Below the pieces are notes generated by a model. It was not told the origin of the DNA, ran no database searches, and was given only the letters and a program-made list of their open reading frames with translations. The translations under genes and the position numbers were made by a program. Shown in pieces: positions 1 through 64,000 of a stretch of 64,000 nucleotides of DNA. The stretch's first letter is position 1; each line of letters opens with the position of its first letter. Origin of the DNA: Paraconexibacter algicola (GTDB lineage: Bacteria; Actinomycetota; Thermoleophilia; Solirubrobacterales; Solirubrobacteraceae); assembly GCF_003044185.1 (NCBI RefSeq), contig NZ_PYYB01000002.1, positions 558,001 to 622,000 of the forward strand, written 5' to 3'.

Positions 1-195
1 GCCGATGATGAAGACGAGGCCCCAGATGACGAGCGTCGAGCTGAGGATGAGGATCCCGCACTGCCGCAGCGCCTCGCCGAAGAAGCGCAGCACGCGCAGG
101 CTGTAGACCTGCCCGGCGATCTTGCCGCAGAACTTGGCGATCTCGCCGAAGTTCGCGATCCAGTCCCGGGGGACGCTGAGCCAGCCGGTGTTCAT
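1..195 (-). CDS. MlaE/YrbE-family lipid ABC permease, partial (C-terminus beyond window)
   Basis: Only the first 65 codons are present; the gene continues past the left edge. The visible N-terminus begins MNTGWLSVPRDW, continues with an amphipathic stretch (FGEIAKFCGKIAGQ), and enters a first hydrophobic segment (ILILSSTLVIWGLVFIIG). This layout is typical of the second YrbE/MlaE permease of an MCE operon, an inner-membrane subunit that works with an Mce substrate-binding protein and an ATPase to move lipids or sterols. Its ATG overlaps the TGA of the upstream permease by four bases (ATGA), so the two are translationally coupled and probably form a heterodimer. The mce genes expected downstream lie outside the window. 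Confidence 0.8.
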   Translation of the reverse strand, partial: MNTGWLSVPRDWIANFGEIAKFCGKIAGQVYSLRVLRFFGEALRQCGILILSSTLVIWGLVFIIG

Positions 196-998
196 CGGAT
201 CACCGTGATCTCGGGGTGGGTTGCCAGGAGCGTCTGGGTGAACACGTAGTTGAACGCGAACACCCCGAGGAAGGCGATGACGACGGCCTGGTTGACGGCA
301 CGTCCCACCCCCTCGGCACCGCCGGAGGCGGTCATGCCCTTGTAGCAGCAGACGATCGCGATGATCGCGCCGAACATGGTGCACTTCAGCACCGACCCCC
401 AGAGGTCGGTCACGGACGCGTTGGTGAAGAAGGTCGCCCAGAACGGGCCGAGCGGCGCGCCGTTGACGAGCGTGGCGAGGATGCCGCCGAAGATGCCGAA
501 CAGCAGCGCGTAGATGTCGAACAGGCCGGTGACGAGCATCAGCGCGAGGAACCGCGGCACGACGAGGTTCTTCACCGGGTCGACGCCGAGCACCTGGAGC
601 GCGTCGAGCTCCTCGCGGATCTTGCGGGCGCCGAGGTCCGCCGTGATCGCGGTGCCGGCGACGCCGGCGAGCACGATCGCGGTCACGAACGGCGCGAACT
701 CGCGGATCGACGCGAGGACGAAGAACCCGCCGAGGCGGTCCAGCGCGCCGAACAGCACGAGGAAGTTCGCCGCCTGCAGACCGGGCGCCCCGTAGCCGAA
801 GGCGATCGTGGAGACCAGCAGCGGGAACCAGCAGAGCCGCAGCGTGAACAGGAACTGCTGCACGAACTCGCCGCCGTACGGGTACGGCGGGCGGAGGGCC
901 GACACGATGGTCTTCCCCGTCAGGATCATCATGTCCCCGACCTCTTCGAGGACGTTCTTCGTCGGAAGAAACGCTCGATCGGCGACGTTACGTACCAC
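192..998 (-). CDS. MlaE/YrbE-family lipid ABC permease, first subunit
   Basis: A 268-residue polytopic protein of the MlaE permease family, the membrane part of an MCE lipid transporter. The family signature is clear in the cytoplasmic coupling loop (REELDALQVLGVDP followed by LVVPRFLA), and hydrophobic segments run through the C-terminal half. I place the start at the GTG at 998 because GAGGAGGGG lies 6 bases upstream; a GTG at 1028 is also in frame but has no comparable ribosome site. The length suits the family. It is the first gene seen of a minus-strand operon, with the second permease overlapping its stop. The divergent neighbour is a lipoprotein gene. Confidence 0.9.
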   Translation of the reverse strand: MVRNVADRAFLPTKNVLEEVGDMMILTGKTIVSALRPPYPYGGEFVQQFLFTLRLCWFPLLVSTIAFGYGAPGLQAANFLVLFGALDRLGGFFVLASIREFAPFVTAIVLAGVAGTAITADLGARKIREELDALQVLGVDPVKNLVVPRFLALMLVTGLFDIYALLFGIFGGILATLVNGAPLGPFWATFFTNASVTDLWGSVLKCTMFGAIIAIVCCYKGMTASGGAEGVGRAVNQAVVIAFLGVFAFNYVFTQTLLATHPEITVIR

Positions 999-1163
999 GG
1001 ACAGCCCCTCCTCAGGGTCATGAGTCACCGGACCCAGTGACGACGCCGGAGTCTATGCCTTTCGCCGGACCTCTGACAAACGGGAACGTTCGGCCCGGCG
1101 CGCCGCCGGTGCCGCGCCGTCACACGCGCGCGGAAACCGTCCCGCGGACGCCCCTGCGTCTGG

Positions 1164-1169
1164 TACGTT
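1164..1169 (+). promoter_or_regulatory. Candidate -10 element (TACGTT) for the lipoprotein gene
   Basis: TACGTT ends 10 bases before the GTG at 1180. If used, it makes the TTG at 1168 impossible as a start and favours a leaderless GTG start. No good -35 hexamer is visible 17 bases upstream. Confidence 0.4.
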
Positions 1170-1179
1170 GCGGCGCGCT

Positions 1180-1749
1180 GTGAGAGGGAGCTTCCAGACC
1201 AGCGCGGTGCTCACCGCGGCCACCCTTGCGATCGCCGGCTGTGGCGGTGGCGAGCGACAGGACGCGGACGAGCCCTCGGGCACGTACGCGCTCGAGGTCG
1301 TCTCCGCGTCGTTCCCCGAGCGCCAGTCGCTCGCGTCGGCCAGCGAGATGAAGATCACGGTCCGCAACGCGGACACGAAGGCGGTGCCGGTCGTGGCCGT
1401 CACGGTCGACTCCTTCTCCAAGGACTCCGAGCAGCCCGGCCTGGCCGACCCGTCGCGCCCGGTCTGGGTCATCGACCGTCCCCCCGTCGGCGGCGACACC
1501 GCCTACACCAACACGTGGGCCCTGGGCTCGCTCCCCGCCGGCCAGACGCGCACGTTCTCGTGGCGGGTCACCCCGGTGCAGTCCGGCACCCACACGGTCA
1601 AGTACCGCGTGGCCGCCGGCCTCGACGGCAAGGCGAAGACGGCCAGCGAGCAGGCCGGCGACTTCACCGTCGACATCTCCGACGCGCCCGCCCGGTCGCG
1701 CGTCGACCCGGAGACCGGCAAGGTCGTCCGGGACACCGACGAGCGCTAG
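1180..1749 (+). CDS. Secreted lipoprotein of unknown function
   Basis: A 189-residue protein with a short basic start, a hydrophobic stretch and the lipobox LAIAGC, so it should be lipidated and held on the outer face of the membrane. The mature part has alternating beta-type segments (MKITVRNADTKAVPVVAVTV, then AGQTRTFSWRVTPVQSGTHT), which resemble an Ig-like or CARDB-type beta sandwich. No catalytic motif is seen. GTG at 1180 is preferred over an in-frame TTG at 1168 because of the -10-like hexamer at 1164. It is divergent from the MCE permeases and convergent with the PucR gene, from which it is separated by a large hairpin. Specific function unknown. Confidence 0.75.
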   Translation: MRGSFQTSAVLTAATLAIAGCGGGERQDADEPSGTYALEVVSASFPERQSLASASEMKITVRNADTKAVPVVAVTVDSFSKDSEQPGLADPSRPVWVIDRPPVGGDTAYTNTWALGSLPAGQTRTFSWRVTPVQSGTHTVKYRVAAGLDGKAKTASEQAGDFTVDISDAPARSRVDPETGKVVRDTDER

Positions 1750-1770
1750 CCGCGCGCAGCGCTACCGGCT

Positions 1771-1867
1771 GCGGCGGGGGGTGACGGGCGCCCCCGCGAG
1801 CGGCATCCGGTGCGAGGCCGGAGGCCGAGTGCCGGAGCGAGCGGGGGCGCCCGTCACCCCCCGCCGC
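1771..1867. terminator. Perfect 27-bp inverted repeat between convergent genes
   Basis: Bases 1771-1797 and 1841-1867 are exact reverse complements over 27 bases (GCGGCGGGGGGTGAC at the outer end), separated by 43 bases. It lies exactly between the stops of the lipoprotein gene and the PucR gene. There is no T-tract on either side. A bidirectional terminator or transcript-end stabiliser is the simplest reading. Confidence 0.65.
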
Positions 1868-1877
1868 CCCCCCACCC

Positions 1878-3125
1878 TCACTTGGGCAGCCGTGGCGCGA
1901 TGATCCGGTACGCCTTGAGGCCGAGGCCGAGGCGCTCGCGGTCCTCGGAGAGCATGGGGTCGAGGCCGGTGAGCTCCTTCACGCGCTCGAGCCGGTACGC
2001 GACGGTGTGCCGGTGGGCGTAGATGGCCGCGGCGGTCGCGTTCATGTTGCAGTTCTGCTCGAGGTAGGACTCGAGGGTGCCGACGAGGTCGGTGCGGTAC
2101 TGGTCGTCGTAGCGGACGATCGGGGCGACGGTGTCCTCGTAGAAGGACCGGACCTCCTCGGGGTGCGAGGCGAGGACCCGGAACAGCAGCCGGTAGGTGC
2201 CGGTCCCGATGTCGTGGCTGTCGAAGCCGCCGGTCCCGTCGCTCTGGCGCAGGACGTCGAGGACGAGCTCGGCCTCCTGGATCGCGCGGGCGAACTCGCC
2301 CGGGTCGGCGTAGAAGCTCGAGAGGCCGACGGTGCCGTACTGGCCGAGCCGCTGGGCGAGCCGGCGGGCGCGGTCGAGCGTCGCCTCGGGCGCGTCGTCG
2401 CCGCCGGTCGCGGGCAGCAGGGCGTAGACGCGGTCGTCGATGAGCTGGGCCAGGGCGCCGGGCTCGTCGCCGTTGATGATCGCGACGACGTGGCGGGGAC
2501 GGTCGGTCTTCAGCTCGGCGCAGAGCACGACCGTGCCGCGCGACAGGTCGCAGCCGAGCCGGCCGGCGCGGCGGACGATCTCGCGCGGCTCGAGGTCGGG
2601 GCGCGAGCGCAGGTCCTCGAGGAAGGAGCCGCGCAGGTTCTGCTCGACCTCCTCCTTGGCCTCCTCGATGGCGACCTCGGTCAGCGAGGCGACCGCGGCG
2701 AGGTGCAGGTACTCCCCGGCGTCGTCGGCGGGGGTGGCATCGGCCGCGGCGAGCAGGACGACCGCGCCGACGACCTCGTCCCCGGAGCTGATCGGCACGT
2801 CCATCAGGACGCCGTCGGGCGCGGGGACCGGGCGGCCCTTGACGCGGTCGGCGACGTAGCGCTTGACGGCGTCGAGCGTGTCGGGCGGCGCGGACGGCCC
2901 GCCCTGCGCGAAGGCCTGCAGTCGGGGGATGGCGACGACGACGGCGCCGCCGGCCGCGTCGGCGGCGAGCCGCGCGACGCGGTCCAGGCCGTCGCCCCCG
3001 AGGACCGCCTCGACCATCTGGAGGTGGATCGCGCGGAGGCGCTCGACGAGGCCTCCGGAGTGCGGGTCGGGCTGGTTGCGTGCGGGCGTGGCTGACATGT
3101 CTCTCAGGGGGATCGGCGTGGCCAT
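1878..3125 (-). CDS. PucR-family transcriptional regulator
   Basis: A 415-residue regulator with the PucR/CdaR layout. The N-terminal ~150 residues form a GAF-like sensory region (GAVVVAIPRLQAFAQGG; VLMDVPISSGDEVVGAVVLL). A central GGDEF-like region follows (ALLPATGGDD, then RLGQYGTVGLSSFYADPGEF). The C-terminal helix-turn-helix is typical of the family: LESYLEQNCNMNATAAAIY, HRHTVAYRLERVKELTGLDP. The start at 3125 is set by GGAGGA five bases upstream of ATG; an in-frame start 12 codons earlier lacks this. PucR-type proteins usually control catabolic or nitrogen genes, and here the next operon is amt-glnK, but no direct link is shown. Confidence 0.88.
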   Translation of the reverse strand: MATPIPLRDMSATPARNQPDPHSGGLVERLRAIHLQMVEAVLGGDGLDRVARLAADAAGGAVVVAIPRLQAFAQGGPSAPPDTLDAVKRYVADRVKGRPVPAPDGVLMDVPISSGDEVVGAVVLLAAADATPADDAGEYLHLAAVASLTEVAIEEAKEEVEQNLRGSFLEDLRSRPDLEPREIVRRAGRLGCDLSRGTVVLCAELKTDRPRHVVAIINGDEPGALAQLIDDRVYALLPATGGDDAPEATLDRARRLAQRLGQYGTVGLSSFYADPGEFARAIQEAELVLDVLRQSDGTGGFDSHDIGTGTYRLLFRVLASHPEEVRSFYEDTVAPIVRYDDQYRTDLVGTLESYLEQNCNMNATAAAIYAHRHTVAYRLERVKELTGLDPMLSEDRERLGLGLKAYRIIAPRLPK

Positions 3126-3208
3126 GGATTCCTCCGGTGAACGCAGGCGGGGCGACGGCACTGGTGTGCGCCGCCGCCCCGGCCAGGCGCTCTGCTGGGT
3201 CGGTCGGA

Positions 3209-3577
3209 CTAGGTGGTCGCTGCGGCGTCCGGGTGCGCCTGCAGGATCTCCTCGCCCGACTCACCGGTCCGGACGCGGTACGCGTCGTCGACGGGCTGGA
3301 CGAACACCTTGCCGTCGCCCACCGCACCGGTGCGGCCGTGCTTGAGGATCGTGTCCACGATCGTCTGCACGTCCCGGTCGGAGACGACGCACTCCAGCTT
3401 CAGCTTCGGCCGGAGGTAGTTCGTCAGCTCGGCGCCTCGGTAGCGCTCCGTGATGCCCTTCTGACGGCCCGAGCCCTTGACCTCGCTGATGCTCAGCGAG
3501 GGGAACCCGAGCCCGAGGAGCTCGAGCCGGATCGGCTCGAACGCCTCGTGGCGGATGAACGCCTCGATCTTCTTCAC
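3209..3577 (-). CDS. glnK: PII nitrogen signal protein, GlnK type, lacking Tyr51
   Basis: A 122-residue PII protein. It should form a trimer that binds ATP/ADP and 2-oxoglutarate and plugs the Amt channel. Family motifs: EVKGSGRQKG (residues 32-41), the T-loop YRGAE (46-50), VGDGKVFV and VRTGESGEE. Odd: residue 51, the tyrosine uridylylated or adenylylated by GlnD in classic PII proteins, is leucine (YRGAELTNY); Tyr46 remains and a Tyr sits at 54. The GTG start at 3577 follows AGGAGG by 7 bases and overlaps the amt stop by four bases (GTGA), so synthesis is coupled to the transporter. No glnD is visible in the window. Confidence 0.95.
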   Translation of the reverse strand: MKKIEAFIRHEAFEPIRLELLGLGFPSLSISEVKGSGRQKGITERYRGAELTNYLRPKLKLECVVSDRDVQTIVDTILKHGRTGAVGDGKVFVQPVDDAYRVRTGESGEEILQAHPDAAATT

Positions 3578-5079
3578 GCGGTGGCCTCCTTCGTGGTCGC
3601 AATGGGGGCCCCCGCCTTCGCGGACGCCGCCGGGGCGGCACCGTAGCCGACGAGCTCGGCGGACGGGATGAACTGCTCCGGGTAGCCGTACATGCCGTGC
3701 TCGGAGATGTCGAGACCGGCGTCCTCCTCGGCCTCCGTCACGCGCAGGCCGTAGGTCTTCTTGATGAGCCAGAAGGTGCCGTAGCTCATGAGGAAGACGA
3801 ACGAGAAGGCGATGAGGAGTCCGACGACCTGGGCGAGCAGCTGGTCGAACGAGCCGCTGTAGAACAGGCCGCCGTTCGGGTCGCCGAAGGCGTTGTACTG
3901 GGCCAGGCGAGGCGCGGTGAAGAGCCCGCAGGCGAGCGTGCCCCAGATGCCGCAGATGCCGTGCGCGGTCAGCACGCCGACCGGGTCGTCGACCTTCTTG
4001 TCGATCGCGATGACGCAGATCGGCACGAGCAGGCCGGCGATGCCGCCGATGATCGGGGCGGTCCACGCCTCGACGTAGCCCGACGGGGCGGTGATGGCGA
4101 CGAGCGCGCCGATCGCGCCGTTGCCGGCCATGCCGATGTCCAGCGTGCCCATCTTGATCTTGGACATGAGCAGGGCGCCCAGGACGCCGGAGCCGGCGGC
4201 CAGGTTGGTGATCAGGATGATCTCCGGGTAGCGGCCGTCGAGGCCGGACAGCGCGGTGCCGCCGTTGAAGCCGAACCAGCCGAACCAGAGGATCAGGACG
4301 GACAGGCCGAAGAGCGGCATGTTGTGGCCCGGGATGGCGCGCGGCTTGCCGTCGGGGCCGTACTTGCCCTTGCGCGGCCCGAGCAGCAGGAGCGCCGCGA
4401 GAGCGCCGGTGGCGCCGATCAGGTGGACCGCGGTCGAGCCGGCGAAGTCCTGCATGCCGACGAGGCCGAGGCCGAGGTAGTCACCGTTCTGCAGGAAGCC
4501 ACCGCCGAACACCCAGTGGGCGCCGAGCGGGTAGATCAGGCCGGCGAAGACGATGCCGTAGATGATGTAGACACCGAACTTGATGCGCTCGAGCGTGGAA
4601 CCCCAGACGATCGCCAGGGACACGGCGCAGAAGACGAACTGGAAGAAGAACTTCGTCTCGACGGTGACGTCGAAGATGCCGAGCACCGGGAACGCGGTGG
4701 CGGGATCACCGAAGCCCTGCAGGAAGAAGCCCTCCTTGCCGGCGACGTTGAACGAGTCGCTGACGGGCGCGCCGAACGCGAGAGCGAACCCGCAGGCCCA
4801 GAACATGATCCCGGCGATCGAGAAGTTCGTGAGGATCTTCGCGACGATGGTGCCGGCGTTCTTGCCACGGGAGAACCCGATCTCGAGGAACATGAAGCCG
4901 ACCTGCATGAGCATGACGAGCAGGGCGGCGACCATCACCCACATGGTGTTGATGGCGCGTGATTCCGGGAACTGGCCGTTGAGTGAGGCCTCGAGCGTGT
5001 CGGCCATCGAAACGGCCGGCACGATCAGTGCGGCGAGCACGCTCAGCATGAGCGCCCCCGCCAACGACGAACGTCGCAT
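3574..5079 (-). CDS. amtB: Ammonium transporter Amt
   Basis: A 501-residue Amt/MEP/Rh channel with a cleavable signal peptide (ends VSMA, about residue 25) before the first membrane helix. Diagnostic stretches: MLMQVGFMFLEIGFSRGKN, DFAGSTAVHLIGATGA (first pore His near residue 216) and LTAHGICGIWG (second pore His near 372). Start: ATG at 5079, four bases after GGAGG. It is the first gene of amt-glnK; the pair is divergent from type III glutamine synthetase, so ammonium uptake, its gating and its assimilation sit together. The shared intergenic region holds a perfect AAACCCT/AGGGTTT dyad that may regulate both sides. Confidence 0.96.
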   Translation of the reverse strand: MRRSSLAGALMLSVLAALIVPAVSMADTLEASLNGQFPESRAINTMWVMVAALLVMLMQVGFMFLEIGFSRGKNAGTIVAKILTNFSIAGIMFWACGFALAFGAPVSDSFNVAGKEGFFLQGFGDPATAFPVLGIFDVTVETKFFFQFVFCAVSLAIVWGSTLERIKFGVYIIYGIVFAGLIYPLGAHWVFGGGFLQNGDYLGLGLVGMQDFAGSTAVHLIGATGALAALLLLGPRKGKYGPDGKPRAIPGHNMPLFGLSVLILWFGWFGFNGGTALSGLDGRYPEIILITNLAAGSGVLGALLMSKIKMGTLDIGMAGNGAIGALVAITAPSGYVEAWTAPIIGGIAGLLVPICVIAIDKKVDDPVGVLTAHGICGIWGTLACGLFTAPRLAQYNAFGDPNGGLFYSGSFDQLLAQVVGLLIAFSFVFLMSYGTFWLIKKTYGLRVTEAEEDAGLDISEHGMYGYPEQFIPSAELVGYGAAPAASAKAGAPIATTKEATA

Positions 5080-5204
5080 ACATCCTCCTGGGTCGAAGTG
5101 CTCGACCATGGTGCGACAGCCGGTCCACAACCTCTTTAGCCATGTGTCGGAACATCGTCGGGGGGGATTCGCCAGCCTGTCGGGGGCGTCGTGACACACG
5201 GGCG

Positions 5205-5241
5205 AAACCCTTCACCGAGGGTTTGGACATCGGGATAAGGT
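5205..5241. promoter_or_regulatory. Operator-like dyad and -10 element in amt/glnN divergent region
   Basis: AAACCCT (5205-5211), six bases, then AGGGTTT (5218-5224) is a perfect inverted repeat. A -10-like TAAGGT lies at 5236-5241 facing glnN, which puts the dyad over its -35 zone. Position and symmetry fit a nitrogen-responsive regulator site. The regulator is unknown. Confidence 0.55.
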
Positions 5242-5346
5242 GGCGGGACGTCGCGCGGCATACCTTGGTCGACGCAACCCGCGCGCGTCGCTTCTGCGCG
5301 CGCGCCTCTACCCCCGTCGTTCCCTCAGGAGGACATCGAACAGCTC

Positions 5347-7506
5347 ATGAGCCGCACCCGTCAGCAGAACGTCACGGCCGCCCAGTGGAGCTCCAACGGC
5401 GGCGCGCTCGGCGCCGCGGACCTCACGGTCCCCGGTGCCTCCAACTTCGGCGACAACGTCTTCTCCGTCGCCGTCCAGAAGGCCCGGCTGCCGAAGCACA
5501 TCTTCAAGGCGCTCCAGGAGTCGCTCGCCGCGGGCGAGCCGCTCGACGCCTCGCTCGCCGACTCGGTCGCGCAGGCGATGCGCGAGTGGGCGATGGAGAA
5601 GGGCGCCACGCACTACACCCACTGGTTCCAGCCGCTGACCAACCTGACGGCGGAGAAGCACGACGGCTTCTTCGAGCCGGTCGGCGACGGCACGGCGCTC
5701 GCCGAGTTCTCCGGCAAGGAGCTCATCCAGGGCGAGCCGGACGCCTCCTCGTTCCCGTCGGGCGGCATCCGCGCGACGTTCGAGGCGCGCGGCTACACCG
5801 CCTGGGACCCCACCTCCCCCGCGTTCATCCTCGAGAACCCCAACGGCGCACTGCTCTGCATCCCGACGGCGTTCGTCTCGTGGACGGGTGAGGCGCTCGA
5901 CGCGAAGATCCCGCTGCTGCGCTCGATGGACGCGCTGTCGAACGAGGCGATCAAGGCGCTGAAGCTGCTCGGCGACGAGACCGCCACGCGCGTATTCACG
6001 ACGGTCGGCCCGGAGCAGGAGTACTTCCTCGTCGACGAGCAGTACTACTTCGAGCGCCCCGACCTGTACACGACCGGCCGCTCGCTGTTCGGCGCCAAGC
6101 CGCCCAAGGGCCAGGAGCTCGACGAGCACTACTTCGGGTCGATCCCGGAGCGCGTCCTCTCCTACATGCTCGAGGTCGAGGAGGAGCTCTCCAAGCTCGG
6201 CGTCCCGATCAAGACCCGTCACAACGAGGTCGCCCCGGGTCAGTACGAGCTCGCGCCGCTGTTCGAGAACTCGAACATCAGCTCCGACCACCAGCAGCTG
6301 ACGATGCAGATCCTGCAGAACGTCGCCCGCCGCTACGGCATGGTCTGCCTGCTGCACGAGAAGCCGTTCGCCGGCCTCAACGGCTCGGGCAAGCACAACA
6401 ACTGGTCGATGGGCACGGACACGAAGGTGAACCTGCTCAACCCGGGTGACACGCCCGAGGCCAACGCGCAGTTCCTGTTCTTCGCGTCGGCGGTCATCAA
6501 GGCCGTCAACAAGCACCAGGCGCTGCTGCGCGCGTCGGTCGCGAACATCGGCCAGGACCACCGTCTCGGCGCCAACGAGGCGCCGCCGGCGATCATCTCG
6601 ATCTTCCTCGGCGCCGAGCTGCAGACGGCGTTCGAGAAGATCGCGACCGGCAAGGGCACCGTGCCGAAGAAGTCGTTCCTCGGCCTCGGCACGAACATGC
6701 TGCCGCAGCTGCCCAAGGACGGCGGCGACCGCAACCGCACCTCGCCGTTCGCGTTCACCGGCAACCGCTTCGAGTTCCGCGCGGTCGGCTCCAGCATGTC
6801 GCTGGGCTTCGTCAACACGGTCCTCAACACGATCACCGCCGAGGCGATCTCCGAGCTCAGCGGCCAGCTGGCCAAGGAGCTGAAGGCCTCCAAGGGCGAC
6901 GTCTTCGCGGCGGTGTCCGCGGTCGTCAAGACGGTCTGGGAGGAGGACGGCCACATCGTCTTCGACGGTGACGGCTACTCCGAGGCGTGGCACAAGGAGG
7001 CCGAGAAGCGCGGCCTGCTGAACCTGCCGACGACCCCCGACGCCCTGCCGTGGATCGTCAACAAGCAGACGGTCGACACGTTCAAGAAGTTCAAGGTCCT
7101 CTCCAAGCGCGAGCTCGAGTCCCGCTACGAGGTCTTCGTCGAGCAGTACTCGTCGAAGGCGAACATCGAGGCGGAGACCGCGGCCTCGATGGCGCGGACG
7201 ATGATCCTGCCGGCGGCCCTGCGCCACGCGGAGCTGCTCGACGACGGTGGCGACAGCCCCGCGATCGAGAAGCTCAAGGAGGAGCTCGACGGGCTCATCA
7301 CCGAGCTCGTCGAGGCGATCTTCGCGCTCGAGAAGGCCAACGACCACGACGGCCCCGACGGCGGCGTGAAGCACGCGGCCTACATGCGCGACGTCGTGCT
7401 CGCGGCCGCCAACGACGTGCGCGTCGCGGCGGACAAGCTCGAGAAGGTCGTCGCCGACGACCTGTGGCCGATCCCGAAGTACTCGGAGATGCTGTTCATC
7501 AAGTAG
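5347..7506 (+). CDS. glnN: Glutamine synthetase type III
   Basis: A 719-residue type III glutamine synthetase; the length separates it from types I and II (about 350-470). It makes glutamine from glutamate, ammonia and ATP as a dodecamer in the cytoplasm. Type III signatures: ARLPKHIF near the N-terminus, [12 protein letters not shown], the binding motif [29 protein letters not shown], and [17 protein letters not shown] with catalytic acid and arginine residues. An AGGAGG lies 14 bases before the ATG, longer than usual; no nearer in-frame start exists. Divergent from amt-glnK and followed by a strong hairpin, so probably monocistronic. Confidence 0.96.
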
Positions 7507-7531
7507 CGCCTCGCGGCGATACGAGGTTCGG

Positions 7532-7559
7532 CGAGGGCCCCGCGGTTGCGGGGCCCTCG
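7532..7559 (+). terminator. Hairpin terminator after glnN
   Basis: A perfect 12-bp stem (CGAGGGCCCCGC, 7532-7543) with a GGTT loop and its complement at 7548-7559, starting 25 bases after the glnN stop. There is no U-tract, but the stem is very strong. Confidence 0.8.
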
Positions 7560-7714
7560 TCGTCGACACGACGGCGGGTCGCTGCCGGCCGCCGGGCACG
7601 GACCGCGGAAGTCGGTCTGCGACCCTCGGCGACCGGGATCGAGGCCGTCGAGCGGACGCCGGCAGCGCAGCGCACGCCGGGTGCGAGGTGGGCTGCCGGG
7701 ACCGCGACGTGCCG

Positions 7715-10162
7715 CTAGCGGCGGGCGACGCGGACGCGCACGTCGCGGACGGCGCTGACGTTGCCCGCCGCGTCGCGGACGGTCACGCGGACGCGGTAGC
7801 GGCCGGGGGCGAGCGTGCGCGAGCCGACCTTGCGGGTCAGGCGCACCGTCGTGGTCCCCGAGACCACCGGGCGCGAGAGCGTGCCGACGAGCACGAAGCG
7901 GTCGCACCGGCGCGCACGGCGGTTACGGGCGGTCGCGCGCACGCAGCGCGCGCCCGCGCGACGGCCCGCGAGGACCCGCTCGACGCGCAGGCGGGCGGTG
8001 CCCGCCTCGCTGGAGCGCAGCACGAGCGCCGCCGAGCGCTTCGGCGTGATCGCGGTCCGCGGCGCGGCGATCGCTCCCAGCACCGGGGCGCTCGCGTCCG
8101 CCGGGGCCCCGCCACCCGGGGTGCCGCTGCCCGGTGTGCCGCCGACCGGGACGCCCGCGCCCGGCGTGCCCGCGACCGCCGGGGCGGTCACGAGCGCGCT
8201 CGGCGCCGAGGCGACCGCGACGGCGGCCGGGATCTTGTTCGGGCCGTTGGTGTCCGCCACCACGACGAGCCGCAGGCGGCTGCCGACGTCGGCGGCGGTC
8301 ACCGCGTAGGTCGCGCCGGTGACCCCACCGAGCGTCTGGCAGGAGCCGCCGTCGGCGTCACAGCGCTGCCAGCTGCGCGCGTAGGTCGTCCGCGGGCTCG
8401 CCCAGGTGCCGACCGCGCCGACGAGGGTCTCCCCCGTCACCGGCTGGCCGAGGACGACGGGCAGCTCGAGGTTCTGCGCCTGCCGGGGGAAGATCTCGTT
8501 GGAGAACCCCGACGGCTGGGTCGCCGCCGAGCCCGCCGAGTTCGCGCCGATCGCGGTGACGCGCAGTCGCTGCTCGACGTCGTCCTCGGTGAGGACGTAG
8601 GCGGCGCCCGTGACGCCGGTGCGCTCGACGCAGCCGGTCCCGCTCGTATCCGGGCAGCGCTCCCAGCGGTACGAGACGCCGCTGCTCGCCGCCGGGTTGA
8701 AGGCGGCACCCGTGGCGGTGAGCGTGTCACCGGGCGCCGGGAACTGGGGGCCGGTGATCGTGGGGGCGGACTGCTGGTTGGCGCCCGGCAGCGTCCCCGG
8801 GTTCGCCGCCACGACCGCGGTGGCCGCCGACAGCTCGCGGACGAGGTCGAAGGTCGGGAAGTCGTTGGTCGCCGTCACCTCGACCCGCAGGAACCGGCCC
8901 TGGTCGGCGGCCACCAGCACGTAGGCGGCCTCCTCCGCCCCGGCGATGAAGGAGCACGTGGCCGTGTCGCCCGCCGCCGTGCACCGCTTCCAGCGGTAGG
9001 TGAAGTCGATCGTCGGCGTCCCCGACCACGCGCCGGGGCTCGCGGTCAGGGTCTTGCCGACCTGCAGGGTCCCGGTCGGGGCGGGCGGCGTCGTCACGTT
9101 CACCGGGGGCTGGAACGTCAGGCTGTACGCGCCGTTGGACTGCGTGCCCGCCAGCAGCGTCCCCGGCGTGCTGAGGAAGTTCGACAGACCCCAGAAGATC
9201 GTGTTCGCCCCCAGGCCCGTCTGCGTGACCTTCCTCCAGCGGACCTTGCCCGGCAGCGGGCCGCTCTCGGTCCGGCCCGCCCAGGCGCCGTCCGGGGTCG
9301 CCGCGTAGAACCGCGTCTCGTTCTTGCCCGGGTTGAACACCGTCGTGAAGTCCCGGATCGTCGACGGGCCGAGGCCCTCGTTCACCGGCTGCCACGTCAC
9401 GCCCGCGTTGATCGTGCGGTACATGCCCGAGCCGGCGGTTCCCGCGTAGTAGATGTTCGGGTTCGCGTCGTCGCCGAAGACCCGCAGGATTGGCGAGAAC
9501 GGCAGGCCGTCGCTCGCCGGCGACCACGAGGCACCCGAGTCCGAGGAGCGGTACACGCCGCTGGAGGTCGCCGCGAGCACCAGCGGGCCGAACGACGTGA
9601 GCGACCAGACGGTCTCGCCCGCCGGCATGCCGTTGCCCGCCGCCGGACGGATCCAGGTCGCGCCCCCGTCCGTCGAGCGGAAGACGCCGCCCGCGAACGT
9701 CCCCGCCAGCAGCGTGCCGCCCGCGTTCAGCAGCGCCTGGACCGAGCGGTTCAGGGTCTTCGGGTCGGACTCCTCCCCCTGGCCCAGCGGCTGCCAGGCC
9801 CCGCCCGACTGGGAGCGGAACACCCCGACCCCGGTGCCGATCAGGACGTCGGAGCCCGACGCGACGACGGCCCGGACGTTGCGCGCGTCACCGCCCGGCA
9901 GGCCCGCCTCGAACGAGCTCCAGCTGATGCCGGAGTTCGTCGAGCGCAGGACGCCCGCGCCGCCCTCCAGCGCCGCGTAGATCGTGCTCGCGGGCGAGCC
10001 GGTCGCGTACTCCCGCACCCAGCGGCCCTCCGAGCCGGGCAGGCTCGACCAGGTCGACAGCCCGGCGTGCGCGGCCGGGGCCGCGCCCAGCGCGCAGCCC
10101 ACGGCGATGGACGCCACGCGCGCGGCGCGGCGGACGGTGGTCCCCAACATGATCGTCTTCAC
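7715..10162 (-). CDS. Secreted BNR-like beta-propeller protein with Ig-like repeats
   Basis: An 815-residue secreted protein. The signal peptide ends AAPAAHA. Residues ~35-330 hold repeated propeller blades of the sialidase/BNR kind (VLRSTNSGISWSSF, VFRSTDGGATWIRP, VYRSSDSGASWSPA, MYRTINAGVTWQPV). Residues ~340-680 carry about three Ig-like units with Cys pairs of the form YRWKRC / YRWERC / RSWQRC. A Gly/Pro linker leads to a C-terminal module (GTARLRVERVLAG ... LAPGRYRVRVTVRDAAGN) also seen in other secreted proteins here. No sialidase Asp-box catalytic set is evident, so a binding or surface role is likelier. Start uncertain: GTG 10162 or ATG 10150; neither has a well-spaced ribosome site. 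Confidence 0.82.
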   Translation of the reverse strand: MKTIMLGTTVRRAARVASIAVGCALGAAPAAHAGLSTWSSLPGSEGRWVREYATGSPASTIYAALEGGAGVLRSTNSGISWSSFEAGLPGGDARNVRAVVASGSDVLIGTGVGVFRSQSGGAWQPLGQGEESDPKTLNRSVQALLNAGGTLLAGTFAGGVFRSTDGGATWIRPAAGNGMPAGETVWSLTSFGPLVLAATSSGVYRSSDSGASWSPASDGLPFSPILRVFGDDANPNIYYAGTAGSGMYRTINAGVTWQPVNEGLGPSTIRDFTTVFNPGKNETRFYAATPDGAWAGRTESGPLPGKVRWRKVTQTGLGANTIFWGLSNFLSTPGTLLAGTQSNGAYSLTFQPPVNVTTPPAPTGTLQVGKTLTASPGAWSGTPTIDFTYRWKRCTAAGDTATCSFIAGAEEAAYVLVAADQGRFLRVEVTATNDFPTFDLVRELSAATAVVAANPGTLPGANQQSAPTITGPQFPAPGDTLTATGAAFNPAASSGVSYRWERCPDTSGTGCVERTGVTGAAYVLTEDDVEQRLRVTAIGANSAGSAATQPSGFSNEIFPRQAQNLELPVVLGQPVTGETLVGAVGTWASPRTTYARSWQRCDADGGSCQTLGGVTGATYAVTAADVGSRLRLVVVADTNGPNKIPAAVAVASAPSALVTAPAVAGTPGAGVPVGGTPGSGTPGGGAPADASAPVLGAIAAPRTAITPKRSAALVLRSSEAGTARLRVERVLAGRRAGARCVRATARNRRARRCDRFVLVGTLSRPVVSGTTTVRLTRKVGSRTLAPGRYRVRVTVRDAAGNVSAVRDVRVRVARR

Positions 10163-10203
10163 GTCCCCTCAACCGGTGTGCGGGCGAAACCTTACGCGAG
10201 CGG

Positions 10204-10232
10204 TTGGCGATCGTCGCGCGCGCGGGTACGGT
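10204..10232 (+). promoter_or_regulatory. Promoter of the patatin gene (TTGGCG-17-TACGGT), leaderless
   Basis: The -35 TTGGCG (10204-10209) and -10 TACGGT (10227-10232) are separated by exactly 17 bases. The GTG start at 10239 is only 6 bases after the -10, so transcription should begin at or next to the start codon. Confidence 0.75.
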
Positions 10233-10238
10233 CGCCGG

Positions 10239-11189
10239 GTGCGGATCCTGGCGATCGACGGCGGCGGCATCCGGGGCCTCGTCCCCGCCCGCGCCCTCGC
10301 CCGCCTGGAGGCCGTGACCGGGCGGCCGGTCGCGGACCTGTTCGACCTCGTCGCCGGCACCTCGACCGGTGGGATCCTCGCCTGCGCGCTCACCGCGCGC
10401 GCGGCGGACGGCGGTCCGCGGCACGCGGCCGCCGTGCTGCCGGAGCTCTACCTGACCGAGGGACCCCGGATCTTCCGGCGTTCGCTCGGACGGCGGCTGG
10501 GCTCGCTGGACGGCCTGATCGACGAACGGCACGACGCCGCCGGCCTCGAGGATGCGCTGGAGCGCTACCTCGGGGGCGGGGCGCTGCTCTCGCAGGCGCG
10601 GCCGCGGCTGCTCGTCACGACCTACGACCTCGAGGCCCGCGAGCCGTTCCTGTTCAAGAGCTGGCGCACCGCGGAGGAGGGCCGCGAGGCGCGGCTCACC
10701 GACGTGGCCCGGGCGACCGCCGCGGCACCGACCTACTTCGAGCCGCTGGCGTGGCGCTCACCCGACGGCGGCCCCGCCCGCTCGCTCGTCGACGGCGGCG
10801 TCTTCGCCACGAACCCGGCGCTCTGCGCCTACGCGGAGGCCGAGCGGCTGGCGCCCGGGGAGCCGCACGTCGTGCTGTCGCTCGGCACCGGCTCCGCGCA
10901 GCGCCCGATCCGGCACGAGGACGCCCGCGGCTGGGGTCTCGCGCGCTGGATCCGGCCGGTGATCGACATCGTCTTCGACGGGGTCGCCGACACCGTGGAG
11001 TACCAGCTCGAGCACCTGCTGGGAGAGCGGCAGCTGCGCCTGCAGCTCGACCTCCCGCGGGACGTCGCGCTCGACGACGCCTCCCCCGCCGCGCTCGCGA
11101 CGCTCGACGCGGTCGCGCAGGACCTGCTCGACGGGCCGGCCGGCCGCGCGCTCGAGGCGTTCGCCGCGGCGCGCCTCGTCCGCCTCTGA
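10239..11189 (+). CDS. Patatin-like phospholipase
   Basis: A 316-residue patatin-family lipid acyl hydrolase with a Ser-Asp dyad. The oxyanion loop DGGGIRG is at residues 7-13, the nucleophile motif GTSTGG has Ser42, and the catalytic Asp sits in SLVDGGVFATNP. No signal peptide or membrane segment, so it is cytosolic. The GTG start is chosen because a full promoter ends six bases before it and the catalytic loop follows at once, as in bacterial patatins. Substrate unknown. It resembles effector patatins of cyclic-nucleotide defence systems, but no nucleotidyltransferase or ubiquitin-like gene is nearby, so a housekeeping phospholipase is favoured. Confidence 0.92.
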   Translation: MRILAIDGGGIRGLVPARALARLEAVTGRPVADLFDLVAGTSTGGILACALTARAADGGPRHAAAVLPELYLTEGPRIFRRSLGRRLGSLDGLIDERHDAAGLEDALERYLGGGALLSQARPRLLVTTYDLEAREPFLFKSWRTAEEGREARLTDVARATAAAPTYFEPLAWRSPDGGPARSLVDGGVFATNPALCAYAEAERLAPGEPHVVLSLGTGSAQRPIRHEDARGWGLARWIRPVIDIVFDGVADTVEYQLEHLLGERQLRLQLDLPRDVALDDASPAALATLDAVAQDLLDGPAGRALEAFAAARLVRL

Positions 11190-11211
11190 GCGAGCCCCCG
11201 ACGCACGACGA

Positions 11212-11228
11212 CCCCGCACCGGGCGGGG
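11212..11228. terminator. Short hairpin between convergent genes
   Basis: CCCCGC (11212-11217), a 5-base loop, then GCGGGG (11223-11228) between the patatin stop and the stop of the opposite gene. Modest stem, no U-tract. Confidence 0.4.
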
Positions 11229-11254
11229 CCGTCGATGCTGCCGGACCGGCGGGG

Positions 11255-13078
11255 CTAGCGGATCGTCTTCGAGGTCCGCGAGCCGCAGATCGTCGTGCTG
11301 GTCGTCTTGGCCGTCACGACCGCGTAGAGGCGACCGGAGAGCCGCGTCGAGCGCTTGAACGTGAAGGTCCCGTCACTGCGGGTCGTGGCCGAGCCGTAGC
11401 GGGTCGTCCCCTTGCCGACCCGGCGCAGGACGACGCGCCGGTTGACCTTGCAGGTGCGAGCGCTCGCCGACAGGCGGCCGGACACCCAGGCGCGCCGCGA
11501 GGGGCTGCGCTTGAACGACGCGAAGCCGGTGCGCACCCGCTCGCGGGTCGAGCTCGCGGGCGGCGTCGTGCCCGCGGGCGGCGCCGCGGCCACCGCGTAG
11601 GACACCGAGGTGAACGGGCTCGGGTGGCCCTGCGAGTCGACCGCGGCACCCAGCACGCCGCCGGCGCCCACGCTCGTCGCGATCTCCTGGCCGAAGCCGA
11701 CGGTGACGACCGGGCCCTCGACGCTCGCCGCGCCGCTGGGCGTCAGCGACGTGCCCGCGCCCGTGATCCCGGAGAAGCGCGAGGCCGTCGCGGTCTTCAC
11801 CGGCTCGTCGAAGCGGAACACGACCTGGTTGGTGGTCGGGTTGCGCGCGACCGCCAGCAGGTCGGGACCGTTGGTCAGGCCGGGCTGGTTGTTCGCGGTG
11901 CCGATGACCGTCTGCCCGGCCTCCGAGCCGCGACCGGTCGAGTCGTTGGCCGCGACCGCGCCGCCCTCGTCGACGAAGCGGACGACCGCGGCCGCCTCGT
12001 CGCCGATCGCGTCGGGCATCGTCACCGTGACCGAGCGGCCGTCGGTGTTGACCGCCGCGCCGCTGGCGGTGAACGTGCGGCCGTCGTCGATGACCGCGGC
12101 GAACTTCGCGGCGGCCGCGTTCTTGACCGCCCGGTCGTAGGTCACGGTGAACGACTTCGGGCCGCCGCTGACCGCGGTCACGACCGGGGAGGCCGAGGCG
12201 CTCGCGGTGGCGATCGCGCCGAGGCTCGACGGGGTGGCGAGCGACGCGCCGCCGAACGCGCCGGACTGCGGCTGGTCGGTCGCGGCGGACGCGCGCGCGA
12301 CGATCCGCGTCGCGGACGAGACCGGGCTGTTGAAGCCGATCCGCACCTGGTTGCGGCCGATCTGGTCGCCGGGCCGGGTCTTGATGACCGCGCCGGGACG
12401 GGCGGTGCCCGCGTCGTCGAAGAAGACGAAGCGCCCGGCGGTGATGCTGCCGGGCGCGAGGTCCTCGTCGAAGGTGAAGAGGATCGTGCCGCCGCTGTAG
12501 GCGTCCGGGGCGTTGCCGTTGTCGGGCCCGTCCGCGCCGGTCCCGGCCGCGGTGTCCGACGCGTCCGCGGCGGTGAGGTCCGGGGCGGTGGTGGCACCGG
12601 CGACGGGCTTGGCCGACGAGCCGCCGAGCGGCTCGCTCGCCGGCGGGTTCGTGCGGTTGGCGGCGTCGCGGACGGCCGTCGCCTGCACCTGGGCCACGGT
12701 GCCCTCGGCGAGGTTGGCGGTGGCCGCGAAGGTCACGAGCGCGCACGCCTGGTTGGCCGGGTCGACCGTGGCGCTCGTGCCGCGCATGAAGCGCAGGGCG
12801 TCGTAGGTCTGGACGAGGAAGTCGCCGGCGGCCGGGCTGCCGTTCAGCGGCTGGTCGAAGCAGTAGCGCACGCGGCGCAGGTCCGGGGCGTCGATCGCGG
12901 CGCCGACGAGGTCGGGGCCCTCGGTGGTGACGGCCAGACCGAAGCCCGCGCCGGGGACGCGCCGGGGCTCGGCGGCGCCGTGGGCGACGACGGGCGCGGT
13001 GAGCGCCCCCAGGCCGCCGGCGACGAGCGCGGCGGCCGGCAACGCGCGGCGGCGCGTCGCCGTGGTGATGCGAGACAT
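11255..13078 (-). CDS. Secreted multi-domain beta-sandwich protein
   Basis: A 607-residue secreted protein with a signal peptide ending VAHGAA. The body has three or more units of about 100-130 residues, each with a strand such as ILFTFDEDLAPGSI, FTVTYDRAVKNAAAAKF or VVFRFDEPVKTATASRF. This is the pattern of SwmB-like or Big-type adhesin repeats, in which a predicted boundary strand is followed by an x-Phe-xx segment. A basic C-terminal region with four Cys (ARTCKVNRRVVLRR; TTICGSRTSK) may form a separate wall-associated module. ATG at 13078 follows GGAGG by six bases. Likely cell-surface; ligand unknown. Divergent from the next secreted protein. Confidence 0.8.
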   Translation of the reverse strand: MSRITTATRRRALPAAALVAGGLGALTAPVVAHGAAEPRRVPGAGFGLAVTTEGPDLVGAAIDAPDLRRVRYCFDQPLNGSPAAGDFLVQTYDALRFMRGTSATVDPANQACALVTFAATANLAEGTVAQVQATAVRDAANRTNPPASEPLGGSSAKPVAGATTAPDLTAADASDTAAGTGADGPDNGNAPDAYSGGTILFTFDEDLAPGSITAGRFVFFDDAGTARPGAVIKTRPGDQIGRNQVRIGFNSPVSSATRIVARASAATDQPQSGAFGGASLATPSSLGAIATASASASPVVTAVSGGPKSFTVTYDRAVKNAAAAKFAAVIDDGRTFTASGAAVNTDGRSVTVTMPDAIGDEAAAVVRFVDEGGAVAANDSTGRGSEAGQTVIGTANNQPGLTNGPDLLAVARNPTTNQVVFRFDEPVKTATASRFSGITGAGTSLTPSGAASVEGPVVTVGFGQEIATSVGAGGVLGAAVDSQGHPSPFTSVSYAVAAAPPAGTTPPASSTRERVRTGFASFKRSPSRRAWVSGRLSASARTCKVNRRVVLRRVGKGTTRYGSATTRSDGTFTFKRSTRLSGRLYAVVTAKTTSTTICGSRTSKTIR

Positions 13079-13203
13079 GCAATCCCTCCATGCGGTTCGG
13101 GTGATCCGTGCTGCGGGGATGCCCGCTCCCGATCAGTTGCGACGGTCGTCTCAGGTATTCCTCACAATCCGTCCAGGTGAGCGGCTCGGTGCCATCCACG
13201 CGC

Positions 13204-13209
13204 TACCGT
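13204..13209 (+). promoter_or_regulatory. -10 element (TACCGT), leaderless start 8 bases downstream
   Basis: TACCGT at 13204-13209 precedes the ATG at 13218 by 8 bases; no -35 match is obvious. Confidence 0.5.
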
Positions 13210-13217
13210 GTCGGCGG

Positions 13218-14060
13218 ATGCCGCGCCCTCTCCTCCCCTGCGCGGGCGCCGTCGTCCTGGTCCTGCTGCTGTCCGCGACGGCCCATGCCGAACCCGCCCG
13301 CACGCTCACGCTCGACGGCCCCACCGCCGAGCGGTTCACGACGTCCGGGACCGGCGTGGCGTCGTTCTCCGACGGACGGATGCCCTCGCCGCAGTGCACG
13401 GTCGCCCTGCGGGAGTGCGACGACACGCTCCTGGACGTGCGCGGGGCCGGGACCCTCACGGTCTCGACCCGCTCGGCCGGGACGACCGAGGTCGACGTCG
13501 CGCTGGACCTCTTCACCGCGGATGCGACCGGGCGCCCGCGACGGCTCGTGACCTCCGCCGACCGCGACGGCGCCCGCGAGACGGTCACCGCCCAGCTCGC
13601 GACGGGCTTCCACCTCGTCCGTGTCGACGTCGTCGGCGGCTTCGGGCAGCTCGAGGCCGAGGTCACGTTCACCCCGGCCGCCCCCGACGCCGAGCCTCCG
13701 CGACGGTCCAACGCCGCCCCCGTCGCGGTGCTGAAGCTCCCCACCACCGCGACGGCCACGACGATCCGGGGCATCGCGGGCACCGCGGGCGACGACCGGC
13801 GCGTGGAGAAGGTGCAGGTCGCCGTCCTGCGCCGCCGGGGCGACGCCTGCTCGGCGATGCGGGCGCGGGGCACGTTCTCCCGGCGACGCGAGTCGTGCCG
13901 CGCGCCCCGGGCGTACCTGGCGGCCTCGGGCACCCGCTCGTGGGTGCTGCGGCTGCGCCGTCCGCTGCCGCCCGGTCGCTACGTCGTGTTCGCCCGCGCC
14001 ATCGACGACAAGGGCGTGGTGCAGCGCCCGCCGTCGCGGCGGGCGCTGCGGATCACCTGA
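13218..14060 (+). CDS. Secreted protein of unknown function
   Basis: A 280-residue protein with a clear signal peptide ending SATAHA. The N-terminal half has two Cys about ten residues apart (SPQCTVALREC) and beta-rich segments typical of a pre-peptidase-like or jelly-roll domain (FHLVRVDVVGGFGQLEAEVTF). After a linker, the C-terminal ~100 residues carry an Arg-rich module with two Cys (GDACSAMRARG ... ESCRAPRAYL) and end PPGRYVVFARAIDDKG, a version of the C-terminal module shared by other exported proteins in the window. ATG 13218 is supported by the -10 hexamer and by the signal peptide starting at once. No enzyme motif seen. Confidence 0.8.
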   Translation: MPRPLLPCAGAVVLVLLLSATAHAEPARTLTLDGPTAERFTTSGTGVASFSDGRMPSPQCTVALRECDDTLLDVRGAGTLTVSTRSAGTTEVDVALDLFTADATGRPRRLVTSADRDGARETVTAQLATGFHLVRVDVVGGFGQLEAEVTFTPAAPDAEPPRRSNAAPVAVLKLPTTATATTIRGIAGTAGDDRRVEKVQVAVLRRRGDACSAMRARGTFSRRRESCRAPRAYLAASGTRSWVLRLRRPLPPGRYVVFARAIDDKGVVQRPPSRRALRIT

Positions 14061-14072
14061 ACGGCCGGACGC

Positions 14073-15944
14073 TCAGCGCTTCGTGCGCTTCGCCGCGCGG
14101 CCCTTGCTCGTCGTGAGCGTCACCGGGTTGTCGGCCAGGATCGTCGTGCCGGCCGCGGGCGAGGTCGACAGCACCCGGCCCTTCTTCGTCTTCGACGTGA
14201 TCGAACGGCGCTTCGTGGCGACCTTGCAGCCCGCCTTCTTGAGCTTCGTGCTCGCCGAGGTGACGGTCGAGCCGCGGGTGATCGCCGGGATGCGGCAGGT
14301 CTTGACCGAGGCGGCCTGCACCTGCTGCGGGGTCGCCGGCGGGGTGTAGGTGATGCTGCTGACCGCCTGGTTGGTGTTGCCCGCCCCGTCGGCGACGACC
14401 GCCGCGATGGCGTTGGCACCCGGCTGGAGCGCGATCGGCGCGACCCAGGAGCCGTCGGAGGCGACCGGGACCGACTGGCCGTTGACCTTCACCGACGCGA
14501 CCGCCTTGTTGTCGCGGGCCGTGCCCGCCACGATCGCGACGTTGCTCGTCGTCGTGCTGCCCGCGGCGGGCGACGCGATCGCGATGGTCGGAGCGCCCTG
14601 CTGGTCCTCCAGCGCGTTGGCGCCGCTCTCGGCGGCCGTGCTGCTGAGGCTCACCGCGTAGACGGTGGTCCTCGTCGCCGAGGCGCCCGCCGGGACCGCG
14701 ATCCGCTGGAGCGTGAACGACTCGTCGTCGTCCTCCCAGGTCGTGCGCACGGGCTGCTCGAGCGCCGTCCGCGCGCCCGCGCCGACGTAGGAGCTCTCCG
14801 GGTACTGGCTGTCCCGGGTGAGCAGCGTGGCGGGGGCGGAGGTGTAGGTGAGGACGTCACCGAAGCCGCGGATCGTGAAGGCGAGATCGCCGGGCGCCTT
14901 GGTCTCGACGTAGTCGGAGACCGAGTTGTCCTCGTCGACCTCGAGGCCGACGTCGTGTGCCGCCCCGTCGGTGCTGACGAACGTGTCGGCCAGGACGACC
15001 GAGGCGCCGTCGTTGGTGAACCGCTTGACGCGGTCCAGCCGCACGCCGGCGCTCACCGTGCGCGGGCACGAGGCCGTGGTGACGGGGTGCGTGTCGTTCG
15101 GGGTGCCGCCGGCGTCGGCGCAGCGGTAGACCGGGTAGCTCTCGGTCATCGTGAGGGTGCCGGCCGCGTCCAGCGAGGCGTTGGCGGTGATCGACGCGAC
15201 GCCGGTGGGCAGCTCGGAGCCCGCCATCCCGTCGTAGTTGAGGATCGGGATGTTCGGTGCGAGGTAGCCGTTGTGGCCGTCGACGGTCAGCGCGCTGCCC
15301 GTGTTCGCGGCGTTGCGGTCGTCGATGTCGGCGGCGGTGTCGAACGGGTAGTAGCCGCCGAACTCGTAGGTCGCGAAGAGCGTCGTCGGGTTGACGGGGC
15401 TGAGCTCGTAGAGCGCGTCGTCGTCGGGCTCGTAGGAGAACCCGGTGCCGCGCGGTCCGGCGTAGGCGCCGTAGGTGTCGATGAAGGCGGTGCCACCGCC
15501 GTTGACCGGCGTGGCCATGCCGGCCTGCGCCGGGGCGGCGAAGTGGCTGATGAACATCCGCGGTCCGGCGAAGCGGCCGATGTCGCCCGGCGAGGCGTCG
15601 CCGTCGGGGACGGCCCGCGCGGTGCAGGGGAAGCCGTCGTCGTCGATCGGCGTGAGGTCGAGCGTGCCGGAGAAGGCGCCACCGGCGACGACCAGATCGG
15701 CGGCCAGCAGCTCGTTGGTGTCGCTGCCGTAGCAGCGGACGTCGACCTTGTCGCCGTCGGCGGCGGTCGCGGTGCCGGTGACGGCGCGCTGGAAGCTCGC
15801 CGGGGTGCCCGCCAGCGTCAGGGCGCGGACGTCGCCGGTGGGCGAGGTGATCGTGGTGGCGGTGACCGCTCCGTGCGCGAGCGCGGGCAGTCCGAGGCTG
15901 AGGGCGAGCGCGGCGAGCGCGCTCCTGCTGAGGGTGGTGCGCAT
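14073..15944 (-). CDS. Secreted protein with Ig-like and C-terminal PASTA domains
   Basis: A 623-residue exported protein; the signal peptide ends PALAHG. The long N-terminal part (to ~430) is beta-rich with acidic loops (SYEPDDDALYEL, EVDEDNSVSDYVET), and I do not recognise it. A bacterial Ig-like unit follows (IASPAAGSTTTSNVAIV, VKVNGQSVPVASDGSW, ADGAGNTNQ). The last ~75 residues form a PASTA-type domain (CRIPAITRGSTVTSASTKLK, KAGCKVATKRR, GRVLSTSPAAGTTI). PASTA domains usually sense peptidoglycan on kinases or penicillin-binding proteins; here the domain is on a secreted protein, suggesting wall attachment. ATG 15944 follows GGAGGA. The stop lies 12 bases from the convergent gene's stop. 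Confidence 0.82.
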   Translation of the reverse strand: MRTTLSRSALAALALSLGLPALAHGAVTATTITSPTGDVRALTLAGTPASFQRAVTGTATAADGDKVDVRCYGSDTNELLAADLVVAGGAFSGTLDLTPIDDDGFPCTARAVPDGDASPGDIGRFAGPRMFISHFAAPAQAGMATPVNGGGTAFIDTYGAYAGPRGTGFSYEPDDDALYELSPVNPTTLFATYEFGGYYPFDTAADIDDRNAANTGSALTVDGHNGYLAPNIPILNYDGMAGSELPTGVASITANASLDAAGTLTMTESYPVYRCADAGGTPNDTHPVTTASCPRTVSAGVRLDRVKRFTNDGASVVLADTFVSTDGAAHDVGLEVDEDNSVSDYVETKAPGDLAFTIRGFGDVLTYTSAPATLLTRDSQYPESSYVGAGARTALEQPVRTTWEDDDESFTLQRIAVPAGASATRTTVYAVSLSSTAAESGANALEDQQGAPTIAIASPAAGSTTTSNVAIVAGTARDNKAVASVKVNGQSVPVASDGSWVAPIALQPGANAIAAVVADGAGNTNQAVSSITYTPPATPQQVQAASVKTCRIPAITRGSTVTSASTKLKKAGCKVATKRRSITSKTKKGRVLSTSPAAGTTILADNPVTLTTSKGRAAKRTKR

Positions 15945-16048
15945 GGCTCCTCCGGACGATGGGTGCTGCGGACGCGACGATCAGACACGACCGAGCGGCG
16001 GAACGCCAGCCCGTCGGAGCGATCGGGGACCGATGTGAGACCCCCGCG

Positions 16049-16074
16049 AACCTTGACGCGATCGTGTCAAGGTT
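16049..16074. promoter_or_regulatory. 26-bp near-perfect palindrome, metH operator
   Basis: AACCTTGAC (16049-16057) and GTCAAGGTT (16066-16074) flank GCGATCGT. The core CGATCG is itself palindromic, so 12 of 13 base pairs match. It ends 14 bases before the -10 and covers the expected -35 region, an ideal repressor position. Regulator unknown. Confidence 0.75.
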
Positions 16075-16088
16075 GGGGCGCTCGGTGC

Positions 16089-16094
16089 TAGAGT
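16089..16094 (+). promoter_or_regulatory. -10 element (TAGAGT) of metH, leaderless
   Basis: TAGAGT lies 8 bases before the metH ATG. No separate -35 hexamer is obvious; its expected place is inside the palindrome. Confidence 0.6.
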
Positions 16095-16102
16095 CGGGGG
16101 CA

Positions 16103-19100
16103 ATGCGTGACTTCCTCGCCGCCGCCAAGTCCCGGGTCGTCGTCTTCGACGGCAGCATGGGCGCCCTGCTGGAGGAGATGGACCTCTCCCTCGAGGACGA
16201 CTACAAGCTGCCCGGACGCGCGCACGAGGCGCTCGTCCTCAACCGCCCCGACGTCATCGAGCAGGTCCACCGCTCGATGGTCGAGGCCGGCGCCGAGGCC
16301 GTCGAGACCGACACCTTCCAGGCCAGCCGGCTGAAGCTCGAGGAGTGGGGCCTGGAGGACCACACGCTCGAGATCAACCAGCGCGCCGCCGAGATCGCCC
16401 GCAAGGCGGTCGGCGAGGACCGCTTCGTCGCCGGGTCGGTCGGCCCGACCGGCTTCCTCCCCGCCTCCGACGACCCGACGCTCGGCAACATCAGCTTCCA
16501 GAAGCTCGTCGACGTCTTCGCCGAGCAGTGCGAGGGCCTGCTGCTGGGCGGCGTCGACCTCTTCATCATCGAGACCCAGCAGGACATCCTCGAGACCAAG
16601 GCCGCCGTCTTCGGCGCCCGCGCCGCGATGGCGAAGGTCGGCCGCACCGTGCCGATCCAGGTTTCCGCGTTCGTCCTGCCCAACGGCGGCACGATGCTCC
16701 TGGGCACGGACATCGCCTCGATGCTCACGACGCTCGAGGCGCTGAAGGTCGACGTCATCGGCCTCAACTGCTCCTCCGGCCCCGAGGACATGCGCGACGC
16801 GGTCCGCTACCTCGGCGAGCACTGCACGGTCCCGATCCACTGCATCCCCAACGCCGGCATCCCGTTCCAGGGCCCCGACGGCGAGACGATCTTCCCCGAG
16901 GAGCCGCAGCCGCTCGCGGACACGCTGAAGGACTTCATCGAGCAGTACGGCGTGTCGGTCGTCGGCGGCTGCTGCGGCACCACGCCCGCGCACATCACGG
17001 CGATCGCGCAGGCAGCCAAGAGCGTCGAGCGCACCGACTTCAGCCGGCCGGCGCCGGGCCCGCCGCGCGTGTCGTCGATGATCACCTCCACCCCGCTCGT
17101 GCAGGAGCCCGCGCCGACGCTCGTCGGCGAGCGCGTCAACTCGCAGGGCTCGCGCGCGGCGAAGGAGATGCTCCTCAACGACGACTACGACGGCCTCGTC
17201 CGCGTCGCCGAGGACCAGGTCGAGGGCGGCGCCCACGTGCTCGACCTCTGCGTCGCGCTGACCGAGCGCACCGACGAGGACGAGCAGATGCGCGAGGTCG
17301 TCAAGCGCGTCTCGCTGACCCAGCCCGCACCGGTGCAGATCGACTCCACCGAGCCGGAGGTCATCAAGCTCGCGCTCGAGCAGACGCCGGGCCGCGCGAT
17401 CGTCAACTCGATCAACCTCGAGGCCGGCCGCGACAAGGCCGACGTCGTCGTGCCGCTCGCGATCCAGCACGGCGCCGCCGTGATCGCGCTGACGATCGAC
17501 GAGGTCGGCATGGCCAAGACCGCCGAGCGGAAGGTCGAGATCGCCAAGAAGATCTACGAGATCTGCGTCGACGACCACGGGCTCGACCCCGAGCTGCTGA
17601 TCTTCGACGTCCTCACGTTCACGCTGACCACCGGTGACGAGGAGTGGAAGCCGTCGGCGATCGAGACGATCAACGGCATCCGCGACGTCAAGGCCGCGCT
17701 GCCCGGCGTGAAGACCTCGCTCGGCGTCTCCAACGTCTCCTTCGGCGTCGGGCCGGCCGCGCGCGCGGTCATCAACTCGGTGTTCCTGCACCACTGCGTG
17801 GAGGCCGGGCTCGACCTCGCGATGGTCAACCCGAACCACATCACGCCGTACGGCGAGATCCCGCAGGAGGAGCGCGAGCTCGCCGACGACCTGATCTACA
17901 ACCGCCGCGACGACGCGCTCGAGCGGCTGATCAACCACTTCGAGTCCAAGGGCGAGTCCGAGGAGGCCGGCGGCGCCGCCGACCCGACCGCGGACATGAC
18001 CCCGCAGGAGGCGCTGCACTGGCACATCCTGCGGCGCAAGCGCGACGGCGTCGAGGCGCAGATCGACAAGTCGGTCGAGCAGATCGGCGCCGTGCCGACG
18101 CTCAACGACGTGCTGCTGCCGGCGATGAAGGAGGTCGGCGACAAGTTCGGCGCCGGCGAGTTGATCCTGCCGTTCGTCCTGCAGTCCGCCGAGGTCATGA
18201 AGCGCGCCGTCGCGCAGCTCGAGAACTACCTCGACCGCATCGAGGGCTACACGAAGGGCACCGTCGTCCTGGCGACCGTCTTCGGCGACGTCCACGACAT
18301 CGGCAAGTCGCTCGTGAACACGATCCTCACGAACAACGGCTACACGGTCGTCGACCTCGGCAAGCAGGTGCCGGTCGGCACGATCATCGACGCGGCCGTC
18401 GAGCACGACGCGACCGCGATCGGCCTGTCGGCGCTGCTGGTGTCGACCTCCAAGCAGATGCCGCTGGTCGTCCAGGAGCTGCAGGCCAAGGGCCTGGAGT
18501 ACCCCGTGCTCATCGGTGGCGCGGCGATCAACCGCGCGTTCAGCTTCCGCGCCCTGCATCCGGGCGGCAAGGAGTCCTCCGAGCAGTACGAGCCCGGCCT
18601 CTACTACTGCAAGGACGCCTTCGAGGGCCTCGCCGTGATGGACCAGCTCGTCGAGGAGGAGCCGCGTCGCGCGCTGCGCGAGAAGCTCCGGACCGAGGCG
18701 ATCGCGTTCCGCGAGAAGGGCGAGGACCCGGACGAGGACCTCGACTACTCCGACAGCTCCGTGCGCTCCCCCGTCGCGCAGGACAACCCGGTCCCCGAGC
18801 CCCCGTTCTGGGGCGTGCAGGAGATCCCGGTCGACATGGACGAGCTCTACGCCCACCTCGACACCCACGTGCTGTTCAAGCTCCACTGGGGCGGGCGCGG
18901 CATCAAGGGCGAGGCGTGGGAGAAGCTCCTCAACGGCGACGGCGAGGAGGAGGGCTTCCGCCCGAAGCTCGAGCGCATGTGGCGTGAGCAGGACTACCTG
19001 CACCCGCGGGCGCTGCTGGGCTTCTTCCCCTGCTACGCGGAGGGCAACGACATCGTCGTGCTCGACCCGCAGGACCGCGAGACGGAGCTGACCCGCTTCG

Positions 19101-19693
19101 TCACGCCGCGCCAGCCCAAGGGCGACCGGCTCTGCACCGCGGACTTCTTCCGGTCCAAGGAGAGCGGCGAGCTCGACGTGATCGCCGTGCAGGCGCTGAC
19201 GGTCGGCGACGAGGTCACCGAGCTGATGGCGAAGCTCGAGGCGGACGGCGAGTTCGCCGAGCAGCTGTTCGTCCACGGCCTCGGGGTCCAGACGGCCGAG
19301 GGCCTGTCGGAGTGGCTGCACTGGAAGGTCCGCAACTGGCTGGGCATCCCGGCCACGCAGGGCCGCCGCCTCTCCTGGGGCTACCCCGCGATCCCGGACC
19401 AGAGCGACCACGACAAGGTCGACGAGCTGCTGACGCTGTCGCAGGTCGGGATGTCGATCTCCGACGGGCACGCGCCGATCCCGGAGCAGTCGACGCTCGC
19501 GATGGTGCTGCACCACCCGCAGGCGATCTACTACGGCATGCGCAACGGCCGCTTCCTGCCGGACGGCTCGCCCGACGACGTGATCAAGGGCTCGCCCCGC
19601 GATCCCTCGCTGTTCTCGGACGCCGTCGCGCTGCCGGAGGACGACCCGCGCGAGGGCGCGGTCGAGGAGGAGCAGGCGCCCGCCAGCGCCTGA
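16103..19693 (+). CDS. metH: Cobalamin-dependent methionine synthase MetH
   Basis: A 1196-residue full-length methionine synthase, which transfers a methyl group from 5-methyltetrahydrofolate to homocysteine through cobalamin. Domains in order: homocysteine-binding (1-~310; zinc Cys in NCSSGPEDM and GGCCGTTPAH near 290); pterin-binding from ~330 (LVGERVNSQGSRAAKEML); helical cap (~630-720); cobalamin-binding with the His motif VHDIGK near 730; and the S-adenosylmethionine reactivation domain to the end (WGYPAIPDQSDHDK). ATG at 16103 is set by the -10 eight bases earlier and by alignment of VVVFDGSMGALLEEM with family starts. No cobalamin riboswitch is possible on so short a leader. Followed by two genes with sulfur-metabolism links. 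Confidence 0.97.
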   Translation: MRDFLAAAKSRVVVFDGSMGALLEEMDLSLEDDYKLPGRAHEALVLNRPDVIEQVHRSMVEAGAEAVETDTFQASRLKLEEWGLEDHTLEINQRAAEIARKAVGEDRFVAGSVGPTGFLPASDDPTLGNISFQKLVDVFAEQCEGLLLGGVDLFIIETQQDILETKAAVFGARAAMAKVGRTVPIQVSAFVLPNGGTMLLGTDIASMLTTLEALKVDVIGLNCSSGPEDMRDAVRYLGEHCTVPIHCIPNAGIPFQGPDGETIFPEEPQPLADTLKDFIEQYGVSVVGGCCGTTPAHITAIAQAAKSVERTDFSRPAPGPPRVSSMITSTPLVQEPAPTLVGERVNSQGSRAAKEMLLNDDYDGLVRVAEDQVEGGAHVLDLCVALTERTDEDEQMREVVKRVSLTQPAPVQIDSTEPEVIKLALEQTPGRAIVNSINLEAGRDKADVVVPLAIQHGAAVIALTIDEVGMAKTAERKVEIAKKIYEICVDDHGLDPELLIFDVLTFTLTTGDEEWKPSAIETINGIRDVKAALPGVKTSLGVSNVSFGVGPAARAVINSVFLHHCVEAGLDLAMVNPNHITPYGEIPQEERELADDLIYNRRDDALERLINHFESKGESEEAGGAADPTADMTPQEALHWHILRRKRDGVEAQIDKSVEQIGAVPTLNDVLLPAMKEVGDKFGAGELILPFVLQSAEVMKRAVAQLENYLDRIEGYTKGTVVLATVFGDVHDIGKSLVNTILTNNGYTVVDLGKQVPVGTIIDAAVEHDATAIGLSALLVSTSKQMPLVVQELQAKGLEYPVLIGGAAINRAFSFRALHPGGKESSEQYEPGLYYCKDAFEGLAVMDQLVEEEPRRALREKLRTEAIAFREKGEDPDEDLDYSDSSVRSPVAQDNPVPEPPFWGVQEIPVDMDELYAHLDTHVLFKLHWGGRGIKGEAWEKLLNGDGEEEGFRPKLERMWREQDYLHPRALLGFFPCYAEGNDIVVLDPQDRETELTRFVTPRQPKGDRLCTADFFRSKESGELDVIAVQALTVGDEVTELMAKLEADGEFAEQLFVHGLGVQTAEGLSEWLHWKVRNWLGIPATQGRRLSWGYPAIPDQSDHDKVDELLTLSQVGMSISDGHAPIPEQSTLAMVLHHPQAIYYGMRNGRFLPDGSPDDVIKGSPRDPSLFSDAVALPEDDPREGAVEEEQAPASA

Positions 19694-19710
19694 GGTCGGA
19701 CCCGGAGTCC

Positions 19711-19728
19711 GGTCCGCCGCGGCGGACC
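19711..19728. terminator. GC palindrome after metH
   Basis: GGTCCGCCG/CGGCGGACC forms an 18-base perfect palindrome 17 bases after the metH stop. Its small loop and missing U-tract make terminator function possible, not certain. Confidence 0.4.
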
Positions 19729-19754
19729 CGACCCCACCCGCGCCCACAGGAGCG

Positions 19755-19793
19755 CCTAATCCTGCAATTCCAATCATGTTTGTGTAGATTAGG
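19755..19793 (+). promoter_or_regulatory. Promoter of the amidohydrolase gene with flanking inverted repeat
   Basis: A -10 TAGATT (19785-19790) precedes the ATG by 7 bases. CCTAATC (19755-19761) and GATTAGG (19787-19793) are perfect inverted repeats 25 bases apart; the right arm overlaps the -10. The stretch is markedly AT-rich for this window. Confidence 0.5.
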
Positions 19794-19797
19794 TCCC

Positions 19798-20736
19798 ATG
19801 TCCGGGATCGACGTCCACCAGCACCTCTGGCCCGAGCCCCTGCTCGAGCTGCTCGCCGCCCGCACGACGCCGCCGTGCGCTCGGTGGGACCACGGCGTCT
19901 GGCGCGTCTCGATCCCGGGCGAGCACGACTTCCTGCTGCCCCCGCACAGCGGCGAGCCCGAGGACCGTGCCCAGGCCGTCCGCGATGCCGGGCTGCGCCG
20001 CGCGCTCGTGGCGCTGTCGAGCGTCTGGGGCATCGAGTCGCTCCCCGCGTCACAGGCGCGGCCGCTCCTGGACGCCTGGACCGACGCGATCGCCGCGCTG
20101 CCCGACGAGCTCGGTGGCTGGGGTGCCGTCAGCCTCGACCAGCCCGACCCGGCCGAGGTCGACCACGTCCTCGACGCCGGCGCGGTCGGCGTCTGCCTGC
20201 CCGCCTCCGCGCTCGCCGACCCCGTCGGCGTCGAGCGCGTCCTGCCGCTGCTGGAGCGCCTCGAGTCGCGGCTGGCCCCCCTGTTCGTGCACCCCGGGCC
20301 GGCGCCCTGGCGCGGGCACCCCGCGGCGACCGTGCAGGCCGCCTGGTGGTTGCCGACGACCCGCTACGTCCACGACGTCCACGACGCCTGGCACGCGTTC
20401 GCCGCGTTCGGGCGCCCCGCGCTGCCGCGGCTGCGCGTCGTCTGGTCGTTCCTCGCCGGTCTCGCCCCGCTGCACGCCGAGCGGCACGCCGCGCGTGGCG
20501 GCCTCGCGGTCGGCGCGACCGATCCGCTGAGCTTCTACGAGCCGTCCTCCTACGGTCCGCGCGCGCTGCGGCAGATCGCCTGCGCCGTCGGCACCGGGCA
20601 GCTCGTCCACGGCACCGACGCGCCGGTCGTGCAGGCCGACACCGACCCCTGGAGCGGCCTGGGCACCGATGCGCTGCTGCTCGCCCGCGGCGACAACGCC
20701 GACCGGCTCCTCGGGACCGCCTGGGTGGCGGCATGA
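19798..20736 (+). CDS. Amidohydrolase family protein
   Basis: A 312-residue protein with TIM-barrel metallohydrolase motifs: the N-terminal metal site DVHQHLW (residues 5-11), a second His in FVHPGP, HDVHDAWH in the central barrel, and VHGTDAPV near the C-terminus with the family Asp. This matches amidohydrolase-2 (decarboxylase-like) members that act on ring or amide substrates. Start set by a -10 element seven bases upstream. Its TGA overlaps the ATG of the cysteine-dioxygenase-like gene (ATGA), so they are translated together. Following metH, a role in sulfur-compound or aromatic-acid breakdown is possible but not shown. Confidence 0.82.
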   Translation: MSGIDVHQHLWPEPLLELLAARTTPPCARWDHGVWRVSIPGEHDFLLPPHSGEPEDRAQAVRDAGLRRALVALSSVWGIESLPASQARPLLDAWTDAIAALPDELGGWGAVSLDQPDPAEVDHVLDAGAVGVCLPASALADPVGVERVLPLLERLESRLAPLFVHPGPAPWRGHPAATVQAAWWLPTTRYVHDVHDAWHAFAAFGRPALPRLRVVWSFLAGLAPLHAERHAARGGLAVGATDPLSFYEPSSYGPRALRQIACAVGTGQLVHGTDAPVVQADTDPWSGLGTDALLLARGDNADRLLGTAWVAA

Positions 20737-21209
20737 GCGCGCTGACCGCCCTCTCCCCCGCCGAGCTGCAGCAGCTGGTCGACGAGCTCGCCGCCGCCCC
20801 GGACGGGTGGCGCGACCGCGTCCGGCACGAGCCGGGCGCCGACCGGGTCTGCATCGAGTTGCGCCGCGACGACAGCGTCGAGGTCTGGCTCATCTGCTGG
20901 CTGCCCGGCCACGACACCGGCTTCCACGACCACGACGACGCGGCCGCCGCGATCACCGTCGTGGAGGGCGCGGTCCGCGAGGAGCGCCTGTCGCTGCAGG
21001 GCGCGGTCGGCACGACCTACCGGCCCGGCGACACGGTCACCGTGCCGTCGCGCGCGATCCACCGCGTCCGGCATGCCGGGGACGGGCCCGCCGTCACCAT
21101 CCACGCCTACTCGCCGCCCCTGCGCGAGATGGGCGCCTACGCCCCCGACGAGGAGACCGGCGAGCTGCGCCGCGTCGTCGTCGGCGGCAAGGAGTCGCTG
21201 CGGGCCTGA
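20733..21209 (+). CDS. Cysteine dioxygenase-like cupin
   Basis: A 158-residue single-domain cupin. The first cupin motif is GFHDHDDAAAAITVVEGAVREE, with two metal His and the family Gly; the second contains PSRAIHRVRH with the third His. Spacing and length fit type I cysteine dioxygenases, which oxidise cysteine to cysteinesulfinate using Fe(II) and O2; related thiol dioxygenases use 3-mercaptopropionate. Translationally coupled to the amidohydrolase through a four-base overlap. The substrate cannot be settled from sequence alone. Confidence 0.8.
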   Translation: MSALTALSPAELQQLVDELAAAPDGWRDRVRHEPGADRVCIELRRDDSVEVWLICWLPGHDTGFHDHDDAAAAITVVEGAVREERLSLQGAVGTTYRPGDTVTVPSRAIHRVRHAGDGPAVTIHAYSPPLREMGAYAPDEETGELRRVVVGGKESLRA

Positions 21210-21225
21210 GCGTCGTCCGGGTCGG

Positions 21226-21248
21226 CGGACGGCGCGTGCTCCCGTCCG
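21226..21248. terminator. Weak hairpin between convergent genes
   Basis: CGGACGG (21226-21232) and CCGTCCG (21242-21248) form a 7-bp stem with a 9-base loop between the cupin stop and the RTX gene stop. Confidence 0.4.
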
Positions 21249-21280
21249 TCCGTCCGGACCGCCCGCGTCCCCCCGGGCGC

Positions 21281-23059
21281 CTAGCGGCGGCGGGCGGCCT
21301 TCTTGCGCTTCTTGCTGGCCTGCGCCTTGGAGGTCGGCGTGATCAGCGTCTCGCAGCCCCGGACCACGTCGCGCTTGTCGACCTCGGCGACGTCGTCGCC
21401 CGGGCCGCAGTCGACGATGTCGCGCTCGCCGTCGTAGCTGAACAGGCGGTCGTTGCCGGTCCCGCCCTTCAGGCGGTCCTTGCCGAAGCCCGCGAACAGC
21501 GAGTCGTCGCCGGCCCCGCCGGAGAGGCCGTCGTCGCCGCGTCCGCCCTCGAGGTAGTCGTCCCCGCCCTCGCCGAACAGCAGGTCGTCGCCCGTCCTGC
21601 CGAACAAGAGGTCATCACCCTCGCCGCCGTAGATCTCGTCGTTGCCCGCCTCGCCCTCCAGCGAGCCGTCGTCGCCGCCGCCGGCGCGGATCGTGTCGTC
21701 GCCGGGACCGCCGAGCACGGTGTCGGCGCCCTCGGAGCCGGTGATCGTGTCGTCCCCGTCGCCCGCGTTGAAGATCGTCGCGCCGTCGGGGCTCGGGGCG
21801 GGCGGGAAGGTGCCGTCGGGCTGCAGCGCCCGGGCCAGGTTCGGCAGCAGCGCCGACAGGACGTCGGGGCCGTCGGTGCCGCGCAGGTTGGGCCGGCCGT
21901 CCTCCGTCGGATCCATGAGGAAGCGCTGCGAGTAGTCCGCGCAGCTCTTCATCGTGGTCTCGTCGATCGGCAGGGCGGGCTTCTCCGGGAAGGCCGACGC
22001 CGTCTGCAGGACCTTGTTGCTGTTCGGCGGGTACTGGCCGAGCGACAGGGCACCCGCCTTCTTCGGGCCGCTGACGAGCCAGCGCGCCACCGGCGAGCAG
22101 TAGGAGCGGTCGGAGCGCAGCACGATCGAGAACTCGCAGTTGGCCACCGAGGCGTCGGTGTCCTGCACGTCGAGGATCACCATGTCGTTGCCGTCGCCGC
22201 AGTCGATGCGGTTGTCGCCGGGGGCGGAGAACTCGCCCGGGACGATGAGCTCGGTGGAGTTCGGCTTGAAGTCCATCGCCCAGATCAGGTCGTCTCCCGG
22301 GCCGCCGATCAGCTCGTCGGCGCCCGAGTTGCCGACGAGGACGTCGTTGCCCTCGCCGCCGTCGACGAGGTCGCCGCCCTTGCCGCCGATCAGGAGGTCA
22401 TCGCCCGGTCCGCCCTCGAGCACGTCCTGGCCGCCGCCGCCGAGGAGGATGTCGTTGCCCGGGGCGCCGTCGTCGCCGTCGCCGTAGAGGTGGTCGTCGC
22501 CGCCACCACCGGAGATGAAGTCGTCCTGCGCCCCCCCGTAGAGGCCGCCGCCGTCGACCTTCGAGCCGTCGTTGCCGGTCTCGCCGTAGATGCGGTCGAT
22601 GCCCGGGCCACCGTGGGCGCTGACGTCGTCCCCGAAGCCCATCCGGATCGTGTCGTCGCCCGACCCGCCGGTGACGACGTCGTCGCCCTGGCCGGCGTTG
22701 AGGACGTCGTTGCCGTCGCCGCCGTCGAGGAGGTCGTCGCCGCGCTCGGCCGCGAAGTCGGCGCCGTTGCCGACCGTGTCGTCGCCGGGGCCTCCCAGCA
22801 TCCGGTCGTTGCCGGAGCCGCCGCTGAGGCGATCGTCGCCCGAGCCGCCGTCGAGGATGTCGTTGTGCGTGTAGCCGCGCAGCAGGTCGTTGCCGCCCAG
22901 GCCGCAGAGGTAGTCGGCGTTCCAGCCGCCGATCAGGCGGTCGACGCCGCGGGTGCCGCGCTGGTCGCAGCGTGACGCGTCGGCCGCGCCCGCGGTCAGC
23001 CCGGACGCGCAGAGCGAGAGGGCGATGATGGCTGGGAGTCCCCTGACGGTGCGGCGCAT
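21281..23059 (-). CDS. Secreted RTX calcium-binding repeat protein
   Basis: A 592-residue exported protein. A signal peptide (ends GAADA) leads into repeated nonapeptides of the GGxGxDxLx type in two blocks: roughly 35-270 (GGSGDDRLSGGSGNDRMLGG) and ~420-570 (GEGGDDYLEGGRGDDGLSGG). Each block should wind into a calcium-bound parallel beta roll. The middle (~275-420) is a different, Cys-containing region. There is a basic tail (KAQASKKRKKAARRR) and no protease or lipase domain, so a structural or S-layer-like role is likely. The ATG at 23059 lies inside the 3' end of the GIY-YIG gene, a 64-base overlap, and has no clear ribosome site. Confidence 0.85.
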   Translation of the reverse strand: MRRTVRGLPAIIALSLCASGLTAGAADASRCDQRGTRGVDRLIGGWNADYLCGLGGNDLLRGYTHNDILDGGSGDDRLSGGSGNDRMLGGPGDDTVGNGADFAAERGDDLLDGGDGNDVLNAGQGDDVVTGGSGDDTIRMGFGDDVSAHGGPGIDRIYGETGNDGSKVDGGGLYGGAQDDFISGGGGDDHLYGDGDDGAPGNDILLGGGGQDVLEGGPGDDLLIGGKGGDLVDGGEGNDVLVGNSGADELIGGPGDDLIWAMDFKPNSTELIVPGEFSAPGDNRIDCGDGNDMVILDVQDTDASVANCEFSIVLRSDRSYCSPVARWLVSGPKKAGALSLGQYPPNSNKVLQTASAFPEKPALPIDETTMKSCADYSQRFLMDPTEDGRPNLRGTDGPDVLSALLPNLARALQPDGTFPPAPSPDGATIFNAGDGDDTITGSEGADTVLGGPGDDTIRAGGGDDGSLEGEAGNDEIYGGEGDDLLFGRTGDDLLFGEGGDDYLEGGRGDDGLSGGAGDDSLFAGFGKDRLKGGTGNDRLFSYDGERDIVDCGPGDDVAEVDKRDVVRGCETLITPTSKAQASKKRKKAARRR

Positions 23060-23382
23060 GCGGGGTCGATCGGCGCGTCGGAACCGCGACTTGACCCGCA
23101 ATGTGGTGCTCTGGACGTCTGACCGCTCGGCGAGTCCAGCAGTGCCAGCTTCTCCGTTCGCGACAGGCGCTTGATGCGACGTTCCTCGCGCATCGCGGCC
23201 GCGCGGTCCTCCTGGGGCGCGGCCCAGACGAGCTCGACCGGCAGCCGGCTGCGGGTGTACTTCGCGCCGCGACCGGCGGCGTGGACGGCGAGCCGGGCGT
23301 CGAGGTCGACGGTCCAGCCGCAGTAGAGGCTGCCGTCCCCGCAGCGCAGGAGGTAGACCCAGGCGTCCGGCCGCCCGGTCAT
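22996..23382 (-). CDS. GIY-YIG nuclease-like protein
   Basis: A 128-residue protein with a small GIY-YIG domain in its first ~80 residues: WVYLLRCGDGSLYCGWT (the YCGWT strand replaces the usual YIG), DLDARLAVHAAGRGAKYTRSR with the catalytic Arg, and a Glu in MREERRIKRLSR. This matches the short UvrC-like YhbQ/COG2827 family, whose cellular role is unclear. The C-terminal ~45 residues are low-complexity and overlap the RTX start in another frame. Its ATG overlaps the stop of the lipoprotein gene (ATGA). Confidence 0.82.
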   Translation of the reverse strand: MTGRPDAWVYLLRCGDGSLYCGWTVDLDARLAVHAAGRGAKYTRSRLPVELVWAAPQEDRAAAMREERRIKRLSRTEKLALLDSPSGQTSRAPHCGSSRGSDAPIDPACAAPSGDSQPSSPSRSARPG

Positions 23383-23738
23383 CCGGCGGTCCCGGCGCCG
23401 GTCGGGCCGGTCGGGCCGGTCGGGCCGGTCGGGCCGGTCGGCGTCCCGGGGCGCTGCAGGGCGAAGCGGAATCCCCCGTCGCCGTCGAGCACCGTGACCT
23501 GCACCGCCGCCGCGCTGTCGTCGTCGAGGCGCAGGCCGCAGCGGAACGTCGTGCCCGCCCGGGCCGGACGGTCCTCCGGGCACCGCACCGCCGGGCGCTC
23601 CGCGGTCTGCCGTTCCAGGTCCGCGGCGATCGCCCGCTCGAGCGCGGCCTCGTCCAGCACGCGGACCGTGTCGCCGCCACAGCCGGCCACGAGCACCCCC
23701 GCGAACGCGAGCGCCGCGAGCCCGCCCGACGGGCGCAC
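23379..23738 (-). CDS. DUF4333-type lipoprotein with collagen-like tail
   Basis: A 119-residue lipoprotein: GTG start, hydrophobic stretch, lipobox VLVAGC. The mature part matches DUF4333 (VLDEAALERAIAADLERQT, then VRCPEDRPARAGTTFRCGL with the two conserved Cys), a domain of actinobacterial exported proteins. The C-terminus ends in about five Gly-x-x triplets (TGPTGPTGPTGPTG) encoded by a 9-base tandem repeat. GTG at 23738 is two bases from the previous stop, with GAGG seven bases upstream. ORF callers may extend it far upstream in a shadow frame; the lipobox argues against that. Confidence 0.75.
   Translation of the reverse strand: MRPSGGLAALAFAGVLVAGCGGDTVRVLDEAALERAIAADLERQTAERPAVRCPEDRPARAGTTFRCGLRLDDDSAAAVQVTVLDGDGGFRFALQRPGTPTGPTGPTGPTGPTGAGTAG
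23398..23442. repeat. 9-bp tandem repeat (CCGGTCGGG)
   Basis: Four perfect copies of CCGGTCGGG plus a fifth differing at the last base, coding the (Pro-Thr-Gly)n tail of the lipoprotein. Copy number could change without shifting the frame. Confidence 0.85.
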
Positions 23739-23740
23739 GC

Positions 23741-26080
23741 TCAGACCTCGAACTCGAGCGTCTCGCCCTTGCGGGCGTAGTGCGGCAGCGGCGGCAGCTC
23801 CACCGGGGTGGCGTGCATCGCGCGCATCCGGACGTCGCCCCAGCTGACGCCTTCCTTCACGAGCGCCGGAGCGCCCATGATGATCGCGGTCGCGATCTCG
23901 ACGGCCTGCAGGACGAGCCCGTAGCCGAGCGCGTCGGCGTAGCTGACGCCATAGGCGCCGGAGAGGACCGCGACGCACGCGGCCTGGAACACGCCGAGGT
24001 TCGACGGCGTGGCCGGCAGCACGGCGGTCACGTTGACGGCGAACAGCACCGCGGCCGCCGCGCCGATCCCGGCCTCGCCGTCGAGGCCGAACGCGACGAG
24101 CAGCACGTAGCAGGCGATCCACTGGATCACCCAGGCGGTGAGCTGCGCGCTGGTGGCGATCGCCGCCGCGCGCGGCCGGCGGAACACCGCCAGGCCACCA
24201 CGAACCTGCACGAGCGCACCGCGGGCCTTCAGCAGGAACGTCTCGATCCGCTTGGACCGCGACGGCAGGCCGCCCCGCAGCAGCGCAGGGGCCGCGAGCA
24301 CGACGAGCAGCACGACCAGCGGGGCGACCGTGAACAGCACGAGCGCGCTCTGGTTGCCGCGGAAGTAGCCGACCGACGAGAACATGACGATCCCGAGGAT
24401 CACGAGCGCCAGGATGTTCAGCAGCGTCTGCGAGACGAGCGTGCCGACGACCGCGGGGAGCGTGCCGCGGGCGCTGCCCAGGCGGCGCGCGACGATCATC
24501 GCGCGCGCGGGCTCGCCCAGGCGGGCGGGCAGCGTCGCGGACATGAGCACGCCGATGAACGTGCCCTGCATCGCGTCGGCGTAGCGCGCCGGGGTGTCCG
24601 GCAGCGCCGCACGGAGGATCGCGGTCCAGCTGACCGCGCGCACGACCATGGACAGGCACATCAGCCCGAGCGCGACGAGCACCCAGGTCGGCGAGCTGTC
24701 CAGCAGCGACGCGCTGACGCGCTCGACGCCGATCCGCTGCAGCGCCATCGCGGCGAGGCCGACGCCGCCGACGGTGGCGACGGCGAGCGCGGCGCGGCGC
24801 GCGAGCACGGCGCCGCGACGCGGCGCGCCCTGCGGCGGCGCGGGCTCCATCGAGGCGAGGCGGCGCGCGGGGACGCGCGGACCGAGGTCGGCGGGGATCG
24901 CGCCGACGCGCACGCCGACGCGCTGCGGGAGGGTGACGGGCTCCGGCCGGGCGATTGCGTCCTCGTAGGTCTCCAGGACCTCGGTGGCGACGCGCGACCA
25001 GGAGTACCGCTGCGCGTGCTCGGCCGCGGCGGCGCCCATCGCCCGGCGGCGGGCCGGGTCGAGCGCGAGCTCACGCAGGGCGGCGGCCAGCGCCACCGCG
25101 TCGCCGCGCGGCACGAGCAGGCCGTCGACGTCGTGGCGGACGACGTCCTGGTAGCCGGCGATGTCGGACGCCACGACCGGGGTGCCGGCCGCGAACGCCT
25201 CGGTGAGCACCATGCCGAAGCTCTCGCCGCCCAGCGACGGGGCGGCCAGCACGTCGGCGCTGCGCAGGACCGCGATCTTCGTCGCGTCGTCGACCTTCCC
25301 GAGCGCGGTGACGCCGCGGAGGTCGTCGAGGATCGGGGCGACGTCCTCGTGGCCGGCGCCGACGATCGTCAGGCGGGCGGGGACGTGCTCGCGCAGCGCC
25401 TCGAAGGCGCGCAGCAGGATCGGCAGGCCCTTGCGCTCGACGGCCTGGCCGACGAACACGACGTGGAGCCCGTCGTCGGCGTGGCCCGTGTGGAGCGCGA
25501 GCGGCTCGGCGGGGACGTCGACGCCGTTGGGGATCACGCGGTAGCGGCCGCCGTAGAAGCGGCGCCCGGTCCAGGCGGCGGCCTCGCTCACGGCGATCCG
25601 CTCGGTCAGGCGGTTGAGCCGCCAGCGCGCCCCGAGGAGGGTGCCGGCCGTGCCGTTGGTCGCCCGCGCGGTCGAGTAGCAGTGGAAGGTCCCCACGAGC
25701 GGCGCCGACGTGTGCGAGAGCACGTCCCAGCCGACGTACGGGGCCACGGGCTCGTGGACGTGGATGACGTCGAAGTTCCCGGCGGTCAGCTCGCGCCGCA
25801 TCGTCGACACCGCGTACGGCGTGACCGCGAGGTTCGACACCGCGCCGTTGGCGGGGAAGCCGACGGTCCGCCCGAGCGGGATCAGGTAGTCGGGGGCCTC
25901 CCGCGGCTCGGGTGCGGCCCCGCGGTGCAGGCGCTCCGCGAGGCGATCGGACGGGTCGTAGGGGGCGAGGACGCGGACATCGTGCCCGGACGACAGGAAC
26001 TGCCCCGCCAGAGCCTCGATGTGCCGGGTCACGCCCCCCGGATACGTCCACGAGTAGGGGGACACGAGCGCGATGCGCAT
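23741..26080 (-). CDS. Glycosyltransferase family 4 fused to a flippase-like (UPF0104/LPG-synthase TM) domain
   Basis: A 779-residue two-part protein. Residues 1-~380 are a GT-B glycosyltransferase of the GT4 type: MRIALVSPYSWTYPGGVTRH (N-terminal PGG loop), VIHVHEP, NGVDVPAEPL, VFVGQAVERKGL, and the sugar-nucleotide Glu motif ESFGMVLTEAFAAGTPVV. This resembles PimA-type mannosyltransferases. Residues ~430-750 hold about eight membrane helices with the UPF0104 signature (VVRAVSWTAIL, LMSATLPARLGEPARA, VTAVLPATPSNLGVFQAA), as in MprF/AglD-like flippases. One chain may therefore glycosylate a lipid and move it across the membrane. It starts 11 bases after the upstream membrane gene, within an envelope operon. 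Confidence 0.88.
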   Translation of the reverse strand: MRIALVSPYSWTYPGGVTRHIEALAGQFLSSGHDVRVLAPYDPSDRLAERLHRGAAPEPREAPDYLIPLGRTVGFPANGAVSNLAVTPYAVSTMRRELTAGNFDVIHVHEPVAPYVGWDVLSHTSAPLVGTFHCYSTARATNGTAGTLLGARWRLNRLTERIAVSEAAAWTGRRFYGGRYRVIPNGVDVPAEPLALHTGHADDGLHVVFVGQAVERKGLPILLRAFEALREHVPARLTIVGAGHEDVAPILDDLRGVTALGKVDDATKIAVLRSADVLAAPSLGGESFGMVLTEAFAAGTPVVASDIAGYQDVVRHDVDGLLVPRGDAVALAAALRELALDPARRRAMGAAAAEHAQRYSWSRVATEVLETYEDAIARPEPVTLPQRVGVRVGAIPADLGPRVPARRLASMEPAPPQGAPRRGAVLARRAALAVATVGGVGLAAMALQRIGVERVSASLLDSSPTWVLVALGLMCLSMVVRAVSWTAILRAALPDTPARYADAMQGTFIGVLMSATLPARLGEPARAMIVARRLGSARGTLPAVVGTLVSQTLLNILALVILGIVMFSSVGYFRGNQSALVLFTVAPLVVLLVVLAAPALLRGGLPSRSKRIETFLLKARGALVQVRGGLAVFRRPRAAAIATSAQLTAWVIQWIACYVLLVAFGLDGEAGIGAAAAVLFAVNVTAVLPATPSNLGVFQAACVAVLSGAYGVSYADALGYGLVLQAVEIATAIIMGAPALVKEGVSWGDVRMRAMHATPVELPPLPHYARKGETLEFEV

Positions 26081-26091
26081 CGCGCGGCATG

Positions 26092-28098
26092 CTACCGGGT
26101 CGCGCCGTCGGCTCCCGGACCCGGGTCGTGCTGCCCGAGTCGCGGATCGCCGCGCACGTACGCGGTGGCGATCGCCAGCACGAACACCCCGAGCACCAGC
26201 AGGACGGGCCCGGAGTCGTTCGACAGCGCGCCGGCGATCGCGGCGCCGAGCCCGCCGAGCAGCCCGGCGCGCCAGACCTCGTCGCCCTCCAGCGGCGCGT
26301 AGAGGCGCTCGCGGTGCCGGACCGCGTAGGCGATGGCGAGCGCGGCGATCCCGGCGGCGAACGGCATCAGACCGCGGCCGAAGACCCCGGCGGCGAGCTC
26401 GAACCGGCGCTGCACGATGTCCCAGATCGCGCTCTCCCCGTCCGCCCGCAGCACGGTCCGGGTGAAGTGCCCGTTGCCGCCGGTGAGGAGGTCGACGACG
26501 GCCAGGCCGAGGACGCCGAGGACCGGGGCGCCGAGCACGAGCGCGATCCGCTTCTTCGTCAGCGTCCCGGGGAGCAGCAGCACGACGCAGACCGCGGTCC
26601 CGACGCCGATCGTGATGACCCCGCCGACGTCGGCGCCGAGCCGGCCCGCCCCGATGATCCCGGCGTAGAGGACCCCGGCGATGCCGAACACCGCCGCCGT
26701 GGTGCGCGACCGACCGCGGCCCATCAGCAGCGCCGCCAGCGCGACGAACAGGACCAGCGGCAGCGTCGACTCGAGCTCGTTGCCGATCCCGTAGTAGCGC
26801 GACCCGAACCGCGGGTTGGGTCCCAGCAGGCTCTGCACGATGAGGTCGGACCCGCGGAACAGGTCGACCGTGTAGAAGGCGGTGCAGACGAGCCCGGGGA
26901 CGATCGGGCCGCGCGGCCACTTCACCAGCAGGTCGGTCAGCGCCCCGAGGCCGAAGCTCAGGATCGCGATCAGCGCCAGCTCGTTGCTCTTGGAGGGCGT
27001 CAGCGACGCCGTGATCAGCAGGACCGGGAGCAGCCAGAGGAACCCGAGCGCCCCGATGCGCAGCGCCGCACGGGTGCCGCGCCGGTCGGCGATCACCCCG
27101 CCGACGAGCACGATCGTCAGCCACACCACCAGCAGCAGCTGCAGCGCCGGGAAGCGGCGCGCCCCGAGCACGCGGAAGCGCTCCTTGAGCTGCTGCAGCT
27201 CGCCGGCGCTGAGCTTCCGGCCGACCGTGATGTCCTGCCCCTTGACGTCGTCGGGGACGCGGATCCCCAGGTGCCCGAGCACCGTCGGGAGGATGTCGAT
27301 GCCGGCGACGATGCCGTCCAGGTGCGTGGTCTGCGAGGTGATGCCGCCGGGGGTGCCGAGACCCAGGACACCGGTGGGCAGCAGCTGCGGGGCGCGGTAG
27401 TCGGGCGGGGTCTGCACGACGAGCAGCAGGTCGCCGGGCTCGTGGTTGGTGATGAGGACGTCCATCGCGATGCCGCCGGGCGGGCCGGTCGGCAGGCCGA
27501 CGACGACGAAGCGGCTGCGCTCCAGCTCGGCCAGGGCCCGCTGGGCGACGTCGCGGGAGTTGCCGATCGACACCCGCGCGACGCGGCCCGCACGGTCCGC
27601 GGCGACGATCGCCTCGAGCTGGCGGCGGCCGGTCACGCCGACGTAGGTGGCGCCGCCGGGGACGAGCGAGGCGAGCAGGCCCGGGTGGATCTCGGCCGGC
27701 GCCGTCTCCGCCCGGTCGAGCGTGTCGAGCCAGCGCTGGAAGAGCCCCCCGCGACCCTCCGGGTAGAAGGCCAGCTCGGGCGGCGTCCGCGGCCGGTAGG
27801 TCGACGTCGAGGTCCGCGTCCCCTGGGTCATGTCCAGGAACGCCTGCTCCTGCACGTAGGTGCCCTGCGTGGCGCCCAGCAGGCCGAGCGCGAGCGCCGG
27901 CCGCGAGGCGAGCCGGTCGAGGATCGACACGGGCGGCGCGGCCGGGTCCTCCTGGGGCTTCTCCGAGACCGGCAGGAAGGCCAGCACGACCCGCGGTGGC
28001 TTCTGGGCGGCGGCGGGGTCGGCGGCGGCTCCGGCCATCCCCAGCGCGAGCGCGACCAGGAGGGCGAGGACGCCCAGCGCGCGGCAGGGGCGGGACAT
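26092..28098 (-). CDS. Polytopic membrane protein with phosphatase-like extracytoplasmic region
   Basis: A 668-residue protein with signal peptide (ends AAAQ), an extracytoplasmic domain to ~320, then about ten membrane helices. The soluble part ends in LDGIVAGIDILPTVLGHLGIRVPDDVKGQ, the closing motif of alkaline-phosphatase/sulfatase-fold enzymes, and contains FVVVGLPTGPPGG and VLITNHEPGDLLLV. The metal-binding nucleophile region is not recognisable, so activity is doubtful. First gene of the envelope operon, directly before the GT4-flippase fusion. A role in lipid-linked glycan export or modification is inferred from context only. A TATAGT -10 precedes the ATG by 8 bases. Confidence 0.75.
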   Translation of the reverse strand: MSRPCRALGVLALLVALALGMAGAAADPAAAQKPPRVVLAFLPVSEKPQEDPAAPPVSILDRLASRPALALGLLGATQGTYVQEQAFLDMTQGTRTSTSTYRPRTPPELAFYPEGRGGLFQRWLDTLDRAETAPAEIHPGLLASLVPGGATYVGVTGRRQLEAIVAADRAGRVARVSIGNSRDVAQRALAELERSRFVVVGLPTGPPGGIAMDVLITNHEPGDLLLVVQTPPDYRAPQLLPTGVLGLGTPGGITSQTTHLDGIVAGIDILPTVLGHLGIRVPDDVKGQDITVGRKLSAGELQQLKERFRVLGARRFPALQLLLVVWLTIVLVGGVIADRRGTRAALRIGALGFLWLLPVLLITASLTPSKSNELALIAILSFGLGALTDLLVKWPRGPIVPGLVCTAFYTVDLFRGSDLIVQSLLGPNPRFGSRYYGIGNELESTLPLVLFVALAALLMGRGRSRTTAAVFGIAGVLYAGIIGAGRLGADVGGVITIGVGTAVCVVLLLPGTLTKKRIALVLGAPVLGVLGLAVVDLLTGGNGHFTRTVLRADGESAIWDIVQRRFELAAGVFGRGLMPFAAGIAALAIAYAVRHRERLYAPLEGDEVWRAGLLGGLGAAIAGALSNDSGPVLLVLGVFVLAIATAYVRGDPRLGQHDPGPGADGATR

Positions 28099-28106
28099 CG
28101 CCCGTG

Positions 28107-28112
28107 ACTATA
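28107..28112 (-). promoter_or_regulatory. -10 element (TATAGT) of the envelope operon
   Basis: TATAGT on the minus strand ends 8 bases before the ATG at 28098. It is the best -10 match in the window, at the head of the minus-strand envelope operon. Confidence 0.6.
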
Positions 28113-28131
28113 GGGCCGGTCGCGGGTGGAG

Positions 28132-28137
28132 TACTTT
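28132..28137 (+). promoter_or_regulatory. -10 element (TACTTT) of hemQ
   Basis: TACTTT ends 6 bases before ATG 28144. GGAGG directly abuts the ATG, too close to act as a normal ribosome site, which favours leaderless use of this ATG. An in-frame GTG lies at 28126. Confidence 0.45.
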
Positions 28138-28143
28138 TGGAGG

Positions 28144-28836
28144 ATGGCCGATCGGCACTTCGTCAAGTACACGTTCCTGAAGGTGGACCGCGCCTGGCGG
28201 CTGCTGCCCGCCGAGGAGCGCGCGGAGCACAAGCGCGAATTCCTCGCCGCCTGCGAGGACTTCGGTCAGGACCACCTGCTGCAGGCGTGTTCGACGGTGG
28301 GCACCCGCGGCGACGCCGACATGATGCTCGTCGCGGAGGCCGAGAACCTCGACCGCATCCACGAGTTCCACGTCGTGCTCGCGCAGTCGGGCCTGATGCG
28401 CTGGTGCGACACCCCCTACTCCTACCTCGGGATGCGCAAGACGTCGGAGTACTCCGACGAGGAGCGCCAGAAGCCGCGCCCGTTCACCGGCAAGTACCTG
28501 TTCGTGTACCCGTTCGTGAAGCAGCGCGCCTGGTACGCGCTGGACGCGCAGGAGCGCTGGCGGATCATGCAGGAGCACATCCGCGTCGGGAAGGAGTTCC
28601 CGAACGTCGACAACCACACGACCTACTGCTTCGGCCTCGACGACCAGGAGTTCGTCGTCGCGTTCGACACGAACGACGTCGGGGCGTTCCTCGACCTCGT
28701 GCAGCGGCTGCGGACGACCGAGTCCTCGGCCTGGACCGAGCGGGACACGCCGAGCTTCACCTGCATCAACACGACGATCGAGCGGGCGGTCAGCGCGCTC
28801 GACGGCGAGGCGCTGACGCTCGCCGTCCCCGGCTAG
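28144..28836 (+). CDS. hemQ: Coproheme decarboxylase HemQ (chlorite dismutase family)
   Basis: A 230-residue chlorite-dismutase-fold protein. In Actinobacteria and Firmicutes these oxidatively decarboxylate coproheme III to heme b, the last step of the coproporphyrin pathway. Seen: KYTFLKVDRAWR at the N-terminus, GKYLFVYPFVKQRAWYAL with the family Tyr, and the heme-proximal His region NVDNHTTYCFGLDDQEF. The distal Arg of true chlorite dismutases is not evident, supporting HemQ. Its TAG shares the palindromic CTAG with the stop of the convergent collagen-like gene. No other heme genes are nearby. Confidence 0.92.
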   Translation: MADRHFVKYTFLKVDRAWRLLPAEERAEHKREFLAACEDFGQDHLLQACSTVGTRGDADMMLVAEAENLDRIHEFHVVLAQSGLMRWCDTPYSYLGMRKTSEYSDEERQKPRPFTGKYLFVYPFVKQRAWYALDAQERWRIMQEHIRVGKEFPNVDNHTTYCFGLDDQEFVVAFDTNDVGAFLDLVQRLRTTESSAWTERDTPSFTCINTTIERAVSALDGEALTLAVPG

Positions 28837-29516
28837 CTGCCGGTGGTCGAGACCGTCTGGGCCTGCGTCGCCAGCAGGCTCGTGTGCTCGACCGTGCCGC
28901 CGCTCTCGATCTCGCAGGCGTAGGTCACGTCGGTCGGCGCGCCGAGCGTCACCAGCGCCTGGCCCGTCGGTGAGGCGCTGGAGCTGGACGCGATCCCGAA
29001 CAGGTTCTGCCGGTCGACCTCGGTCTCCCCGGTCTTCAGGACGCACGACACCGTCCGCGTGGCGGCCGGGGAGCCGTCGGTGACGACGGTCGCCCGCGCC
29101 TGCAGGACCCACCGCCCGGCGGGGACGCCCTGGAGCGTCACGAGTGGGGCGGTGCCCTGCGGCGCCGACGCGGTCCGCCTCGCCTCGAGGGCGACCGCGG
29201 ACCCGGCCGGACCGGTGTCCCCGGTCGGGCCGCGCTGACCCGGCGCCCCTGCCGGCCCCGTCCCCCCGGGAACGCCCGTCGGCCCCTGCGGGCCCGCGGC
29301 GCCCGTCGGCCCCTTCCCTGTCAGCGCCCGGCGGGCCGCCGCCGAGAGGTCGCCGGTGGTCAGCGAGCCGTCGCGGACGTCGCGGGAGCGGATCGTCCCG
29401 TCCTTGATGTCCGCGCTCGTGATCGTCGCGGCCGCGTAGCCGACGCCCCCGCCGGCAAGGACGAGCGCGACGATCGACACGGCCGTCGACGGATGGGCCA
29501 GATCTCGGAGTGCCAT
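28833..29516 (-). CDS. Exported collagen-like repeat protein
   Basis: A 227-residue protein with an N-terminal membrane anchor or signal (VSIVALVLAGGGVGYAAA). A short repeat follows (ADIKDGTIRSRDVRDGSL), then about a dozen Gly-x-y triplets (~residues 67-104, GPTGAAGPQGPTGVPGG) that should form a collagen-like triple helix. A C-terminal beta domain of ~120 residues has two Cys (VSCVLKTGE, YACEIESGG), likely a trimeric TNF- or C1q-like head. The N-terminal repeat and the head resemble the protein at 45973-46656, also 227 residues. ATG 29516 is fixed by a complete promoter six bases upstream. Confidence 0.85.
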   Translation of the reverse strand: MALRDLAHPSTAVSIVALVLAGGGVGYAAATITSADIKDGTIRSRDVRDGSLTTGDLSAAARRALTGKGPTGAAGPQGPTGVPGGTGPAGAPGQRGPTGDTGPAGSAVALEARRTASAPQGTAPLVTLQGVPAGRWVLQARATVVTDGSPAATRTVSCVLKTGETEVDRQNLFGIASSSSASPTGQALVTLGAPTDVTYACEIESGGTVEHTSLLATQAQTVSTTGS

Positions 29517-29522
29517 GCGCGC

Positions 29523-29551
29523 ACGGTAGCCCCGCGCGACGACGTTGTCAG
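29523..29551 (-). promoter_or_regulatory. Promoter (CTGACA-17-TACCGT), leaderless
   Basis: On the minus strand, CTGACA (29546-29551) and TACCGT (29523-29528) are 17 bases apart, and the ATG at 29516 follows by 6 bases. The -35 overlaps the stop codon of the upstream glycosidase gene. Confidence 0.72.
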
Positions 29552-30807
29552 CTGCAGGACGGGGGGAGTTGCGGCGGCGGCGCGCCCGCGGGCGTGTCCG
29601 CCCACGCCCGCCAGGCGTCGTAGACGGGCCAGGCGCGCGTGAGGCCCGGGTCGAACAGCGCGACCGGGTAGATCGGGTCGTCGCGCAGGGTGTACTGGAA
29701 GACCGCGGTGACGCGGTCGTCGGCGTCCCAGCGCAGCAGCTGGTCGAACTGCGCCCGGCACTGCGCGCGCAGCGTCGCGTCGTCGGTCGCGCGCGGGCGG
29801 CCGGGGAGCACGCCGCCGACCCCGGTCTCGGTGACCCAGACCGGCCTGCCCGTCGTGCACGGCCGGGCGTCGAGCGTGCGCTCGAGCTCGCCGACCGCGT
29901 CGAACTGGCGCCCGTCGGGCCGCACGTACTGGTGCTGGGCCCAGACGGCCCCCGAGCACGCGACGTCGTCGGGGAGCGCGGACACGAACTCCCCGACCCC
30001 GGTGCCGCGCGGCGAGGGCCCCGCGAACCCGGCGAGCTCCCCGAGGACGAGGCGCCGGTCGCCCCCCAGGCGGGCGAGCTCCTCCTGCGCGGCGCGCACG
30101 AACCGGGTGTACACGGCGGGCGCGCGGCTCGGCGAGGCCGCGTCGCAGGCGTCGCGCTGCGGGCTGACGAACGAGGGGTGGTTGGGCTCGTTGTACGGGC
30201 TCCACCAGCGCAGCGGCACGCCCTCCTGCCGGCCGAGCGCGGCGACCGCGCGGATCAGCCGGCGGTACGCGTCCATGCCCGCGTCGGTGATCGGCCGCGA
30301 GCGCTCGCTCGCGCCGGGACGCTCGCAGCCCGACGCGGGCAGCGCGGCCCACGGCGGCACCCAGGCGATGACGACCACCGCCTCCCAGCCACCTCCGGCG
30401 TCCTGCTGCTCGCGGACCGCGCGGAGCTGGTCGCGCAGCCCGGCGAACGGCTCGCACGGCGCGATGTCGCGCACGCAGCCGTTCTGCGGGATCGCGAGGT
30501 CGGGGTCGCCCGAGAGCGCGGCGCCGACGCGGTACCAGTCGACGACGATCCGGATGTACTTCGGTCGCAGCGCCGCGGCCCGCTCCCGGAACGGCGTGAA
30601 CGCCGGGTCTCCCCCGTCTCCGGGCGGGCGCACGAGCGGCGCGTTGAACTCGGTGAGCCCGAGCTCGAGCCGTTGCGGCACGCGCTCCGGGGTCGGCTGG
30701 GCGAGCCGCGGCTGCACCACCGTCGTGGTGGTCCCGCAGCTCGCGAGGATGCCCGCGAGGAGGGCGCAGGACGCGAGGGCGCGCAGGCGCCCCGCGAACC
30801 GGCTCAG
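29548..30807 (-). CDS. Clan GH-A glycoside hydrolase lipoprotein, probable CTG start
   Basis: A 419-residue protein. The lipobox LLAGILASC implies a membrane-anchored extracytoplasmic enzyme. Clan GH-A (TIM-barrel) features: YIRIVVDWYRVG, VIAWVPPWAALP, the acid/base Glu in WWSPYNEPNH, and the nucleophile Glu in VWVTETGVGG. Substrate unknown; the layout recalls GH5, GH39 or cellulase-like families. No ATG, GTG or TTG lies close enough to keep the signal sequence. The likely start is CTG at 30807, whose CTGA overlaps the HesB stop, with GAGGAGG 10 bases upstream. A GTG about 35 codons further in would delete the lipobox. Confidence 0.75.
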   Translation of the reverse strand: MSRFAGRLRALASCALLAGILASCGTTTTVVQPRLAQPTPERVPQRLELGLTEFNAPLVRPPGDGGDPAFTPFRERAAALRPKYIRIVVDWYRVGAALSGDPDLAIPQNGCVRDIAPCEPFAGLRDQLRAVREQQDAGGGWEAVVVIAWVPPWAALPASGCERPGASERSRPITDAGMDAYRRLIRAVAALGRQEGVPLRWWSPYNEPNHPSFVSPQRDACDAASPSRAPAVYTRFVRAAQEELARLGGDRRLVLGELAGFAGPSPRGTGVGEFVSALPDDVACSGAVWAQHQYVRPDGRQFDAVGELERTLDARPCTTGRPVWVTETGVGGVLPGRPRATDDATLRAQCRAQFDQLLRWDADDRVTAVFQYTLRDDPIYPVALFDPGLTRAWPVYDAWRAWADTPAGAPPPQLPPSCS

Positions 30808-31190
30808 ACCGCGCTGACCTCCTCCTCGTCCGCGACGCGGAACGAGGACCCGCAGCCGCACGCGGCCACGACGTTCGGGTTGACGACCTGGAAGCCCGCG
30901 CCGGTCATCGCCTCGACGTAGTCGATCTGCGAGCCGTCCACGTACGGGAGGCTCGGGCCGTCGACGAGGATCCGCAGACCGGAGTGCTCGAACACGACGT
31001 CGCCGTCGCGCTGCTCGTCGAAGGCGAGCTGGTACTGGAAGCCCGAGCACCCGCCGCCCTTGACGCCGACGCGCAGCCCGGCGACGGAGAGATCGGCCTG
31101 CTGCTGCTCGAGGAAGTCCTTGACCTTCGTGGCACCGAGCTCCGAGAAGGTGATGCCCTTGGCGTTGTAGGTGACCTGTGTCGTGCTCAT
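30804..31190 (-). CDS. HesB/IscA-family Fe-S cluster carrier
   Basis: A 128-residue A-type Fe-S carrier. The three family Cys are present: GGGCSGFQY and ACGCGSSF near the C-terminus, with QLAFDEQRDGD and the typical NPNVVAACGCG. It accepts clusters from the SUF/ISC scaffold and passes them to target enzymes; ErpA and IscA cannot be separated from sequence alone. ATG 31190 is preceded by TATACT. It is divergent from bolA-grxD, so three Fe-S trafficking proteins share one intergenic region. Confidence 0.92.
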   Translation of the reverse strand: MSTTQVTYNAKGITFSELGATKVKDFLEQQQADLSVAGLRVGVKGGGCSGFQYQLAFDEQRDGDVVFEHSGLRILVDGPSLPYVDGSQIDYVEAMTGAGFQVVNPNVVAACGCGSSFRVADEEEVSAV

Positions 31191-31200
31191 CGCTTCACGA

Positions 31201-31206
31201 AGTATA
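31201..31206 (-). promoter_or_regulatory. -10 element (TATACT) of the HesB gene
   Basis: TATACT on the minus strand ends 10 bases before ATG 31190. TTCAGG is a weak -35 candidate 17 bases upstream. Confidence 0.5.
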
Positions 31207-31279
31207 GCGACCCCTCCCGGCTTCCTGAAGGGGGTCGCGCGCACCGGCGTCCCGGGGCGGGCCGACGCCGGGCCTGCGC

Positions 31280-31285
31280 TACGCT
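31280..31285 (+). promoter_or_regulatory. Possible -10 element (TACGCT) of bolA
   Basis: TACGCT ends 11 bases before ATG 31297; no -35 match. Confidence 0.35.
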
Positions 31286-31296
31286 CGGACGCAGAA

Positions 31297-31527
31297 ATGC
31301 CCAGTGCAGATGAGCTCAAGGCCCGCATCGAGGCCGCCCTTCCCGGCTCGACCGCCGAGGTCGAGGACTGGACCGGTGGCGGGGACCACTTCCGCGCGAC
31401 GGTCGTCGCGCCGCAGTTCGCGGGCCTCAGCCGCATCGCCCAGCACCGCCTCGTCTACGACGTCTTCGGCGCCGAGGTCGGTGGGCCGATCCACGCCCTG
31501 GCGCTCAAGACCCGACCCCCGGAGTGA
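31297..31527 (+). CDS. bolA: BolA/IbaG-family protein
   Basis: A 76-residue BolA-fold protein. Seen: DELKARIEAALPGSTAEVED, the loop GGGDHFRATVVAPQFAG with the conserved His used in cluster binding with monothiol glutaredoxins, then RIAQHRLVYDVF with the conserved His, and ending HALALKTRPP. Partner of the CGFS glutaredoxin encoded immediately downstream; together they form [2Fe-2S] heterodimers. Confidence 0.93.
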   Translation: MPSADELKARIEAALPGSTAEVEDWTGGGDHFRATVVAPQFAGLSRIAQHRLVYDVFGAEVGGPIHALALKTRPPE

Positions 31528-31529
31528 CC

Positions 31530-31922
31530 ATGTCCGACAACCCGATCCGCGACGCGATCGCCGAGGCGATCCGCGAGAACCAGGTCATCCTCTTCATGAA
31601 GGGGACGCCCGACGCGCCCGCGTGCGGCTTCTCGGCCCGGACCGTCGCCGCCCTCCAGGCGCTGAACGCGCCGTTCGCCGCGGTCGACATCCTGCCCGAC
31701 CCGCGCATCCGCCAGGAGCTGTCGGCGCTGTCCGACTGGCCGACCATCCCGCAGCTGTTCGTCGGCGGCGAGCTCGTCGGCGGCTGCGACATCGTGACCG
31801 AGATGTACGAGTCCGGCGAGCTCGCCGAGACCCTCGGCGTCGACGCGCCGGCCGCCCCGGCGGAGGCCCCGGCCGCCGACGCCGGCCCGGCCCCGCTGGG
31901 CATCGAGAACCGCCTGTCCTAG
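31530..31922 (+). CDS. grxD: Monothiol glutaredoxin (CGFS type)
   Basis: A 130-residue Grx4/GrxD-type protein. The CGFS active site is in APACGFSART, with ILFMKGTPD before it and WPTIPQLFVGGELVGGCDI for glutathione binding. It carries Fe-S clusters with BolA rather than reducing disulfides. ATG 31530 has GGAG five bases upstream; the bolA stop is three bases before. An unusual Ala/Pro-rich C-terminal extension of about 25 residues follows the domain. Confidence 0.95.
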   Translation: MSDNPIRDAIAEAIRENQVILFMKGTPDAPACGFSARTVAALQALNAPFAAVDILPDPRIRQELSALSDWPTIPQLFVGGELVGGCDIVTEMYESGELAETLGVDAPAAPAEAPAADAGPAPLGIENRLS

Positions 31923-31932
31923 GCGGTCCTGC

Positions 31933-31966
31933 GGTCCTCCCGCGGCCGTCGGGCTACGGGAGGACC
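31933..31966. terminator. Hairpin between grxD and the convergent S55 peptidase gene
   Basis: A perfect 10-bp stem, GGTCCTCCCG (31933-31942) with CGGGAGGACC (31957-31966) and a 14-base loop. It overlaps the last codons of the minus-strand gene. Confidence 0.55.
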
Positions 31967-33759
31967 CGCACGCGGACGGTGGCCGAGCCGCCGATCCGCA
32001 GCGCCGGATCCCGGAACGTCTCGCGCGGGCGCTGCGCCACGCCCTCCGGCCCGGACGGCAGGCTCGCCCCGCCCCCCTCCCCGAGCAGCGCCGCGAGGTC
32101 GTCCTCGGGGCTCGACTCCTGGGTCAGCGGCTGGAAGCTCGTCGTGATGCCGTCGTAGCGACCGAACGCCCCGAACGCGGTCGCGAGCTGCGCGACCGTC
32201 TTGGGCGTCTGCTCCTCGGTGTCCTCGCCGCTGTCGGAGAGGTCGAGCACGCCGGTCAGCTCGTCCCCGAGCGAGGCGCCCGCGTCCGGGTCGGTGCCGG
32301 TGAGCGTCAGACGGCGCGTGCCGGTCGGCATGCCGCGCGGGACCTTCACCGCGATCGTGCGCGTGAGCGCCGCCCCGCGCGAGCGCTGCAGCGACAGCCG
32401 CACGCGCAGCGTGCCGCCGCGTCGCACGGACGCCGGCGCGGTCGCCCGGCGGATGAACGCCTGCGGGTAGGCGCGGCTGAGCTTCAGGTTCGCCTCGACC
32501 TTCGTGATCGTCAGCGTGCCGAACTCGAACGAGTCGAGCAGCGAGACCGCGCTGGTCACGTCGGCGAGCATCGCCGCGTTCGGGCCCGGGCCGCCGCCCA
32601 CGTAGGTGTTGCAGAACCGCATCGGCTTCGGGAGCTCCCGGACCTCGACGCGCAGGCACAGCGACCCGGACTGGCGGGCGGGCGCGCCGCTCAGCGTCGC
32701 GAAGGCCGCGTTGCCCAGCGCGGCGACCGCGGTGAGGGCGAGCGGCGAGCCGCCCGTCGGGAGGCCGAGCGCCGACTCGTCGGCGACGACCGTCTCCTGC
32801 GTGCGGACCTTGCCGGTGTCGCGGTCGGTGGCGACGACGCGCAGCGGGAAGCGGGTGGGCAGCGCGCCGACGCGGCCGACGACCGCGCTGTTGGCGTCGT
32901 TGGTGAGCGTCCCGACCGCGTGACCGGGCGCCGCGAGCTTGTAGGTCGACAGGTCGCCGGACGCGACCGGGTTGTTGATCACCGTGTAGACGTAGGCGTC
33001 CTGCAGCAGCAGGTTGCGCCGGCCGACGCCGTCGAGCGGGTGGCCGAAGGCCCACACGCGGTCGCCGTCCACGTAGGCGACGGTGCCGACCGCGCCGACG
33101 GTGACCGCGCCGGTGGCGTAGCCGACCGCGACCGCGGCCCCGGGGACGAGCGGCTGCACCGGGAAGTCGAACACCGAGCGCGGCGCGAGCGCCTCGGTCA
33201 CGACGATCGGGCGCTTGGCGCGGGCGGCGGCCGCGCGCAGCCGGGTGGCGAGCGGGGCGGGCACGCCGCTGATCGTCAGCGGGCCGTCGAGCGAGCGGGC
33301 GCGGCGCAGCAGCGGCGCGTTGCGCGTGGCCGCGGCGGGCGGGTCGACGGGCTCCCCGAGGATCTGCTCGATCGGCGTCGCGAGGGCGACCTTGCCGCCG
33401 TACTCGCCGATCCCCTCGGAGATCGCGCCGATGATCCGCATCGTGCCCGCCGCGTCCGGGCAGCGGATCGGCGAGCCGGAGAAGCCCGGGCCGATGCCGG
33501 TCGCGTCGATCGCCGGGCCCGAGGCGCGGAAGAGGATCCGCGGGGACTCCGCGGCGCGGTCGCCGCTGACGACGTCGAGGACCTCGATGTCGAAGGTCGA
33601 GATCGTCGTGCCGCGCACGACGGAGGCGGCCTGGCAGAGCATCCCCTGGCGGACCTGGTCGAGCGGCATGGTCGGCTCGCCCTGCGCGAGCGCCGGGGCG
33701 GGGACCGCCGCGGCGAGCAGGAGGGCGGCGGTCAGGATCGGTCGGCGCACGGCGCGCAC
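31954..33759 (-). CDS. Secreted SpoIVB-like (S55 family) serine peptidase
   Basis: A 601-residue exported protein; signal peptide ends APALAQ. Residues ~30-135 match the S55 domain: LDQVRQGMLCQAASVVRGTTI, STFDIEVLDVV, and the Ser nucleophile in GIGPGFSGSPIRC, then GAISEGIGEYGG and ATPIEQIL. A later GDRVWAFGHPLDGVG is also typical of the family. The rest (~300 residues) is a beta-rich exported region. S55 peptidases are best known as SpoIVB, a spore-formation signalling protease, but no sporulation genes are present here. The start may be GTG 33759 or 33750; a TAGCGT hexamer six bases before 33750 favours the latter. Confidence 0.85.
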   Translation of the reverse strand: MRAVRRPILTAALLLAAAVPAPALAQGEPTMPLDQVRQGMLCQAASVVRGTTISTFDIEVLDVVSGDRAAESPRILFRASGPAIDATGIGPGFSGSPIRCPDAAGTMRIIGAISEGIGEYGGKVALATPIEQILGEPVDPPAAATRNAPLLRRARSLDGPLTISGVPAPLATRLRAAAARAKRPIVVTEALAPRSVFDFPVQPLVPGAAVAVGYATGAVTVGAVGTVAYVDGDRVWAFGHPLDGVGRRNLLLQDAYVYTVINNPVASGDLSTYKLAAPGHAVGTLTNDANSAVVGRVGALPTRFPLRVVATDRDTGKVRTQETVVADESALGLPTGGSPLALTAVAALGNAAFATLSGAPARQSGSLCLRVEVRELPKPMRFCNTYVGGGPGPNAAMLADVTSAVSLLDSFEFGTLTITKVEANLKLSRAYPQAFIRRATAPASVRRGGTLRVRLSLQRSRGAALTRTIAVKVPRGMPTGTRRLTLTGTDPDAGASLGDELTGVLDLSDSGEDTEEQTPKTVAQLATAFGAFGRYDGITTSFQPLTQESSPEDDLAALLGEGGGASLPSGPEGVAQRPRETFRDPALRIGGSATVRVRVLP

Positions 33760-33798
33760 GCTACTGCCTGCGCGGGCGGCGCGACGCGGGTGCAGGCG

Positions 33799-33804
33799 TA
33801 GGAT
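33799..33804 (+). promoter_or_regulatory. -10 element (TAGGAT) of mtnA, leaderless
   Basis: TAGGAT ends 7 bases before ATG 33812. Confidence 0.6.
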
Positions 33805-33811
33805 CACGCCG

Positions 33812-34861
33812 ATGCCGCCGCACGCCGAGGCCCCCGTCCGTGCCCTGTCCTGGGACGGGGAGCAGCTGCTGCTCCTCGACCAGACGATGCTCCCCCATGA
33901 GGAGCGTTGGCTGGCGCTCCGCGACGCCGAGGCGGTCGCGGTCGCGATCGAGCGGCTCGCGGTGCGGGGCGCACCGAACATCGGGATCGCGGGCGCGTAC
34001 GGCCTGGCGCTCGCACTGACCGGCCGGCCGGACCTCGGCACGCTCGAGTCCGCGTGGGAGCGGCTGCGCCACGCCCGCCCGACCGCCGTGAACCTCGCCT
34101 GGGCGGTGGACCGCGTGCGGGACGCCGCGCTCGCCGCCGGTCCCGCGCGCATGGCCGCCGCCGCCCGCGCCGAGGCGCAGGCCGTCCACGCCCTCGAGGA
34201 CGCCGCCAGCGCCGCGCTCTGCACCGCGGGCGCCACGCTCCTCGCCGAGCTGCTGCCGCGCACGCCGCGCCGGATCCTCACCCACTGCAACACCGGCGCG
34301 CTCGCGACCGGCGGCGCGGGCAGCGCGCTCGGGGTGATCGCGGCGCTGGCCGGGCACGGGCCCGTCGAGGTGCTCGCCTGCGAGACCCGGCCGCTGCTCC
34401 AGGGCGCGCGCCTGACCGCCTGGGAGCTCGGCCGCCTGGGCCTGCCCCACGCGGTCCTCGCCGACGGCGCCGCCGCCGGCCTGATCGCGCGCGGCGAGGT
34501 CGACGCGGTGATCGTCGGCTGCGACCGCGTCGCCGCCAACGGCGACACCGCCAACAAGGTCGGCACCTACGCGCACGCGCTCGCCGCCGCCGCGGCGGGC
34601 ATCCCGTTCCTCGTCGCCGGACCGACCACGACGATCGACGCCGCGCTGCCCGACGGCGCCGGCATCGTCATCGAGGAGCGCGCCGCCGAGGAGGTCACGC
34701 ACCTGGGCGGCGTCGCCATCACCCCACCGGGGACCCCGGCCCGCAACCCGGCCTTCGACGTCACGCCCGCGGCGCTCGTGACCGCCCTCGTCACCGAGGC
34801 GGGCGTCGCCTCCCCCGTGGACCGCGCCACGGTCGCCGCGCTGCTGGGGCCCTCCGCATGA
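33812..34861 (+). CDS. mtnA: Methylthioribose-1-phosphate isomerase (MtnA/eIF2B-like)
   Basis: A 349-residue isomerase converting 5-methylthioribose-1-phosphate to the ribulose form in methionine salvage; close relatives act on 5-deoxyribose-1-phosphate. Seen: RGAPNIGIAGAYG near residue 50, the catalytic Cys in LTHCNTGALATGG (about residue 158), the catalytic Asp in GCDRVAANGDTANKVGTY (about 238), and FLVAGPTTTID. Leaderless ATG at 33812. Its stop overlaps the start of a zinc dehydrogenase (ATGA), and a second dehydrogenase overlaps that, so the three are one operon. None of the usual downstream salvage genes (mtnB, mtnD) is present. Confidence 0.92.
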   Translation: MPPHAEAPVRALSWDGEQLLLLDQTMLPHEERWLALRDAEAVAVAIERLAVRGAPNIGIAGAYGLALALTGRPDLGTLESAWERLRHARPTAVNLAWAVDRVRDAALAAGPARMAAAARAEAQAVHALEDAASAALCTAGATLLAELLPRTPRRILTHCNTGALATGGAGSALGVIAALAGHGPVEVLACETRPLLQGARLTAWELGRLGLPHAVLADGAAAGLIARGEVDAVIVGCDRVAANGDTANKVGTYAHALAAAAAGIPFLVAGPTTTIDAALPDGAGIVIEERAAEEVTHLGGVAITPPGTPARNPAFDVTPAALVTALVTEAGVASPVDRATVAALLGPSA

Positions 34862-35823
34862 GGGTCGCGCTCTCCACCACCCCCCACGACGTGACCGTGC
34901 AGGAGCGCCCCGACCCGGTCGCCGGCCCGGGCGAGGTCGTCTGCCGCGTGCTCGCCTGCGGGGTCTGCGGCTCGGACGTCAGCACCGCCTGGGTGGCGCG
35001 CAAGGTGCCGGTCGTCCTGGGCCACGAGCTGTGCGGCGAGGTCGAGCAGGTCGGCGAGGGCGTGCGCACCGTCGCGCCCGGCGACCGCGTCGTCATCCAC
35101 CACCATGCCCCGTGCGGGGAGTGCCGCCGCTGCCGGCGCGGGCACGAGACGCTCTGCGACCGCTTCCGCACGACGGCGCTGGACCCCGGCGGGTTCGCCG
35201 AGCGGGTCCGCGTCCCCGCCGACCTCGTCGACGAGCTGCTGCCGCTGGGCGACCTCGACGTCGAGCGGGCGACGTTCGTGGAGCCGCTGGCCTGCGTGCT
35301 GCGCGCGCTCGACCGCGTCGGGCTGCGGGCCGGCGACTCGCTGCTCGTCGTCGGCGCGGGCACGAGCGGCCTGCTGGCGATCGCCGCGGCGCACGCCCGC
35401 GCCGTCGAGGCGGTCTGGATCCGCGAGCCGCGCCCGGAGCGGCTGCAGCTCGCGACCACGCTGGGCGCCACCCGGCACGCCGACGAGCTCGTCGACGTCG
35501 CGCTCGTCTGCACCCCCGCCCGGGCCGCGATCGCCGACGGGGCCGCCGCCGTCGCTCCCGGCGGCGCGCTGTGCCTCTACGCGCCCCCCGCCCCGGGCGA
35601 GCGCCTGGACCTCGACGCGTTCGCCACCTACATGGGCGAGGTCGAGGTCCACGCCAGCTACTCGGCCGGGCCCGCGGACATGCGGGCGGCGCTCGCCCTG
35701 CTGGCCTCCGGCGCCGTCGACCCGCTGCCGCTCGTCACCCACCGGCTGCCGCTGGAGCGGACCGCCGAGGCGCTCGAGCTGCAGCGCGGCGGTGGCGCGG
35801 TGAAGGCCCTGGTGCTCCCCTGA
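34858..35823 (+). CDS. Zinc-dependent medium-chain dehydrogenase 1
   Basis: A 321-residue MDR-family dehydrogenase. Catalytic zinc set: ACGVCGSD, GHELCGEV, and Glu in VEPLACVLRAL. Structural zinc: APCGECRRCRRGHETLC. Rossmann motif: VVGAGTSGLLAI. The EPL motif places it with polyol/sorbitol-type enzymes rather than ethanol dehydrogenases. It is shorter than the usual ~345 residues. Coupled to mtnA by a four-base overlap and to the next dehydrogenase by TGATG. It may oxidise or reduce the MtnA product or a related sugar phosphate; that is inference from context. Confidence 0.88.
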   Translation: MRVALSTTPHDVTVQERPDPVAGPGEVVCRVLACGVCGSDVSTAWVARKVPVVLGHELCGEVEQVGEGVRTVAPGDRVVIHHHAPCGECRRCRRGHETLCDRFRTTALDPGGFAERVRVPADLVDELLPLGDLDVERATFVEPLACVLRALDRVGLRAGDSLLVVGAGTSGLLAIAAAHARAVEAVWIREPRPERLQLATTLGATRHADELVDVALVCTPARAAIADGAAAVAPGGALCLYAPPAPGERLDLDAFATYMGEVEVHASYSAGPADMRAALALLASGAVDPLPLVTHRLPLERTAEALELQRGGGAVKALVLP

Positions 35824-36752
35824 TGCGCGCCGCGGTCCTGACCGCGCCCGGGACGCTCGAGGTCATGGACGTGCCCGAGCCCCGGGGCGAGGTGCTCGTC
35901 GAGGTCCGGGCCGCCACGGCGTGCGGCACCGACCTGAAGATGCTCCGCCACGGCCACCGGGTGCTCGGCCCCTACCCGGCCCGCTTCGGGCACGAGATGG
36001 CCGGCGTGCGGCTGGACACCGGAGACCCGGTGCTCGTCGGCGACTCCGCGGCGTGCGGGAGCTGCGCGCCATGCCTCGCCGGCCGCGCCCAGATCTGCCG
36101 CGACATGACCTGGATCCTCGGGGGCTTCGCCGAGCGGATCGCCGCCCCGGAGGCGGCGCTGCACACGCTGCCGCCGGGGCTCGACTTCGCGGTCGCCGCG
36201 GTCGCCGAGCCGCTCGCCGCCTGCATCCACGCCGTCGCGCGCGGGACCGACGCCGAGGACTGCGCGGTGCTGGGCGGCGGCACGATGGGCCTGATGCTCG
36301 CCCGGCTGCTCGTCCTCGAGGGCCGCAGCGTCACGCTCGTGGACCGCCACCCCGAGCGCCGCGCGCAGGCGACCGGCCTCGGGGCGGTCGCCGTCGAGCG
36401 GTTCGACCGCGCGCACGCCCTCGTCTTCGAGGCCGTCGGCCGCCCGCAGGCGTGGGCCGACGCCGTCGGCGCCGCGGCCCCCGGCGGGTGCGTCGTGCTC
36501 GTCGGCGGCTGCCCGTCGGGCACCGCCGCGCCGCTGCCCACCGGCCCGCTGCACTACGAGGAGCTCGACGTGCGCGGCGCGTTCCACCACGACCGCCTCG
36601 AGGTCGACCGGGCGCTGTGGCTGCTCACGCGCGGCCAGGTCGACCCGCGCGAGCTGCTGCTGCCCGCCATCGGGCTCGGGGAGCTCGCCGCCGCGCTGCA
36701 GGCGCCCGGCGGCGGCGCCGCGCGGAAGATCGTCGTCGACCCCTCGCGCTGA
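35823..36752 (+). CDS. Zinc-dependent medium-chain dehydrogenase 2
   Basis: A 309-residue MDR-family protein, only distantly similar to its neighbour. Catalytic zinc: ATACGTDLKM, GHEMAGV, and Glu in AEPLAACIHAV. Structural zinc: CGSCAPCLAGRAQIC. Rossmann motif: VLGGGTMGLMLA, with an acidic residue at the end of the next strand (TLVDRHPERR) indicating NAD preference. TGATG junction with the first dehydrogenase. Two different dehydrogenases behind one isomerase suggest a two-step redox conversion, for example ketose to polyol to another ketose. Confidence 0.87.
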   Translation: MRAAVLTAPGTLEVMDVPEPRGEVLVEVRAATACGTDLKMLRHGHRVLGPYPARFGHEMAGVRLDTGDPVLVGDSAACGSCAPCLAGRAQICRDMTWILGGFAERIAAPEAALHTLPPGLDFAVAAVAEPLAACIHAVARGTDAEDCAVLGGGTMGLMLARLLVLEGRSVTLVDRHPERRAQATGLGAVAVERFDRAHALVFEAVGRPQAWADAVGAAAPGGCVVLVGGCPSGTAAPLPTGPLHYEELDVRGAFHHDRLEVDRALWLLTRGQVDPRELLLPAIGLGELAAALQAPGGGAARKIVVDPSR

Positions 36753-36792
36753 GCCGACCTCACGTCCGCGGCCGCCCCGCCGTTGTCCGACC

Positions 36793-37278
36793 ATGAGCCG
36801 CCTCGTCACCACCGTCCACCACTCCCCGCTGGGGCCGCTGCGGCTCGTCGCGAGCGCGGCGGGCCTGCGCAGCCTGCACTTCCGCCAGCACCGCCACGCC
36901 CCGCCCGCCGACCCGTCCTGGACGACCGACGCGGCCGCGTTCACCGCGGTCTGCGCACAGCTCGACGCGTACTTCGCCGGGGAGCTGCAGGACTTCGACG
37001 TCCCGCTGGACCTGGCGGGCACCCCGTGGCAGCGGCAGGTCTGGCGCGCGCTCGCCGACGTCCCGTACGGACGGACGACGAGCTACGGCGCGCTCGCCGC
37101 GCGGCTCGGGCGGCCGACCGCGTCGCGCGCCGTCGGCCTGGCCAACGGCCGCAACCCGCTGTCGATCGTCGTCCCGTGCCACCGCGTCGTCGGCGCGGAC
37201 GGCCGCCTCGTCGGCTACGGCGGTGGCCTCGCGCGCAAGGAGCACCTGCTGCGGCTCGAGGGCGCGCTCGCCGCGTGA
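36793..37278 (+). CDS. ogt: Methylated-DNA--protein-cysteine methyltransferase
   Basis: A 161-residue Ogt-type repair protein that removes alkyl groups from O6-alkylguanine by transfer to its own cysteine. The active site is IVVPCHRVVGADG. The DNA-binding part includes GTPWQRQVWRALADVPYG, TSYGALAARLGRPTASRAVG and NGRNPLSI. No Ada N-terminal domain. Its stop overlaps the alkA GTG (GTGA), forming a two-gene alkylation-repair operon. Confidence 0.95.
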   Translation: MSRLVTTVHHSPLGPLRLVASAAGLRSLHFRQHRHAPPADPSWTTDAAAFTAVCAQLDAYFAGELQDFDVPLDLAGTPWQRQVWRALADVPYGRTTSYGALAARLGRPTASRAVGLANGRNPLSIVVPCHRVVGADGRLVGYGGGLARKEHLLRLEGALAA

Positions 37279-38117
37279 GCACGGCGCTCCCGGTCCGGGC
37301 GCCGTTCGACGGCGACGCGCTGCTGGCCTGGCTCGCGGCGCGCGCCGTCCCCGGCGTCGAGGAGGTCGACGGGTGCCGCTACCGGCGGCTGCTCGGCCCG
37401 GACGTCGTGCTCGAGCTCGAGCTCGGCCGCGACCGCGCCGTGCACCACGCCGGGCCGGTCGACGCCGCCCTCGCGCTCACCGCGGCCGACGAGGACCCCG
37501 CGGCGGCGGGCGCGCTCCTGCGGGCGGACCCGGCGCTCGCGCCGCTGCTCGCCGCCCGCCCCGGGCTGCGCGTGCCGGGCGCGGTCGACGCCGCGGAGCT
37601 CGCCGTGCGCGCGGTGCTCGGCCAGCAGGTCTCGCTCGCCGCCGCGCGCACGCTCGCCGGTCGGCTCGCCGTCGCGCACGGCACGCCGCGGGCCGGGTCC
37701 GGCTCGCCGGGAGCGCTCACCCACGCCTTCCCGACGCCGTCGGCGCTCGCCGCGCTGGACCCCGCGACGCTGCCGATGCCGCGGTCGCGGGGACGCACCG
37801 TCGTCGCGCTCGCCGCCGCGCTGGCCGACGGCACCCTGCGCCTGGACCCCGCCCGTCCCGACGCCACCCGCGCGGCGCTGCTCGCCATCCCCGGCGTCGG
37901 CCCGTGGACCGCCGACTACGTGGCCCTCCGCGCGCTGCGCGACCGCGACGCCTTCCCCGCCACCGACCTCGTCCTGTGCCGCACCGCGCAGGCCCTGGGG
38001 CTGCCCGGGGACGCGCGCGGCCTGCTCGCCCACGCCGAGCGCTGGCGCCCGTACCGCGCCGCCGCGGCGCAGCACCTCTGGGCCGCTGCCGCGGCCGGCA
38101 CGCCGGCGCCGCGATAA
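37275..38117 (+). CDS. alkA: AlkA-type DNA-3-methyladenine glycosylase
   Basis: A 280-residue HhH-GPD glycosylase with an AlkA-like N-terminal domain (~1-85). The HhH-GPD part contains VRAVLGQQVSLAAARTLAGR, the helix-hairpin-helix LLAIPGVGPWTADYVALRAL, and the catalytic Asp in DRDAFPATDLVL. It excises alkylated bases such as 3-methyladenine. No Ada/AraC fusion is present. GTG start from the four-base overlap with ogt. The two act on complementary lesions. Confidence 0.92.
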   Translation: MSTALPVRAPFDGDALLAWLAARAVPGVEEVDGCRYRRLLGPDVVLELELGRDRAVHHAGPVDAALALTAADEDPAAAGALLRADPALAPLLAARPGLRVPGAVDAAELAVRAVLGQQVSLAAARTLAGRLAVAHGTPRAGSGSPGALTHAFPTPSALAALDPATLPMPRSRGRTVVALAAALADGTLRLDPARPDATRAALLAIPGVGPWTADYVALRALRDRDAFPATDLVLCRTAQALGLPGDARGLLAHAERWRPYRAAAAQHLWAAAAAGTPAPR

Positions 38118-38118
38118 T
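38113..38118 (+). promoter_or_regulatory. Possible -10 element (GATAAT)
   Basis: GATAAT, one base from consensus, ends 7 bases before ATG 38126. It overlaps the alkA stop. Confidence 0.45.
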
Positions 38119-38125
38119 CGCCGCC

Positions 38126-38383
38126 ATGGCGACCCTCTACCGCTGCCGCACCCCGACCGACTGGCTGTGCCCGTGCGGGCGCGTGGCGCGCGAGCTGCGC
38201 CGGGCCGGCGAGGAGGTCACCGAGGTCCGCGTCCCCTGGCGCAAGGACGACCGGGGCGAGGTCGCCGCCCTCACCGGGCAGCGGCACGTGCCGGTCGCGG
38301 TGATCGACGGGGACGCGATCTGCGACTCCAAGCGGGTCGTCGAGCACCTGCGCTGGCGTGCCTCCGGCGGGGCGGCTGAGTAG
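38126..38383 (+). CDS. Glutaredoxin/GST-N-like thioredoxin-fold protein
   Basis: An 85-residue thioredoxin-fold protein. N-terminal strand TLYRC, the active-site-like WLCPCGRVARELRRAG (CPCG), and a cis-Pro loop HVPVAVIDGDAICDSKRVVEHL typical of glutaredoxins and GST N-domains. It could be a dithiol oxidoreductase with an unusual CPCG motif; partner and substrate unknown. Nine bases after alkA, possibly with its own leaderless start. Confidence 0.8.
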   Translation: MATLYRCRTPTDWLCPCGRVARELRRAGEEVTEVRVPWRKDDRGEVAALTGQRHVPVAVIDGDAICDSKRVVEHLRWRASGGAAE

Positions 38384-38386
38384 GGT
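38381..38386 (+). promoter_or_regulatory. -10 element (TAGGGT) of the degV gene, leaderless
   Basis: TAGGGT overlaps the previous stop (TAG) and ends 6 bases before ATG 38393. Confidence 0.5.
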
Positions 38387-38392
38387 CGCCCC

Positions 38393-39253
38393 ATGGCCGT
38401 CGCGATCGTCACCGACACCACCCACTACTGCCCCGCCGAAGTCCTCGCCGCGCACGGCGTCCAGCAGGTCAGCCTCTACATCAACGACCGCGGCTCCACC
38501 GTCCGCGAGGTCGACCTCACCGACCTCGACGGCTACTACGAGCGGCTGAAGGACCAGACGAGCGTCCCGACGACCTCGCAGCCGTCCGTCGGCGACTTCC
38601 TCGCCGTCTACGAGCCGATCGCCCAGCAGGGCGACGACATCGTCTCCGTGCACCTGTCCGCCGCGCTCAGCGGCACGTCCCAGGCCGCACGGCAGGCGGG
38701 CGACGAGATCCAGGAGCGCTACCCGGGCCGCCGCGTCGAGGTGCTCGACTCGCGCAGCGCCTGCGCCGGCCTCGGCGGGATCGTGCTCGCCGCCGCGGCG
38801 GGCGCGCGGGCGGGCAAGGACGTCGACGCCGTCCTCGCGCACGCCCGTGACGCCCTCGCCGCCGGCAAGGTCTGGTTCGCGATCGACACGCTCGAGTACC
38901 TGCGCCGCGGCGGGCGGATCGGCAGCGCCCAGGCGTGGATCGGCGGCGCGCTGAAGATCAAGCCGATCCTCACCTGCGACGGCGACATCCAGCCCGTCGA
39001 GCGCGTCCGCACGAGCGGGAAGATGTTCGAGCGGATGGTCGGCTACCTGCAGGAGCTGAAGGACGCGGGCGCCGACTGCTGGTACATCCAGCACATCCAG
39101 ACGCCCGACAAGGCCCGGGAGCTCGTCGACCGCGGCGAGGCGATCATGGGCGTCCCGCCGCTGTTCGTCGGCCAGCTCGGCCCGGTCATCGGCACGCACC
39201 TCGGCCCCGGCATGCTCGGGGTCGGCGGGATGCCCGCCCGCCTGCACGCCTGA
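38393..39253 (+). CDS. DegV-family fatty-acid-binding protein
   Basis: A 286-residue DegV-fold protein. Seen: IVTDTTHYCPAE at the N-terminus, TSQPSVGDFLAVYEP (lipid head-group Thr/Ser site), HLSAALSGTSQAARQA, and KVWFAIDTLEYLRRGGRIG with the family RxGRI loop. Family members bind long-chain fatty acids; in Firmicutes they are FakB subunits feeding FakA kinase. No fakA is in the window. The C-terminal Gly-rich end is as expected. Confidence 0.93.
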   Translation: MAVAIVTDTTHYCPAEVLAAHGVQQVSLYINDRGSTVREVDLTDLDGYYERLKDQTSVPTTSQPSVGDFLAVYEPIAQQGDDIVSVHLSAALSGTSQAARQAGDEIQERYPGRRVEVLDSRSACAGLGGIVLAAAAGARAGKDVDAVLAHARDALAAGKVWFAIDTLEYLRRGGRIGSAQAWIGGALKIKPILTCDGDIQPVERVRTSGKMFERMVGYLQELKDAGADCWYIQHIQTPDKARELVDRGEAIMGVPPLFVGQLGPVIGTHLGPGMLGVGGMPARLHA

Positions 39254-39272
39254 GGCGTCCGGGCCCGCTGCG

Positions 39273-40442
39273 ATGCTGGCCGGGCGCATGCCCGAGCCAG
39301 CCGCTCCCGTCCCGTCCCCGCTGGCGAGCCTGACGGCGGGGCGCCAGATCGCCCGCAACGTCCTCGTCGTCCTCGCGGTCGTCGGCGTCCTGTACCTCGT
39401 CTGGCTGCTGCGCACGCCGCTGGGCTGGCTCGTGCTCGCGACGTTCCTCGCGGTCGCGATGTCCGGGCCGGTCAACCTCCTGTCGCGGTTCATGAAGCGC
39501 GGGCTGGCGATCGCCACCGCGTACCTCGGGCTGATGCTCGTGCCGGTGCTGCTGGCGCTGATCGTGATCCCGCCGTTCGTCAACCAGGGCACCGAGCTCG
39601 TCGAGGACTTCCCCGGGTACGCGCGGGACATCGAGCAGTTCGTCAGCGAGAACGAGACGCTGCAGGACCTCGACGACAAGTACGACGTCGTCGCGAAGCT
39701 CCAGGAGGAGGCGGAGAAGCTGCCCGCCCGCGTCGGCGACGCTGCGACGCTGCTGAGCGACCTCGGGCTCGGGCTCGTGAACAGCGGCTTCGCGCTGTTC
39801 AACATCCTGATCCTGTCGATCTTCCTCGTCAGCAGCGGGCCCGCGTGGGCAGCGCGCGTGGTGCAGATGCAGCCCGAGCACCGCCGCGACCGGCTCGACC
39901 GCACGCTGCGCCGCATGGCCGACGCCGTCGGCAACTACATCGGCGGCGCGCTGCTCCAGGCGACCGTGGCCGCGGTCCTCACCTACGTCGTCCTGCGGAT
40001 CCTCGGGATCCCGTTCGCCGCCCCGCTGGCGATCATCGTCGGCGCCTTCGACCTGATCCCGCTGATCGGCGCGACGATCGGAGCGGTCGTCGTCGCGCTG
40101 GTGACGCTGTTCATCGACTTCCCGACCGCCACGATCGTCTGGGTGATCTGGTCGGTCATCTACCAGCAGCTGGAGAACAACGTGATCCAGCCGCAGATCC
40201 AGAAGCGCGCGGTGGACATCCACCCGTTCGTCGTGATCATGGCCGTGCTGTGCGGCAGCACCCTGTTCGGGGTCCTCGGGGCGCTGCTGGCGATCCCGGT
40301 CGCCGCGTCGATGCAGATCGCGCTGCTGGAGTACCTGCAGTTCCGGCGGGAGTCCCGGCTGCTCGCCGCGCTCGCGCCGCTCCCGCTCCCCGAGGAGCCC
40401 GAGGCGCCTCAGCCGCCGCGCGGCACCCTCGCGAACGCCTGA
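39273..40442 (+). CDS. AI-2E family (PerM-like) transporter
   Basis: A 389-residue polytopic membrane protein of the AI-2E/UPF0118 family. About eight helices with a large loop after the third (~95-175). The conserved C-terminal half holds GAFDLIPLIGATIGAVVVAL, then VIYQQLENNVIQPQIQKRAVDIHPFVVI. Family members export small molecules or exchange Na+/H+; the autoinducer link is not general. Start could be ATG 39273 or 39288. Its last 34 bases overlap the 3' end of the convergent GH2 gene. Confidence 0.9.
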   Translation: MLAGRMPEPAAPVPSPLASLTAGRQIARNVLVVLAVVGVLYLVWLLRTPLGWLVLATFLAVAMSGPVNLLSRFMKRGLAIATAYLGLMLVPVLLALIVIPPFVNQGTELVEDFPGYARDIEQFVSENETLQDLDDKYDVVAKLQEEAEKLPARVGDAATLLSDLGLGLVNSGFALFNILILSIFLVSSGPAWAARVVQMQPEHRRDRLDRTLRRMADAVGNYIGGALLQATVAAVLTYVVLRILGIPFAAPLAIIVGAFDLIPLIGATIGAVVVALVTLFIDFPTATIVWVIWSVIYQQLENNVIQPQIQKRAVDIHPFVVIMAVLCGSTLFGVLGALLAIPVAASMQIALLEYLQFRRESRLLAALAPLPLPEEPEAPQPPRGTLANA

Positions 40443-42283
40443 CGGACCGCGCCCACCGCCTCCTTCGCCGTCCCGTCGAAGCGGAACAGGCCCTTCTCGC
40501 TCAGCGGGCCCGAGAGCCGCAGCTGCGGCTGGCGGCGCCCGAGGCTGCCGCCCGAGAAGCCCGGGGAGACCGCGTAGTCCCGCAGCGTCCAGACGAGCAT
40601 GCCGGCCATGTCCGGGCGCGCCGCGTAGAGGGCGATGCGGCGCCGCAGCAGCGCCGCCTGGTAGGCGAAGCCGCCCGGCTGCGCGGTCGGGTTCTGGGCG
40701 TTGCCGTTGGCGCCGAACTCGGTGACGACGATCGCCTTGGAGGGGAACAGGCGCCGCAGCTGCTCGACGCGGCGCACGGCCTCGGCGTCCTGCACGGCGA
40801 CCGGCTCCTGCGGCAGCTCGGCGATCCCGACGTACTCGGTGAAGCCGACCGCGTCGAGCCGCGCGTAGGCGGGGCCGCGCTCGCGCGGGAGGTGCGTGCC
40901 CCACACGTCCGTGGCGACGAGCACCCCGGGGGTCCGCCGCTGCAGGATGCCCGCCGTGCGCTCCAGGAAGCCCGCCTGGCCGTTGGGGTGCCCCTGGCCG
41001 GCGAGCTCGTTGGTCAGCGACCATGCGGCGATCGACGGGTGCGCGGCCATGCGGTCGACGTCGCGGAGGATCCGCGCCCGCGCGCGGCGTGCGCGCTGCG
41101 GGGTCTGCGCCCAGAACCGCCCGGCCTTGTCGAACGGGCCGACGAGCTGCCAGACGAGGATCCCGGCCTCGTCGAGCATCGTCAGCATCGCGTCGGAGAG
41201 CGGGTGCTGACTGCGGACCGTGTTGGCCCCGGTCGCCCGGATCTCGCGAAGGATCTCGCGGCGGTCCCGCGGGGTGAGCGCGTCGCCGTGCCCGCGCGCG
41301 TCCGGGGGCAGGCCGACGCCGAGCATCCGGAACGACCGGCCGTTCAGCCGCAGCCGCCCGTCGCGCGTGACGCGCAGGTCGCGCAGCCCGACGCGGCGCT
41401 CGAGGCCGGGAGCGTCCGCCCCCGCGGTGTCGGCGCGCAGGCGCAGCGTCTGCAGGCGCGGCCGGCCGGGCGCCCACAGGGCCGGCGTCGGCAGGTCCAC
41501 CCGGGCGGACGTGCGGGCCGTCCCGCCCGCCGCCAGTGCGACGGCCGGGAACGTCACCGGGGTGTCCCCGAGCGTGCCGCGGACCGTGGTGCGCGGGCCC
41601 GTCGGCGGGCCTGCCCCGCGGGCCCGCAGGCGCACGGTGAGCGTCGCGCGGGCGCTGCCGTCGCGGCGCACGCGCGTGGTCAGCGCGACGAGCTGCAGCT
41701 CGACGGGGGCGACCTCGCGGGCGGTCACCTCCCAGTTGGGCCCGCCCCAGTTCCACCAGGCGCGGTCGTGGCCGGCGCGGGCCTGGCCCTCCGGGTTCTC
41801 CCAGTCGGCCCGCAGCATCACCGGGTGCCGGCCGGCGGGCAGGTCCGCCACGCAGTCGAACGGCTCGTAGGCGCCGACGTGCTCGCACGCCTCGCGTCCG
41901 GCGATCCAGACCGTCGCGCGGTACCCGACCGAGCCGAAGCGCACGGCGACGCGGCCGGCCCGCGGGACGGTCAGGGTCGTGCGCCACCAGCCGACCGAGC
42001 CGGCGAACGAGCGGAAGCCGGCCCGGCCGCCGACGACGCGCCGCTCGGCCGCACCGGGGACGGCGACGGGGCGCATCGCGGGCGGGTCGGTCGCCCAGCC
42101 CGCGCGCAGCCCGACGTCGCGCGGGTCGGCGACGTGCTCCCAGCCGCCGAGCGCGACCGCGGGCGTCGCGCGCCCGGTCCCGGCCGTCCCGCGCGGACCG
42201 TCGCCGTCGTCCCGGCCCAGGACGAGCACCGCCCCCGCCGCGAGCGCGACGAGGGCGATGAGCAGGACGGCGAGACGGGGCAT
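40409..42283 (-). CDS. Exported glycoside hydrolase family 2 enzyme
   Basis: A 624-residue GH2 protein of the beta-galactosidase/glucuronidase/mannosidase group, with an N-terminal membrane anchor or signal (AVLLIALVALAAGAVLVL). Domains: jelly-roll sugar-binding (~60-200; GWWRTTLTVPRAGRV), immunoglobulin-like (~210-320), TIM barrel (~325-600). Acid/base Glu in WSLTNELAG; nucleophile Glu in VVTEFGANGN; RLNGRSFRMLGVG opens the barrel. ATG 42283 is supported by GGAG seven bases upstream. Extracytoplasmic sugar hydrolysis; exact sugar unknown. The last 34 bases overlap the convergent AI-2E-type gene. Confidence 0.88.
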   Translation of the reverse strand: MPRLAVLLIALVALAAGAVLVLGRDDGDGPRGTAGTGRATPAVALGGWEHVADPRDVGLRAGWATDPPAMRPVAVPGAAERRVVGGRAGFRSFAGSVGWWRTTLTVPRAGRVAVRFGSVGYRATVWIAGREACEHVGAYEPFDCVADLPAGRHPVMLRADWENPEGQARAGHDRAWWNWGGPNWEVTAREVAPVELQLVALTTRVRRDGSARATLTVRLRARGAGPPTGPRTTVRGTLGDTPVTFPAVALAAGGTARTSARVDLPTPALWAPGRPRLQTLRLRADTAGADAPGLERRVGLRDLRVTRDGRLRLNGRSFRMLGVGLPPDARGHGDALTPRDRREILREIRATGANTVRSQHPLSDAMLTMLDEAGILVWQLVGPFDKAGRFWAQTPQRARRARARILRDVDRMAAHPSIAAWSLTNELAGQGHPNGQAGFLERTAGILQRRTPGVLVATDVWGTHLPRERGPAYARLDAVGFTEYVGIAELPQEPVAVQDAEAVRRVEQLRRLFPSKAIVVTEFGANGNAQNPTAQPGGFAYQAALLRRRIALYAARPDMAGMLVWTLRDYAVSPGFSGGSLGRRQPQLRLSGPLSEKGLFRFDGTAKEAVGAVRQAFARVPRGG

Positions 42284-42316
42284 CGGATGCTCCAACGCCC
42301 GGCGGGGCCGGAGGTT

Positions 42317-42550
42317 CTAGCGGCGGGAGCGCCGCCGGAACAGCCCGCCGATGGCGGCGATGCCGCCGCCGAGCACGAAGCCGGTGACCGCGGCGCCGAT
42401 CAGCACCTCGCGCTGGTGCAGCGCGACCTGCTTGCGCCAGTTGGTGACCTCGGCCACCTCGGCGCGCAGCGTGTCGAGCGACGCGGCGAGCTCCATGCGG
42501 TTCTGCTGGATCGAGGCCCGGATCTCCTCGGGCGTGCGCTGGCCGCTCAC
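42317..42550 (-). CDS. DUF3618 single-pass membrane protein
   Basis: A 77-residue protein. RTPEEIRASIQQNRMELAAS is the DUF3618 signature, followed by a coiled-coil-like stretch, one membrane helix (VLIGAAVTGFVLGGGIAAIG) and a basic tail (LFRRRSRR). Role unknown. Last gene of a four-gene cassette, coupled to the holin-like gene by a GTGA overlap. Confidence 0.85.
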   Translation of the reverse strand: MSGQRTPEEIRASIQQNRMELAASLDTLRAEVAEVTNWRKQVALHQREVLIGAAVTGFVLGGGIAAIGGLFRRRSRR

Positions 42551-42984
42551 GACCCCACCTCGTCCTTGGAACCGGCGTTCTCGAAGGTCTCCTTGATCAG
42601 CTTGGCCTCCTCGATGGCCATCGTCGGCTTCGGATCCTTGCCCGCCTTGACGAGCTTCGCGGCGAGGAAGCCGGCGACGCCCGCGAGCAGGAAGAAGATC
42701 GCGGCCAGCGTGAAGAAGCCCCAGAAGTACGCGAGGTCCGCGACCGGGAGCAGGTAGTAGAGGAGCCACGCGAGCCCCTGGATGAGGACCATGAGGCCCA
42801 CGAGCGCGAACGACCCGGCGGCGACGCCGATGACCGCGCCCCGCCCGAGCTTCGTGACCTTCTGGGTCACCTCCGCCTTGGCGAGCTCGATCTCCTCGCG
42901 GACGAGGATCTGGGCCTTCTCGGTGACCTCCTGGATCGCCTGGGCGATCTGGGCGGTGCTCTGCTGCGGCTGCTGGTCGGCCAT
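42547..42984 (-). CDS. Putative actinobacterial holin-X/DUF1469-type membrane protein
   Basis: A 145-residue protein with an N-terminal amphipathic helix rich in Glu/Lys (ILVREEIELAKAEVTQKVTK) and two long membrane helices (~52-78 and ~88-110). This matches the phage-holin-superfamily/DUF1469 proteins of Actinobacteria. The holin label reflects the family name; no lysis genes are near. Between the 100-residue gene and DUF3618, with tight spacing. Confidence 0.82.
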   Translation of the reverse strand: MADQQPQQSTAQIAQAIQEVTEKAQILVREEIELAKAEVTQKVTKLGRGAVIGVAAGSFALVGLMVLIQGLAWLLYYLLPVADLAYFWGFFTLAAIFFLLAGVAGFLAAKLVKAGKDPKPTMAIEEAKLIKETFENAGSKDEVGS

Positions 42985-42986
42985 GG

Positions 42987-43289
42987 CTATCGCCGTCCCA
43001 GGCGCTTGAGGATCAGGGCCGCGAGGAAGCCGCCGGCGAGCGCGCCGCCGATCAGCACCTCGGGCTTCTCGGTCGGCAGCGTGACGGGGCCGCCCTCGGG
43101 GGCGGGCGGGCCGTCCGCGGAGGGCGGCGGCACGGCCTGCGGGCCGCCGGACGGCGGCGGCACGGGCGTCGGCTCCGGCGGGGGCGCGGGCGCGGCGAAC
43201 AGCGCCGTGGTCTCCGTGTCCTCGGTGGCCGCGGCCGCGTCGGTCGCGGCCGCCTCCTCGGTGGTCTTGTCGGTCTGGTCGTCGCTCAT
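42987..43289 (-). CDS. Small acidic/Pro-rich protein with C-terminal membrane helix
   Basis: A 100-residue protein: a charged Thr/Glu/Asp/Ala N-terminus, a Pro-rich middle (PAPPPEPTPVPPPSGG), then one membrane helix (VLIGGALAGGFLAALIL) and a basic end (KRLGRR). Not a known family; low complexity dominates. ATG 43289 has GGAG five bases upstream, and that site is formed by the last codons of the preceding 44-residue gene, suggesting coupled translation. Confidence 0.7.
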   Translation of the reverse strand: MSDDQTDKTTEEAAATDAAAATEDTETTALFAAPAPPPEPTPVPPPSGGPQAVPPPSADGPPAPEGGPVTLPTEKPEVLIGGALAGGFLAALILKRLGRR

Positions 43290-43291
43290 GG

Positions 43292-43426
43292 TCACTCCGG
43301 TGGCTCCTCACCGAACACGCGCAGGTAGATCAGGGCGGCGACCCGATGCGCGGCGATGCTGGCGAGCGCACCCACGCCGGCGAGGATGCCGGACCAGGCG
43401 AGACGCTTGACGAGCTCGTTCTCCAT
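43292..43426 (-). CDS. 44-residue DUF4235-like membrane protein
   Basis: A small gene: MENELVKRLAWSGILAGVG, then ALASIAAHRVAALIYLRVFG, ending EEPPE. One or two hydrophobic helices and the closing Gly-x-x-Pro-Pro motif resemble a shortened DUF4235 protein (usually ~80-90 residues), a common companion of DUF3618 and holin-like genes in Actinobacteria. ATG 43426 is preceded by TAGGAT seven bases upstream, so it is probably the leaderless first gene of the cassette. Two bases separate it from the next ATG. Confidence 0.68.
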   Translation of the reverse strand: MENELVKRLAWSGILAGVGALASIAAHRVAALIYLRVFGEEPPE

Positions 43427-43433
43427 TGCGGTG

Positions 43434-43439
43434 ATCCTA
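43434..43439 (-). promoter_or_regulatory. -10 element (TAGGAT) of the membrane cassette, leaderless
   Basis: TAGGAT on the minus strand ends 7 bases before ATG 43426. It lies between the cassette and the 3' end of the TetR gene. Confidence 0.6.
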
Positions 43440-43448
43440 TGGGAGAGC

Positions 43449-44060
43449 TCAGGCGGAGCGGGCGTCGAGGCCGCCGCAGATGGTCTCGACGATCAGCGTC
43501 TTGGCCTGCTCGGCCTCCGCCTCGCCGAACGGGAGCAGCTCGAAGATCCAGCTGGTGAGCACCTGCTCGATCGCGCCGTAGAAGGCCATCGCGGCGAACT
43601 GGGAGGTCACGTCACCGCGGATCTCCCCGCGCTCCTGCCCGTGCTCCACGATCCGCGCGATGCCCTCGTAGGCACCGCGGATCTCCTGCAGGTGCGTCTG
43701 GCCGAACGAGTTCGCCGCGCGCGTGACCTCGACGATGATCACCTTCATCAGCTCGGGGTCGTGCCGGTAGCTGTCGAAGATGAACGAGGTGATCTGGCGG
43801 AGCTTGTCGCGGGTCGGCATGTCGCGCCCGTCGACGTCCTCGATCAGCGCCGTCATCAGCGACCAGCGGTCGCGGAACAGCGTGTCGAGGACCTCGTCCT
43901 TGCTGCGGAAGTAGTGGTAGACGAGGCCGTAGGCGACGCCCGCCTCGTCGGCGATGTCGCTGACGCGGCAGGTGTGGAAGCCCTGCCGCGCGAACACGCG
44001 CACGGCCGCGTCCAGGATGAGACGGCGCTTCTCGGCCGCGGTGGTCTTGGAGGTCGCCAT
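43449..44060 (-). CDS. TetR-family regulator
   Basis: A 203-residue TetR protein. The DNA-binding domain is at residues ~10-57: AEKRRLILDAAVRVFARQGF, VSDIADEAGVAYGLVYHYF. The C-terminal part resembles the TetR_C group of fatty-acid-related regulators (RHDPELMKVIIVEVTRAA). Second gene of the nitrilase operon (15-base gap). A 16-base dyad in the promoter region upstream of the nitrilase is a likely autoregulatory operator. Confidence 0.92.
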   Translation of the reverse strand: MATSKTTAAEKRRLILDAAVRVFARQGFHTCRVSDIADEAGVAYGLVYHYFRSKDEVLDTLFRDRWSLMTALIEDVDGRDMPTRDKLRQITSFIFDSYRHDPELMKVIIVEVTRAANSFGQTHLQEIRGAYEGIARIVEHGQERGEIRGDVTSQFAAMAFYGAIEQVLTSWIFELLPFGEAEAEQAKTLIVETICGGLDARSA

Positions 44061-44074
44061 GGAAGTCCCCTGCT

Positions 44075-44902
44075 CTAGGTCGGCCACGCGTAGGCGTGCG
44101 GGCGGCGGTGGTGCAGGACGGGCAGGTCGCGGCGGATGCGGTCCTGCCCGTCGAGGTCGAGGTCGGCGAGGACGTGGCCCTCGCGGTCGGGCTGCTGCGC
44201 GAGGACGACGCCCCACGGGTCGACGATCGTGGAGCGCCCGCCGGTGCGCAGGCCCGGGGCGTGCTCGCCGACCTGGTTGGCGGCGAGCACGAAGCACTGG
44301 TTCTCGATCGCGCGGGCCCGCAGCAGCGGCTCCCAGTGCTCGCGCGTGGTCGCCAGCGTGAAGGCGGAGGGCACGAGGAGGATCCGCGCGCCGCGGAGCG
44401 TGAGCACGCGGTAGAGCTCGGGGAAGCGCAGGTCGTAGCAGACGCTCATGCCCAGGCCGGTGCCGTCGGCGGCGGTGGTGAGCACCGCCTCGTCGCCGGG
44501 CCGCTCGTGCTCGCTCTCGCGGTAGCTCGTGCCGTCGACGTCGACGTCGAACGGGTGGATCTTGCGGTAGGTCGCGCGCAGCTCCCCGTCGGGGCCGACG
44601 TGCACGGACGTGTTGCGGGTCCGGGCGTCGGCGTCGTCCGCGGCGGGCGCCTCGGCCATCGATCCGGCGACGAGGTCGATCCCGAGCTCGCGCGCGGTCG
44701 CGCGCGCCCAGGCGACCGCCTCCCCGTCCAGCGGCTGCGCCAGCGCGGCGACCTCGCGTGCGGGCCCGTAGGCCGTCCACTTCTCCGGCAGCAGCACGAG
44801 CTGCGCCCCGTCGGCTGCGGCGGCGCGGACGTGGCGGTCCGCGGCGGCGACGTTGCGGGCGACGTCCGTGGTGCTGGTGAGCTGGATGACGGCGGCGCGC
44901 AT
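44075..44902 (-). CDS. Carbon-nitrogen hydrolase, Nit1-like (probable deaminated glutathione amidase)
   Basis: A 275-residue nitrilase-superfamily amidase. Catalytic Glu-Lys-Cys: VLLPEKWTAYG, TYRKIHPFDVDV and MSVCYDLRFPEL. The KIHPFDVD segment and RAIENQCFVLAANQVG are typical of Nit1/NitA enzymes that repair deaminated glutathione; other omega-amidase roles are possible. ATG 44902. First gene of a two-gene operon with the TetR regulator, divergent from a DUF2804 gene. Confidence 0.88.
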   Translation of the reverse strand: MRAAVIQLTSTTDVARNVAAADRHVRAAAADGAQLVLLPEKWTAYGPAREVAALAQPLDGEAVAWARATARELGIDLVAGSMAEAPAADDADARTRNTSVHVGPDGELRATYRKIHPFDVDVDGTSYRESEHERPGDEAVLTTAADGTGLGMSVCYDLRFPELYRVLTLRGARILLVPSAFTLATTREHWEPLLRARAIENQCFVLAANQVGEHAPGLRTGGRSTIVDPWGVVLAQQPDREGHVLADLDLDGQDRIRRDLPVLHHRRPHAYAWPT

Positions 44903-44914
44903 GGCGGTCGGACG

Positions 44915-44947
44915 TTGACTGACGAGTCAATCGCCATCGGGAACAAT
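44915..44947. promoter_or_regulatory. TetR-type operator dyad and divergent promoter
   Basis: TTGACT (44915-44920), GACG, AGTCAA (44925-44930) is a perfect 6-bp inverted repeat between the nitrilase and DUF2804 genes. On the plus strand CTGACG (44919-44924) and AACAAT (44942-44947) are 17 bases apart, and ATG 44955 follows by 7 bases, so the dyad overlaps the -35. Confidence 0.6.
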
Positions 44948-44954
44948 AGCCCGC

Positions 44955-45839
44955 ATGCCGCCCGTCCCGCCCGCCAGGATCGTGCTCCCCGCCGGTGACG
45001 CCGCGGCGGGTCGGGGGCGCGAGGCGCTCGCGGCCGGCGTCGCCGCCGGCCTGCTGCCCCCGGCCAGGATGCCACTCGTGCACGACCGGCGCCCGCTGAA
45101 GCGCTGGCGCTACGTCGGCGTCTACGGACCGGAGCTGATGCTGTGCGCCGGGCGGGTCGTGCTCGGCGGCGCCCCGCAGGCGTTCTGGGCCGTCTGGGAC
45201 CGCGAGGCGCAGCAGCTGCACGAGCGCACGTCGTTCTCCCCCAGCCGCGTGCGGCTGCCCGACGGCGGCGTCGGCGTGCGCGACCGCGGCGTCGAGATCG
45301 ACCTGCGGATCGACCGCGACGGCGACGCGGTCGAGACGGTGTCCCGGCACGGGCGCTCCCACATCTGGACGCGCAAGCAGGGCGCTGCCGCCCGCGGCAC
45401 CGTGACGATCGACGGGCGCACCCGGCACCTCGTCGGGCGCGCGCTGATCGACGACTCCGCCGGCTACCACGCGCGCACGACCGACTGGGAGTGGGCGGCG
45501 GGGATCGGCGCGACCGCCGACGGCGTCGCGCTGACCTGGAACCTCGTGACCGGGATCCACGACGCGCCGACGGGCTCCGAGCGCACGGTCTGGGCCGACG
45601 GCGTGGCGACCGAGGTCGGGCCCGTCCGCTTCGCCGCGGACCTCGCGACCGTGACCTTCGCGGAAGGCGAGGAGCTGCGCTTCCACGCCGAGGCCGAGCG
45701 CACCCGCCGCGACCGCGTCGGGCCGTTCGTCAGCAGCGACTACCGCCAGCCGTTCGGCAGCGTCTCCGGGACGCTCCCCGGCGGGCACGTCCTCGCCGCC
45801 GGCTTCGGGGTCATGGAGCGCCATCACGCCCGCTGGTGA
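44955..45839 (+). CDS. DUF2804 family protein
   Basis: A 294-residue protein matching DUF2804: KRWRYVGVYGPELMLCAGRV, FWAVWDREAQQLHER, then WEWAAGIGATADGVALTWNLV and ending GVMERHHARW. The fold is probably a lipocalin-like beta barrel as in hydroxyneurosporene-synthase/AttH-like proteins; no function is established. No signal peptide. Divergent from the nitrilase-TetR operon and probably under the same dyad. Confidence 0.82.
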   Translation: MPPVPPARIVLPAGDAAAGRGREALAAGVAAGLLPPARMPLVHDRRPLKRWRYVGVYGPELMLCAGRVVLGGAPQAFWAVWDREAQQLHERTSFSPSRVRLPDGGVGVRDRGVEIDLRIDRDGDAVETVSRHGRSHIWTRKQGAAARGTVTIDGRTRHLVGRALIDDSAGYHARTTDWEWAAGIGATADGVALTWNLVTGIHDAPTGSERTVWADGVATEVGPVRFAADLATVTFAEGEELRFHAEAERTRRDRVGPFVSSDYRQPFGSVSGTLPGGHVLAAGFGVMERHHARW

Positions 45840-45898
45840 GCCCCCGACACACCGCGGGAAGGTGCGTCCGCGGCCGTGGGCGGCGCACCGACTCGGGG

Positions 45899-45919
45899 TA
45901 TCGTGTGTTCCAGGGAACA
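45899..45919 (+). promoter_or_regulatory. -10 element and adjacent dyad upstream of the surface protein gene
   Basis: TATCGT (45899-45904) followed at once by TGTTCC-AG-GGAACA (45906-45919), a 6-bp perfect inverted repeat placed where RNA polymerase would initiate. The start codon is 54 bases further on with its own GGGGAG site, so this transcript would have a leader. Confidence 0.5.
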
Positions 45920-45972
45920 TGCGCGCCGTCCTGGCGCGTCCACGACCGTCCATCAGAAGCAGGGGAGCATCC

Positions 45973-46656
45973 ATGAAGATCTCGCGTCCGAGTCCGGCGC
46001 TCATCGTCTCGATCGTCGCCCTCGTGGTGGCCTGCGCCGGGACCGCGACCGCCGCCTCGGTGCTCATCAAGAACAGCTCGCAGATCGCCACCGGCGCGGT
46101 GACCAGCAGCGACGTGAAGAACGGCTCGCTGATCGGTGCCGACCTGAAGAACCGCACCGTCACCGGCTCGAAGATCGCGGCCAACACGATCGGCGCGGAC
46201 AAGCTCGCCCCGGTCGTCCGCAACACGCTGCAGGGCCAGGGCCTGACCGGCACCGAGGCCGTCCGCAAGGCCGGTCCGGAGAACGTCGCCGCCGGTGGCG
46301 CGACGATCACCCGCATCACGCAGCTGCAGCCGGGCACGTACTTCCTCGCCGCGAAGACGACGATCACCGGCGTCGCCGGCGACCTCGGCCTCGGCGAGCT
46401 GCTGCGCCCGAACAAGACCGCCAGCGCGGAGTGCACGCTCGAGGTCGGCGGCGACGTCGACAAGGCCCGCACGGTCGTCGCCTCCCCCGGCGCCGAGACC
46501 CCGCAGACCGTCAACCTGCAGATGACCCGCACGATCGGCGCGCCGACCGACGCGATCCTCACCTGCTCGGTGACGAACGTCCCGTGGCGCGCCTCGGACA
46601 GCTCGATCGTCGCGCTGAAGCTCCAGGGCTCCACGCGCGTCGACACCGCCGGCTGA
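45973..46656 (+). CDS. Exported protein, relative of the collagen-like protein at 28.8 kb
   Basis: A 227-residue protein with an N-terminal anchor or signal (LIVSIVALVVACAGTATAAS). It continues with short repeats (SQIATGAVTSSDVKNGSL, GADLKNRTVTGSKI) and a C-terminal beta domain with two Cys (SAECTLEVGG, ILTCSVTNV). Length and layout match the gene at 28833-29516, but the Gly-x-y collagen stretch is replaced by a short linker (NTLQGQGLTGTEA). Surface-exposed, possibly trimeric; function unknown. ATG 45973 has GGGGAG five bases upstream. Confidence 0.82.
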   Translation: MKISRPSPALIVSIVALVVACAGTATAASVLIKNSSQIATGAVTSSDVKNGSLIGADLKNRTVTGSKIAANTIGADKLAPVVRNTLQGQGLTGTEAVRKAGPENVAAGGATITRITQLQPGTYFLAAKTTITGVAGDLGLGELLRPNKTASAECTLEVGGDVDKARTVVASPGAETPQTVNLQMTRTIGAPTDAILTCSVTNVPWRASDSSIVALKLQGSTRVDTAG

Positions 46657-46669
46657 GCCGGACCCCTCC

Positions 46670-46695
46670 GGGCGGGCGGCGCGCGCCGTCCGCCC
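46670..46695. terminator. GC hairpin between convergent genes
   Basis: GGGCGGGCGGCGC followed directly by GCGCCGTCCGCCC: 13 pairs with one mismatch that becomes G-U in RNA. Between the surface-protein stop and the MerR stop. Confidence 0.6.
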
Positions 46696-46713
46696 CGTCC
46701 GCGCGGCCCGCCC

Positions 46714-47418
46714 TCAGCGGCGGCCGCGCTGGCGCTCGAGCTCGCGCAGCAGCAGCTTCGAGTGCATCGCCCCGACGAGCTCGCGCAGCGGCTCGGCCCC
46801 GGTGGCCAGCAGCTCGGCCGCCCGGTCGGCGTCGACCTTGCCGGCGAGCCGGTCCAGCAGCGCCCGGACCTCCTCCTGCACGAGCGGCTCGAGCGCCTCG
46901 AGGTAGCGGACGGTGTCGTACACGGTGAAGCCGAGCGCCTCGTCGTAGCCGCCCGCCCGGAAGCGGCTGAACGCCGCCACGATCGCGACGTCGTCGGGGT
47001 CGTAGCCGCGGCTCGTCGGGCTCAGCACCCCGATCTCCGCGAGTCGCTCGAGGACGTTCTCCGGCACGTCGTAGCGGCGCCGGACCTCCGCGGCGCTGAT
47101 GCGCTGCGCGCGGGCGCCGTGGTCGAGCGCCCGCTCGAGGATGCGGTCCTCCAGCTCGACGAGCGCCGCAGCGCGCTCGGGGTCGGCGTCCATCATGCCC
47201 TTGATCACGCGCAGCGGCATGAACCGGTCCTCCTGCAGGCGCTTGATCAGCTGCAGGCGCTCGACGAAGTGCGGCGGGTAGTAGGCCATGTTCCGCGAGG
47301 TGCGGACGATCCCGTCGTCGCCGAGGAGCCCCTCGCGCAGGTAGTGCTTGATCGTGCCGGCCGAGACGCCCGAGCGCTCGGCCAGCTCGCTCATCTTGAG
47401 GAGCCCGTCCTCGTTCAC
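46714..47418 (-). CDS. MerR-family regulator
   Basis: A 234-residue MerR-type regulator. The N-terminal winged helix is LKMSELAERSGVSAGTIKHY, LREGLLGDDGIVRTSRNMAYY, then FVERLQLIKRLQEDRFMPL. After a dimer helix, a second winged-helix-like segment is visible (AAEVRRRYDVPENVLERLAE), which is unusual. The ~70-residue C-terminal helical part has no metal-site Cys, so an organic effector is likelier. GTG 47418 overlaps the BKACE stop by four bases, suggesting it regulates that operon. Confidence 0.87.
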   Translation of the reverse strand: MNEDGLLKMSELAERSGVSAGTIKHYLREGLLGDDGIVRTSRNMAYYPPHFVERLQLIKRLQEDRFMPLRVIKGMMDADPERAAALVELEDRILERALDHGARAQRISAAEVRRRYDVPENVLERLAEIGVLSPTSRGYDPDDVAIVAAFSRFRAGGYDEALGFTVYDTVRYLEALEPLVQEEVRALLDRLAGKVDADRAAELLATGAEPLRELVGAMHSKLLLRELERQRGRR

Positions 47419-48305
47419 ACCGACCCGGCCCTGGCGGGCAGGTGCAGCGCGGCGCGCGCCTCCTGCACGGTCGCGGGACGGCGGCCGGCGTCGAGCGTCA
47501 TCTCGCGGGCCTTGGCGATGAGGTCTCCGTTGGAGCGGGCCATCGTGCCGTCCGGGAGGTAGAAGTTGTCCTCCAGGCCGGCGCGGACCGAGCCGCCGAG
47601 CGCCAGCGCCGCCGCGAGCATCGTCCACTGCACGCGGCCGATCCCGATGACCCCCCAGTGGTGCGGGCCGCCCGGGATCTCGGCGAGGTTGTCGGCCATC
47701 ACCGCGAGGTTGCGCGCCGTCGGCGGGATCCCGCCGGTGACGCCCATGACGAAGTCGGCGTGCAGCGGCGTGGGCAGCGCGCCCATCTCGACCAGCGGCG
47801 CGAGCGAGCCGACGTGCCCGACGTCGAAGCACTCGTGCTCGGGCTTGATCCCCAGCCGGTTCATCGCCTCGAGCAGCGCGAGGATCTCGCTGAACGGGTT
47901 CTGGAAGACGAAGTCGAACACGAACTCGCGGCGCCGCGCGGAGTACTTCGCGTAGTTCATCGAGCCCATGTTCAGGGCGGCGACCTCGGGCAGGCCGGCC
48001 TCGAGGTAGGCGATGCGCTTCTCGACGCTCACCCCGATGGTGCCGGTGGAGAAGTTGATGATCGCCGCGTCGCCGATCTCGTCGACGATCGCCTCGCGGA
48101 TCGCGACGAAGTCGTCGATCTCGTAGCTCGGCTCACCGGTCGGGGTGCGCGCGTGGATGTGGATGTGGACGGCGCCCTCGTCGACCGCGCGGCGGGCCTC
48201 GGCCGCGTACTCGGCGGGCGTGTACGGGATCGCGGGACACTGGTCGCGGTTGGCGATCGATCCGGAGATCGAGCAGCAGATGACGACCGGGTGGTCGAGG
48301 CTCAT
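47415..48305 (-). CDS. BKACE-family (DUF849) beta-keto acid cleavage enzyme
   Basis: A 296-residue member of the BKACE/3-keto-5-aminohexanoate cleavage family. These zinc enzymes condense a beta-keto acid with acetyl-CoA to give acetoacetate and a new acyl-CoA. Seen: VVICCSISGSIANRDQCPAI, the metal-binding VHIHIHARTPTGEPSYE, INFSTGTIG, and HHWGVIGIGRVQWTMLAAAL. Substrate specificity cannot be read here. Operon with a MerR regulator; the upstream region shares an 11-base motif with the acyl-CoA dehydrogenase promoter at 52.8 kb, hinting at a joint catabolic regulon. Confidence 0.9.
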   Translation of the reverse strand: MSLDHPVVICCSISGSIANRDQCPAIPYTPAEYAAEARRAVDEGAVHIHIHARTPTGEPSYEIDDFVAIREAIVDEIGDAAIINFSTGTIGVSVEKRIAYLEAGLPEVAALNMGSMNYAKYSARRREFVFDFVFQNPFSEILALLEAMNRLGIKPEHECFDVGHVGSLAPLVEMGALPTPLHADFVMGVTGGIPPTARNLAVMADNLAEIPGGPHHWGVIGIGRVQWTMLAAALALGGSVRAGLEDNFYLPDGTMARSNGDLIAKAREMTLDAGRRPATVQEARAALHLPARAGSV

Positions 48306-48323
48306 GGGGCGAGGACTCCTGGG

Positions 48324-48346
48324 AGTAGAACGTTCCACTTCCCACT
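48324..48346 (-). promoter_or_regulatory. Shared motif AGTGGGAAGTG and adjoining palindrome upstream of BKACE
   Basis: On the minus strand AGTGGGAAGTG covers 48336-48346, identical to 52755-52765. Overlapping it, AGTAGAACGTTCCACT (48324-48339) is palindromic in 7 of 8 pairs. It sits about 20-40 bases upstream of the BKACE ATG. Likely binding site for the operon's MerR regulator or another catabolic regulator. Confidence 0.5.
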
Positions 48347-48396
48347 CTGCCCGCGTCCGACGTCGGGGTCAAGCCCGCATCGGGTACACCGTGGGG

Positions 48397-48795
48397 ATGA
48401 GCGACCGCCCCGCGCGCGCCGAGGGCGCCGACACCGACCACCGCAGTCCGTTCGAGCGCTTCGTCGAAGCCGCCCAGCAGCACGTCTCGCGCCCGTGGTT
48501 CTTCGCCGCGATGGCGACCTTCATCCTCGCATGGGCGATCAGCGCCCCGCTGCTCTTCCACGACCTCAAGAGCGCCGCGGCCGTCCTGCACGTGGTCTCC
48601 AGCTGCATCTCGCTGCTGCTCCTCGCGCTGCTGGAGAACGCGGGCCGCCGCTCCGAGGAGGCGTCGCACGAGAAGCTCAACACGCTCGCCGAGGCGCTTG
48701 GCGCGCTCATGGACAGCCGCGCCGCCGAGGATCCCGAGCTGCACGAGCACGCCCGCCGGCTGCGCGACGCCGTCGGCCTGGAGGAGCGCCACTGA
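48397..48795 (+). CDS. Low-affinity iron permease-like small membrane protein
   Basis: A 132-residue protein with two membrane helices (~38-55 and ~64-85). It carries the pattern of the low-affinity iron permease family: SPFERFVEAAQQHVSRPWFF at the start, FHDLKSAAAVLHVVSSCISL, then a polar helix EASHEKLNTLAEALGALM. The transport label comes from distant fungal members; in bacteria the role is uncertain. The charged C-terminal tail is cytoplasmic. Divergent from BKACE. Confidence 0.72.
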   Translation: MSDRPARAEGADTDHRSPFERFVEAAQQHVSRPWFFAAMATFILAWAISAPLLFHDLKSAAAVLHVVSSCISLLLLALLENAGRRSEEASHEKLNTLAEALGALMDSRAAEDPELHEHARRLRDAVGLEERH

Positions 48796-48818
48796 GCGCG
48801 GCGTGCGAGGCTGCGCCC

Positions 48819-50057
48819 GTGCCCGCCGACGCACCCCCCACCCAGGTCACCGTCGACGAGGCGCGCGAGCTCGCCGCGACCTGGGCCCGCGGCCTGGACC
48901 GGCTGGCCGCCGACATGTACGCGTTCCTCGTCCAGCACATCCCCGAGGCCGCCGAGCCGGACCTCGCCGGCCTGACGCTCGCCTCGTGCGCGTCGAACAT
49001 CGAGGCGCTCCTGTCGATGATCCGCCACGGCATCCCCGTGTCGGCGACCGAGGCGCCCGTCGCCGCGCTCGAGCACGCCCGCCGGATGGCGGTGCGCGGC
49101 CGTGGCGTCGACGCGACCCTGCGGTTCTACCGGCTCGGGCACGCGCACCTCTGGGAGCAGTGGAGCGCGGCGCTCGCCGCGGCCGTCCCCGACCGCGACC
49201 GACTCGTGGTCGCCCTGCAGGAGACCGCGGCGTTCACGTTCCACTACATCGACCAGGTCAGCGCGCGCGTCGGCGCCGAGCACATCGCCGAGCGCGAGCG
49301 GCTGCAGCGGCGCGCCGCGCTCGTGCGCGCCGACGTCGTCCGGTCGGTCCTGGCCGGGGAGCGCGTCGACCCCGGTGCCGCCGAGCGCGCGCTGGGCCAC
49401 CCGCTCGCGCCGCCGCACCTGGCGTTCGTCTGCTGGACCGCCGGTGACCCGGCCGCGCTCGAGCGCGCCGCCCAGGCGCTCGCGCAGGTGCTCGGCGGGC
49501 CCCGGCCGCTGCTCGTGCCGGACGGCCCGGCGGTCCTGGGCGTCTGGGCGATCGCCGGGCCGGGCCCCGTCCCGACCGACGCGCTCGCCCGCGCGGTGCG
49601 CGACGCCGCCCCCGAGGTGCACGTGGCGTGCGGCGCCCCGGCCCCCGGGCTCGCCGGCTTCCGCGTGAGCCGCGAGCAGGCCGAGCGCGCCCGCCGCGTC
49701 GCGCAGCTCGCGGACCGCCGGCCCGGCCTCACCGCCTACGCCGAGGTGGCGCTCGCCGACCTGCTCAGCCGTGACCTCGAGGCGGCGCGGGCGTTCGTCG
49801 CCGCGGAGCTCGGCGCGCTCGCCGACCCGCACGACGGTGCCGCCGGTCGCGCCCGCGAGGCTCTCGCCGCGGTGGTCGCGCCCGACGGCGGGATCGCCGC
49901 GGCGGCCCGGGCCCTGGACCTGCACCGCAACACGGTGCTGCAGCGGGTCCGCCGCGGCGAGGAGCTGCGCGGGCGCCCGCTGACCGAGCGACCGGCGGAG
50001 CTGCACGCCGCCCTGCTGCTGGCCCAGGTGCTCGGCCCGGCGGTCCTGCGCTCCTGA
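48819..50057 (+). CDS. PucR-family regulator
   Basis: A 412-residue regulator with a sensory N-terminal region (~1-165), rich in helices: ELAATWARGLDRLAADMY, RHGIPVSATEAPVAALEHA, RFYRLGHAHLWEQWS. A central GGDEF-like domain follows, then the PucR-type C-terminal helix-turn-helix (IAAAARALDLHRNTVLQRVR). GTG 48819 is chosen as the first plausible start after the upstream stop; a CTG overlapping that stop is possible. Immediately upstream of the desaturase gene, whose promoter holds two dyads, so it is the natural candidate regulator. Confidence 0.82.
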   Translation: MPADAPPTQVTVDEARELAATWARGLDRLAADMYAFLVQHIPEAAEPDLAGLTLASCASNIEALLSMIRHGIPVSATEAPVAALEHARRMAVRGRGVDATLRFYRLGHAHLWEQWSAALAAAVPDRDRLVVALQETAAFTFHYIDQVSARVGAEHIAERERLQRRAALVRADVVRSVLAGERVDPGAAERALGHPLAPPHLAFVCWTAGDPAALERAAQALAQVLGGPRPLLVPDGPAVLGVWAIAGPGPVPTDALARAVRDAAPEVHVACGAPAPGLAGFRVSREQAERARRVAQLADRRPGLTAYAEVALADLLSRDLEAARAFVAAELGALADPHDGAAGRAREALAAVVAPDGGIAAAARALDLHRNTVLQRVRRGEELRGRPLTERPAELHAALLLAQVLGPAVLRS

Positions 50058-50059
50058 GA

Positions 50060-50126
50060 GTGTGCGATCCGCACACCGTGATGGGCAACGCGTCCGTTGC
50101 GAGCGGGACATGAGGCCCCGTACGGT
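50060..50126 (+). promoter_or_regulatory. Desaturase promoter with two operator dyads
   Basis: GTGTGCG-ATC-CGCACAC (50060-50076) is a perfect 7-bp dyad. GCAACG-CGTC-CGTTGC (50085-50100) is a second perfect dyad that overlaps the -35 TTGCGA (50097-50102). The -10 TACGGT (50121-50126) is 18 bases further on. Two dyads spaced 25 bases centre to centre are a classic cooperative operator layout. Confidence 0.65.
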
Positions 50127-50161
50127 GTGCCAACTGTCCGCTGAGGAGGCGCCGAACCCCG

Positions 50162-51076
50162 ATGTCCACCCCCACCGAATCGCCCGTCACCGTCCGCCGC
50201 ATCCCGAACCCCGCCGAGCCCGTCCCGGCCGTCGCGGTCCCGACGCTGCTGCTGCTCGTCGGCGGCCTCGCGCTGTGGACCGCCTCGACGGCGCTCTACC
50301 TCGCCGACGACCTCGCCTGGTGGGCGACGATCCCGCTGAACGCGCTCGCCGGGTACCTGCTCTTCACGGTCGCCCACGACGCCGGCCACCACTCGGCGTC
50401 GAGCATCAAGTGGCTCAACGACCTGATGGGCCGGCTCTCGACGCCGCTGTTCGCGCTGCACGCCGCGTTCCCGGTCTGGCGCTTCATCCACATGCAGCAC
50501 CACCGCTTCACCAACCACGACGACGGCGACGACCCCGACCACTACACGATGCGCGGGCCCGCCTGGCAGAAGCCGCTGCGCTGGCTGAGCATCGACTATC
50601 ACTACGTCGCCTTCTACCTGCCGAAGCTGCGGACCCGCAAGCGCGCCGAGCAGGTCGAGGGCGTCGTCTTCCTCCTGCTCGGGATCGCGGTCCCCGTCGC
50701 GCTGATCGCGACCGGCAACGTCGTCACCTGGCTCGTCGTGCTGTTCGTGCCGTCCCGCGTCGCGATCCTCTGGCTCGCCTACGCGTTCGACTACCTCCCG
50801 CACCACGGGCTGCACCACAAGCCGACCGAGGACCGGCTGAAGACCACGCGCAACCGCATCGGCGGCGAGCGCTGGGTCTCCCCCCTGCTGCTGTACCAGA
50901 ACTACCACCTGGTCCACCACCTGCATCCGGTCGTCCCGTTCTACCGGTACATCGCGGTGTGGCGGCGCAACGAGCGCCAGTACGTCGACGGCGACCCGTC
51001 GCTCTCGACCCTCGGCGGGCGCGAGATCACCGCCGACGAGTACCGCCGGATGCGCGAGCTCGTCGAGCACCACTGA
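50162..51076 (+). CDS. Membrane fatty-acid desaturase/hydroxylase family protein
   Basis: A 304-residue integral membrane di-iron enzyme. His boxes: VAHDAGHHSAS, IHMQHHRFTNHDD, DYLPHHGLHHK and NYHLVHHLHP, with four membrane helices between. This set fits the fatty-acid desaturase superfamily, including carotenoid ketolases and hydroxylases; the short length and HMQHHRFTN box fit the latter group, but the substrate is unresolved. ATG 50162 lies 12 bases after GGAGG. Promoter with two dyads; the upstream gene is a PucR regulator. Confidence 0.88.
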   Translation: MSTPTESPVTVRRIPNPAEPVPAVAVPTLLLLVGGLALWTASTALYLADDLAWWATIPLNALAGYLLFTVAHDAGHHSASSIKWLNDLMGRLSTPLFALHAAFPVWRFIHMQHHRFTNHDDGDDPDHYTMRGPAWQKPLRWLSIDYHYVAFYLPKLRTRKRAEQVEGVVFLLLGIAVPVALIATGNVVTWLVVLFVPSRVAILWLAYAFDYLPHHGLHHKPTEDRLKTTRNRIGGERWVSPLLLYQNYHLVHHLHPVVPFYRYIAVWRRNERQYVDGDPSLSTLGGREITADEYRRMRELVEHH

Positions 51077-51088
51077 GCCGGGCGGCGC

Positions 51089-51111
51089 GGGCGGCGGGCG
51101 CCCCGCCGCCC
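51089..51111. terminator. Hairpin between desaturase and arginase-like gene
   Basis: GGGCGGCGGG (51089-51098), loop CGC, CCCGCCGCCC (51102-51111): a perfect 10-bp stem between convergent stops. Confidence 0.65.
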
Positions 51112-51115
51112 CGCG

Positions 51116-51907
51116 TCAGGCCTCGGCCAGCGGGCCGGCCGCGGCGGCGCAGAGCGCGAGCCGGTCCGGGGCGGCGAACGACGCGATCTCCGCCCCGACG
51201 AGCTCGGCCTCGCGGCACACGTCGCGCAGCAGCTGCTTGAGGGCGCCGTCGGTCAGGCCGCCGGCGGCCGGGAACTCGGTCGGCAGCAGCTCGGGGTCCA
51301 GCACGTCGAGGTCCAGGTGGACGAACACGGGCCGGCCCCGGACCGCGTCGAGCACCTGCGAGGGATGCTCGAGGATCTCGACCGCGAAGCCGTCGAGGAG
51401 GTCGCGCTCGGCGGCGTCGAGGTCGCGGACGCCGTGGAAGACGATCTGGGCGGGGTCGAGCTTGGGCTCGGCGCCGAGCCCGTCGTCCCAGACGCCGCAG
51501 GCGGCCGCCAGGCACATCCCGCCGAGGTAGGCCGACGGCGTGGTGTCCGGGGTGTTGAAGTCGCCGTGGGCGTCGAGCCAGAGCACGACGGTGTCGGGCC
51601 GCTCGCGCAGCACCGCCGGGATCGTCGTGGTGCAGACGCTGCACGAGGCGGCGACGAGCACCGGCCGGTCCCCCTCGCGCAGCGCGTCCTCCACCTGTCC
51701 CCCGGCCTCCAGCAGGCAGCCGCGACGCTCGCGCAGGTCGTCCTCGAAGCGGGCCGGCGACGCCTGCGCGGCCGAGCCGATCAGGCGCGGGCCGTCCGCC
51801 ATCCCGGCGGTGCGCGCGAGCAGCGAGGCGAGCGCCGCGGTGTCGTCCCCGGCGAAGTCGCGACGGTCGCTCGTCGGGCACAGCAGCCCGACGACCCGCA
51901 CGCTCAC
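51116..51907 (-). CDS. Arginase/ureohydrolase-superfamily protein with altered metal site
   Basis: A 263-residue ureohydrolase-fold protein. Two metal motifs are intact: WLDAHGDFNTPD (motif 2) and VHLDLDVLDPELLP (motif 3). The first motif, normally GGDHS, reads AASCSVCTTT, so the first metal-ligand His is missing. It may bind one manganese, use other ligands, or have a non-arginase function. GTG 51907 overlaps the TGA of the enoyl-CoA hydratase (GTGA), which places it in a lipid-catabolic operon rather than an arginine one. Confidence 0.8.
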   Translation of the reverse strand: MSVRVVGLLCPTSDRRDFAGDDTAALASLLARTAGMADGPRLIGSAAQASPARFEDDLRERRGCLLEAGGQVEDALREGDRPVLVAASCSVCTTTIPAVLRERPDTVVLWLDAHGDFNTPDTTPSAYLGGMCLAAACGVWDDGLGAEPKLDPAQIVFHGVRDLDAAERDLLDGFAVEILEHPSQVLDAVRGRPVFVHLDLDVLDPELLPTEFPAAGGLTDGALKQLLRDVCREAELVGAEIASFAAPDRLALCAAAAGPLAEA

Positions 51908-52686
51908 CGGCCGGTCCAGACGGGGTCGCGCTTCTCGAAGAACGCCTTGACGCCCTCCTGGATGTCGTCGGTCGCGAAGGCGATCGTCAGCTGCGAGCGC
52001 AGGAAGTCCAGGGCGTCCTCGAAGGGCTGGTCCATCTGGCGGTACATCGCGTCCTTGCCGAGCTTCATCATCAGCGGGGACTTCGCGGCCAGCCGCCCGG
52101 CCCACTCGGCGACCTTCGCGGCGTGCTCGTCGCGCGGCACGACGACGTTGACGACGTTCAGCCGCTTCGCCTCCTGGGCGTCGATGCGGTCGCCGAGGAA
52201 CAGCAGCTCGTTGGTCGTCTTGCGCGGCACGTTGCGGTAGATCAGCGCGGCGATCATGAACGGGAAGACGCCGACGTTGATCTCGGGCGTGCCGAAGGTC
52301 GCCTTGTCCGACGCGACGATGAGGTCGCACGCGAGCGCGAGGCCGAACGCCCCGGCGAGGCAGTGGCCGTCGATCGACGCGATCACGGGCTTGCCGAGCT
52401 GGCCGATGAGCTTGAAGACCGAGGGGAACCGGTCGGTCCCCTGGTGCTTGTGGACGAGCGGCGCCTCGGAGGCGAAGCCGGCGAGGTTGCCGCCGGCCGA
52501 CCAGGTGCTCTCGTGGGTGGAGGCGAGGACCACGACGCGGGCGGCGTCGTCGTCCCGGGCCGCGGCGAGCGCGGCGAGCAGGTCGGTCAGGAGCTCGTCG
52601 GACATCGCGTTGCGCGTGTCCGGCTGGTCCATCGCGATGGTCGCGACGCCGTCGGTGACGTCGTACTGGAGCGTGTCGTAGGTCAC
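51904..52686 (-). CDS. Enoyl-CoA hydratase/isomerase family protein
   Basis: A 260-residue crotonase-fold protein. Oxyanion-hole elements: TWSAGGNLAGF and SIDGHCLAGAFGLALACDL. The first catalytic Glu position of true hydratases is replaced in the AGAFGL loop, but SDKATFGTPEINVGVFPF supplies the second. The activity may be hydratase, isomerase or another crotonase reaction. GTG 52686 follows GAGGAT by six bases. Divergent from the acyl-CoA dehydrogenase; the shared intergenic region carries the AGTGGGAAGTG motif. Confidence 0.88.
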   Translation of the reverse strand: MTYDTLQYDVTDGVATIAMDQPDTRNAMSDELLTDLLAALAAARDDDAARVVVLASTHESTWSAGGNLAGFASEAPLVHKHQGTDRFPSVFKLIGQLGKPVIASIDGHCLAGAFGLALACDLIVASDKATFGTPEINVGVFPFMIAALIYRNVPRKTTNELLFLGDRIDAQEAKRLNVVNVVVPRDEHAAKVAEWAGRLAAKSPLMMKLGKDAMYRQMDQPFEDALDFLRSQLTIAFATDDIQEGVKAFFEKRDPVWTGR

Positions 52687-52754
52687 GGGCCGATCCTCGC
52701 ACGTGGGCGGGTCCGCGCGCCGGGGTCGACGACGGCGACCCGCCACACGTGGAA

Positions 52755-52800
52755 AGTGGGAAGTGCCACTGTTTACTTTTGGGCCGGGCGGCGCTACCGT
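52755..52800 (+). promoter_or_regulatory. Acyl-CoA dehydrogenase promoter with upstream AGTGG/CCACT dyad
   Basis: AGTGG-N6-CCACT (52755-52770) contains the AGTGGGAAGTG motif also found before BKACE. One base later come the -35 TTTACT (52772-52777), a 17-base spacer and the -10 TACCGT (52795-52800). ATG 52807 is 6 bases away, so the mRNA is probably leaderless. Confidence 0.7.
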
Positions 52801-52806
52801 CGCGCC

Positions 52807-54000
52807 ATGGCCACCACCGAGACGGTCCTCAAGCCCGACCACACGGGCTCGCGCAAGCACTTCATCTTCACCGAGGAGCACGACCGCCTGCGCGAGTCGA
52901 TCCGCGCGTTCGTCGTCAAGGAGTGCGCGCCGCACGCGGAGGAGTGGGAGGAGCAGACGTTCCCCGACTCGATCATCCGCCGCATGGGCGAGCTCGGGTT
53001 CCTCGGCCTCGCGATGCCCGAGGAGTACGGCGGCCAGGGCGGCGACTACTACGCGAGCCTCGTGCTCGCCGAGGAGATGGCCCACGCCGACTGCGGCGGG
53101 CTCGCCATGGGCGTCGCCGTCCAGACCGACATGGCGATGCCGCCGATCCACCTGTTCGGCACCGAGGAGCAGAAGCAGCGCTGGCTCGTCCCGGCCATCA
53201 AGGGTGAGGCGATCCTCGCGCTCGGCATCACCGAGCCCGACGCGGGCTCCGACGTCGCCGGCATCAAGACCCGCGCCGTCTACGACGCCGCCACCGACGA
53301 GTACGTCATCAACGGCTCCAAGACCTACATCACCAACGGCCACCGCGCCGACGTGATCGTCCTCGTGACGAAGACCGACCCCGACGCCGGTCACGGCGGG
53401 ATCACGCTGTTCCTCGTCCCGATGGACACGCCGGGCGTCATCCGCGAGCAGAAGCTCAAGAAGCTCGGCATGAACGCGTCCGACACCGCGCTGCTCGCCT
53501 TCCAGGACGTCCGCGTCCCGGCGAGCGCGATGCTCGGCGAGGAGGGCAAGGGCTTCTACCACATCAGCTGGGAGCTCCAGGGCGAGCGGCTGATCGGCGC
53601 CGCGGGCTGCGTCGCCGGGGCGCAGCGCGTCTTCGACCGCACGATGCAGTACGCGCTGGAGCGCAAGGCGTTCGGCCGCGAGATCGGCCGCTTCCAGGTC
53701 ACCCGGCACAAGTTCGCCGAGATGGCCACGAAGATCGAGACCGCGCGGCAGATGGTCTACATGACCGCCTGGCGGTTCGAGAACGGCGAGTACCCGGTCC
53801 GCGAGATCTCGATGGCCAAGCTGTACGCGTCGCGGATCGCGGTCGAGGTCGCCGACGAGTGCATCCAGATCCACGGCGGCGCCGGGTACATGAAGGAGTA
53901 CGGCATCGAGCGCGCCTGGCGCGACCTGCGGCTCAACCGCATCGGCGCCGGCACCGACGAGATCATGCTCGAGGTCATCGGGCGCTCGTACGGGCTGTGA
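52807..54000 (+). CDS. Acyl-CoA dehydrogenase 1
   Basis: A 397-residue FAD-dependent acyl-CoA dehydrogenase, forming the alpha,beta double bond in acyl-CoA catabolism with electrons passed to ETF. Family motifs: MPEEYGGQGG, ALGITEPDAGSDVAGIKT (FAD/substrate loop), YVINGSKTYITNG, AFGREIGRFQVTRHKFAEMA, CIQIHGGAGYMKEYGIER and RIGAGTDEIMLEVI. The catalytic-base Glu is expected in the YGIER segment, as in short/medium- and isovaleryl-type enzymes. Strong leaderless promoter. Divergent from the enoyl-CoA hydratase, which could perform the next step. Confidence 0.95.
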   Translation: MATTETVLKPDHTGSRKHFIFTEEHDRLRESIRAFVVKECAPHAEEWEEQTFPDSIIRRMGELGFLGLAMPEEYGGQGGDYYASLVLAEEMAHADCGGLAMGVAVQTDMAMPPIHLFGTEEQKQRWLVPAIKGEAILALGITEPDAGSDVAGIKTRAVYDAATDEYVINGSKTYITNGHRADVIVLVTKTDPDAGHGGITLFLVPMDTPGVIREQKLKKLGMNASDTALLAFQDVRVPASAMLGEEGKGFYHISWELQGERLIGAAGCVAGAQRVFDRTMQYALERKAFGREIGRFQVTRHKFAEMATKIETARQMVYMTAWRFENGEYPVREISMAKLYASRIAVEVADECIQIHGGAGYMKEYGIERAWRDLRLNRIGAGTDEIMLEVIGRSYGL

Positions 54001-54012
54001 GCGCGGGCTCCT

Positions 54013-54036
54013 CGGTCTCGTCGCTCGACGAGACCG
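54013..54036. terminator. Hairpin between acyl-CoA dehydrogenase and vapC
   Basis: CGGTCTCGTC (54013-54022), loop GCTC, GACGAGACCG (54027-54036): a perfect 10-bp stem 13 bases after the dehydrogenase stop. Confidence 0.65.
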
Positions 54037-54068
54037 GCAGCGGGCCCGGCTTCCGCAGGATGCCTGAG

Positions 54069-54479
54069 TCAGTCCACCGTGCCGCGCGGCACGATCCACT
54101 CCATCGGCTGGCCGGTGACCTGCGCGATCGTGTCGAAGTCCGCGTCGTAGTGCAGGACCGTCAGGCCTCCGCGCTCGGCGCAGGCGGCGATGACGAGATC
54201 GTTCACCGGAACTCCACGATGCTGACTGCGCTCCGCGAGGGCCGCCTGGACCTGCAGTGCGCGGCGCACCACCGGCTCTTCGATCGGGGCCCGCGCGAAG
54301 GCGGCGGCGAAGACGGCATCGTTCTCGCGGTACATCGCGGGGGAACGGGCGGTGACGCCGACTTCCAGTTCCACGACGGCGCAGACCGCGACGAGCCCGC
54401 TCTTGATCAGGGGCTCGAGCCGTTCGTCGACCGCCGGCGCGTTCGAGCGCGCAAGGACGCTCGTATCAACCAGATACAC
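54069..54479 (-). CDS. vapC: VapC-type PIN-domain toxin
   Basis: A 136-residue PIN-domain ribonuclease, the toxin of a type II toxin-antitoxin pair. Acidic metal-binding residues: Asp5 in LVDTSVLAR, Glu in CAVVELEVG, Asp in PVNDLVIAACAE, Asp in LHYDADFDTI. GTG 54479 lies within the last codons of vapB (14-base overlap), the usual antitoxin-first order. Cleaves tRNA or rRNA in characterised homologues; target here unknown. Confidence 0.93.
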   Translation of the reverse strand: MYLVDTSVLARSNAPAVDERLEPLIKSGLVAVCAVVELEVGVTARSPAMYRENDAVFAAAFARAPIEEPVVRRALQVQAALAERSQHRGVPVNDLVIAACAERGGLTVLHYDADFDTIAQVTGQPMEWIVPRGTVD

Positions 54480-54711
54480 GCGGACTCACCATGGCGTCCA
54501 CGTCACGGGTCGCGTCACGCCGGATGTCGTCCGGCCGGTCCGCGTAGTCGGACGCCGCGATGTTCGCCCGGAGCTTCCGGTACGCGTGGACCCGCACGAC
54601 CCGCGCCAGCGCCTCCTCCACGGTGTCCTTGATCCCCGTCGTCCCGAGCGCCTCCTGCGCCAAGCGCAACCGGTCCTCGTCGAGCTCGATCGTCGTGCGC
54701 TTCACGCCCAT
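54466..54711 (-). CDS. vapB: VapB-type antitoxin
   Basis: An 81-residue antitoxin: a ribbon-helix-helix-type N-terminus (KRTTIELDEDRLRLAQEALG, then GIKDTVEEALARVV) and a toxin-wrapping tail (YADRPDDIRRDATRDVDAM). ATG 54711 is preferred over an upstream in-frame start because MGVKRTTIELDE matches family starts; the ribosome site (AAGG) is weak. Bases just upstream are AT-richer than the surroundings, as often seen for acquired toxin-antitoxin modules. Confidence 0.9.
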   Translation of the reverse strand: MGVKRTTIELDEDRLRLAQEALGTTGIKDTVEEALARVVRVHAYRKLRANIAASDYADRPDDIRRDATRDVDAMVSPRVSG

Positions 54712-54801
54712 GACTGTGCTGCCTTTCGTGCAACGGATCAACACGTACAGCGTGCCGCTATCCATACGACTTTTCAACATCTCTCCACACAGAAGCGCGG
54801 A

Positions 54802-54807
54802 TAGGGT
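54802..54807 (+). promoter_or_regulatory. -10 element (TAGGGT), leaderless
   Basis: TAGGGT ends 6 bases before ATG 54814 of the HerA-like gene. Confidence 0.6.
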
Positions 54808-54813
54808 TCAGGG

Positions 54814-56385
54814 ATGAGCGACTTCGCCGCCGACGTGACCACGGCCTACGCGATCGACGGACCGTTCATCGACCTCGGTCGCGGGGTCCTCGGGGACGAG
54901 ACCCATCCCGACGCGATGGTCCGGGTGCCGCTGGCGATGATGAATCGCCACGGGCTCGTCGCGGGCGCGACGGGCACGGGCAAGACCCGCACGCTCCAGG
55001 TGCTCGCCGAGCAGCTCTCGGCCGGCGGCGTGGCCTGCCTGGTGGCCGACGTGAAGGGCGACCTCAGCGGCATCGCCGACCCCGGAGACCCGAGCCCCGA
55101 GGGCGCGGCCGCCAAGCGCTGCGCGAAGCTCGGCGTCCCCTTCGAGCCGACCGGCTTCCCCGTCGAGTACCTGTCGCTCGGCGGGATCGGCGCGGGCGTC
55201 CCGGTCCGCGCGACGGTCAGCGACTTCGGCCCGCAGCTGCTCGCCAAGATCCTCGGCGCCAACGAGACGCAGGAGCAGTCGCTGCAGCTCGTCTTCCACT
55301 ACGCGGACACGCACGAGCTGCCGCTGCTCGACCTCGCCGACCTGCGCGCGCTCCTGCAGTTCCTCGACAGCGACGCGGGGAAGGCCGAGCTCGAGGGCAT
55401 CGGCGGGCTCTCCTCCGCGACCGTCGGCGTCCTGCTGCGCAGCCTCATCGGGCTCGAGACCGGCGGCGGCAACGAGTTCTTCGGCGAGCCGCAGTTCGAC
55501 ATCACCGACCTGATCCGCACCGCACCCGACGGGCGCGGCGTCATCAGCTGCCTCGAGCTCGCCGGCGTCCAGGACAAGCCGCAGCTCTTCAGCACCGCGC
55601 TGATGTGGATGCTCGCCGAGCTCTTCGAGACGCTCCCGGAGGCCGGGGACCTCCCGAAGCCCAAGCTCGTCTTCTTCTTCGACGAGGCGCACCTGCTGTT
55701 CGCCGACGCCACCGACGCGTTCCTGCAGTCGGTCGTCCAGACCGTGCGGCTGATCCGCTCCAAGGGCGTCGGCGTCTTCTTCGTCACGCAGACCCCCAAG
55801 GACGTCCCGGGCGACGTGCTCGGGCAGCTCGGCAACCGGGTGCAGCACGCGCTGCGCGCGTTCACGCCCGACGACGCCAAGGCGCTGCGGGCGACCGTCG
55901 GGACCTTCCCCAAGAGCGACATCTACGACCTCGAGGAGCTCCTCCCGAAGCTCGGGATCGGCGAGGCGATCGTCACCGTCCTGGACGAGGACGGCGTGCC
56001 GACCCCGGTCGTGCAGACGAAGCTCAGCGCGCCCCGGGCGCGGATGGCGCCGACCGACGACGTCGCCGCGGCGGTCGCCGCCTCGCCGCTGGACGCGAAG
56101 TACGGCACGCGGCTCGACAACCAGAGCGCCCGCGAGATCCTCGCCGCGCGGATCGAGGACGCCACGGCGCCCGAGCCCGCCCCCGCGGCCCCTGCTCCCA
56201 CCCCCGACGCCGAGCACGTCCCCTATCCCAGGAAGGCGCCCTCCCGCCGCAAGCGGACCCCGGCCGGCGACGCGGTCGGCGGCGGGACCGGCGCGATCGG
56301 CGACTTCCTCAACTCCCGCCAGGGCAAGACGCTGCAGCGCCAGGTGGTGCGCGGCATGTTCGACCTCCTCCGAAAGAAGCTGTGA
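54814..56385 (+). CDS. HerA-like ATPase (DUF853/YjgR family)
   Basis: A 523-residue P-loop ATPase of the HerA/FtsK superclass, DUF853 group. Walker A: GLVAGATGTGKTRTLQVL (near residue 55). Walker B: KLVFFFDEAHLLF. Sensor-like VGVFFVTQTPKDVPGDVLGQ. Tail: DFLNSRQGKTLQRQVVRGMF, typical of YjgR. The biochemical role of YjgR is unsettled; DNA translocation is inferred from the fold. Its stop overlaps the next ATG (TGATG), so it is co-translated with an acyl-CoA dehydrogenase, an odd pairing. No NurA nuclease is nearby. Confidence 0.9.
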   Translation: MSDFAADVTTAYAIDGPFIDLGRGVLGDETHPDAMVRVPLAMMNRHGLVAGATGTGKTRTLQVLAEQLSAGGVACLVADVKGDLSGIADPGDPSPEGAAAKRCAKLGVPFEPTGFPVEYLSLGGIGAGVPVRATVSDFGPQLLAKILGANETQEQSLQLVFHYADTHELPLLDLADLRALLQFLDSDAGKAELEGIGGLSSATVGVLLRSLIGLETGGGNEFFGEPQFDITDLIRTAPDGRGVISCLELAGVQDKPQLFSTALMWMLAELFETLPEAGDLPKPKLVFFFDEAHLLFADATDAFLQSVVQTVRLIRSKGVGVFFVTQTPKDVPGDVLGQLGNRVQHALRAFTPDDAKALRATVGTFPKSDIYDLEELLPKLGIGEAIVTVLDEDGVPTPVVQTKLSAPRARMAPTDDVAAAVAASPLDAKYGTRLDNQSAREILAARIEDATAPEPAPAAPAPTPDAEHVPYPRKAPSRRKRTPAGDAVGGGTGAIGDFLNSRQGKTLQRQVVRGMFDLLRKKL

Positions 56386-57587
56386 TGAGCACCTCCACCG
56401 ACCAGTACCGCACGTCCGACACGGTCGCGATCCGTCCTCCGTTCACCCAGGAGCACGAGGACCTGCGCGCCTCGATCCGCCGCTGGGTCGCCGCGGAGCT
56501 CGCCCCCAACGCCGACCGCTGGGAGGAGGACCGCTGGTTCCCCGACAGCCTCTTCCACCGCATGGCGGAGCTCGGCTTCCTCGGCCTGAAGTACCCGGAG
56601 GAGTACGGCGGCCAGGGGGGCGACCACCTGCACCAGGCCGTGATGGCCGAGGAGCTCGCCTGGTGCGGCTCCGGGGGCGTGGCGGCCGGCGTCGGCGCCC
56701 ACATGGACATCGCGACGCCGCCGATCTTCAAGTTCGGCACCGAGGACCAGAAGCAGCGCTACCTCGTACCCGCCATCCGCGGCGAGAAGATCGCGGCCCT
56801 CGCCATCACCGAGCCCGACGCCGGGTCCGACGTGGCGGGCATCCGCACCCACGCCAAGCGGGTCGACGGCGGCTGGCTCATCAACGGCTCGAAGATGTTC
56901 ATCACCAACGGCGTGCGCGCGCACGTCCACGTCGCCGCCGTGAAGACGACGCCCGAGGGCGGCCACGGCGGCATGAGCTTCTTCCTCGTCGACGCCCGCG
57001 GCGAGGACGGCGAGCTGCTCCCCGGGGTCACGACCTCGAAGATCGAGAAGCTCGGCTGGCACGCCTCCGACACCGGCCTCATCTCCTACGAGGACGTGTT
57101 CGTCGCCGACGACCAGCTCCTCGGAGAGCTCAACAAGGGCTTCTACCTGATCATGGCCAACTTCCAGTGGGAGCGGCTGCTCATGGCGCTCGGCGCGATC
57201 GGCGGCATGCAGGCCGCGTTCGAGCAGACGCTCGCGTTCGTGCAGGAGCGCCACGCGTTCGGTCGCGCGATCGGGTCCTTCCAGGTCAGCCGGCACAAGC
57301 TCGCCGAGATCGCCACGACGATCGAGGCCGGGCGCTGCATCACCTACAACGCGCTGCGCCTCTTCCACGAGGGCCACGACGCGGTCCGCGAGGTCACGAT
57401 GGCCAAGCTCGCCACCCAGCGCGCCTGCTTCGACGTGATGGACCAGTGCCTGCAGCTGCACGGCGGCGCCGGTTACATGCAGGAGTACGGCATCGAGCGC
57501 GCCGCCCGCGACGCGCGCCTGGGTCCGATCGGCGGCGGCACCGACGAGATCATGAAGGAGATCCTCGGCAAGACGATGGGGCTCTGA
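56385..57587 (+). CDS. Acyl-CoA dehydrogenase 2
   Basis: A 400-residue acyl-CoA dehydrogenase, clearly paralogous to the one at 52.8 kb: YPEEYGGQGGDHLHQAV, ALAITEPDAGSDVAGIRTHA, LINGSKMFITNG, AFGRAIGSFQVSRHKLAEIA, CLQLHGGAGYMQEYGIER, IGGGTDEIMKEILG. FAD- and ETF-dependent oxidation of an acyl-CoA, probably with different chain preference from its paralogue. TGATG coupling to the HerA-like gene; an in-frame GTG one codon earlier is also possible. Followed by an SDR reductase. Confidence 0.95.
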   Translation: MSTSTDQYRTSDTVAIRPPFTQEHEDLRASIRRWVAAELAPNADRWEEDRWFPDSLFHRMAELGFLGLKYPEEYGGQGGDHLHQAVMAEELAWCGSGGVAAGVGAHMDIATPPIFKFGTEDQKQRYLVPAIRGEKIAALAITEPDAGSDVAGIRTHAKRVDGGWLINGSKMFITNGVRAHVHVAAVKTTPEGGHGGMSFFLVDARGEDGELLPGVTTSKIEKLGWHASDTGLISYEDVFVADDQLLGELNKGFYLIMANFQWERLLMALGAIGGMQAAFEQTLAFVQERHAFGRAIGSFQVSRHKLAEIATTIEAGRCITYNALRLFHEGHDAVREVTMAKLATQRACFDVMDQCLQLHGGAGYMQEYGIERAARDARLGPIGGGTDEIMKEILGKTMGL

Positions 57588-57616
57588 GCCCCACGGGCAT
57601 GGCGCCGCCCGCGCTC

Positions 57617-57637
57617 TTGGCCTCCTGCCAATAGCAT
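57617..57637 (+). promoter_or_regulatory. Dyad TTGGC-N5-GCCAA abutting a -10 (TAGCAT)
   Basis: TTGGC (57617-57621), CTCCT, GCCAA (57627-57631) is directly followed by TAGCAT (57632-57637). The dyad occupies the spacer region, a repressor- or activator-type position for the SDR gene, which has its own AAGGAG ribosome site. Confidence 0.5.
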
Positions 57638-57678
57638 CCGCGCCGCAGCACCCGTCCCCACCGAACAAGGAGCAGCAC

Positions 57679-58506
57679 ATGGGAGTCCTCGACGACAAGG
57701 TCGCCATCGTCACCGGCTCGGCCCGCGGCATCGGCCGCGCGACCGCCGAGCTGCTGAGCGCCCAGGGCGCGAAGGTCGTCATCAACGACCTCGACGCCGA
57801 CGTCGCCCAGCAGACCGCGTCGGAGATCGCGGGCGAGACCGCCGTCTTCGGCGGTGACCTCACCAAGGGCGATGCGCCCGAGCAGCTGATCCAGACCGCG
57901 ATCGACGCCTGGGGCAAGATCGACATCATCGTCAACAACGCGGGCTACACGCTCGACGCGCCGATCCACAAGATGAGCGACGACTGGTGGGACCGGATGG
58001 TCGCGATCCACCAGACCGTGCCGTTCAAGGTGCTGCGCGCCGCCGCCCCGCACCTGCGCGAGCCGGCGAAGAAGGAGAAGGAGGAGGGCGTCGAGGTCTT
58101 CCGCAAGATCGTCAACGTCGCCTCGATCTCCGGCACGATGGGCAACGCCGGCCAGGCGAACTACTCCGCCGCGAAGAACGGCGTCGTCGGTCTCACGAAG
58201 ACCGTCGCCAAGGAGTGGGGCCAGTTCAAGATCAACTGCAACGCGGTCGCGTTCGGCTTCGTCGACACGCGCCTGACGCAGTCCAAGGTGGACGACAACA
58301 CCATGGAGATCGACGGCGAGAAGGTCCAGCTCGGCATCCCGGACCAGATGCGCGCGATGGCCGCGATGATGATCCCGCTCGGTCGCCCCGCGACCGTCGA
58401 GGAGGCCGCGGGCGGCATCTTCTTCCTCTGCTCGCCCTGGTCCAACTACGTGCACGGCCAGGTGCTGAACGTCTCGGGCGGCGTCATCAACGGGATGATG
58501 TCCTGA
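57679..58506 (+). CDS. Short-chain dehydrogenase/reductase (FabG-like)
   Basis: A 275-residue SDR. Cofactor motif TGSARGIGRA (residues 13-22), NNAG, and the catalytic Ser-Tyr-Lys in VASISGTMGNAGQANYSAAKNG. Asp in VVINDLDAD predicts NAD(H) preference. An insertion rich in Lys/Glu (REPAKKEKEEGVEVFRK) before the catalytic Ser, and the C-terminus NVSGGVINGMMS, resemble 3-hydroxyacyl-CoA dehydrogenase or 3-oxoacyl reductase members of acyl-CoA catabolism. ATG 57679 has AAGGAG six bases upstream. Confidence 0.93.
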   Translation: MGVLDDKVAIVTGSARGIGRATAELLSAQGAKVVINDLDADVAQQTASEIAGETAVFGGDLTKGDAPEQLIQTAIDAWGKIDIIVNNAGYTLDAPIHKMSDDWWDRMVAIHQTVPFKVLRAAAPHLREPAKKEKEEGVEVFRKIVNVASISGTMGNAGQANYSAAKNGVVGLTKTVAKEWGQFKINCNAVAFGFVDTRLTQSKVDDNTMEIDGEKVQLGIPDQMRAMAAMMIPLGRPATVEEAAGGIFFLCSPWSNYVHGQVLNVSGGVINGMMS

Positions 58507-58982
58507 CGGACGTCGCGATCACCACGGTGCGGGAGGAGGACCTCGACGTCCTCCTCCCGCTCGTGCGCGCGTACACCCGCTTCTACGAGGAGACCGGCGG
58601 GTTCACCCCGCCCACCGACGAGGCGCTGCTCGCGCTCTCGCGGGCGCTCCTGGACCGGCCCGATCACGACGGCGTGCAGCTGCTGGCGCGCGACCCGTCG
58701 ACCGGCGAGGCGCTCGGCTTCGCCACGATCTACTGGACGTTCTCGACCCTGTCGGCCGCGCGCGTCGCGGTGATGAACGACCTCTACGTCACCCCTGCCG
58801 CCCGCGGGAGCGGCCTCGCCGAGCGGCTGATCGAGGCCTGCCGGGAGCGGGCCCTCGCGCGCGGCTGCGCGTCGCTGCAGTGGACCACCGCGCTCGACAA
58901 CCACCGCGCCCAGCGCGTGTACGACCGCGTCGGCGGGACGCGATCGGAGTGGCTGCACTACGCACTCCCGACCGACCGGTAG
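58503..58982 (+). CDS. GNAT-family N-acetyltransferase, probable CTG start
   Basis: A 159-residue GNAT acetyltransferase: first strand VAITTVREEDLDVLLPLVRA, the acetyl-CoA loop VTPAARGSGLAERLIEACRERA (Q/R-x-x-G-x-G/A type), and ALDNHRAQRVYDRVGG near the end. Substrate unknown. No ATG/GTG/TTG allows the full first strand; the CTG at 58503 overlaps the SDR stop as CTGA, as at 30807. A GTG at 58527 would remove most of the first strand. Coupled to the SDR gene. Confidence 0.82.
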   Translation: MTDVAITTVREEDLDVLLPLVRAYTRFYEETGGFTPPTDEALLALSRALLDRPDHDGVQLLARDPSTGEALGFATIYWTFSTLSAARVAVMNDLYVTPAARGSGLAERLIEACRERALARGCASLQWTTALDNHRAQRVYDRVGGTRSEWLHYALPTDR

Positions 58983-58991
58983 GTCGGTCGG
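58968..58991. terminator. Hairpin between convergent genes
   Basis: CCGACCGACC (58968-58977), loop GGTA, GGTCGGTCGG (58982-58991): a perfect 10-bp stem. It contains the GNAT stop and ends just before the opposite stop. Confidence 0.65.
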
Positions 58992-58994
58992 CGA

Positions 58995-60144
58995 CTAGCC
59001 GACGACGCGGAAGGTCGCCGTCGCGACCTTCGACGTGTTCCCCACCCCGTCGGTGGCCGTGATCCGCGCGCGGTAGCGGCCCGCGCGCAGCACCGTGCGC
59101 CCCCAGCGTCCGGTGAACCGCACGGTCTGCGGTCCGGCGGTGAGGTTGCGGCGGGTGATCGTCGCGCCGATCCCCGTCCAGCGCGTGCACGCGGACCGGC
59201 GGCGGTTCGCGCGCGTCGGCCTGGCGCACGTCTTCCCGACGCGACGCCCGGTGGAGGGCCGCTGCACGACGATCCGCGCGGTGCCGTTCTCCCCCCAGGG
59301 TGAACCGCAGGTCGGCGCCGCGGACGGCCGCGGTCACCGCCGTGCGCCCCGTGCCGACCCGAAACGCGGCGGGCTGGAAGCGCGGACCGGCGATGGTGGG
59401 AGCCACGATGTCGGCCGGGAGCGGCACCGCGGGACCGGGCGCCGGCCCCGGCTGCACCGGTGCCCCGCAGGCCGCCTCCTGCCCACGCGGGCAGAACAGC
59501 GTCTGGAGCAGGACCTCCCAGCCGTTGCCGCTGCCGTCGGCCCGACGGCCGCTGCCGGTGTCGGAGGCCGAGGACATGCGCGGGTAGTACCAGGAGGCGT
59601 TCACCGCCGGCGTGATCGGGTCGAGGATGTTGTGGCGCCCGTTGTCGAAGAGCGGCAGCGTGCCGGTCCCGCTGACGGCGCTGACCCCGATGTTGTCCTG
59701 GGTGATCACCTGGGTCTGCGGGTCGGTGTTGCGCTCCACCGGCAGCCCGACGTCGAACGTCGTGGTCGTGTTCGGGGTGGGCTGCGCGACCGACGTCTCG
59801 GCGACGAAGAAGCAGCAGAACGTCCCCTGCCCCGGCTGGGCGAGCGTCCGCAGCACGACGAACCGGATCGGCGCCGGGTTGGGGCCGCTGCGGACGGTGA
59901 TCTTCTGCACCGTGCCCGTCGCGGGGACGGTGCCACCCCCGGTGTTCGCCCAGGTGCAGTCCGGCTGCCCCGACGCCACCAGCGCCTGGTTGCCCGCCGT
60001 GTCGACGATCTCCGGCCGCGCCTCGCAGCCGAACGTGCCGTTGGCCGGGTTGGCCAGCGACGAGCCGGCGACCTGCTGGGCGGCCGCGGGCGACGCGGCC
60101 GAGAGGGCCGCGCAGGCGGCGAGGACCAGGACCGTGGCGCGCAT
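58995..60144 (-). pseudogene. Secreted protein gene with +1 frameshift in a G6 run
   Basis: From ATG 60144 a signal peptide (ends PAAAQQ) and ~280 residues of beta-rich secreted protein read in one frame (FCCFFVAETSVAQ, NASWYYPRM) to GADLRFTLGG. At a run of six G (minus strand; 59291-59296) the frame breaks. The next frame continues exactly as expected (GENGTARIVVQRPSTGRRVG ... LRAGRYRARITATDGVGNTS) to TAG 58995. Removing one G gives an intact 382-residue protein with the shared C-terminal module. Either a real frameshift, phase variation at the homopolymer, or an assembly error. Leaderless -10 TAAGCT seven bases before ATG. Confidence 0.82.
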
Positions 60145-60151
60145 GCGCGGG

Positions 60152-60157
60152 AGCTTA
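60152..60157 (-). promoter_or_regulatory. -10 element (TAAGCT), leaderless
   Basis: TAAGCT on the minus strand ends 7 bases before ATG 60144 of the frameshifted secreted-protein gene. Confidence 0.55.
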
Positions 60158-60229
60158 CGCGCCAGCCGTTGCCGTTCCCAGTGCCCCCACGCACCGCAAC
60201 CACGGGCGTCGTCGGGCGTTGGGTGGGAG

Positions 60230-62539
60230 ATGCCCCGCTCCCGCCGCCCGGTCCTCGCGGCCCTCGTCCTCCTCGGCGCGCTCGCCGGCCTCGCCGCCCC
60301 CTCCGCGCAGGCCCGGGTGCTCGTCGTCGCCGACGGCGGGCGCTCCGCCGTCCTGACCGACGTCACCACCAACCGCGTGCTCGTGCGCGTGCCCGTCGGC
60401 GGCGTCGCGCGCGCCAGCGCCGTCTCCCCCGACGGCACGACCGGCTACGCGAGCGCCGACGACGCGGTCGCGGGCATCGACCTGCAGACCCGGCGGCTGA
60501 CCCGGCGCGTCGCGGTCCGCGGGGTCGTCGTCGCGCTGGCGGTGTCCCCGGACGGCGGGCGGCTCTACGCGGTCCGCCGCGGCGGCGTCGACGTCATCGA
60601 CACCGCGACGTTCACGCTCGTGCGGTCGATCGCGATCCCGCGCTCCTCCCCCGGGCCCGCGGCGCTCAGCCCCGACGGGCAGAAGCTCGTCACCGTCACC
60701 GGCGCCCGCCAGATCGGGATCGTCAACGTCGTCGAGGGCCGGTTCGCCCGGCGGCTGAAGCTCGCCGGAGCGACCGGGGTCGCGTTCGGGCCCACGGGGT
60801 CGATCGCCCGCGTGCTCACGGCGGGCCCCCGCGGGGCGCGGCTGCTGCCGCTGGACGTCAGCCGCGGCCGCCTCGGACGCCCGGCGCGCCTGAAGGCCGG
60901 AGTCGGCGGCGGCGTCGCCGTCACCCGTGACGGGCGCCGCGCGATCGTCGGCGCCGCGAAGGGCCGCCGCGCGACCGCGATCGTCGACCTCGCCTCCGGA
61001 CGCACGATCGCCCGCGTCGCGGCCGGCGCCGGGCCGGGCTACCCCGCGACCTCCCCCGACTCGCTGCGCTTCTACGTCGCCGACCGCGGCGCCGGGACCG
61101 TGTCGGTGTTCAGCACCTCGAGCCTGCGTCGCCTCACCGCGCAGCGCCTGGCCCGCACCGCCCGGCCGGTCGGCGTGGCGGTCCAGCCCGGGATCGCGAC
61201 GACCTACGGGACCGAGGGGCCCGACACGCTCAGCGGCACCCGGCTCGCCGACCGCCTCTTCGGCCTCGGCGGGGACGACACGCTCAACGGCGGACGCGGC
61301 AACGACCAGGTGTTCGCGGGCGCCGGGAACGACGTGGCGATCGGCGGGCCCTCCAACGACGTCCTCCAGGGCGAGGACGGCGACGACCGCCTGAGCGGCC
61401 AGGCCGGGGACGACACGCTCGTCGGCGGTCCCGGCCAGGACGCGGGCTTCGGCGGCACCGGCAACGACCAGCTCGACGGCGGGCCCGACAACGACTACCT
61501 CGACGGCGGGGACGGCGACGACACCATCCTCGGCGGCGAGGGCGACGACAAGATCGTCGAGGCCGGGTTCGGCAACGACCGGTTGCTCGACGGCGGCCCG
61601 GGCAACGACTACGTCGACGGCGGCCGCGGGACCGACAAGGTCGTCGGCGGCGACGGCAACGACCAGCTGTTCGCCGGGCCCGGCTCGGAGACCGTGGACG
61701 GCGGCGTGGGCGACGACCTCGTCGACGGCGGCACCGGCAACGACCTGCTCCTCGGGCGCGACGGCAACGACGTCCTGCAGGGCGACGCCGGCCGCGACCG
61801 GCTGCTCGGCGCCGCCGGCAGCGACGAGCTCGACGGCGGCTCCGGGGACGACGATCTCTCCGGCGGCGACGGCGACGACCAGATCGTCGCCGGTCCCGGG
61901 CAGGACCGCGTCAGCGGCGGCCGCGGCGCCGACCTCATCCGCGTCGCCGACGGGGACGCCGACACCGTCGACTGCGGCAGCGGTCGCGACACCGTGTACG
62001 TCGAGAGCGACGCCCCGGATCGCGACACGCTGCGCAGCTGCGAGGTCGTCGTGCCGGTCGCGCCCGAGCCGGCCAACGACGCGCCACCGGCCGCGACCGT
62101 GGTCCGCGGCACCGCCGGGGACGACACGCTCAACGGCACCCCCGGCCCCGACACGATGCTCGGCGCCGACGGCTTCGACCGCCTCTTCGGCCTGGAGGGC
62201 GACGACTACGTCGACGGCGAGAACGGCAACGACGAGCTGCACGGCGGCCCGGGCGACGACCGCATGCACGGCCGCAACGACGACGACGTCATCTTCGGCG
62301 AGGACGGCGACGACTACATCACCGGGGACCGCGGCGCCGACGCGATCGACGGCGGTCCCGGCAACGACTCGATCTTCGGCAACCTCGACCCGGACACGAT
62401 CCAGGGCGGGGACGGCGACGACCGCATCAACGTCGTCGGCGGCGCGCTCGACGTCGTCGCGTGCGGGCCCGGCACCGACACCGTCTTCGCCGACGCCGAC
62501 GACACCGTCGCCACGGACTGCGAGGTCGTGCGACGCTGA
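60230..62539 (+). CDS. Secreted YVTN-type beta-propeller fused to RTX repeats
   Basis: A 769-residue exported protein; signal peptide ends APSAQA. Residues ~28-320 form a propeller of YVTN-like blades (VGGVARASAVSPDGTTGYAS, VVVALAVSPDGGRLYAV, GPAALSPDGQKLVTV). Residues ~325-765 hold two blocks of RTX nonapeptides (GGDDTLNGGRGNDQVFAG; GNDELHGGPGDDRMHG) separated by a Cys-containing segment (VDCGSGRDTVYVES; LRSCEVVVPV). Calcium-dependent folding outside the cell is expected. Relative of the RTX protein at 21.3 kb, but with a propeller in front. The start is supported by the signal peptide; GGGAG directly abuts ATG. Confidence 0.85.
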   Translation: MPRSRRPVLAALVLLGALAGLAAPSAQARVLVVADGGRSAVLTDVTTNRVLVRVPVGGVARASAVSPDGTTGYASADDAVAGIDLQTRRLTRRVAVRGVVVALAVSPDGGRLYAVRRGGVDVIDTATFTLVRSIAIPRSSPGPAALSPDGQKLVTVTGARQIGIVNVVEGRFARRLKLAGATGVAFGPTGSIARVLTAGPRGARLLPLDVSRGRLGRPARLKAGVGGGVAVTRDGRRAIVGAAKGRRATAIVDLASGRTIARVAAGAGPGYPATSPDSLRFYVADRGAGTVSVFSTSSLRRLTAQRLARTARPVGVAVQPGIATTYGTEGPDTLSGTRLADRLFGLGGDDTLNGGRGNDQVFAGAGNDVAIGGPSNDVLQGEDGDDRLSGQAGDDTLVGGPGQDAGFGGTGNDQLDGGPDNDYLDGGDGDDTILGGEGDDKIVEAGFGNDRLLDGGPGNDYVDGGRGTDKVVGGDGNDQLFAGPGSETVDGGVGDDLVDGGTGNDLLLGRDGNDVLQGDAGRDRLLGAAGSDELDGGSGDDDLSGGDGDDQIVAGPGQDRVSGGRGADLIRVADGDADTVDCGSGRDTVYVESDAPDRDTLRSCEVVVPVAPEPANDAPPAATVVRGTAGDDTLNGTPGPDTMLGADGFDRLFGLEGDDYVDGENGNDELHGGPGDDRMHGRNDDDVIFGEDGDDYITGDRGADAIDGGPGNDSIFGNLDPDTIQGGDGDDRINVVGGALDVVACGPGTDTVFADADDTVATDCEVVRR

Positions 62540-62543
62540 GGCC

Positions 62544-62945
62544 GTGCCCGATCCGCTCGTCACCGTCCCCGAGCTCCTGCCCGTGCAGGCGGAGCTGCTC
62601 GCGCTGGAGCCCGTGTTCCACCAGCCCGCGTTCGGCACCGGCGGCGCGGACTACGACGCGCGGATGGTGGAGGACTACTTCCACGTCGGCGCGTCCGGGG
62701 GCGTGTACGCGCGCGCCGACGTGCTGCGGACCGTGGTGGAGCGCGGCCCGACGCCCGGCGAGGAGACCTGGACGGTCACGGACCCCTGCTGCCGGCGCCT
62801 GGGCCCGGACACCTACGCGCTGACCTACGCGCTCGACCAGGCGGGACGGCGCACCCGTCGCGTCACGCTGTGGCAGCGCGCACCGGCGGGCTGGCAGGTC
62901 GTCTACCACCAGGGCACCGTCGTCAGCGACGGCGCACCGGCCTGA
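62544..62945 (+). CDS. NTF2-like (DUF4440-type) protein
   Basis: A 133-residue cone-shaped NTF2/SnoaL-like protein: LLALEPVFHQPAFG at the N-terminus, VEDYFHVGASGGVYARADVL, RRVTLWQRAPAGWQVVYHQG at the end, the usual DUF4440 closing strand. GTG 62544 lies four bases after the RTX stop, so it may be co-transcribed. Family members bind small ligands or are enzymes; no catalytic residues are certain here. Confidence 0.8.
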   Translation: MPDPLVTVPELLPVQAELLALEPVFHQPAFGTGGADYDARMVEDYFHVGASGGVYARADVLRTVVERGPTPGEETWTVTDPCCRRLGPDTYALTYALDQAGRRTRRVTLWQRAPAGWQVVYHQGTVVSDGAPA

Positions 62946-62960
62946 CGCCGCCGCGCCCGG

Positions 62961-63012
62961 GCGACCGCCGTACGAACCCCGCGCTGGGTGCGGGGGTTCG
63001 TACGGCGGTCGC
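62961..63012. terminator. 20-bp perfect stem terminator hairpin
   Basis: Bases 62961-62980 and 62993-63012 are exact reverse complements (GCGACCGCCG at the outer end, ACGAACCCC inner), with a 12-base loop. It follows the NTF2-like stop by 15 bases; no U-tract. Confidence 0.8.
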
Positions 63013-63108
63013 GAACGCGCGCCCCCACCGGAGCCCGGGGCGACGCTCACGGCAACCTGTCGGGCGCTCCCCAGGAAGCTCCCAGGATCCGGCGGGAAGC
63101 TCCCCGCC

Positions 63109-63906
63109 ATGCCCACCCCCCACGCGCCCCACGACGACCACCACGACCACGGCGACGGCCTCCACGAGGACCTCGTGCGCATGGCCTCGCGCCGCGACGC
63201 CCTGAAGCTCTTCGGCGCCGGTGGCGCCGCCGCGATCCTCGCCGGGCTCGGTGCGGGCTCGGCGCTGGCGAAGACGCCGACCGCGATCGTGCCGAGCGAG
63301 ACCGCGGGCCCCTACCCCGGCGACGGCTCCAACGGCATCGACGTGCTCGACGACTCCGGGATCGTGCGCCACGACATCCGCCGCAGCTTCGGCAGCAGCC
63401 GCACCCTCGCGACCGGCGTCCCGCTGCGCGTCAACCTCACCGTGACCCGCAGGTCCAAGGACTACGCCCCGGTCGTCGGCGCCGCCGTCTACCTCTGGCA
63501 CGCCGACCGCCTGGGCAACTACTCGCTCTACTCGTCGGGGATCACCGACGAGAACTACCTGCGCGGCGTCGCCAAGACCAACAGCAACGGGACCGCCTGG
63601 TTCCGGACGATCTACCCCGGGTGCTACAACGGCCGCTGGCCGCACATCCACTTCGAGGTCTACTCGTCGGTCGCGAAGGCGACCTCCAACGGGCCGATCG
63701 TCAAGACCTCCCAGATCGCGCTCCCGCAGGCCCCGAGCAAGCGCGTCTACGCCACCAGCCGCTACCCCACGAGCCAGGCGGCGCTGTCGCGGATCTCGCT
63801 GTCCAGCGACAACGTCTTCAGCGACGACCGCGCCATCCACCAGCTCGCCACCGTCACCGGCAGCGTCAGCAAGGGCTACGTCGCGAACCTGACGATCGCG
63901 ATCTGA
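63109..63906 (+). CDS. Tat-exported intradiol ring-cleavage dioxygenase-like protein
   Basis: A 265-residue protein with a Tat signal (SRRDALKLFGAGGAAAILAG, ending SALA) after a His/Asp-rich N-terminus. The catalytic domain matches the protocatechuate/catechol 1,2-dioxygenase superfamily: SETAGPYPGDG, YLWHADRLGNYS (first Tyr ligand), TIYPGCYNGRWPHIHFEVY (second Tyr and the two His iron ligands). All four Fe(III) ligands are present. Extracytoplasmic members of this group are known in Actinobacteria, with unclear substrates, possibly aromatic or lignin-derived compounds. Preceded by a strong terminator, so it is its own unit. Confidence 0.9.
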   Translation: MPTPHAPHDDHHDHGDGLHEDLVRMASRRDALKLFGAGGAAAILAGLGAGSALAKTPTAIVPSETAGPYPGDGSNGIDVLDDSGIVRHDIRRSFGSSRTLATGVPLRVNLTVTRRSKDYAPVVGAAVYLWHADRLGNYSLYSSGITDENYLRGVAKTNSNGTAWFRTIYPGCYNGRWPHIHFEVYSSVAKATSNGPIVKTSQIALPQAPSKRVYATSRYPTSQAALSRISLSSDNVFSDDRAIHQLATVTGSVSKGYVANLTIAI

Positions 63907-63919
63907 CCCGCGGCGCGCC

Positions 63920-64000
63920 TCAGGCCGCGGGCGCGGTGCGCTTGGCGGCCTGACGGGCCGCCCGGCGCGCCGCGCGCACCCGTGCGCGCACGCGCGACTC
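63920..64000 (-). CDS. C-terminal end of an unidentified minus-strand gene (partial)
   Basis: An open frame enters from the right edge and stops with TGA at 63920-63922. The 26 visible residues are Arg/Ala/Lys-rich (ARVRAARRAARQAAKR, then TAPAA), like a basic tail. Too short to identify; it may not be coding. It is convergent with the dioxygenase, 14 bases apart. Confidence 0.4.
   Translation of the reverse strand, partial: ESRVRARVRAARRAARQAAKRTAPAA

What the first reader, a model, noticed from the sequence alone, without database searches (positions are those of the whole stretch)
23741..26080. Glycosyltransferase-flippase fusion in an envelope operon
A GT4 enzyme of the PimA-like type is fused to a UPF0104/MprF-type polytopic domain, linking synthesis and possible translocation of a glycolipid in one 779-residue chain. 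The operon adds a polytopic protein with a phosphatase-like ectodomain upstream and a collagen-tailed DUF4333 lipoprotein downstream. Together they look like an undescribed lipid-linked glycan export set.
Basis: partly seen in the sequence, partly recalled or inferred. Interest (0 to 1): 0.65.

Follow-up and report, generated by a model that had tools for sequence, protein, structure and literature searches.

The report
PimA sugar transferase fused to flippase
In one order of soil actinobacteria (Solirubrobacterales), the enzyme family that adds the first mannose to the membrane lipid phosphatidylinositol is fused to a lipid-flipping type of membrane domain, which gives a testable candidate for the still unknown protein that moves such glycolipids across the membrane.

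Summary
Window 23741-26080 (-) encodes one 779-aa chain: a GT4 enzyme whose closest solved relative is mycobacterial PimA (Z 39.6, 38% identity), then a complete LPG_synthase_TM (MprF-type flippase) domain. It is no artefact: 86 sampled genomes of the order carry it full length in one frame, and the fused GT domains form one clade inside the PimA family. In two other families of the class the same two parts are separate but adjacent genes, often overlapping by 4 bp; in the other phylum loci examined the GT has no such neighbour. Operon, then fusion: a strong functional link. Best reading: a PimA-type phosphatidylinositol mannosyltransferase with a built-in lipid scramblase (flipping not shown). 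Fusion of a GT with UPF0104 has a precedent (archaeal AglD), so this is a new variant of a known kind. It matters because the PIM flippase is unknown.

The parts
23741..26080 (-). Fused PimA-type GT4 glycosyltransferase and LPG_synthase_TM (MprF/UPF0104-type) membrane protein, 779 aa
24926..26080 (-). GT domain (residues 1-385), PimA-like; H133, R216, K217, E286 and E294 match PimA H118, R201, K202, E274 and E282; Q212 stands where PimA has R196
23873..24784 (-). LPG_synthase_TM domain PF03706 (residues 433-736); model shows six long helices and two short helix pairs that look re-entrant; both ends predicted cytoplasmic from loop charges
26092..28098 (-). Upstream polytopic protein, 668 aa: signal peptide, degenerate alkaline-phosphatase-superfamily-like ectodomain, multi-helix membrane domain with conserved D412, R434, N440, H544, R564, N627, D628; uncharacterised family, no Pfam or NCBIfam match
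23379..23738 (-). DUF4333 lipoprotein (PF14230) with (GPT)5 tail; neighbour in only a few relatives
22996..23382 (-). GIY-YIG domain protein; common downstream neighbour of the fusion, probably a passenger
28126..28836 (+). Divergent chlorite-dismutase-family (HemQ-like) gene; very common upstream neighbour of the fusion

Best explanation
The protein is a member of the PimA family of phosphatidylinositol mannosyltransferases that, in Solirubrobacterales, became fused to a lipid-scrambling type of domain (MprF/UPF0104). Most likely the cytoplasmic GT domain transfers one hexose (probably mannose from GDP-mannose) to phosphatidylinositol in the inner leaflet, and the attached membrane domain lets the product reach the outer leaflet, as MprF does for lysyl-PG. 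Shown here: both domains, conserved catalytic-site residues, adjacency in relatives and one fused clade, and PI-pathway genes. Inferred: donor, acceptor, direction, and that the membrane domain scrambles lipid. The upstream polytopic protein probably handles the same glycolipid or another envelope glycan outside; that step is a guess.
For: PimA is the best relative by sequence and structure (AF2 pLDDT 81; Z 39.6 for 2gej, next non-PimA 34.5). Fused GTs are one clade (SH-aLRT 99) in a group with M. smegmatis PimA. H118, R201, K202, E274 and E282 of PimA are invariant in 42 fused GTs. PF03706 at 117 bits. Separate but adjacent GT and TM genes in 12 of 16 loci of families f7/f9, several overlapping by 4 bp; their TM proteins score 106-155 bits against the fused TM profile, the best other paralogue of the own genome 42.9. 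The own genome has inositol-1-phosphate synthase and a PI(P)-synthase-like enzyme. PI is the main polar lipid of Conexibacter woesei (PMC3035278), and PI plus PIM are reported in a Solirubrobacter by TLC (PMC10722151). Loop charges put the GT side in the cytoplasm. MprF of P. aeruginosa scrambles many lipids (PMC11980842).
Against: No flipping or transferase activity has been measured. PimA's R196 is Q in 33 of 42 fused proteins, including this one, so donor binding may differ. PimA's basic membrane-binding patch is reduced. No PatA homologue in the genome, so it is not the mycobacterial acyl-PIM pathway; PimB was not tested. The PIM report rests on one TLC study whose formal species description omits PI and PIM. 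No PDB chain matched the TM profile by sequence. Six sampled genomes of the order lack the fusion.
Confidence: 0.55

Rival explanations
1. The membrane domain is only an anchor and scaffold: it holds a PimA-type enzyme, whose own basic membrane-binding patch has weakened, at the membrane and moves no lipid.
For: Fused GTs have fewer basic residues in the PimA alpha-2 patch (mean net charge 1.0 against 3.1-3.4 in adjacent-gene and other-phylum homologues, 2.3 in class homologues without TM). The C-terminal domain of AglD was long without a defined function (PMC5898192).
Against: In families f7/f9 the TM protein is a separate gene next to the GT, so anchoring in cis cannot be its original role. 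Residues of the short helix pairs (in LPARLGE and LPATPSNLG) are kept in fused and unfused copies (invariant columns).
Confidence: 0.25
2. The GT uses another acceptor or donor (diacylglycerol, phosphatidylglycerol or polyprenyl phosphate; a UDP-sugar), so the product is a different glycolipid that the TM domain exports.
For: R196 of PimA is Q in most fused proteins, and Y62 and R68 near the PI site differ. No PatA. Other GT4 enzymes with UDP-sugar donors share the fold.
Against: The nearest relatives by sequence, structure and tree are PimA; PI is abundant in Conexibacter; R196 is still R in families f2 and f3 of the fused clade; N instead of R68 is common in unfused relatives too.
Confidence: 0.2

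Closest known systems
PimA, phosphatidylinositol mannosyltransferase (Mycobacterium; PDB 2gej, 4n9w)
   Same: Fold, 37-38% identity over the GT domain, catalytic-site residues, same group in the tree
   Different: Mycobacterial PimA is a peripheral protein without a membrane domain; here a polytopic domain is fused, the basic patch is weaker and R196 is Q
MprF (lysyl-PG synthase and flippase/scramblase)
   Same: Synthesis and an LPG_synthase_TM (PF03706) domain in one chain
   Different: The synthase part is a tRNA-dependent aminoacyltransferase at the C-terminus, not a GT4; the modified lipid is PG
AglD (Haloferax volcanii)
   Same: N-terminal cytoplasmic glycosyltransferase fused to a C-terminal UPF0104 membrane domain (PMC5898192)
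   Different: Archaeal N-glycosylation enzyme with a GT2-type transferase (GT2: own knowledge), not a PimA-type GT4

Membership tests
PimA family (GT4) | Best match and tree position with PimA rather than other GT4 | tested here: met
PimA family (GT4) | Catalytic and donor-site residues H118, R201, K202, E274, E282 | tested here: met
   invariant in 42 fused sequences
PimA family (GT4) | R196 (donor-site residue named from own knowledge) and the polybasic membrane patch | tested here: inconclusive
   R196 is Q in 33 of 42 fused, R in families f2 and f3; patch reduced
PimA family (GT4) | GDP-mannose:PI mannosyltransferase activity | not testable with these tools
   needs biochemistry
LPG_synthase_TM / UPF0104 (PF03706) | Pfam model above gathering score over its full length | tested here: met
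   117 bits against 33.4, model positions 6-302 of 302
LPG_synthase_TM / UPF0104 (PF03706) | Lipid flippase/scramblase activity | not testable with these tools
   measured for MprF (PMC11980842), not for this protein
MprF | C-terminal aminoacyl-transferase (DUF2156) domain | tested here: not met
   no such domain in the protein; so not an MprF
Mycobacterial PIM pathway | PatA acyltransferase (PF03279) in the genome | tested here: not met
   none in the own genome (95.6% complete); control rings in C. glutamicum
Mycobacterial PIM pathway | PimB-type second mannosyltransferase | not tested
   other GT4 genes exist in the genome but were not assigned
Alkaline phosphatase superfamily (P0002 ectodomain) | Superfamily profile match and metal-site motifs | tested here: inconclusive
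   only sub-threshold matches; metal-site motifs not kept

The most novel reading that the evidence does not exclude
The fused TM domain, and its separate adjacent homologue in two sister families, is a dedicated translocator of PI-mannosides: the first genetically linked PIM flippase, with the upstream polytopic family acting on the flipped product outside.
Probability: 0.3. Interest if true: 0.75.

Novelty: new variant of a known kind. Interest (0 to 1): 0.5.

Why it matters
The protein that moves PIM intermediates across the membrane is still called 'a currently uncharacterized flippase' in 2025 (PMC12041525). A natural fusion, plus an adjacent-gene arrangement in relatives, of the first PIM enzyme's family with a scramblase-type domain is direct genetic evidence for which protein family could do it, and gives a single protein to purify and test. 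It would also be a bacterial parallel to MprF and AglD: make the lipid and flip it in one chain.

Tried and rejected
Split genes inside the order: the apparent splits checked (G107, G011) end at contig ends. Fusions among the distant GT matches: none found. DUF4333/collagen lipoprotein as a set member: rejected as lineage-restricted. P0002 structure model: failed (pLDDT 38.7), so no fold search was made with it. TM domain against PDB by sequence: no match; the Foldseek list shown was filled by the GT domain, so the TM fold was not tested by structure. A paper on Thermoleophilia markers does not mention the fusion. Promoter scan gave nothing. A TM-domain tree was too stretched by paralogues to date the fusion.

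Full report
Observation. The open frame at 23741-26080 (-) runs from an ATG to a TGA without interruption and encodes 779 residues. Pfam finds the two GT-B halves (14-189, 200-354) and a full-length LPG_synthase_TM domain at 433-736 (117 bits, cut-off 33.4). Upstream, 11 bp away, lies a 668-aa polytopic protein (P0002) with no Pfam or NCBIfam match. Downstream, 2 bp away, is a GTG-started DUF4333 lipoprotein, then a GIY-YIG protein and an RTX-repeat protein. The divergent neighbour is a chlorite-dismutase-family (HemQ-like) gene.

GT domain. The closest solved proteins are mycobacterial PimA entries (E about 2e-60). An AlphaFold2 model from 28 relatives (pLDDT 81.3, pTM 0.68) matches PimA first by Foldseek (E 2.9e-23) and by VIA-align (Z 39.6, rmsd 2.7 over 349 residues; next non-PimA Z 34.5). 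In a tree with other GT4 enzymes of the genome as outgroup, all fused GT domains form one clade (SH-aLRT 99) within a group that holds M. smegmatis PimA and unfused relatives of the class and phylum (quick tree, many open deep forks). PimA H118, R201, K202, E274 and E282 are invariant in 42 fused sequences. PimA R196 is Q in 33 of 42, but R in families f2 and f3 and in all unfused relatives checked, so the change probably arose after the fusion. The basic patch of helix alpha-2 is weaker in fused proteins (mean net charge 1.0; 3.1 in adjacent-gene, 2.3 in other class and 3.4 in phylum homologues). The roles of these residues are from my knowledge of the PimA literature.

Membrane domain. The model shows six long helices and two short helix pairs; loop charges (10 K/R in the 600-637 loop, none in 662-715) put both ends in the cytoplasm, on the side of the GT. 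Residues of the short pairs are kept in fused and separate copies. PF03706 is the domain of MprF, which in P. aeruginosa scrambles many lipids without an energy source (PMC11980842).

Distribution. Of 103 sampled genomes of the order, 97 have the protein: 86 full length in one frame and 11 as partial or contig-edge pieces; the two apparent splits checked end at contig ends. Six lack it. A scan of named genomes gave 30 further homologues, from Solirubrobacterales where the record names an order or genus. In families f7 and f9 of the same class, 12 of 16 loci have a separate LPG_synthase_TM gene next to the pimA-like gene, on the same strand, often overlapping by 4 bp (one of the 12, L096, rests on the GT coordinates because my gene caller missed the GT). 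These loci were chosen by GT similarity, not at random. With about four such genes in a genome (own genome), chance adjacency would be well under 1% (rough estimate). In families f5, f6, f8 and in the other phylum loci examined (1.5-kb or wider flanks) no TM gene adjoins it. The TM proteins of f7/f9 score 106-155 bits with the fused TM profile, the best other paralogue of the own genome 42.9.

Pathway context. The own genome encodes inositol-1-phosphate synthase and a CDP-alcohol phosphotransferase closest to PI(P) synthases. It has no PatA-family acyltransferase. PI is the main polar lipid of Conexibacter woesei (PMC3035278). One Solirubrobacter paper reports PI and PIM by TLC, but its formal description omits them (PMC10722151).

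Neighbours. P0002 homologues occur in 60 genomes of the order, 57 of which also have the fusion; in 44 of the 57 the two are adjacent. Forty genomes have the fusion without P0002. In family f23 of the phylum, two genomes have a P0002-like gene convergent to an unfused pimA. The family is broad: 87 of 246 phylum genomes match its profile. Elsewhere it lies beside other envelope genes: in L213 and L218 next to a GT4, with SteA-like and MctB genes or MurJ near, and in L221 next to a GT87. Its ectodomain gives only sub-threshold matches to alkaline-phosphatase-superfamily models and lacks conserved metal-site motifs; the strictly kept polar residues (R434, N440, H544, R564, D628) lie in the membrane part. 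The DUF4333 neighbour occurs in this genome and, by similarity, in three genomes of genus code g3 (G017 judged by eye); the collagen-like tail is an exact 9-bp repeat. GIY-YIG and HemQ-like genes are common neighbours and are probably passengers.

Reading. Adjacent in relatives, fused here, each part conserved: the two activities very probably serve one lipid. The simplest lipid is a PI-mannoside. Fusion of a GT with a UPF0104 domain is known from AglD, and all members of that family were proposed to be flippases in 2015 (PMC5898192), so the architecture is not a new kind. What is new, as far as the papers I could search show, is the link to PimA, whose pathway still lacks a flippase (PMC12041525). 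An ABC transporter, Rv1747, is the subject of the one paper found that uses the phrase 'translocation of PIMs' (PMC5549992; not read in full), so a different kind of PIM exporter remains possible in mycobacteria. Flipping, donor and acceptor remain to be shown.

Noticed in passing
26092-28098; L190-L223: P0002 belongs to a broad family without a Pfam model (AP-like ectodomain with lost metal-site motifs; membrane motifs R-F-Y-G-x-G-N-E, G-A-[DN]-V-G-G, N-D-[ST]-G), beside GT4, GT87, MurJ, SteA-like or MctB genes in other actinobacteria.
   Followed up: partly
residue Q212 of the fusion, codon near 25447 (PimA R196): A donor-site arginine is glutamine in family f1 fusions but still arginine in f2 and f3 fusions and all unfused relatives checked.
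   Followed up: partly
L115, L119 (genus g14, family f1): A stand-alone paralogue of the fused membrane domain sits next to a hopanoid-type gene cluster (squalene-hopene-cyclase-like, squalene-synthase-like, HpnH-like genes; named by eye).
   Followed up: no
L029, L116, G047, G071: P0002 is present as two tandem copies upstream of the fusion (in L116 one is cut by the contig end).
   Followed up: no
21281-23059 (-): 592-aa secreted-looking protein with 14 RTX (HemolysinCabind) matches downstream of the operon.
   Followed up: no
28833-29516 (-): Second protein with a collagen-like repeat near the operon (sub-threshold Pfam Collagen match).
   Followed up: no
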